Below, piece after piece: positions 1 through 26,170 of a stretch of DNA of 26,170 nt. Under the pieces are notes generated by a model. The model made no database searches and was not told the DNA's origin. It worked only from the letters and a program-made list of their open reading frames with translations. A program made the position numbers and the translations under genes. The stretch comes from a virus, in IMG/VR virus record IMGVR_UViG_3300023116_000293, positions 1 to 26,170 of that record, one strand, 5' to 3'. Every line of letters starts with the position of its first letter. Positions within the stretch are counted from its first letter, which is position 1.

Positions 1-630
1 TGTTGGATATACAGAAGTAAAGAACTCGTCCTGAACATTTCTTGGCACGAACGCGAATTCATCAAGGTACAGAAAGTTAATCGAGAAACCACGAATAGCT
101 GATGATGATGTTGACGCAGCAATTACTTGACTACCATTCTCAAGTTCTATAGTCGTCTTTGACCAGTTAAAGATACCTTGTTGTAACCACGAAGGTAAAT
201 TTTCATAGGCTCTTTGGACACGACTCAGAATTTCTCTTGCGGTGGTCAGTTTGTTTGCAAGAATGCCAACTGTGTATTGTTCGTTGAAAAGAATGTGCCA
301 AAGAATGACTGCGGCTGATGTAGTGGTCTTACCTGCCTGTCGCGGCGTCTTAATGATAGTAAAACGATTATCAGCAATCGTCTTAGCCATACCTTCCTGA
401 AAATCATATAGATCAAAAGATACCAGACCTTCATCAAGACTAATGATTTTACAGTAGGTGCGAATGAAATAGGCAATGTCTTTTGAACACTTCACATACT
501 CTTTTACGAGTTCTGGTGTCCATTCTATTTCAACATAAGCCTTTTTAAGTAACGGATTGGCACGATAGGCCTCGGCGTCGGTTAACCTTGTTTCAAAATC
601 ATCTGTATTGATTAATAGTTCGTCATTCAT
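1..630 (-). CDS. 17: Terminase large subunit gp17 (N-terminal 210 codons; runs off left edge)
   Basis: This is the ATPase end of the T4-type large terminase, the motor that pumps DNA into the prohead and cuts it. Translating the minus strand from the ATG at 630 gives 210 codons without a stop up to base 1. A Walker A motif TPRQAGKT lies at residues 95-102 (T4 gp17 has an SRQLGKTT-like form), and a Walker B motif FLYLDEFAF at 186-194 with the D190-E191 pair. ASTSSSAIRG (172-181) is also typical of the family. The C-terminal nuclease domain lies outside the window. The start overlaps the end of gp16 by 8 bp, which suggests coupled translation. The identification rests on the motifs plus the gp16 neighbour and is firm. 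Confidence 0.93.
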   Translation of the reverse strand, partial: MNDELLINTDDFETRLTDAEAYRANPLLKKAYVEIEWTPELVKEYVKCSKDIAYFIRTYCKIISLDEGLVSFDLYDFQEGMAKTIADNRFTIIKTPRQAGKTTTSAAVILWHILFNEQYTVGILANKLTTAREILSRVQRAYENLPSWLQQGIFNWSKTTIELENGSQVIAASTSSSAIRGFSINFLYLDEFAFVPRNVQDEFFTSVYPT

Positions 631-1027
631 TATCTTTAATTAACTTTAATAAATCCTGTGTAGAACCAACAAACAATGAGTTGTTTGTAACCTGTTGTTT
701 TGGTTGATCTTCTCTGACACGCTTCAGTTTGGCTTGAAGTTCAAGTAAGTCTTTATTCGCATCAACAATTGTTTTTGTTAATTGAGAATATACCTCAAAG
801 GCTCTTGGACTCTCTGTTACACTTGCGATGTTCTGTAGCTCGTCAAGTGCTGACTTCGCATGATTGATCGTATCTCTTAGATTCGCACGAGCATACTCAT
901 AATCGTCTTGTATGTCGTCTTTCTTAGATACTGTTTTTGGTTGTTCAATCACTTCTACCACTTCACCTTCAACTGTCTTTTCTGGTAAGTTGAAGATGTC
1001 CGTCATATTCTGTTCAAATTTACTCAC
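623..1027 (-). CDS. 16: Terminase small subunit gp16
   Basis: This is the small terminase, the DNA-recognition and regulatory partner of gp17. It is about 134 aa (T4 gp16 is 164). The central part (YEYARANLRDTINHAKSAL through TKTIVDANKDLLELQAKLKR) is a long amphipathic helical, coiled-coil-like region, as expected for the oligomerising core. The C-terminal NNSLFVGSTQDLLKLI tail is characteristic of marine T4-like gp16. I chose the GTG at 1025-1027: it overlaps the gp14 stop as TAGTG and has GAGGA (1034-1038) six bases upstream. A TTG at 1033 is also open but sits on top of that ribosome binding site. An ATG at residue 8 is a weaker alternative. Confidence 0.88.
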   Translation of the reverse strand: MSKFEQNMTDIFNLPEKTVEGEVVEVIEQPKTVSKKDDIQDDYEYARANLRDTINHAKSALDELQNIASVTESPRAFEVYSQLTKTIVDANKDLLELQAKLKRVREDQPKQQVTNNSLFVGSTQDLLKLIKDNE

Positions 1028-1827
1028 TACCAATCCTCGCTAAATGGATTACTCTCCGAAAAATCAAGTATGTCTAATTGTTTTTGTTCTATAAAGTTAT
1101 TGTCTGATGTTGGTTGTACATCAGCCACATCGTATTCTGTAAGAAGCGAATCACCGTCTTCGTTAAGAAGTTTACTACCATCTTCAAGTAAAAGCTCGTA
1201 AAACAATACATTCGTGGAGTTAAGGTCTTCAACTTCATCAACTTCACTGTAACCAGTATCAATTTCTTCGTTACTGTATTCAAACAACTCGCAACGCAGG
1301 TCATACATTTGTAATGCGCCTGCTTGATAGAATACTGGCTCGTGTTCTACAAATTTAATTTCATAAAGTTTTGTTGTTAATGGAAAATAAAGTACATCAC
1401 CTTCAAGTGGTCTTGAGCTTGTGATAACATAGTTATTACCACTCGCGTCTTCTACCTTTATTTCATCACCATCCTCTTGAAGTAAATTCCAAGATTCTTC
1501 TGAAAGAATTTTTTCTGTTTTAATTTGATCCCATCTGCGACGAGCTACTGTAAATGTAATTTCGTCACGAATTTCTAGATTAAATCTAGATAGAAAATCA
1601 CCTTCACCTTCAAATCCCTCTACATTTTTAATGTACATTTCAATTGGCGCAGCCGTTTCAAACTTGGAAAGCACATCTTCACCAAATAACTGGTCTGTAT
1701 CCACAAGTGTTCTCGGTAGATAATAAACATCAATACCGTACATCTTGATAGATTCAAGAACCAGTTCTTCTATGAGGTTTTGTTCACCTGCATAGTTAAA
1801 ATTATTAAAGTAGGGATTAGTAGCCAT
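1027..1827 (-). CDS. 14: Neck protein gp14
   Basis: This is the neck protein that, with gp13, completes the filled head so that the tail can join. It has 266 aa (T4 gp14: 256). The N-terminus NPYFNNFNYAGEQNLIEELV, the IKMYGIDVYYLPR motif and the RDEITFTVARRRW segment match T4-like gp14. The C-terminal half is strongly acidic. It carries short repeats on an LL-EDG-x theme at residues 115-121, 212-218 and 220-226. The start has AGGATA just upstream and lies one base after the gp13 stop. The stop shares a base with the gp16 GTG. It is the third gene of the gp15-gp13-gp14-gp16-gp17 unit. Confidence 0.9.
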   Translation of the reverse strand: MATNPYFNNFNYAGEQNLIEELVLESIKMYGIDVYYLPRTLVDTDQLFGEDVLSKFETAAPIEMYIKNVEGFEGEGDFLSRFNLEIRDEITFTVARRRWDQIKTEKILSEESWNLLQEDGDEIKVEDASGNNYVITSSRPLEGDVLYFPLTTKLYEIKFVEHEPVFYQAGALQMYDLRCELFEYSNEEIDTGYSEVDEVEDLNSTNVLFYELLLEDGSKLLNEDGDSLLTEYDVADVQPTSDNNFIEQKQLDILDFSESNPFSEDW

Positions 1828-1828
1828 T

Positions 1829-2572
1829 TTATCCTATCATATCCACAACAGGAAGAGAATACTTCATAATCATTTCGTCTTCTAACAACTGTATTTCAGC
1901 CGCAGCATCATCAAAGATTTTAAGACCATTAAACTGAACACCACCTGGTAATTGAAGACCTTCAAATTTAGTGAGATTTTGTCCCCATTGTCTTTTGATT
2001 AATGCGGTAGCATATCTTGCTAACCATCTATCGGCCCAAACATCGGTGTATGTGTCTGGATCTGCAATTTGATGACAGTCAACAACAATGTAATCACCTG
2101 TGTTTAATTTTGATCCCCAGTTTGTATCGATGTGAAGTTTATTCACATGACGATTATATCGAATCGGTTGTTTGCCATTAAACATTTGTTGTAGATTGGC
2201 CAACTGTAATTGAACAATATAAAAAGGTAACAATGGAGTAGAAGCCATGTGATACATATCATTCAAACGAATTTGATATTCAAGGTTAAACAGACCATTA
2301 CTACTACCAGTAGAATTGATCGGTAGTATGTCAGACACGCCAATAATGCTTTGAGGCATTGTAATATATCTGTTTGTTACATCATCGGCTGTTATTTGAT
2401 GACGATATAATACTCTTTCTGTCGCATCGTAGTGATAATCTTGATAATAAACCAAGGCATCATCGATACGATCTTGAATTTGTTCTTCGCTTACATTAAT
2501 ATCAATAACTGGATAACCAAGTCTTCTCAGGCAATAATCTTTAAATTGTTCTCTGTCGGTTGGTAGAGCCAT
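1829..2572 (-). CDS. 13: Neck protein gp13
   Basis: This is neck protein gp13, partner of gp14 at the head-tail junction. It has 247 aa, shorter than T4's 309. The N-terminal pattern FKDYCLRRLGYPVIDINVS followed by EEQIQDRIDDALVYYQDYHY and the downstream ITADDV segment is the gp13 signature. The GRNxTKF-like basic stretch near residue 190 (ALIKRQWGQNLTKFEGLQLPGG) is also usual in the family. The ribosome binding site is weak (AGAG about 9 bases upstream). The gene follows gp15 after 24 bp, and a CATAAATA sequence in that gap may give it extra late transcription. Confidence 0.9.
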   Translation of the reverse strand: MALPTDREQFKDYCLRRLGYPVIDINVSEEQIQDRIDDALVYYQDYHYDATERVLYRHQITADDVTNRYITMPQSIIGVSDILPINSTGSSNGLFNLEYQIRLNDMYHMASTPLLPFYIVQLQLANLQQMFNGKQPIRYNRHVNKLHIDTNWGSKLNTGDYIVVDCHQIADPDTYTDVWADRWLARYATALIKRQWGQNLTKFEGLQLPGGVQFNGLKIFDDAAAEIQLLEDEMIMKYSLPVVDMIG

Positions 2573-2593
2573 AAGTTATTCTCTTTTTAGTTA

Positions 2594-2601
2594 TATTTAT
2601 G
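2594..2601 (-). promoter_or_regulatory. Possible late promoter variant CATAAATA before gp13
   Basis: The minus strand reads CATAAATA, one mismatch from the T4 late consensus TATAAATA, 22 bases before the gp13 ATG and overlapping the gp15 stop codon. It could be a secondary late start. AT-rich DNA makes chance matches fairly likely, so support is weak. Confidence 0.3.
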
Positions 2602-3340
2602 AATCAAAGAAACCGAAATCATTTTCTATTGTGGTACTAGAAGAGGTAATTATCGCTCTTTGTTCAATAGGTAATGATGTGTTTGCTGTTGTACCAGATC
2701 TGAAATTTAAAATTGAACGAGTAATAACACCCTTATTCGTAACAGGTCCATACATATAACCTTTGAGCGTGAAGTCAAATGTGTGAACAAGAGCCTGTCT
2801 TGTTGTAAAATCACCTTCGTATAAATCTTCTGGAGAAACAGAATTGAGTATCACGGGTATATCAGCAGAAATGTTCATTTCCGGTATAATCTTTACATTT
2901 GCTGTAAATTCAGGACGAAAATATGGAAGTATCTGCTCAAGTATCTGTGTACCATCTTCGGTGTTTCTTACAAAAGAATATAGAGAAAATGTTAGATCAT
3001 ACGGTACAGGAACATATTGGACACTAACAGTAGATGAACCTTCGGACGGTACTTGTATATTACGAAGGCTCGAAGCCAGTTTTCTTTCTGGTGCATAGTT
3101 AAATGATGTAATCTCAAAACCCATACGAGGTAAAGTGATAGCCACATCTCTTTCGATATCAGGATCTTGTTGAAGTCTAACAATAAACTTTTCTTTTGGA
3201 GAATAGGCTAAAGGAACCGCAATCGTTTGAATGCGATCTCCAGCACTATTAAATCTTTGTATTACAATATCATTAAAGAGATTACCAAAAGTGATAACAT
3301 ACTTACGAATGATACTATGATAGTATTGGTGTCCGAACAT
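2597..3340 (-). CDS. 15: Tail sheath stabiliser / tail completion protein gp15
   Basis: This is gp15, the hexameric terminator that caps the contracted or extended tail sheath and docks the tail to the neck. It has 247 aa (T4: 272). The match to T4 gp15 is clear. It starts MFGHQYYHSIIRKYVITFG and continues LFNDI-IQR. It then has LPRMGFEITSFNYAPERK and QYVPVPYDLTFSLYSFVRN, and QILEQILPYFRPEF in the middle. The DFTLKGYMYGPV segment also fits. T4 ends with a proline-rich tail that is shorter or absent here. AGGGAA lies 6 bases before the ATG, and a perfect late promoter lies upstream. It is first in its unit, whereas in T4 gene 15 follows 14. Confidence 0.93.
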   Translation of the reverse strand: MFGHQYYHSIIRKYVITFGNLFNDIVIQRFNSAGDRIQTIAVPLAYSPKEKFIVRLQQDPDIERDVAITLPRMGFEITSFNYAPERKLASSLRNIQVPSEGSSTVSVQYVPVPYDLTFSLYSFVRNTEDGTQILEQILPYFRPEFTANVKIIPEMNISADIPVILNSVSPEDLYEGDFTTRQALVHTFDFTLKGYMYGPVTNKGVITRSILNFRSGTTANTSLPIEQRAIITSSSTTIENDFGFFDS

Positions 3341-3367
3341 TTATGTTCCCTAAAAGCAGTTGTCTTA

Positions 3368-3375
3368 TATTTATA
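3368..3375 (-). promoter_or_regulatory. T4-type late promoter (TATAAATA) for gp15-13-14-16-17
   Basis: The minus strand carries the exact T4 late octamer TATAAATA in the intergenic gap, ending 28 bases from the gp15 ATG. That leaves room for a 5' leader of about 20 bases containing AGGGAA. The same octamer sits at the same distance from the gp8 start (20883-20890). In T4 such sites are read by the gp55/gp33/sliding-clamp late RNA polymerase; those factors are not in this window. Confidence 0.75.
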
Positions 3376-3377
3376 CA

Positions 3378-3383
3378 TATAAT
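3378..3383 (+). promoter_or_regulatory. Possible sigma70-type -10 box (TATAAT) for the plus-strand cassette
   Basis: A perfect TATAAT lies 17 bases before the first cassette ATG (3400), in the short divergent region. I see no good -35 hexamer at normal spacing (TTGTCT is too close), so it would need an activator or another weak -35. No TATAAATA is present on this strand here, which hints that the cassette belongs to a different expression class from the late genes. Confidence 0.3.
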
Positions 3384-3399
3384 AAAGTGAGAGGTGAAT

Positions 3400-4323
3400 A
3401 TGAAAAGAGTTATTTTTAGTCTTTATATCGATATACCAGAAAAGGATTTAGATTACCAACCTCCTTTTTATAAGGACGACATTCCTAAAACCTTGCGTAC
3501 AAAATTGAAAATGCGAGAATACTATTCGTGGTTAAAAGAAAATCATGAGAAATACGCAGAGACCATTGGCGTCGAATACAAAATTTTCGAGTATGGCGAA
3601 AAGTGGTTAAGTTTCAAAAGAAATTTTAATGAAAAATATCCGTTCATCACTGAGTACAATATCGTAAATTTTTATAAGATACATTTACTTTACGAACTGT
3701 GTGAAGTATACGACGAAGTTTTATACCTAGATTTTGATGTTGTACCAACCACAACAGAAAGTTTTTTTGATGTGTGGAACATTAAAGAAAATGGTAATAT
3801 AATAAAAATTTCTGACGAAAATGAAATGAAACAAATTAAAAAGATAAATGATATTCGTGAAAACAGCTTTCGATATAAAAGTGAATCGGTAATAGGAAGG
3901 GATTTTATCGCTAATAATCGTTCACCGACGGCGAAGTACTGGAATTGTAGAGCCTTATGTTTAGAAAAGGGTTACGGTGGAAAGGTAGAAGTTTTTAATA
4001 CTGGAATTATAGGAACTTCTAAAAAATATTTAGATCAATTATCTTATTGGGAAAATTTTGATAGTTTACTTAAAGAAATGACACAATTAAAAGAAGACAA
4101 AGATAGTCCATGGTTAGACTGGATGAAAGGTATTTTTGGTTGGGATAACGAAACGATATGGAGTTTCAAAACAAAAGAGAATAATGTTAAAACAACCTTT
4201 TTAGATGAAAAATGGCATTACATAATAACTAAATGGAATTACATACCAAAAGACACGGCATTAGTACATGTAATAAACAAAGATTTTGAATTTGTTAGGA
4301 ATCGAATAGATGCTGAAAAATAA
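3400..4323 (+). CDS. GT-A-type glycosyltransferase (cassette gene 1)
   Basis: This is a putative glycosyltransferase that transfers a sugar from a nucleotide-sugar donor; the acceptor is unknown. It has 307 aa from the ATG at 3400, which has GAGG 5 bases upstream; a GTG at 3394 is also in frame. Visible GT-A features, resembling GT8-type enzymes: strand plus DxD motif VLYLDFDVVP (D111-F-D113, metal and nucleotide-sugar binding), NTGIIG at 200-205, WDNETIW at 248-254, and a late His in LVHVINKDFE (H290) where such enzymes place a third metal ligand. No signal peptide or membrane helix is seen, so it should act in the cytoplasm. It is related to the third cassette gene: 13 residues around DFD are identical and both begin MKR-(V/L)-IFS. 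The last 14 bp overlap the radical SAM gene. Confidence 0.75.
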   Translation: MKRVIFSLYIDIPEKDLDYQPPFYKDDIPKTLRTKLKMREYYSWLKENHEKYAETIGVEYKIFEYGEKWLSFKRNFNEKYPFITEYNIVNFYKIHLLYELCEVYDEVLYLDFDVVPTTTESFFDVWNIKENGNIIKISDENEMKQIKKINDIRENSFRYKSESVIGRDFIANNRSPTAKYWNCRALCLEKGYGGKVEVFNTGIIGTSKKYLDQLSYWENFDSLLKEMTQLKEDKDSPWLDWMKGIFGWDNETIWSFKTKENNVKTTFLDEKWHYIITKWNYIPKDTALVHVINKDFEFVRNRIDAEK

Positions 4324-5290
4324 TACTCATTGGAAAATAGAAGATCTAAAGATACAATTAGATATATCAACTTATTGTAATGCTAAATGTCCTCAGTGCC
4401 ATAGAACAACTCCAGAAACTCTGAAAAAAGTAGATTGGTTACCTCTTATGAATTGGACTATAGAAGACTTCACGAAGGCCTTTAGCGAAGATGATTTAAA
4501 ACGAATAGGAGAAATACATTTTTCTCCCACTTGGGGAGATCCTGTGATGAATCCTCATTTATATGATATGGTGAAACACTGTTTTAATGTAAATAGAAAT
4601 ATTAAAATAAGAGTCAGTACCAATGGTTCAATTAGAAATGAAGAGTGGTGGTGGAAATTTGGATCTTTAGCAAAAAGAAAATTCGAAGAATTGAGTGTTA
4701 TCTTTGCAATAGACGGATTAAATCAAGAAATGCATGAAAGGTATAGAGTTAACACTAATTTGAAAAAGATATTAAATAATATGAAAGCCTTTTCTGAAGC
4801 TTTTCGTGCTGAAGCATGGTCACAGACAGTAATATTTAAACATAATGAAGATTATCTCGAAGAAATTAAACAAATGTGTATCGATCACGGTTCTAAAAGA
4901 CACGTTGAACTATTCAGTAGCAGATTTGATAAAGAAAAAATCTATCATTACAAAGACAATTTTTTAGAAAAGTCCACAAAAGATGTAAATTTTATACCTA
5001 ACAAAAAGATCGAAAAGGTTTTTTGTCAGTGGGAAAACTTAAATGAAGTAAATATAAATTACGATGGTTCCGTACATCCTTGTTGTTATTTTGGGAATCC
5101 TTACACAAGTCGAAATAATTCTTTTTTTGAAAATGAAATTATAAAAAAGTATGAAAACAATAAAAATGAACTAAATGTATTTTCGAATTCATTAGAAGAA
5201 ATACTATTAAATAAATGGTTTAATTCAGATTTAAAAAAATCAATAAAAGAGAATCCAATATATCAGTGTGAAAGGTTCTGCGGAGTATGA
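4310..5290 (+). CDS. Radical SAM protein with SPASM/twitch-like C-terminus (cassette gene 2)
   Basis: This is a 326-aa radical S-adenosylmethionine enzyme. The cluster-binding motif CNAKCPQC (C23, C27, C30; C-x3-C-x2-C) sits after a typical first strand. WGDPVMNP (75-82) fills the GGE-like SAM-binding place, RVSTNG (101-106) is another barrel strand, and FAIDGL (132-137) is the usual later strand. The C-terminal third carries C239, C258, C259, C320 and C324 around a YDGSVHPCC core. This is the layout of SPASM or twitch domains that hold extra iron-sulfur clusters. Members of that group modify peptides, but also sugars and alcohols, so the substrate is open. It sits between two related glycosyltransferases, overlapping the first by 14 bp and the next by 4 bp (ATGA). 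That places it in one pathway with them. Confidence 0.85.
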   Translation: MLKNNTHWKIEDLKIQLDISTYCNAKCPQCHRTTPETLKKVDWLPLMNWTIEDFTKAFSEDDLKRIGEIHFSPTWGDPVMNPHLYDMVKHCFNVNRNIKIRVSTNGSIRNEEWWWKFGSLAKRKFEELSVIFAIDGLNQEMHERYRVNTNLKKILNNMKAFSEAFRAEAWSQTVIFKHNEDYLEEIKQMCIDHGSKRHVELFSSRFDKEKIYHYKDNFLEKSTKDVNFIPNKKIEKVFCQWENLNEVNINYDGSVHPCCYFGNPYTSRNNSFFENEIIKKYENNKNELNVFSNSLEEILLNKWFNSDLKKSIKENPIYQCERFCGV

Positions 5291-6102
5291 AAAGATTAAT
5301 TTTCAGTATGTATACTGATAATATAGAAGAATATAAAACTTCCACAAACGACTTCAAAAGGAATCAATTTGAAAAATACAGGAACCTAATAGAAAAGAGC
5401 CACAAAGACTATGCCTTATCGTGTAAAGCGGATTATGTATTATTAAATCCGAGAGAAGTTTTCTATGATATGTTACAGTTTGAAAAAATATATAAATTAG
5501 AGGAATTCTGTAATGATTATGATGAAGTTTTGTATCTAGATTTTGATGTTGTACCAAATAAAAATGTTTCCTTCTTTGAAAAAAACGATCTAAAGGAAAA
5601 AATATGTTGTCATTGGATAAAAAGAGAATTTGAAGGCCTATTTGGAAGTTTAAAGGAGCTTATAAAAATTAAACAACGTGACTATTGTTGGGGTCCTATG
5701 GAAATGCACGTTAAAACATGCGTTAAAAAATCTATGTTATTATTAGAAAACACAAAATCCACAGATAAAGTTGTCAATACAGGAGTAATAGGATTAAGTA
5801 AGAAAACCGCAGAACTATTAAGATTCAAAGAAAGAATGAATCACTGTAATGAAGTGTTCAGAGAGAGTTTGATAGATAACTTATATCCTTTTGAAATATA
5901 CTCAAACTGGGAACCAAATAACGAAGTGTATTTTTCATATCTAATAGAAAGATTTAACATACCTACACAAGAAATAGGAATGCAATGGAATTTTATGATT
6001 ACCGAAGAGTTTAATGAAATGTCAGACGCAGCTTATTTAATTCACCACGTCACTAAAGAATTTGAAAAGAGTTTTGGAAATGTTGAGAGTAATAGCGGTT
6101 AA
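5287..6102 (+). CDS. GT-A-type glycosyltransferase, paralogue of cassette gene 1 (cassette gene 3)
   Basis: A 271-aa predicted glycosyltransferase. The DxD motif is in YDEVLYLDFDVVP (D85-F-D87), identical over 13 residues to cassette gene 1. NTGVIG follows at 164-169, PNNEVYFSYL at 210-219, and a His pair in YLIHHVTKEFE (250-260) near the end. Both proteins share the same order of motifs and the same opening (MKRLIFS here), so they look like an old duplication. This one is shorter and lacks about 35 residues, mostly before the DxD. The start is the ATG in the ATGA overlap with the radical SAM gene, with CGGAG just upstream. The donor and acceptor are not evident. It probably acts in the cytoplasm. 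Confidence 0.75.
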   Translation: MKRLIFSMYTDNIEEYKTSTNDFKRNQFEKYRNLIEKSHKDYALSCKADYVLLNPREVFYDMLQFEKIYKLEEFCNDYDEVLYLDFDVVPNKNVSFFEKNDLKEKICCHWIKREFEGLFGSLKELIKIKQRDYCWGPMEMHVKTCVKKSMLLLENTKSTDKVVNTGVIGLSKKTAELLRFKERMNHCNEVFRESLIDNLYPFEIYSNWEPNNEVYFSYLIERFNIPTQEIGMQWNFMITEEFNEMSDAAYLIHHVTKEFEKSFGNVESNSG

Positions 6103-6643
6103 TACTGGCGAAAAATATTCAAATTGGTATACTGAAAATCTAAAACATATGATAGACAAATATTCTTGTTTAGAATATGATAAGTTTGAAGTTATAGATC
6201 AAGAAGAATTTGGCGGAGTATATGATAAGATTCAAATATTCAATCATTTTAGAGAAGGCCAAAACATATTCTTCGATCTAGACATATTGATAAAAGGAGA
6301 CTGTAATTTCTTTTTAAGAAAAGAGTTAACGGTATGTCACGCTTGGCATAGAAAACACGAAGAGTATTATAAAATAAACCCTATAAACTCAAGTATAATT
6401 TCCTGGGAAGGAGACTTGTCCGTTATTTACAGATTTTTTAAAAGTGACCCAGAGAAATTAATTAAAAAGTTTAAGTATGGTATGGACGAATTTTTATATC
6501 AATACTACAGGCCTAAAATGTACACAGAAAATTTCTGTTCTTATCACACGTATCAAGATGAAAGGGATTATACAGTATATCTATTTAATCAAAACTATGA
6601 TAAAATGAGAATACCTAGTTGGTATTCTCACTATTTTCTATAA
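6080..6643 (+). CDS. Small glycosyltransferase of a marine-phage type (cassette gene 4)
   Basis: A 187-aa protein with the compact GT-A pattern I associate with marine T4-like phages. Features are VIAVNTGEKYSNWYTENL at the start, IFFDLDILIKGDC with a D-L-D motif (66-68), the TVCHAWHRKH segment, INSSIISWEGD (102-112), and YGMDEFLYQYY (133-143). The full-length frame opens at a TTG at 6062, but the ATG at 6080 has AAGAG 8 bases upstream and begins where the family pattern begins, so I prefer it. It overlaps gene 3 by 23 bp. It is a different subfamily from genes 1 and 3. The last 29 bp overlap the end of the 174-aa gene on the other strand and contain a terminator-like hairpin. The acceptor is unknown. 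Confidence 0.68.
   Translation: MLRVIAVNTGEKYSNWYTENLKHMIDKYSCLEYDKFEVIDQEEFGGVYDKIQIFNHFREGQNIFFDLDILIKGDCNFFLRKELTVCHAWHRKHEEYYKINPINSSIISWEGDLSVIYRFFKSDPEKLIKKFKYGMDEFLYQYYRPKMYTENFCSYHTYQDERDYTVYLFNQNYDKMRIPSWYSHYFL
6606..6630. terminator. Bidirectional terminator-like hairpin inside the tail-to-tail gene overlap
   Basis: TGAGAATACC (6606-6615) and GGTATTCTCA (6621-6630) form a perfect 10-bp stem with a 5-base loop. On the minus strand the stem is followed at once by TTTTATC. On the plus strand it is followed by CTATTTTCTATAAT, a looser T-rich tail. It lies within both coding sequences, giving the final residues of cassette gene 4 and the ENTN C-terminus of the 174-aa protein. It would end the right structural unit and the glycosyltransferase cassette. 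The stem has only 4 GC pairs, so strength is uncertain; the minus direction looks better. Confidence 0.65.
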
Positions 6644-7139
6644 TCTCAATAACCTTTTTAGTAGCTTCTAAAATAGATTTAGACTGTCTTAATTCTTTTT
6701 TGAGTTCTGTTTTTTCGGATACTTGTACTAACTCGTGTTCAAATAAAGCGAGTTTATACAAGAATAATTTTTCGTCGTATATCTCAGAAGATTCTTCATC
6801 TTCTTCATTTCTCTTTTCAAAAAGAAAATTGGCTAAGTTTCCGTATAGATTCGAATCCACATCACTATCGTAAACGAGGCCTCTTTGTTTTGCCACTTCA
6901 ATAGCATAATCTTCAAATTCTATTTGCGTCTCTTTGATGTGTTTATATGTTCTTTCATGTAACCAATCGATATCGATACCGTGATTCTCGATTAAATCTA
7001 ACCATATCGCATCACTTTCTTCGGCCTGTGCGTTTTCCACAATAACATTTTCAGGATTGTCATTATCTTGCCAAAGAATTCGAACGACCGTTCTTTGATT
7101 ATCGGAAAAGTGTGCGTCTAATAAGGTGTGATTTTTCAT
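6615..7139 (-). CDS. Conserved-looking acidic protein of unknown function, 174 aa
   Basis: I do not recognise a named family, although similar small acidic proteins occur beside tail genes in marine T4-like phages. The protein is rich in Glu and Asp (for example EKRNEEDEESSEIYDEK near residues 110-126). It ends in a charged helix, TELKKELRQSKSILEATKKV, likely to form a coiled coil. There is no signal peptide or membrane segment. It is the last gene of the right structural unit, following the 313-aa gene by 9 bp with a strong AGGAG site. Its last 29 bp overlap cassette gene 4 in the opposite orientation. Its position after the fibre genes would suit an assembly factor, but that is only inference. 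Confidence 0.6.
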   Translation of the reverse strand: MKNHTLLDAHFSDNQRTVVRILWQDNDNPENVIVENAQAEESDAIWLDLIENHGIDIDWLHERTYKHIKETQIEFEDYAIEVAKQRGLVYDSDVDSNLYGNLANFLFEKRNEEDEESSEIYDEKLFLYKLALFEHELVQVSEKTELKKELRQSKSILEATKKVIEIIENSENTN

Positions 7140-7148
7140 TTATTTCTC

Positions 7149-8090
7149 CTATCCTCTAACTAATCTCAAAACCCAACTATCAACCGTATTCAAAGATCCA
7201 CTCGGAAACTCCTGTGATCTATACTGATCCGCGTTAACAAATCTAGTCCTACGAGTTCCACTGCCAGTATATCTACTGTCTACCATCGTAGAACCTTTAG
7301 CAACGCCTGATCCATCTATACTATAGGTTAATTTAGAACCTGTCTGAGTTGCCCAGTATCTTATATCTTCTTGTAAAACAGTATCAAAATTTGCTGTGGT
7401 GTACTCTTGTATATCGTTTGTACTTGTTAGATAGTAAGGTTCGGTATATGTAGGCGCGGTCATTATAGATTGGTCAGTTCTCATTAGGTAATAGGCAGTT
7501 CTTTGCAATTGAGTACCTGATTGAATTGTACCGCTGGTGCCGATACCACCGGTAGTAAACGAACTAAGTTGTGAATACCAGTCTTCGAAAACAGGATTAG
7601 CATTCACATTTGTATGATTTGCCAAAGTTGTTGATGTATGTATTCTATAGGTTCCTGGTTGATCGCCTGTAGCGACCAATTGGTCAATTGCTTGTGTTAT
7701 AAATGTGTCGTAAAAATCCGTTTGTGTCATAGCGACAATATCGGTACCGTCATAATAAACAGGATATCTTTTATTATCCGTGTCTGTGGGAGCAGAAAGA
7801 CTTTCAATATTTAAATTAATTCTATCATAGTTGGTGCGAATGGTCACTGTAGGTTCGCCGGTCGATGCTTCAGACGGATAGCTAGTAGCACTTGTTTTTA
7901 CTGTACCCGATCTTGTATAGTAGTCTGCCATAATAGGAGTTAAAGTGCCACCTGAACTAGTATATGCTAAATCAACAGAAGGGTCAGCACCATACATATA
8001 CTCAGCACGGTCTCTTATCTCGGCTAATTGCGTGTCGTTCATTTCCTGCAAATCACCGCCTGTGTAATATAAAGGCCTTCTTATAGCCAT
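7149..8090 (-). CDS. Putative virion structural protein, 313 aa (marine T4-like family)
   Basis: A 313-aa protein opening MAIRRPLYYTGGDLQEMND, a form I associate with a conserved structural protein of T4-like marine phages; no biochemical role is known to me. It is rich in Thr, Ser, Tyr and Gly, with few long helices after the first 35 residues, so mostly beta structure is expected. Examples are SSGGTLTPIMADYYTRSG and PVYYDGTDIVAMTQTDFYDT. There is no signal peptide. It lies 19 bp downstream of the long fibre gene with AGAGAGGA as ribosome binding site, and before the 174-aa gene. The position suggests a fibre-associated, tail or neck decoration component. Confidence 0.65.
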   Translation of the reverse strand: MAIRRPLYYTGGDLQEMNDTQLAEIRDRAEYMYGADPSVDLAYTSSGGTLTPIMADYYTRSGTVKTSATSYPSEASTGEPTVTIRTNYDRINLNIESLSAPTDTDNKRYPVYYDGTDIVAMTQTDFYDTFITQAIDQLVATGDQPGTYRIHTSTTLANHTNVNANPVFEDWYSQLSSFTTGGIGTSGTIQSGTQLQRTAYYLMRTDQSIMTAPTYTEPYYLTSTNDIQEYTTANFDTVLQEDIRYWATQTGSKLTYSIDGSGVAKGSTMVDSRYTGSGTRRTRFVNADQYRSQEFPSGSLNTVDSWVLRLVRG

Positions 8091-8109
8091 AATATAATCC
8101 TCTCTAACT

Positions 8110-11100
8110 TTATGGTATAGATTTTAATGTTTTCTGTGTAGTACCAGCTGAATTTTTTATATTTAGTGTCACTGTAAAACTACTACTTATTCTAGGTATG
8201 TCGGAATCTCCTACAAGGGAACCGGATGTGAGAACTAAATCTCCTGTAGCAAGCGTCAAATCTCCTGTATCAGCAGACATTGTAAATCTTGTAGTGGTTC
8301 CTCCGTTCCTATCCCGGATATAAAGATTATCGCCTGCAATGCCATCGTTATTTAAGTCAAGATATAAATGTGTACCATCGTGGAAAAATGCAGTGTCGAG
8401 ATTCGAACCTAGGTAAAATTCAACAGAATCATTTACCCTTAACTGACCACCATCAACAACAAAGGATAAGCTAGATGTTGTAGCTCCATTTAAATCAACG
8501 GCTCCATTAAAATCAATAGTATTCGAAAATGTCTTATTGCCAGCAATAGTTTGTGTACCGGAAGTTCTCACAACAGTACTATCGACAGCAACAGCATCAG
8601 CAGTAACAGATATACCATCACCTTGGCCGACATTAAGTGTTATATCTGAACTTAATGCTCCGCCATCAGTTAAACCACTTCCTGCGGTTACAGTTCTAGT
8701 AGTTCTAACAACGGTGCTATCGACAGCAACAGCATCAGCAGTAACAGATATACCGTCGCCTTGGCCGACATCAAGTGTATGGTTGGTGTTTAACTGTCCA
8801 CCACCTGTCAATCCTGACCCTCCATTTACAGATCTAGACAAGTCAGTAGCAGTATCGGCATTACCAACCAAATCTCCAGTAAATGTTGTGGCGCTTAAAT
8901 CTCCAGCTGATATATCAAAGGTAAATTTAGTGGCATCGGTTGTATCAGTTATTATTATGTCGTGATCATCATTTACATTCTGATGTATAACCAAATCATT
9001 AACAGACGAATTAAAATCAATCACAAAGTCGCCGCCAGTACCGGACCCCATTTGTAATTCAATATTGTCGTTAAATTTAAGTAGTGAACCAGTACCAAAT
9101 GTCTTATTGCCAGCAATAGTTTGTGTGCCAGTAGTTCTCACAACGGTAGTATCGACACTAAGTGTTTGATTAGTGTTTAATTGTCCACCACCAGTTAGAC
9201 CATCTCCAGCAATTACAGATCTAGACAAGTCAGTAGCAGTATCGGCATTACCAACCAAATCTCCAGTAAATGTCGTGGCTGCTAAATCTCCTGCTGATAT
9301 ATCAAAGGTAAATTTAGTGGCATTCGCCGTGTTGGTTATTAATATGTCGTTAAGTGTAGATTCATTCTGATGTATGACCAAATCATTAGTATTAAAATCA
9401 ATTACAAAGTCACCACCAGAACCAGTACCCATTTGCAATTCAACATTATCGTTAAATTTAAGTAGTGAACCCGAACCAAATGTTTTCTGACCAGTTATTG
9501 TATGATTAGCGGAATCAAAATAATCATGTAAGTCGGTCATAGCCACTTGTTTCATTGTACCGGCGTCATTAAAGACGACACGGTCAGCGTTTGCTACCGT
9601 AGTAGCGATAGCAGATGTACCTCCATCCAACACACTTAGTTCATCAGCGGTGACAGCGCTACTTGTTAAATCTCCTCCAGCACCATCAGTGATGACTACG
9701 ATATTATTATTTAATCCTCCTACATCAGTAGCATTAATGTTTGTGATAGAAGAACCATCGCCAGAGAATGCTGCAGCAGTAAGTGTGCCTGTACTAGGAA
9801 CATATGTTAGGCCGCTATCTTCATATAATCTAGATTGAGATCCGGTTGATGTGTTTATGAATGTCAAATAGTGTGTTGAAGCAGAGGATTCTTCATCATC
9901 GACCGTTACATCATCCGGTAGATTTCCTGAATGGTAAATATCTTGATTGACGCCACCAAAACGCACTTGAAAACTACCAATATTAGTAGTGTCTGTAGCG
10001 CCAGAAAATAGTATACTACCGCCAAGAGGGCCAGATCTTATACTTAAAAGCGAACCGTCTTTTTCGAATTCTGCGTGATCAGTAGAATCTTGAATACTTA
10101 ATGTAGCTGAAGCTTGACTGTTTGACTTAACATTGAGTTGACCTGCAGCTGTGTCATAAGTCAACATATTTGTATTACCGGTTATGACAGTATTACTTGA
10201 CCAAGTAGCTACATCTCTTTCAGTACCTATCGCATTTGGATATGGCGCATTTAATGGTTTTGAAACAGTACCATTACTTGCTAAAACATTAGTAATATCA
10301 ACATATGACATTGATGTGCCACCGGTATCCAGAGTCAAGAAGTATCCTGGATTTTCATTTGTGGCCTTAATGATACCTGTTAAATCAATATTACCGGCGA
10401 TATCTAGTGCTTGTGTAGGAGAATCATTGTTAATACCGACCCTTTGTGTAGAAACATCTACGAACAAAGTATTTGAAGCGTTAGAAGCAGTACTAACCAA
10501 TAAATCATTCGAGAGAGTAGTAATACCTGTAACATCAAGCGTATCATTAACATCAAGCGTATCATTAATAGTTGTAGCACCTTGAATAGTTGTGGTACCA
10601 CTAGAACTATTCAGTGTTACGCCTTGAGAAATGTCCGCTGTACCATTGATATCTAAACCAGCAGCAGTTAATGTTTGAGGAACATTTACGCCTGAAGCCG
10701 TAGTGGATAATCTTAGATTATTATTGTGATATAAATCAACAGCGCCATTTAATGTAAATGTCGCCATATTCTCTGAACCAGTGGCAGACTGTACATTAAA
10801 TGTATCGGCCTTATGAGTTACTGTATCTCCTGTGGTAGCAACAAACAGAGTATCATTAGTACCGTCGTGATAAATCTCAAAATCTTGATCTGTTCCTAAA
10901 TAAATTCTTTGGTTGTCAATAACGTTAACTTCATTACTGAAAGTAGAAATTCCGGAGACATTTAACAAATTAGTTGCTAGAGTGTTAGGAACATTTACGC
11001 CTGAAGCCGTAGTGGAAAATCTTAGGACATTATCATGGTATAAATCGACAGCGCCATCTTGAGAAGCAACGATACTATTCTCACTGGAGTTTGTTTGAAG

Positions 11101-12564
11101 TCGAATGGCACCAGCAGTACTTTGAATATAGAGGTCGCCTGTTCCTTGTTCTTTAATATAACTATCGCTTGCATCGTGATAAAGATGAAGGTCATCGCCA
11201 GTTCCAATCAATAAACTATCATTATCCTGAAGGCTAACATTGTTATTAAATGTGGCAATTCCATCGACTTGCAATGTACTTTGAAGTGTAGTAGCGCCAA
11301 GAATATCAGCAACGCCATCAACATCCAAAGAATCTGATTGAAGTTCGCCTGTGATATCTACACCGTCGGTTTTTGTAGCTAATTTTGGATCACCATTAAA
11401 ATATAAAGTGACTGCACCAAGTTGTTCAATTACAATACTATCTGTGAAAGTTGTTTGAATGTTCAAATTACCCGTAGTACTTTGAACATAACTATTAGTC
11501 GCGTCATGATAAAAGAGTAAATCTTCTGAATTGCCAATCGAAAGTATTTCATTATCTGGTATAGAAACATTAGCAGTAAAGGCTGTTACACCCGTTTCCG
11601 TCATTGTTATTCTAGAAGTACCGTCAGAAGATTTAATTGCAACACTTTCTGTACCACCAGAACCTTGAAGTATTGTAGAGTCCGAAGCATTTACAGTTAA
11701 TACTGTTTGTGATGTTCCACCGTTATTTTTAATTTGTAATTCGTCTGTATTCTGTAAGACGACATTTCCACCTACTTCTAAAGAAGACGATACTGTAGGA
11801 ACTATGTTAATACCTACTCTATCATTAACGGAATCGACATACAAAGTATCAGTGTCAAATATCGCATTAGCAGAAAAAGAAGCGACACCTGCTTCTGTCA
11901 TTGTTATTCTAGAAGTACCATTTGAAGAAGCTAATACAATACTTTCTGTACCACCAGAGCCTTGTAGTATAGTAGAGTTAGAAGTGTTTGCAGTTAATAC
12001 AGTTTGAAGTGTACCATCACTGGTTTTAATTCTTAAAGAATCTGAGTTCTGTAAAACAACATTTCCAGAAACTTCTAAAGAACCAGGAGTAGGCAAATCT
12101 ACATTAATACCTACAGCTGTTATTGATGTGTCTACATAAAGAACATTTGATACTACACCACTTACTTTCAAATCATCGGATACAAGTACTTTACCTGTAA
12201 CATCAAGAGCTTCGGTTGGAGTTGCGTTATTAATACCTACTCTATCAGTAGTTGAATTAACATATAGAGTATCGGTATCTACTTTTAGATCAGCCGATAT
12301 ATTTGTTTCACCATCAACGTCTAATTTAACAGCAGGTGTTGATGTACCAATACCGACCCTATTCGTTCCAGAATCGACAACAAAATTACTCGCCGGCGCC
12401 ATCGAAGTACCTACTTCCACATTACCAGTTAAGGTAATTCGGTTGTTCTCAAAGCTCGTAGTTATAGAGTTTAGACGATCAGCAGCGTCATTGGTATTTC
12501 TTCTCCAAACGTCAAACGTTTGTGTAATTTCGGTATTTGAAACTTTTATGCCATCAGTTGCCAC
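8110..12564 (-). CDS. Large repeat-built tail fibre-like protein, 1484 aa
   Basis: A long adsorption-fibre-like protein made of short beta repeats. The N-terminus (GIKVSNTEITQTFDVWRRNT) is likely the virion anchor. Repeats of the RVGIGTSTPAVKLDVDG kind follow (near residues 69-85, 108-124, 150-166, about 250 and about 708). They are mixed with YHDA/G-T-SY motifs and with FTGDLVGNADTATDLSRS modules near residues 1080-1250. Several modules are duplicated at the DNA level. The C-terminus (LNIKNSAGTTQKTLKSIP) shows no peptidase S74-type chaperone domain, which such fibres often carry. The protein is very rich in Thr, Ser, Asn and Asp. It starts with GTG at 12564, AGGA upstream, overlapping the 73-aa gene by 11 bp. 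Receptor unknown. Confidence 0.82.
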   Translation of the reverse strand: MATDGIKVSNTEITQTFDVWRRNTNDAADRLNSITTSFENNRITLTGNVEVGTSMAPASNFVVDSGTNRVGIGTSTPAVKLDVDGETNISADLKVDTDTLYVNSTTDRVGINNATPTEALDVTGKVLVSDDLKVSGVVSNVLYVDTSITAVGINVDLPTPGSLEVSGNVVLQNSDSLRIKTSDGTLQTVLTANTSNSTILQGSGGTESIVLASSNGTSRITMTEAGVASFSANAIFDTDTLYVDSVNDRVGINIVPTVSSSLEVGGNVVLQNTDELQIKNNGGTSQTVLTVNASDSTILQGSGGTESVAIKSSDGTSRITMTETGVTAFTANVSIPDNEILSIGNSEDLLFYHDATNSYVQSTTGNLNIQTTFTDSIVIEQLGAVTLYFNGDPKLATKTDGVDITGELQSDSLDVDGVADILGATTLQSTLQVDGIATFNNNVSLQDNDSLLIGTGDDLHLYHDASDSYIKEQGTGDLYIQSTAGAIRLQTNSSENSIVASQDGAVDLYHDNVLRFSTTASGVNVPNTLATNLLNVSGISTFSNEVNVIDNQRIYLGTDQDFEIYHDGTNDTLFVATTGDTVTHKADTFNVQSATGSENMATFTLNGAVDLYHNNNLRLSTTASGVNVPQTLTAAGLDINGTADISQGVTLNSSSGTTTIQGATTINDTLDVNDTLDVTGITTLSNDLLVSTASNASNTLFVDVSTQRVGINNDSPTQALDIAGNIDLTGIIKATNENPGYFLTLDTGGTSMSYVDITNVLASNGTVSKPLNAPYPNAIGTERDVATWSSNTVITGNTNMLTYDTAAGQLNVKSNSQASATLSIQDSTDHAEFEKDGSLLSIRSGPLGGSILFSGATDTTNIGSFQVRFGGVNQDIYHSGNLPDDVTVDDEESSASTHYLTFINTSTGSQSRLYEDSGLTYVPSTGTLTAAAFSGDGSSITNINATDVGGLNNNIVVITDGAGGDLTSSAVTADELSVLDGGTSAIATTVANADRVVFNDAGTMKQVAMTDLHDYFDSANHTITGQKTFGSGSLLKFNDNVELQMGTGSGGDFVIDFNTNDLVIHQNESTLNDILITNTANATKFTFDISAGDLAATTFTGDLVGNADTATDLSRSVIAGDGLTGGGQLNTNQTLSVDTTVVRTTGTQTIAGNKTFGTGSLLKFNDNIELQMGSGTGGDFVIDFNSSVNDLVIHQNVNDDHDIIITDTTDATKFTFDISAGDLSATTFTGDLVGNADTATDLSRSVNGGSGLTGGGQLNTNHTLDVGQGDGISVTADAVAVDSTVVRTTRTVTAGSGLTDGGALSSDITLNVGQGDGISVTADAVAVDSTVVRTSGTQTIAGNKTFSNTIDFNGAVDLNGATTSSLSFVVDGGQLRVNDSVEFYLGSNLDTAFFHDGTHLYLDLNNDGIAGDNLYIRDRNGGTTTRFTMSADTGDLTLATGDLVLTSGSLVGDSDIPRISSSFTVTLNIKNSAGTTQKTLKSIP
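8564..8778. repeat. 77-bp direct repeat pair inside the fibre gene (8564-8640, 8702-8778)
   Basis: Two 77-bp copies 138 bp apart differ at only a few positions, mostly in third codon positions. They encode the GQGDGISVTADAVAVDSTVV block twice. They indicate duplication of a fibre module. Confidence 0.85.
8786..9323. repeat. 151-bp direct repeat pair inside the fibre gene (8786-8936, 9173-9323)
   Basis: Copies are offset by 387 bp with no gaps over 151 bp. They are nearly identical across the part encoding SAGDL-ATTFTGDLVGNADT. Similarity continues leftwards in the protein (up to about 9130 and 9500) with small gaps. A 30-bp perfect match at 8527-8556 and 9097-9126 belongs to the same family of modules. 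Confidence 0.85.
10681..11024. repeat. 35-bp direct repeat pair inside the fibre gene (10681-10715, 10990-11024)
   Basis: Almost identical 35-bp stretches 309 bp apart, both encoding LR-STTASGVNVP. The surrounding protein (YHNN/YHDN before, NTL/QTL after) also repeats, so the unit is about 100 residues. Confidence 0.8.
11569..12082. repeat. 217-bp direct repeat pair inside the fibre gene (11569-11785, 11866-12082)
   Basis: Two diverged copies offset by exactly 297 bp (99 codons) without gaps. Both encode LEV-GNVVLQN, then TILQGSGGTES, then TSRITMTE-GV blocks. The exact codon spacing fits a repeated structural segment of a trimeric fibre. Confidence 0.8.
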
Positions 12565-12775
12565 TGTTATTTCCTACTAATTGTGTTAAAAGTGATTTGA
12601 TCTCACTTAATTCTGATTTTATATTATTTATATCGTTTATTGCTTCTTCGTATTCGCGACTCTTTGCTTTTTTCTGTCTATATTTTGCCAACTCATCGTT
12701 ATTTGTTGAAAGAATAGCATTACTTATACTATCTCTCACAAGATTTTTGTTTTCTTTTACTTTAAGTAATGCCAT
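12554..12775 (-). CDS. Small coiled-coil protein, 73 aa, conserved in position in marine T4-like phages
   Basis: A 73-aa protein, MALLKVKENKNLVRDSISNA followed by a basic stretch (KYRQKKAKSREYEEA) and a C-terminal heptad helix INNIKSELSEIKSLLTQLV-like with I/L at the core spacing, so an oligomeric coiled coil is likely. I recall similar small proteins next to structural genes of T4-like cyanophages but know no function. It lies 10 bp after the 623-aa gene and overlaps the fibre gene start by 11 bp, suggesting coupled translation. Its coding sequence contains a TATAAATA octamer that could serve the fibre gene. Confidence 0.7.
   Translation of the reverse strand: MALLKVKENKNLVRDSISNAILSTNNDELAKYRQKKAKSREYEEAINDINNIKSELSEIKSLLTQLVGNNSGN
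12625..12632 (-). promoter_or_regulatory. Possible internal late promoter (TATAAATA) before the fibre gene
   Basis: An exact late-type octamer on the minus strand, 61 bases before the fibre GTG and inside the 73-aa gene. It could boost the fibre transcript. Two other exact matches inside genes (20180-20187, 21082-21089) show that chance matches occur in this AT-rich DNA. Confidence 0.35.
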
Positions 12776-12785
12776 TTGTTTTTAC

Positions 12786-14657
12786 CTATATTTGTAGCGC
12801 GATTGCTCTTATATTTTTAACTCTAGGATACAATCTAGAGGCTGCCGATAACATTACAATTTTAATTTTAAATTTTTTGAAACCTGTGTATTTAATGGAT
12901 GGAGTGGTGTTAGTATTTTCGTATTCTACTTCGCCATTTGAACCTGTCAATTTATTCGTAGGAATATTAAATTGATATTCAATAAAATCATCTAATTTTT
13001 CTAACTTCGAATAAGTAAACTCATTTTGTTCTTGTGTCATTTCAACCCAACTAATACTTTCCTCAAATGCTCGGTCATCCTCTCTATGTAAAATTTTATA
13101 ATAAACCTTTACATCTGTGCCATTAGGTTTATAAGCATCTATATAAACCCTTAGGTCTTCAGCATCTTGTCCTTCAGCAAGTGTTACCACCTTTGAAATA
13201 TATTTTGCCCAAGCTTCACCTCCGGTGATACCATCTTCGCCAGTGTAATCATTGTTAATGAGATATCTTGTCGCTAAAATGGCAGTTCTTTTGGTATCTA
13301 AAGCAGGTCCATGGAAACTATTAATATCTCTACTTAAATTTCCTGTTACTTGTACAGATCCAGATGCAATGTCGCCAGATTTTTCCATGGAATGAGATTT
13401 GACAAAAACATCCTCTCTTGTGAAATAATTGGGAACATTTAAATTTAGTTTATAATTTCCAGTTAAGTTATAATTATTAAAGGCCTTAGCTTGAGAAAAC
13501 TGTCCGGTGAAGGACATAGAAGAACCTTCAGGCGTTAAACCTGAAAACAGATTAACACTTTTATGAATAGGTTGAGCCAATAAAGCGCCAACAGGAGCTC
13601 TTATTCCATCTTCCTGTAATTTATAAAACTGTTTCATATCTTGAAAAACATATTCTCCGGTGCCCGGTTTAGACCATTCACCATTACTGTCACCAATTTG
13701 TGTTATACCCACATCTACAATCTTCTTCAAAGAAGAAGTATCATAAGCTCTAAGTTTTCCAGTAGGTGTTGTGATACTTACAATATTAGCAGTATTTGCC
13801 GCAGCTGAACCATTGATATACAATGTTACATTATTAGCAACTTCAAATTTATTTTCTAAAGTTAGATCAGCAACAACAAATGTTTTAGGATCAGAACCAA
13901 AAGGATCTTTAGCAACAATTATTCCGTTTGCACCAGCAACAGGGTCGACAAGTTCGTATTTAACTTGATTAGAACCTATCAATTGGGTGTTTGTGAATTG
14001 ATTATCTCCTGCTATTTCTAAATTCAATTCAACAACTGAAGAACCTTCAACTTGTTGTCCTATTCTAGCAGATATTCCTGATCTGGAAGTAGGCGTTTGA
14101 AAATATTCATTCTTAGCATTTCGTAACTTAATTGTTGCAGAATCATGTTTAAACTTCGCAATATGTAATTTATATTTTAAATCTTGGTCTGTATAAGGTT
14201 CCCATGTTCTACCATTTGAGGAAGCGAAGAAAACGCCTGTGTCCGGTTGTTTATTGATTTGCGCGCCTGAAGCAATATCTTTTTGGCCTAATTGTGAAGT
14301 CCAAACCTCATAATTAGGAGCATCCGATTTTACTATAAGAGCATACTCTCTGTCACCAAGTAAATATATTGGCGTGTCAAATTCAAACTCTGTTCCAACA
14401 GAACCGTCCGCAGAAACATTAATATCAGAAGGATATAAGACCTTTTTAGATCTAGGTAGAATAAAATTTGTTATATTATTAGTATCAGCATCGACCACTC
14501 TGACCTCGACCGAAACTGAACCAGCACTATCTTTTTTAGAGAAGAAAATGGTAGCTTTCGTTAAATAAACACCAGAAGCCGGCCTACCTATAGCCTCGTC
14601 AAAAACTCTAACATAAAATGTTTGAGCTACTGGAAAATTTGTTTCAAATGCTGACAT
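12786..14657 (-). CDS. Baseplate/fibre connector-like structural protein, 623 aa
   Basis: A 623-aa structural protein. Its first 160 residues (VAQTFYVRVFDEAIGRPASG, then YLTKATIFFSKKDSAGSVSV, LPRSKKVLYPSDINVSADGS, and YLLGDREYALIVKSDAPNYE) match a beta-sandwich region seen in gp9/gp10-region structural proteins of marine T4-like phages, where it may be fused to a DUF4815 protein. Here it follows that protein as a separate gene after a 50-bp gap. The rest is beta-rich with no motif I can name, ending FKIKIVMLSAASRLYPRVKN. There is no membrane segment. AAGGT serves as ribosome binding site. Location in the peripheral baseplate or as a fibre attachment piece is inferred from gene order. Confidence 0.7.
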   Translation of the reverse strand: MSAFETNFPVAQTFYVRVFDEAIGRPASGVYLTKATIFFSKKDSAGSVSVEVRVVDADTNNITNFILPRSKKVLYPSDINVSADGSVGTEFEFDTPIYLLGDREYALIVKSDAPNYEVWTSQLGQKDIASGAQINKQPDTGVFFASSNGRTWEPYTDQDLKYKLHIAKFKHDSATIKLRNAKNEYFQTPTSRSGISARIGQQVEGSSVVELNLEIAGDNQFTNTQLIGSNQVKYELVDPVAGANGIIVAKDPFGSDPKTFVVADLTLENKFEVANNVTLYINGSAAANTANIVSITTPTGKLRAYDTSSLKKIVDVGITQIGDSNGEWSKPGTGEYVFQDMKQFYKLQEDGIRAPVGALLAQPIHKSVNLFSGLTPEGSSMSFTGQFSQAKAFNNYNLTGNYKLNLNVPNYFTREDVFVKSHSMEKSGDIASGSVQVTGNLSRDINSFHGPALDTKRTAILATRYLINNDYTGEDGITGGEAWAKYISKVVTLAEGQDAEDLRVYIDAYKPNGTDVKVYYKILHREDDRAFEESISWVEMTQEQNEFTYSKLEKLDDFIEYQFNIPTNKLTGSNGEVEYENTNTTPSIKYTGFKKFKIKIVMLSAASRLYPRVKNIRAIALQI

Positions 14658-14708
14658 ATTTTTTTACCTTAATTTTTTAAAAAGTCTAACAAGTTATTAT
14701 TATATTCA

Positions 14709-17700
14709 TCAAAGTTCTGCGCCGCCGCCCACATCAGATCCAGCCTGGTCATTACAACTATCGTCTCCATTAGGGTCTGCGCCGCAACCGGCATCGCCAG
14801 CACCATCCCAATCATTACCAGGATCATAATTATTATAAACTGGCACCTCGATATAAACAGGTGGAGGTGCTGGAACTTTTGTAGTTTTAGTAGTTTTACT
14901 TGTAGTTAAAGTTTTTGTTACATCGAAATCTATATCATATTCTACCGTGCTAACACTGGTAGATTGTGTAGTAGATGATAATCCATGAGAAGTAAACTTG
15001 GCACTTGCAAAAGTTGTATTATCTTGAGTAGCACTTAAAGGATTATCGGTCAATGAAAATATTAAACCGCCAGTATGGAATCTTGCAGCTGGAATGGTGA
15101 ATATTCCATAAACTTCTCCTGATTTATATCCTGTAGCAATATCATCATCTGCACTAGCAGCCTTGACGCCGCCGCCTGTATTTTCAAATGGTTGTGTGGA
15201 TAATATAGAATAATTTGTGTCTGTTTGTAACACATCATTTGTAACACTAAATCCGTCAAAATATGGTTGTAATCTTGCTCCAGGTTTCATGCCAGTTGCT
15301 TTAAACTTAATTTCAATTGACCTCATATAAGGTATCAAAGAAGTATCAATAACAAAATCGCCTAAATGTTGAGCAGATTGTATTCCAGATGTGACCTCAA
15401 TATCAACATCAGTCGTCTCAAAAGTTTCTGTTAAAGTAGTTTTTACTTTATTTCCAGATACAGTTTGACTCACGCCGGAATTAACTAATTCAGTAGATTC
15501 AGCAACTTGTTTAATTCCATCAGAAATATCTTGAAAAACTTCGCCCATTCCGCTATCAAGAGTTACATTTCTATCTGGAGCAATTTTAGTTTCATTGAAA
15601 TAATCTGAAGGAGGATCTAAAACAAGAACACCATTATATTGATAATTCAAAGCTGAAAGAAGTGTTGATGTGGTCGCAAAAGGTTGTTCTTGCATAAGAA
15701 CCTCATCATAGTCAATAAAAATAAAATCTCCTTTTTGTTTATAATTTGAACTACCGGAAAGATCGACATCCATATTAACATCAAAGTTTAATTCTGCTGG
15801 AGACAATTCATTTCTGACTTTACTTACAGCAGCAGTATGATCTCTATTCGTCACGTCCGCATAACTATGACCTCTTAATGGATCAACGAAAAATCCGTTT
15901 TTAAAACGATTTATTCCGTTAACATCGGCTATCTGAAGGTCTGTTAAACTTTTTTCTAATAGATTTAAGCTAGAGTAATACTCGATATTTTCAATTCTCT
16001 GTTTTAATGTTCCTATATCTCTCATTGTGAAACGAACTTGTCTATTCTGTTTTACACGAACACCATCAGGAGTCTTTTGTTGTTTAGTGGCATAATAAGG
16101 CGACATGGAAGGATAAGCAGGAATATCAATTGTAGCTAACAATAAACCATCGTTCATGTTATGTCTAGGCGTCTGAGGATTCAAAGAAGGAACACCTTGT
16201 ATCACACTAGGAAGTCCATTCTTATTGATTATTACTAAATCTTTTCTCGGTAGATTAAAACTAACGTCTGTATTGAAAGTTTTATCTGCGTGTATAGAAT
16301 CTAATCCTCCAACACCATTAATTGTAGTACTTACTCCTGTAGGAACAGTTGTAGCAGGACTTGAGGAAATCAGAGGATAAACAGTGTTTGATGTGTATGG
16401 TCTAAAATCAACAACATCTCTTAATTTAATTCTATCTCCATTACTGTTAATATAAACAGGCAATTGTTCAGATCTAATTTCATCTGAAGCTGTGTTTACA
16501 TCATTTAAAGGATAAGAATCGACACTAAAATAACCTAAATTTCCGCCACCACTAACCTCAAAATAATCAAATTTAACCATCAAATAATCAGTGGCCTCTA
16601 AAGTCAAACCAGGTAAAAGTTTTATTTTTGACGTACCATAATAATTATCAGTTTGATTAGTGTCTAGGGCGAAGAATCTAGTAACATCAACAGTATCGGT
16701 CAAATCAGAAGCGTTACCTGTAAAATCACTTTTCTTTAAATATACGTTCTTAATATTAAAAACGTCTGGAACACCCAAAGGATAAGGTCCAGTTATACCA
16801 TGGGTGGCCATAGATATCTTAACATATCGGTTGTCGCGTAAAAGTTTAGTTTTAGCGCCTGCTGGATCCTTTTCTACAACTACTGATACATTAACACTTA
16901 TATCACCATTTGGAATATCTACCAAATCTATAGTAGGTTCACTTCCTGTACCAGTTAAAACAGTACCCATTGTAATAGATCTATCTGATTGTACGGTGTT
17001 ATTTCCGCCAGGAGCATCACCAAAACCATCTGCGAGAGGTATCACTTGACCAGCTCTAAAAACCTTTTTAAGAACAACTGTTCCTGAAGAACCAAATGTT
17101 CTAGTAGGACCAGATACATCTACTTTATTACCTGTCCTAAAAGCACTTACTACAAAAGAGTTAGCGGTATCACCCACTATTCTAAATTGGTCTCCAATAT
17201 TTAAATAGGCAGAAGGTGCCGTTGCGCCGGATAAAACAAATGTATTTGATCCTGCATCTCTTGTAGCTGAAGTATCTAAAGCATATTTAGCTTCAACTGA
17301 TTGATCAGACGTTATTTGCCATCTCGTTCTAACGCCAGAAGATCCAACTTGTTGACTAGCAGTTTCCACAAAACTAGCACCAGATAAATCTCCAATTCCT
17401 ACAGTACCTGTGGTAGAACTCCATGTACCTGTAATATGTCTTTTTGTTTGATACGATTGATTCTCTAAAGCAACACTGTCAATGGCCTCATAAGATGAAG
17501 TATCGGTTACTAGATCTTCAGCAGGCAAATTAATTAAATAACTATTGAGATTCGTATCTTCTAGAGCAGCAGTATTTGAAAATCCTAATACACCGTCTTG
17601 TAGAACCACATCTGCATAAGATGCTGGAGAAGTCGGCGTGTATATCGATCTTACATGAGCAAAAGAATTTGCTGTCATCTGAACATCGTACAAATACATC

Positions 17701-19049
17701 CTATACCGAGCATCAAAACTACCTTTTACTCCAGATTGCCATTCTAATCCGCGAATTTTAGCTGAACCTATTTGTGAAGCAGGAGGACTTACTCCAGCAG
17801 ATTTTGCAGATTCAAGAACAGCATTTGCTGCAACATCATGTAGTTGTACCGTCTTATGTTCATCATAATCAAAATCTCCTAACAATTGATCAACAACAAC
17901 ATAATTACCTATATTCGCATATTGAGTTGTTCCTTCAATTGACTCTATATCAATACCCTTTTCAACATTAACATAATACGTTTTTAATATATCAAAATCA
18001 TAACCAGAAACATAACCTTTACCAGGAGAAACGCCTGCTGCTAAAAGTGCTGTATTACCATTTTGTGTTGTACCACTCCATATCCCTCTATTACCTGTTC
18101 CTTGTAAATGTTCGTTAATGGTCAAGTTTAATCCACTAACAATGTAATCTCCAGACTCATCATATGTTCTTTCAGCTAGATAATCGCGAATAGCAGAATA
18201 AACTGTTTTATCATATTTTTCTTTAATAAAACCATCTTCAACAACAACTCTTTCTATAAAATTGTCGGTAATGGATTCGCCTTCATTTAAAACTTTAATA
18301 GTTGGAGTAAGTTTCAGTCTATCTGCACCAGGAGCAGCATAGTTATATGCGCCTTGTGCTGGATCTAAAAGAGTATTATCGTCTGTAAATGATACAATTT
18401 CTTCGTCTATGGTATAACCAACTCTTACACTTGGTCTGTTATTATACTTCGACGCAATTATCGATTGTCTATCAGCTCGTATAAAATGGTCTTTAGCAAA
18501 AAGTATACCTTCGTTTATAACTACCTGATAACCATAACCAGACGCATTTGCACTTAATAAAGTAGCAGTAACACCTGTATTTGAGGTAATAGTTTCTCCA
18601 CTTCTAAATATTTTTACTGAACTATTTGAACCCGAGTTTGTTGTTTTAACGAATAGAGTTTTGGTATCTGGTAAAGAAGCTTCTACACCATCAGCGGTAT
18701 CTAAAACAACTGCTGTTAATCCAGAAGTTCCTCCTGTAATCGATTTTCCTAGAAAATCACTAACATCTACTGTGGTTCCAGATTGTTCATCTAATAATCT
18801 AACCCATTGAATTTTATCGTCAACAGAAACAGCGTTGCCTCTTACGACACTGCCTTCTTTAAAGACGTGTTCACCGAAGCGATCAATCTGGTTTTGTAGA
18901 ATTGTTTGAAGTTGAGTCAATTCACGAGCTTGAACAGCAAGACCTGGCTTAAACAAAACTCGATGAAAATTCTTCGATTCATCATAGTCGTCGTAGTAAG
19001 GATCTACATTAAAATTAGTTTGCAATGTTCCTGTATTTGCTAATGCCAT
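14709..19049 (-). CDS. Giant DUF4815-like virion structural protein, 1446 aa
   Basis: A 1446-aa protein. Its opening (FNVDPYYDDYDESKNFHRVL, then FKPGLAVQARELTQLQTILQ) is the hallmark of the DUF4815 structural proteins of T4-like marine phages. It occupies the place of T4 genes 9-10, so a peripheral baseplate role linking wedges to fibres is likely but inferred. The middle is beta-rich; around residue 1000 there is a conserved stretch NLPRKDLVIINKNGLPSVIQ followed by RQVRFTMRDIGTLKQRIENI. The last 50 residues are odd: a proline-rich hinge (VPAPPPVYIEVPVY), then a Gly/Asp-rich tail with two cysteines (CGADPNGDDSC). It starts at the ATG with AGAGA upstream, 12 bp after gp8. Confidence 0.82.
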   Translation of the reverse strand: MALANTGTLQTNFNVDPYYDDYDESKNFHRVLFKPGLAVQARELTQLQTILQNQIDRFGEHVFKEGSVVRGNAVSVDDKIQWVRLLDEQSGTTVDVSDFLGKSITGGTSGLTAVVLDTADGVEASLPDTKTLFVKTTNSGSNSSVKIFRSGETITSNTGVTATLLSANASGYGYQVVINEGILFAKDHFIRADRQSIIASKYNNRPSVRVGYTIDEEIVSFTDDNTLLDPAQGAYNYAAPGADRLKLTPTIKVLNEGESITDNFIERVVVEDGFIKEKYDKTVYSAIRDYLAERTYDESGDYIVSGLNLTINEHLQGTGNRGIWSGTTQNGNTALLAAGVSPGKGYVSGYDFDILKTYYVNVEKGIDIESIEGTTQYANIGNYVVVDQLLGDFDYDEHKTVQLHDVAANAVLESAKSAGVSPPASQIGSAKIRGLEWQSGVKGSFDARYRMYLYDVQMTANSFAHVRSIYTPTSPASYADVVLQDGVLGFSNTAALEDTNLNSYLINLPAEDLVTDTSSYEAIDSVALENQSYQTKRHITGTWSSTTGTVGIGDLSGASFVETASQQVGSSGVRTRWQITSDQSVEAKYALDTSATRDAGSNTFVLSGATAPSAYLNIGDQFRIVGDTANSFVVSAFRTGNKVDVSGPTRTFGSSGTVVLKKVFRAGQVIPLADGFGDAPGGNNTVQSDRSITMGTVLTGTGSEPTIDLVDIPNGDISVNVSVVVEKDPAGAKTKLLRDNRYVKISMATHGITGPYPLGVPDVFNIKNVYLKKSDFTGNASDLTDTVDVTRFFALDTNQTDNYYGTSKIKLLPGLTLEATDYLMVKFDYFEVSGGGNLGYFSVDSYPLNDVNTASDEIRSEQLPVYINSNGDRIKLRDVVDFRPYTSNTVYPLISSSPATTVPTGVSTTINGVGGLDSIHADKTFNTDVSFNLPRKDLVIINKNGLPSVIQGVPSLNPQTPRHNMNDGLLLATIDIPAYPSMSPYYATKQQKTPDGVRVKQNRQVRFTMRDIGTLKQRIENIEYYSSLNLLEKSLTDLQIADVNGINRFKNGFFVDPLRGHSYADVTNRDHTAAVSKVRNELSPAELNFDVNMDVDLSGSSNYKQKGDFIFIDYDEVLMQEQPFATTSTLLSALNYQYNGVLVLDPPSDYFNETKIAPDRNVTLDSGMGEVFQDISDGIKQVAESTELVNSGVSQTVSGNKVKTTLTETFETTDVDIEVTSGIQSAQHLGDFVIDTSLIPYMRSIEIKFKATGMKPGARLQPYFDGFSVTNDVLQTDTNYSILSTQPFENTGGGVKAASADDDIATGYKSGEVYGIFTIPAARFHTGGLIFSLTDNPLSATQDNTTFASAKFTSHGLSSTTQSTSVSTVEYDIDFDVTKTLTTSKTTKTTKVPAPPPVYIEVPVYNNYDPGNDWDGAGDAGCGADPNGDDSCNDQAGSDVGGGAEL

Positions 19050-19061
19050 TGACTATCTCTC

Positions 19062-20855
19062 TTAATATGTTATTATCATTTTCAGATCTTCGATTTGATC
19101 TGAATCTCTAATTATTGGAAATCTATTTTCTATATAAAGTATATCGCCACTACCCTTCTTGACAACAGGATATATAACTTCTTCAACAATGCCTTCATAT
19201 TCAGAAGAAGTAGCTTCTGCATCAATCGGCCAATCTATGGCCGCGCTGTCGTGTTTTAGTCTAATCAATTCTCCACTATTACCTTCTCCCTCGTCTAAAA
19301 AGATGTAACCATCTTTGTATCTAGGAGAAGTAAGTGATAGTATACCTGTCGCTGATGTATTTGAAACATAATCAATAGCAAAAGCTCTATTCACCTGTGC
19401 GTATAATTCTGCATCTAATGCCCCAGCGGCAGCACTATTAGCAAGTTCGTAATTCTTAGCGAATTCATCAAAACTTACCATGCCTACAGCTAACATTCCA
19501 GAATTATTTGAACCATAAGCTTCAAATGTTGTATTTGATAATCCCCTAATTTGTTTTAATTTAAGTTTTAAGGTATTATCTACCGCTCTTTCAGTGATTA
19601 AAGCATTGTTAGACCTATATCTAGGGTATTGTAATATTCCATATGTTCTGAAATCTTTTGTCTCTAAAAATTCTTCTTGTTCAGTTTTCGATAACTTAAT
19701 ACTGAACATTAAATCGCCATTATGCAATTCTCTAACCGCGTCTGAACCATGGCCACCTGGTGGCGAAATGTTTGGTAAAGCAGTTGTCGTTACCGACACA
19801 AGATTAGCAGGGTTATTAAAAAATCCATCTTTTACTATTGCGGTAGCAGTCGTATTGTTTCTGCCTCTATTAATCATATTAATGTAATTAATACTATTTG
19901 ACGCTAGAGGATTGATATTCGCATAAGCAGTAGGAGTTCCGTCGCCATCAGCAAGAACTTCCACTCTAGGTCCCAAAACAATATAACTAGGATTTGGAGC
20001 AGTGTTAGATAAAGGTAAGCTTAAAGGATCTTCAAAAGTTATTGTCCTTGTTGTCGCTGCATAATTCGAGACCTTTCTTAATTGTCCAGAACCGTCACCG
20101 GTTTCTACAAATACATTACAGTCTTTATAGTATTGATCATCTACAGCGTTTGCTTCTGTAGGCAAAATAATTGTAGAGGTATTTATATACTCTTTAATGA
20201 ATCCAGAGAAGTTAATAAATCCATTTGCTGAACTGATAACATCAATACTATCTACTGTACCAATTGTGGCTGCTGTTTGGATGTTAAATTGGTCTGCATT
20301 AAAGTTATCGAGAACAGTAGCTTTCTTGATTGGAATATATTCAGAGCTTAAAAACTTTTCGATATCAGACCCAACGACAGGGTACATATATTTCCATTCA
20401 TAACCATCGTCGGTAATAACAGTATCGGTCAGTTCTGTTTGTCTTGGTTCTACAGTTGATTGTGTGCCTTTATTGTTGTCGATGCACTTATAAACTCTAA
20501 AATCGGAAGTGATTACATAAAATGGATTTGTTGTATTGGCAAATAAATCCACACTATCTTTATACTTGGAATATACTGTACCAGAAGTCCAATTATATCT
20601 TGGAATCGCTAATGATAAATCAGTTACGTCGATTCGTTTCATTGCAACGATTCTGTCCCAAATGTCAAAATCGATTGATTCTACACCTTCGGTAGGATTC
20701 GGCGGATCCCTAAAAGATTCATCAGGCGGGTCACTGTCCCAAAGCCATTCTTGAGTGTTGCCTATAAACAAATAGTAACTGCCTTCTTCAGCAAAGTTAT
20801 CAATGAAGTGCTGAGCATTGTCACTTCTTAAAAATCTTGTTACTTTTGCAGGCAT
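19062..20855 (-). CDS. 8: Baseplate wedge protein gp8
   Basis: This is baseplate wedge subunit gp8. The N-terminal 180 residues are typical: FIGNTQEWLWDSDPPDESF, PRYNWTSGTVYSKYKD, PFYVITSDFRVYKCIDNN (111-128) and DGYEWKYMYPV (150-160). It has 597 aa, much longer than T4 gp8 (334), with the extra length in the C-terminal two thirds, as is common in marine T4-like phages. In T4, gp8 dimers join gp10, gp7 and gp6 in the wedge, and here it lies next to gp7-like and gp6 genes. A perfect late promoter precedes it, with CGGAG as ribosome binding site. Confidence 0.9.
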   Translation of the reverse strand: MPAKVTRFLRSDNAQHFIDNFAEEGSYYLFIGNTQEWLWDSDPPDESFRDPPNPTEGVESIDFDIWDRIVAMKRIDVTDLSLAIPRYNWTSGTVYSKYKDSVDLFANTTNPFYVITSDFRVYKCIDNNKGTQSTVEPRQTELTDTVITDDGYEWKYMYPVVGSDIEKFLSSEYIPIKKATVLDNFNADQFNIQTAATIGTVDSIDVISSANGFINFSGFIKEYINTSTIILPTEANAVDDQYYKDCNVFVETGDGSGQLRKVSNYAATTRTITFEDPLSLPLSNTAPNPSYIVLGPRVEVLADGDGTPTAYANINPLASNSINYINMINRGRNNTTATAIVKDGFFNNPANLVSVTTTALPNISPPGGHGSDAVRELHNGDLMFSIKLSKTEQEEFLETKDFRTYGILQYPRYRSNNALITERAVDNTLKLKLKQIRGLSNTTFEAYGSNNSGMLAVGMVSFDEFAKNYELANSAAAGALDAELYAQVNRAFAIDYVSNTSATGILSLTSPRYKDGYIFLDEGEGNSGELIRLKHDSAAIDWPIDAEATSSEYEGIVEEVIYPVVKKGSGDILYIENRFPIIRDSDQIEDLKMIITY

Positions 20856-20882
20856 TTACAAACTCCGAAAAACTTATTTATT

Positions 20883-20890
20883 TATTTATA
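20883..20890 (-). promoter_or_regulatory. T4-type late promoter (TATAAATA) for gp8 and downstream genes
   Basis: An exact TATAAATA on the minus strand in the gp7-gp8 gap, ending 28 bases before the gp8 ATG, the same spacing as the gp15 promoter. It is followed by a TAAATAAATAAATAAG stretch, so the octamer is part of a short tetranucleotide run. Confidence 0.7.
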
Positions 20891-23662
20891 TTACAAAACA
20901 GTAGTGTTACTGAAAGGATATGTGTTCGCATATCGAGAAATAACGATGTTGTAAGTGTTGGCTTCGAGACGAGCCGTACCATCTGATTGAATATTAATCA
21001 CGGTATTTGTAGTACTATTCGCAGCAATCTGGAAGGTGTTCGTCGTGGTGTTCAACACATAGTATGTTGTTCCGTCTACTATATTTATATTTGCAGCAGA
21101 GGTATTTGCAATATTATAGAAGATAACATTATCATTGTTTGAGAACTCATGAGAATTTCTTGTGACTAGATTACCAGTAGCTGTAAATGTCACATTTGCA
21201 TTTGTATTAGCAAGGAACGCAAAGTTTTTATCTATCGATATCTTCGCAGTTTTATCTCCAGTATATGCAACAAACGGAGTTACATTTCCGCCATAATAAG
21301 TTTGAACAACGACATTTGATCCAACTTTATTTGTAATCAAGAATGGGCCACCGTTGTTTTGTTTATTGATAGCCTTGGAGATATTAATCGTATCACCAAC
21401 ATTTGCAACACCACGAATAGATGTGTTGGCGATAATAACATTACCAGTTGCAAAACCAAATCCAACATCTTGATGTAAAGAAGGCGAAAGTTTAACGGTT
21501 CTTCTAGTATCGAATACAGATATCGTGTTTGAGTCAATAGCACTTTTGACCGTGTAAACTCCGTCTGAAAGATAAGAACCTGTTATTTCTACTTTATCGT
21601 TGGCTTGAACATTTTGGAAAATATTGTTATTTGAAGATATTGTGTCACCAGTGTTTGAAGTGACCTGAGCCAAAGCGATTGTGTTTATCGATGGTTTACT
21701 TACTTCAATAGACAGATTCGCATCCAGAATTTCAAATTTAATTAGAATCTCATTATCTTCTTCTAATGATTGATCCAGTGTATCTGAAAGATAAACACCA
21801 CCAAACAATTTCATACCAGCAGGATGCATTGTGTTTAAGGCAGTGTCTCTATAAGAAGTTAAGTTTTGATCAGATCTTATTTCATAAGAAAACTCTTGAT
21901 AATAATAGTTATCTTGTAAATACTTATCCCAACTCAACCAACCCTTTGTATCTGTATAACGACCCAAGAATTGAATAATTGATGATGAGGTCGTGATACC
22001 CACACCAGGTTCAGTTTGTTCCCTTGTTAGGTTATCAAGAGTCACTTCATTACCCGTAACATAGTTATCGCCTTGAAGATCTACTCTAACACTTGCAATC
22101 GTTCCTGAACGATACACTGCTTGAATATCAGCGTTAAACCCAAGTATACCTCCAGGAAGACCAGCATTGTTTGCTATATTTTGATCAGCTAAGAAATCAT
22201 ATCTAACTCTACCAATAGGTCTCAAAGGATTGTAACCAAAACCAGAATCGGTTGTTGTGACTGAAGTAATTGTTCCGGTATTTACAATCGATGTTCCTAA
22301 AGCACTAACAATTGTTGAGTTAACATTCGATAAAGCAAGGTTAGCAGATAATCTAGAAACGCGGCCATGTATTCCAGGACCACCTTCAAAAATCTCTTGT
22401 CTAATTCCAAAAAATAGACCATCTTTAACTTTAAATGTATTTGTAGTAGAATCGGTTACTACATAAGAATTCGCACTCGTATTTACAGTAAAACTAGAAC
22501 CAGGTCCAGTATAACCACTTACATTATCATCAACACCAATATATTGTGTATTACCTGTTATGAAAAAGAATCTCACAACATCGTTATCTTCAAATCCGTG
22601 GCCAGTTTTGATGATCGTATTTGATGTAGCATCGAATGTACAATTTGAATCGTAAGCTTGAACAAAGGTGACATTAGCGCCGGTATTACTTTGACCAGGA
22701 ACAACATCAAGTGCATATTCAATAAAATCATCAAAGATTGGATATTCGACGAAGGGCGGACCAACTTGAGAAACAATAAACGAAGCTTCTTGTCCGCTAC
22801 CGCCAATTACCTGTGGTTCGTTTGAAGTTGATACAATATCACCTACAGCATATCCAGAACCACCATTTGCGACAAAGAACTCGACAGCAGAATCGGCACG
22901 AGTTGTTAGTACCGTGGCTTGTCCTCCTGTACCACTACCGTCGCCAGTCAAAGATAAGCGGTCGCCAACTTCGTGACCATAACCACCATCAGCGGTCATT
23001 GCAACAGATATGACGGGACCTACATCAGCAGGTTGCAGATCAACGGAAAGTTTACCATCAGAACTTGTTAATTTTTCGCCTAATTCAAATTCACCAATTC
23101 GATTGATCAGATAAACAAGGTATAATTTTACACCTTGGTCTTCGATTAATTCAATGCGGTTAACAATCGCAGAAGAACCAGAAGATTCTCCAATTAATCT
23201 AACGCCTGGCAAATCTGAAGGTTCACCATTCACAACGTATTCTACTTTAATTGCGACTTCTTGTACCCAACGACCATCAGACGCACGAAGTAAATCGTCA
23301 CCAGGATTGTAAATCTCAATCTCTTCTCCGAACAAAGCACGGAAAAGAATACGATAACCTACCGGTGAACCTCTTACTTTATAAACTTCTTTGATGTGTT
23401 TCGCAAGTAAATCTCTATTTGCAATTAATCTTTCAGGTATGCTTGGTATAATTTCACGAGCAATATAATCAAAATAATCTTCTGGTGCAGTATCAATGTC
23501 TTGATAGTCTAAAAGACTGTGTACAGCCTCAATATAATTATTGGCCTGTTCTTGAGATTCGTAATATCTCTTAATAAATTGAATGAGCTTCTGGCCAGAT
23601 AACCTAGCAAAGAGAGGAAATTGGTCCTCTATAAAAACAGAAGTTCTATTATCGGTCGTCAT
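20891..23662 (-). CDS. Baseplate wedge gp7-like / VrlC-like structural protein, 923 aa
   Basis: A 923-aa protein in the gp7 slot between gp6 and gp8 (T4 gp7 is 1032 aa). The first 135 residues form a helical domain seen in many marine T4-like phages: EDQFPLFARLSGQKLIQFIK, the LLDYQDIDTAPEDYFDYI helix, KHIKEVYKVRGSPVGYRIL (88-106), and EIYNPGDDLLRASDGRWVQ (116-134). The remainder is beta-rich. It contains two related Gly-rich motifs, GGYGHEVGDRLSLTGDGSG and GGSGYAVGDIVSTS, in residues 220-290, and later similar long stretches of Asn/Thr-rich strands. Cyanophage annotators call such proteins VrlC. The ATG overlaps the gp6 stop (ATGA). Wedge membership is inferred from position; the family call is good. 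Confidence 0.78.
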   Translation of the reverse strand: MTTDNRTSVFIEDQFPLFARLSGQKLIQFIKRYYESQEQANNYIEAVHSLLDYQDIDTAPEDYFDYIAREIIPSIPERLIANRDLLAKHIKEVYKVRGSPVGYRILFRALFGEEIEIYNPGDDLLRASDGRWVQEVAIKVEYVVNGEPSDLPGVRLIGESSGSSAIVNRIELIEDQGVKLYLVYLINRIGEFELGEKLTSSDGKLSVDLQPADVGPVISVAMTADGGYGHEVGDRLSLTGDGSGTGGQATVLTTRADSAVEFFVANGGSGYAVGDIVSTSNEPQVIGGSGQEASFIVSQVGPPFVEYPIFDDFIEYALDVVPGQSNTGANVTFVQAYDSNCTFDATSNTIIKTGHGFEDNDVVRFFFITGNTQYIGVDDNVSGYTGPGSSFTVNTSANSYVVTDSTTNTFKVKDGLFFGIRQEIFEGGPGIHGRVSRLSANLALSNVNSTIVSALGTSIVNTGTITSVTTTDSGFGYNPLRPIGRVRYDFLADQNIANNAGLPGGILGFNADIQAVYRSGTIASVRVDLQGDNYVTGNEVTLDNLTREQTEPGVGITTSSSIIQFLGRYTDTKGWLSWDKYLQDNYYYQEFSYEIRSDQNLTSYRDTALNTMHPAGMKLFGGVYLSDTLDQSLEEDNEILIKFEILDANLSIEVSKPSINTIALAQVTSNTGDTISSNNNIFQNVQANDKVEITGSYLSDGVYTVKSAIDSNTISVFDTRRTVKLSPSLHQDVGFGFATGNVIIANTSIRGVANVGDTINISKAINKQNNGGPFLITNKVGSNVVVQTYYGGNVTPFVAYTGDKTAKISIDKNFAFLANTNANVTFTATGNLVTRNSHEFSNNDNVIFYNIANTSAANINIVDGTTYYVLNTTTNTFQIAANSTTNTVINIQSDGTARLEANTYNIVISRYANTYPFSNTTVL

Positions 23663-25494
23663 ATAATTGTACCGAGGTTTGTTTCATTAATTTGTGTTAC
23701 TGAGCCTGTTGTTGTAACTGTTATAGAACTTGAAGTTTCTTGTTGTCTATCGTCTATGACAGTTATTTTAGTATCGGACAATAACATGATTAAATATTTA
23801 GATGTAACTAAATTAGAATCTACTGGAGTAGCGTTTATTTTTATTTCATTTCCCGATACACTATCAGGTCCGAAATTAGGTAAAGTTAAAATACCATTTT
23901 CGTAATCAATTGTTCCTATATTATTATCCGTATACACAACCTGATTCAGATCGTTAAAATAATACAATCTTAAATTTCCATTTGAATCGTCATCAAAAAA
24001 GACTTTTCTACCACCTACGGTAAAAGAAGAAGATGAAATATTTGATTGACCTGAAATATTAATTAGTTTTTTCGAATAGTTAATCGTATACTTAGATTTT
24101 AAACTCTGTAAAGGAGTAAATCTTTTTTGTAATTGTATTTTCGTGTCACTATAGAGTATAGACGGGTCAGTTTGGTCTATAAGCCTAGAGAAGAGTGAAT
24201 AACGGAAATATCTATTTTCAAAATTACCCAAATAGGTCGTTTCGAAATTCTGTACAGTAGTGGCCACCTTATTTGCAATTTGTCCTGCGTCTAAGGAAGT
24301 GGCATTACTATCATAGTAAACCGTTATACTTGGTATGATATAATTATATGAAGGGTCAATGAATTCAATTTCATTTGTCATAACATTATATCTTTTTAAT
24401 TGCTTTCTTATGTCATCCTTTTGATTAGTCGATAAAAGAGTTCTAGAACCCTTTGGTTGAATACTAGCAAATACTTTACCATAAACAGGAGGATCATTTG
24501 TTTCACCACCCCAAATACGCAAAGAATTGATTAAACCTGGAAAATCTCTGAGTAATATTCTTCTATAATCTTCAGCTAATACGGCGCGATTCTGTGTTTC
24601 ATAATTTTTAGGAGCATTATATTTTATTGATTCGATTGTCTCTATATCAGCACCATCATATGTTTGATTTGAAACGCTGTTTATTGTGATATCAGGGTCT
24701 ACAGCTGACCAAGAAGAATCGGTTCTAACATCATTACCATCATCTCCCACCGATACTCTATAATTCACTTCGACAATGTTACCATCTGTTAATTTTTTAC
24801 CTATGTTATCATCACCGAAATAAAGTTCGTATGTGCCATTTGTCACTTCTTGTAGGAAGTAAACCGCTGAAGTTGATTTTACCTCTTCGATATTATTTGC
24901 TAAAGTAAAGATTTCTGTGTTTGTCGAGCCTAGAGTCTGTCGAATTGTGACGGTTATTGATGCGGTGTCTATGTTAGTATTCGTTAAAACATATTTTACA
25001 GGATTTGAATCACTGACAGTAAAGGTTTGATCGACATATATTCCTTCAAAAACATCAATATCGGTTGTGTAGTTCAGAGTCTTATAAACATTGTAAGCTT
25101 GACCTGTGACAAACTGTAAAACTTCGCCTGTGTCGGAAGTAACTTTAAAAATTTCTCCTTTCGGTATCGTCACAACATCTGAATCATCGGTTTCGTTGTA
25201 TGTAATATTCATACTTGTTCTTGCAGACCTTACGGACGCGGGTATGTAATCAAGCATCTTAGCTCTTGAAACAACACTGTCTCTGAGTTGTGCTGAATCA
25301 AGAAACATTTCATTACCTATCATACTCGTATAGAAAGCATTCTGGTACGAATTGTATGCAAGCATATCCAATAAAAGATTAACTACAGACCCTTGAAAGT
25401 TATAATCTTTGAACTCATCTTGGTCTGATATGTAATCTTTGATCGATTGTTTTATTTTACTAAAATCTAATTCTGTTACATCTATTTGTGACAT
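23659..25494 (-). CDS. 6: Baseplate wedge protein gp6
   Basis: This is gp6, the J-like protein whose dimers form the continuous inner ring of the T4 baseplate. It has 611 aa (T4: 660). The start ELDFSKIKQSIKDYISDQDE followed by FKDYNFQGSVVNLLLDMLAY and NAFYTSMIGNEMFLDSAQLR is the classic gp6/baseplate J opening. The middle has YELYFGDDNIGKKLTDGNIV (typical of the J-like core) and ETQNRAVLAEDYRRILLRDF, also diagnostic. It lies one base after gp25 and overlaps the next gene by 4 bp. This gp25-gp6-gp7-gp8 order is a coherent wedge operon. Confidence 0.95.
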   Translation of the reverse strand: MSQIDVTELDFSKIKQSIKDYISDQDEFKDYNFQGSVVNLLLDMLAYNSYQNAFYTSMIGNEMFLDSAQLRDSVVSRAKMLDYIPASVRSARTSMNITYNETDDSDVVTIPKGEIFKVTSDTGEVLQFVTGQAYNVYKTLNYTTDIDVFEGIYVDQTFTVSDSNPVKYVLTNTNIDTASITVTIRQTLGSTNTEIFTLANNIEEVKSTSAVYFLQEVTNGTYELYFGDDNIGKKLTDGNIVEVNYRVSVGDDGNDVRTDSSWSAVDPDITINSVSNQTYDGADIETIESIKYNAPKNYETQNRAVLAEDYRRILLRDFPGLINSLRIWGGETNDPPVYGKVFASIQPKGSRTLLSTNQKDDIRKQLKRYNVMTNEIEFIDPSYNYIIPSITVYYDSNATSLDAGQIANKVATTVQNFETTYLGNFENRYFRYSLFSRLIDQTDPSILYSDTKIQLQKRFTPLQSLKSKYTINYSKKLINISGQSNISSSSFTVGGRKVFFDDDSNGNLRLYYFNDLNQVVYTDNNIGTIDYENGILTLPNFGPDSVSGNEIKINATPVDSNLVTSKYLIMLLSDTKITVIDDRQQETSSSITVTTTGSVTQINETNLGTII

Positions 25495-25495
25495 T

Positions 25496-25897
25496 TTATC
25501 TTACTCTTTCTACGATAACATCGACAGTCACGGGCTCTGCTGAGGTTACTGGAATGAATTTTACTGTTATTTTAAGTGTGTTTCGATCTGCATCTGGAAA
25601 TACAGAAACATTTAGTATATCTGCTCTTGGTTCATAGTTTTCAAGTGATGTGGTGATATCTTCAGCAATTAGAAATTGTGTATAAGTAGATTCGACATTA
25701 TCAAATAAACGATTGTAAATATTACCACCAAGATATGGTTCATAAGGTCTTTCAAAAAAATTAGTCAAAACAATATTCTTAACAGATTGTATAATTGAAT
25801 CTGCATTTTTGACAGCTTTAACATTACCAGTTACAGGATGAGCTGTAAACGATAATGGTATGTCCGAATAAACTTTATTTTTTGATTCTACAAACAT
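25496..25897 (-). CDS. 25: Baseplate wedge protein gp25 (GPW/gp25 family)
   Basis: A 133-aa gp25, almost the same size as T4's (132). In contractile tails this small protein helps nucleate sheath polymerisation and binds the gp6 core bundle. Diagnostic features are VKNIVLTNFFERPYEPYLGG (39-58), the RLFDN stretch and the conserved EPR motif in ENYEPRADI (E89-P90-R91), followed by the beta strands of the C-terminus. The start ATG lies one base after the stop of the upstream hydrolase gene, and its own stop is one base before gp6, so it is tightly coupled. Confidence 0.94.
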   Translation of the reverse strand: MFVESKNKVYSDIPLSFTAHPVTGNVKAVKNADSIIQSVKNIVLTNFFERPYEPYLGGNIYNRLFDNVESTYTQFLIAEDITTSLENYEPRADILNVSVFPDADRNTLKITVKFIPVTSAEPVTVDVIVERVR

Positions 25898-25898
25898 G

Positions 25899-26170
25899 TT
25901 ATGTTACTCTGTCTGATCCGCCTTGGTCTGCTACTATTTCTCTGATTGAACCTGGATCTGGTTGAGGTGTTTTACCGTCATTTCCAGATACAGGCCGTAT
26001 TACTGCAACTAATCCGAATTCTGTTCCCTTTTCTATCGAATAAGGTCTAACCGTGACCTTGTTGCTCTGATTGCCTCCTAAACACATGACTTTACCAGCA
26101 GGAGCGTTCTTATTACCTGTCCAAAATCCTATATGTCCGTAAGGGGAAGACCTAAAAGGTTTACCACTCT
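25899..26170 (-). CDS. C-terminal end of a tail-associated peptidoglycan hydrolase-like protein (gp5 position; runs off right edge)
   Basis: The frame is open from the window edge to the stop at 25899, giving about 90 residues of a C-terminus. An internal ATG at 26087 is not the real start, because coding continues upstream. The pattern YGHIGFWTGN, then KVMCLGGNQSNKVTVRPYS matches the end of TIGR02594-type and NlpC/P60-like cell-wall peptidases. There the His of GHIGF is catalytic and GNQS precedes the last strand; the catalytic Cys would lie outside the window. A short Gly/Asp/Pro linker and tail follow (PVSGNDGKTPQPDPGSIRE). In T4 the hub lysozyme gp5 holds this kind of activity, and the position before gp25 fits a tail lysin, although a T4-like lysozyme domain is not what is seen here. 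Confidence 0.65.
   Translation of the reverse strand, partial: SGKPFRSSPYGHIGFWTGNKNAPAGKVMCLGGNQSNKVTVRPYSIEKGTEFGLVAVIRPVSGNDGKTPQPDPGSIREIVADQGGSDRVT

Follow-up and report, generated by a model that had tools for sequence, protein, structure and literature searches.

A glycosyltransferase and radical SAM cassette conserved in the structural region of aquatic T4-like phages, with a possible role in glycan assembly on the virion

In pelagimyophages, which are T4-like aquatic phages, an island within the structural region, with VrlC on one side and the neck gene gp14 on the other, carries GT8 transferases and radical SAM cassettes; in the passages of the original description that deal with this "host recognition cluster" (HRC), its transferases are read as modifiers of the host O-chain (Zaragoza-Solas et al. 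2020, PMC7029224). In the chlorovirus PBCV-1, the virus-encoded transferase A064R adds to the glycan on the virus's own capsid and operates outside the ER and Golgi (PMC7826918). Mycobacteriophage virion proteins (capsid, tail tube) also carry glycans, and phage-encoded transferases have been implicated (Freeman et al. 2023, as relayed in passages of PMC11256854 and PMC12619734). Close to baseplate genes, the Campylobacter phages CP220 and F379 carry arrays of radical SAM genes along with two genes resembling nucleotide-sugar transferases. We know of no radical SAM enzyme in the glycosylation of the PBCV-1 capsid or of mycobacteriophage virions.

The window analysed here (the whole stretch of DNA, 26,170 nucleotides) derives from an aquatic T4-like phage and contains a four-gene cassette on the plus strand (3400–6643) set among minus-strand tail genes. 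As an earlier note on this DNA had described, four serially overlapping ORFs (GT1, radical SAM, GT2, and GT4) interrupt the minus-strand structural region. To their left lie gp15, gp14, gp13, the small terminase gene, and part of the large terminase gene; to their right lie m174, m313, a fibre-like gene, and baseplate genes.

3368–3375, minus strand: T4-type late promoter motif TATAAATA, lying 35 bp ahead of the start of gp15
3400–4323, plus strand: GT1, 307 aa, GT-A (GT8-like) glycosyltransferase with DxD (D111/D113), NTG, DNE, and C-terminal H290 motifs
4310–5290, plus strand: radical SAM enzyme, 326 aa, with a truncated SPASM-like auxiliary-cluster domain (Pfam PF04055 and PF13186) and invariant cysteines
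5287–6102, plus strand: GT2, 271 aa, GT1 paralogue, GT8-like, DxD D85/D87
6080–6643, plus strand: GT4, 187 aa, small probable glycosyltransferase, FDLD motif with D66/D68
6615–7139, minus strand: m174, conserved protein with no assigned function, convergent and overlapping with GT4
7149–8090, minus strand: m313, conserved and Ser/Thr-rich (24.6%), presumed virion protein and candidate acceptor or partner
8110–12564, minus strand: tail-fibre-like protein, 1484 aa, Ser+Thr 24.5%, PHROG tail fiber E=6e-53, alternative candidate acceptor

GT1 starts at the ATG at 3400, preceded by a GAGAGG-type ribosome site, while the ORF list opens the same frame at the GTG at 3394. The window's plus strand has no exact copy of the late promoter motif TATAAATA. 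GT4 and m174 overlap tail to tail by 29 bp, and junctions of this type overlap in 116 of 119 cases in relatives. The cassette is indeed more AT-rich than its surroundings (GC 29.2% vs. 36.0% elsewhere) and lies below any outside 3.2-kb stretch (minimum 34.4%). Its third-position GC (0.23–0.28) falls inside the range of the flanking genes (0.15–0.35), so that the AT-richness stems from amino-acid make-up and gives no sign of recent horizontal import of the cassette, a reading that we reject.

The layout matches that of the HRC, as the cassette, the fibre, and m313 lie between large proteins in the VrlC position (12786–19049) and gp14 (1829–2572). The region is thus not wholly undescribed, given the published passages on the HRC (PMC7029224). 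What is new is the conserved GT1/GT2/GT4 core, its fixed m174–m313 anchor, and the missing membrane proteins; core and anchor are not defined in those passages. In the Pelagibacter phage Mosig EXVC030M (MT647606, genes 82–98), GT1 (40% identity), the fourth gene (36.5%), and m313 (40%; homologue QOI69061) have counterparts, m174 is present, and the arrangement is likewise convergent, but the island spans about 10 kb, has a single GT1-type gene and a split radical SAM, and includes a DegT aminotransferase, a carbamoyltransferase, and a nitroreductase. CP220 and F379 differ, with five radical SAM genes, an amidinotransferase, and transferases not recognisable as GT1, GT2, or GT4; m174 and m313 are absent from the stretch compared.

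The gene identities are directly supported, as is the GT-A fold of GT1. The AlphaFold2 model of GT1 (pLDDT 90.3, pTM 0.89) adopts this fold, and it has 31 matches in the PDB at E≤0.001, of which the ones listed are GT-A type glycosyltransferases; the best Foldseek matches are the PBCV-1 A064R domain, a xylosyltransferase, LARGE1, and LgtC. The resemblance to A064R, the best solved match, is one of fold (about 13% identity) and not of family, and PBCV-1 differs in being a eukaryotic virus with multidomain enzymes. D111, D113, and H290 of GT1, comprising the DxD motif and the C-terminal metal-binding histidine, are invariant across 45 sequences, and the DxD residues of GT2 and GT4 are invariant among their relatives as well. 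Profiles of GT1 and GT2 recover each other at 1e-26 to 1e-42, which indicates that the two are paralogues and, through this homology, that GT2 is also a GT-A enzyme. Neither reaches the curated cut-off of Pfam PF01501 (GT8), with no match for GT1 and 15.2 bits vs. 24.3 for GT2 (E=0.016), and they are therefore named GT8-like; 17 of the 45 relatives match PF01501 at E≤0.1 (best 1.3e-6). The earlier note counted three GT-A enzymes, and for the fourth gene this has to be reworded: GT4 belongs to a separate, smaller family and is probably a glycosyltransferase of the DxD kind. Comparing the GT1/GT2 profiles with that of GT4 gave nothing significant, and weak links consist of the GT2 profile reaching GT4 relatives (0.002–0.004) and a PHROG glycosyltransferase match for one relative (E=0.005). 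A sequence search of the PDB returned no match for the GT1 profile or the radical SAM enzyme and weak matches only for GT2, GT4, and m313.

The second gene falls within the radical SAM superfamily (PF04055, 39.3 bits vs. a cut-off of 29.5; CX3CX2C at C23/C27/C30), and PF13186 (SPASM) barely passes (22.3 bits vs. 21.5). The three motif cysteines and five auxiliary C-terminal ones (C239, C258, C259, C320, C324) are invariant in a 15-member alignment. As the enzyme has CX13GX4C and CX3C but lacks the CX2CX5 part of the seven-cysteine motif CX9-15GX4C...CX2CX5CX3C, we term it SPASM-like. Two sister transferases thus do flank an intact radical SAM enzyme, but this middle position is unusual, with relatives more often placing the gene after GT2 or lacking it. 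Cellular relatives (24%–31% identity) come mostly from alphaproteobacteria, and no transferase of the GT1, GT2, or GT4 families, the only ones checked, adjoins them. Many SPASM-type enzymes are peptide maturases, and NCBIfam maturase models show weak similarity to this one, so the enzyme might modify a virion peptide directly, in the manner of a RiPP maturase, with the transferases then glycosylating that site. We regard this as improbable, since the scores are far under the curated cut-offs, no short precursor peptide is seen within the cassette, and the genes that accompany it in the islands of relatives encode sugar enzymes.

The conservation of the locus is directly seen in the relatives. 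All 40 distinct m313 loci that extend far enough continue with m174 and a gene of the GT4 family, and 42 of the 53 distinct radical SAM loci adjoin these transferases, so the cassette is no chance grouping. The earlier note would have abandoned the pathway had its genes never co-occurred in related phages, and this strong co-occurrence leaves it standing. The inverted orientation is common but not universal, with the GT4-family gene on the strand opposite m313/m174 in 30 of the 40 loci. Around the conserved transferases, relatives exchange radical SAM, carbamoyltransferase, aminotransferase (DegT), and nitroreductase genes; their island partners also include an NDP-sugar epimerase inserted adjoining m313, and one relative's radical SAM is fused to a carbamoyltransferase. 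Such exchange, in a known hypervariable island whose left neighbours and middle genes differ between phages, could suggest that accessory genes unrelated to one another have gathered at a hot spot without sharing a function. The recurrent GT1–GT2 and GT4 core, the fixed m174–m313 anchor, the invariant active-site residues, and the overlapping reading frames across divergent phages make this very improbable. Among the contigs scanned, 347 contain a GT1 relative and 469 an m313 relative, while only one cultured phage has the cassette, which is common to a large, almost uncultured virus group. On the explanation favoured below, the cassette would be the local form of an island for glycan assembly in phages.

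The earlier note proposed a virion protein, a host surface glycan, or, less likely, a DNA base as the target. The islands are depleted in membrane proteins: none of 742 island ORFs has at least two membrane helices and three have one, vs. 44 of 1530 ORFs elsewhere with at least one (p=2.5e-5). No flippase, polymerase, or GtrA/GtrB type multi-pass protein occurs among the 742, and the four cassette proteins have no basic or hydrophobic membrane-binding tail. Serotype conversion of the Gtr type (GtrA flippase, GtrB, membrane transferase) is hence disfavoured, and the missing membrane proteins argue against the O-antigen route implied by the O-chain assignment in the passages of PMC7029224. The cassette could still alter the host surface if soluble transferases modified LPS core sugars, excluding co-infecting phages or keeping progeny from being trapped on debris. 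The published reading of these pelagimyophage transferases and the GT8/LgtC-type fold of GT1 favour this, as GT8 enzymes often act on LPS, whose inner core can be modified by soluble transferases, a point that counts against a virion target. Of 62 island starts, 8 have a sigma70-like promoter in front of them against an expected 0.8, which suggests that some relatives express their islands early, but late promoter motifs are found at 14 of the 62 (2.5 expected), and the linkage is fixed to m313/m174 and not to early genes. Promoter classes are therefore mixed among the relatives' islands, some being sigma70-like and possibly early and others late, which also counts against a virion target. Overall, we consider modification of the host surface doubtful.

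Glycosylation of phage DNA, e.g. at hydroxymethylcytosine as protection against restriction, occurs in phages, and several relatives have a gene for a dCMP hydroxymethylase of the T4 type (alignment to T4 gp42, E=5e-70). Scored in 18 large island-bearing relatives (the contig that holds the window is itself a fragment), this gene was found in seven and went undetected in 11, including genomes of 159.9, 165.7, and 177.5 kb and Mosig (about 76% complete), so that such glycosylation is disfavoured as the general role. Where present, the gene does not lie near the island. The T4 alpha- and beta-glucosyltransferases are GT-B enzymes, whereas the transferases here are GT-A/GT8-like, as judged by the fold of GT1. 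A DNA target is thus quite improbable.

We favour a reading in which an unusual glycan is assembled in the cytosol and attached to a virion surface protein from a neighbouring gene, an explanation to which we give about even weight as a whole. GT1, GT2, and GT4 would add sugars in succession within the cytosol, the radical SAM/SPASM-like enzyme would chemically change a sugar, either on the donor or on the growing glycan, and the product would be attached to m313 or the adjoining fibre, giving a variable particle coat that may alter adsorption or recognition. This is based on the match of the GT1 fold to A064R, which acts on its virus's own capsid glycan, on the m313–m174–GT4 linkage, the radical SAM loci, the sugar-enzyme partners and the carbamoyltransferase fusion, and on the membrane-helix depletion together with the Ser/Thr-rich m313 and fibre (about 25% Ser+Thr each). 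The sugar would probably decorate a surface protein of the virus and not the host membrane or viral DNA; the acceptor would be soluble, with a virion protein near m313 as the likeliest choice. The confident model of m313 has no match in the PDB or BFVD and so gives no clue to function, and its tie to the island could be positional. The window contains no sugar-nucleotide synthesis gene, which counts against this explanation.

More tentatively, a widespread, nearly uncultured phage group may combine a constant set of transferases with interchangeable radical SAM, carbamoyl, and amino-sugar enzymes to build combinatorial glycans for its virions in the cytosol. This would parallel, in viruses of bacteria, the capsid glycosylation of chloroviruses, with radical chemistry making sugars foreign to the host. 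The cassette also provides a compact enzyme set for making unusual sugars, split radical SAM/SPASM pairs among them. As Mosig grows on Pelagibacter ubique HTCC1062, the question is testable now. If the glycan is on the virion, this would change the view of adsorption, immunity, and host range in abundant aquatic phages and overturn the customary interpretation of these genes as modifiers of host LPS.

The 36,207-base IMG/VR contig that includes the window derives from a T4-like myovirus. The minus strand of the window encodes baseplate proteins (gp25, gp6-type, and gp8-type), two large VrlC-position proteins, a 1484-aa fibre-like protein, the presumed virion protein m313, the conserved protein m174, gp15, gp14, gp13, and terminase proteins. 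Adjoining ORFs at 12786-14657 (-) and 14709-19049 (-) match positions 1423-1671 and 4-1414 of phrog_358, so that the large VrlC-position protein appears, from these alignments, to be split in two. The interval between gp15 and m174 holds four serially overlapping genes:

3400-4323, plus strand: GT1, GT8-like GT-A glycosyltransferase
4310-5290, plus strand: radical SAM protein
5287-6102, plus strand: GT2, second GT8-like transferase
6080-6643, plus strand: GT4, smaller probable DxD glycosyltransferase

Both the inverted, overlapping arrangement amid minus-strand structural genes and the AT-richness described in the earlier note are thus borne out, with 29.2% GC in this cassette vs. 36.0% elsewhere in the window. 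Its third-position GC falls inside the span seen for the structural genes, indicating that the low GC stems from amino acid make-up and ruling out recent arrival as its cause.

GT1 and GT2 are paralogues by sequence, as their profiles detect each other (1e-26 to 1e-42), and both retain DxD, NTG, DNE/NNE, and a C-terminal histidine. GT-A enzymes match the GT1 model (pLDDT 90.3), the best match being the PBCV-1 A064R domain, followed by xylosyltransferase, LARGE1, and LgtC. GT4 has an invariant FDLD motif and weak family links, and is with moderate confidence a predicted transferase. The radical SAM protein scores above the Pfam cut-off for PF04055 and just above that for SPASM PF13186; C23, C27, C30, and five auxiliary cysteines are common to all members of a 15-member alignment, in which the full seven-cysteine SPASM motif was not found. 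Many relatives encode the SPASM domain separately from the radical SAM core, in an adjoining or overlapping gene, and a stand-alone SPASM protein among them matches PF13186 at 1.7e-6:

L018, 5263-6278, minus strand: split radical SAM/SPASM
L001 (Pelagibacter phage Mosig), 12426-13392, plus strand: split radical SAM/SPASM
L009, 4126-5139, plus strand: split radical SAM/SPASM
L077, 20383-20721, minus strand: split radical SAM/SPASM

Another relative (L097:5465-8401, -) has a 978-aa ORF in which a complete NodU-type carbamoyltransferase is joined to a radical SAM domain.

Among 50,697 phage records, GT1, GT2, GT4, and m313 have relatives in Mosig only, m174 in Mosig plus a weak match of short length in one other phage, and the radical SAM protein additionally matches Campylobacter phages and a Wolbachia phage. 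Near the baseplate lysozyme, the Campylobacter phages CP220 and F379 have an island that parallels those studied here but lacks GT1, GT2, and GT4 relatives; it comprises five radical SAM genes, two nucleotide-sugar-transferase-like genes, and an amidinotransferase. In Mosig, a second opposite-strand run adjoins the island (L001:4702-10955, -), with two Asp/Arg hydroxylase-like genes and desaturase-like, dioxygenase, aminotransferase, peroxiredoxin, and FMN reductase genes. No PHROG family matches the core families convincingly. In IMG/VR, relatives of the cassette proteins and m313 are abundant (contigs with GT1, 347; m313, 469; GT4, 141; radical SAM, 161), and from these we analysed the best 80 for each protein by similarity to the query, a non-random sample. 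The m313, radical SAM, GT4, and GT1 genes also occur on two contigs (L329, L330) from a Rhodobacteraceae metagenome bin; these contigs appear to be phage sequence that was binned together with its host.

The earlier note had proposed checking whether the cassette genes co-occur in related viruses, and they do. Of the 40 distinct m313 loci (from the best 80 of 469) with 3.5 kb or more downstream, every one contains m174 and a GT4-family gene; GT1 is present in 30, and the transferases are convergent in 30. Anchoring on radical SAM alone placed cassette-family transferases nearby in 42 of 53 distinct loci (from the best 80 of 161), so that two independent anchors point to the same association. 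Convergent islands keep the m174 side constant, with a tail-to-tail overlap with the neighbour at 116 of 119 junctions, and vary on the opposite side and in the middle. Radical SAM lies before or after GT2, the variable genes include a twitch-type radical SAM, carbamoyltransferase, SGNH-like protein, DegT aminotransferase, and nitroreductase, or sometimes nothing, and an NDP-sugar epimerase sometimes lies between m313 and m174. The pattern is one of core transferases that are conserved and sugar-tailoring enzymes that can be swapped.

The window has five exact late-promoter motifs on its minus strand, one of which lies 35 bp before gp15, and none on its plus strand. Both promoter classes are enriched at the 62 island starts (those of the window and 61 relatives), with sigma70-like sites (at most one mismatch) at eight vs. 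0.8 expected and late motifs at 14 vs. 2.5 expected.

Among 742 island ORFs, two predicted membrane helices occur in none and a single helix in three, compared to at least one helix in 44 of 1530 other ORFs. Given this scarcity, an O-antigen pathway that depends on a flippase or polymerase is unlikely, which leaves a cytosolic acceptor or the LPS inner core. Glycosylation of DNA would fit the T4-type dCMP hydroxymethylase of several relatives (E=5e-70 to T4 gp42), but this enzyme was not found in 11 of 18 large island-bearing genomes, and we consider a DNA acceptor very improbable. The enzyme is encoded in L352 (1501-2100), L353 (1501-1998), and five further large relatives (7/18); some of these also carry ThyX, so thymidylate synthesis is probably not the role of their PF00303 enzyme. 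Among membrane route, DNA, and virion, we favour a virion protein as acceptor, at roughly an even chance, because the island sits among structural genes and is linked to m313, both m313 and the 1484-aa fibre-like protein are about 25% Ser+Thr, and there are precedents for viruses glycosylating their own particles in PBCV-1 (PMC7826918) and, according to citing papers (PMC11256854 and PMC12619734), mycobacteriophages. The m313 model (7149-8090, -) is confident (AlphaFold2, pLDDT 91.5), nothing in PDB or BFVD matches it significantly, and it may represent a new fold.

Finally, the locus belongs to a kind already described by Zaragoza-Solas et al. (2020), the host recognition cluster. In the sections of PMC7029224 considered here, this cluster is placed between VrlC and gp14, contains radical SAM cassettes and GT8 transferases, and is interpreted as modifying the host O-chain. 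Beside those sections, what is new is the GT1/GT2/GT4 core, the absence of membrane proteins from the islands, the frequent encoding of the SPASM domain in a gene separate from the radical SAM core, and the m174-m313 anchor.
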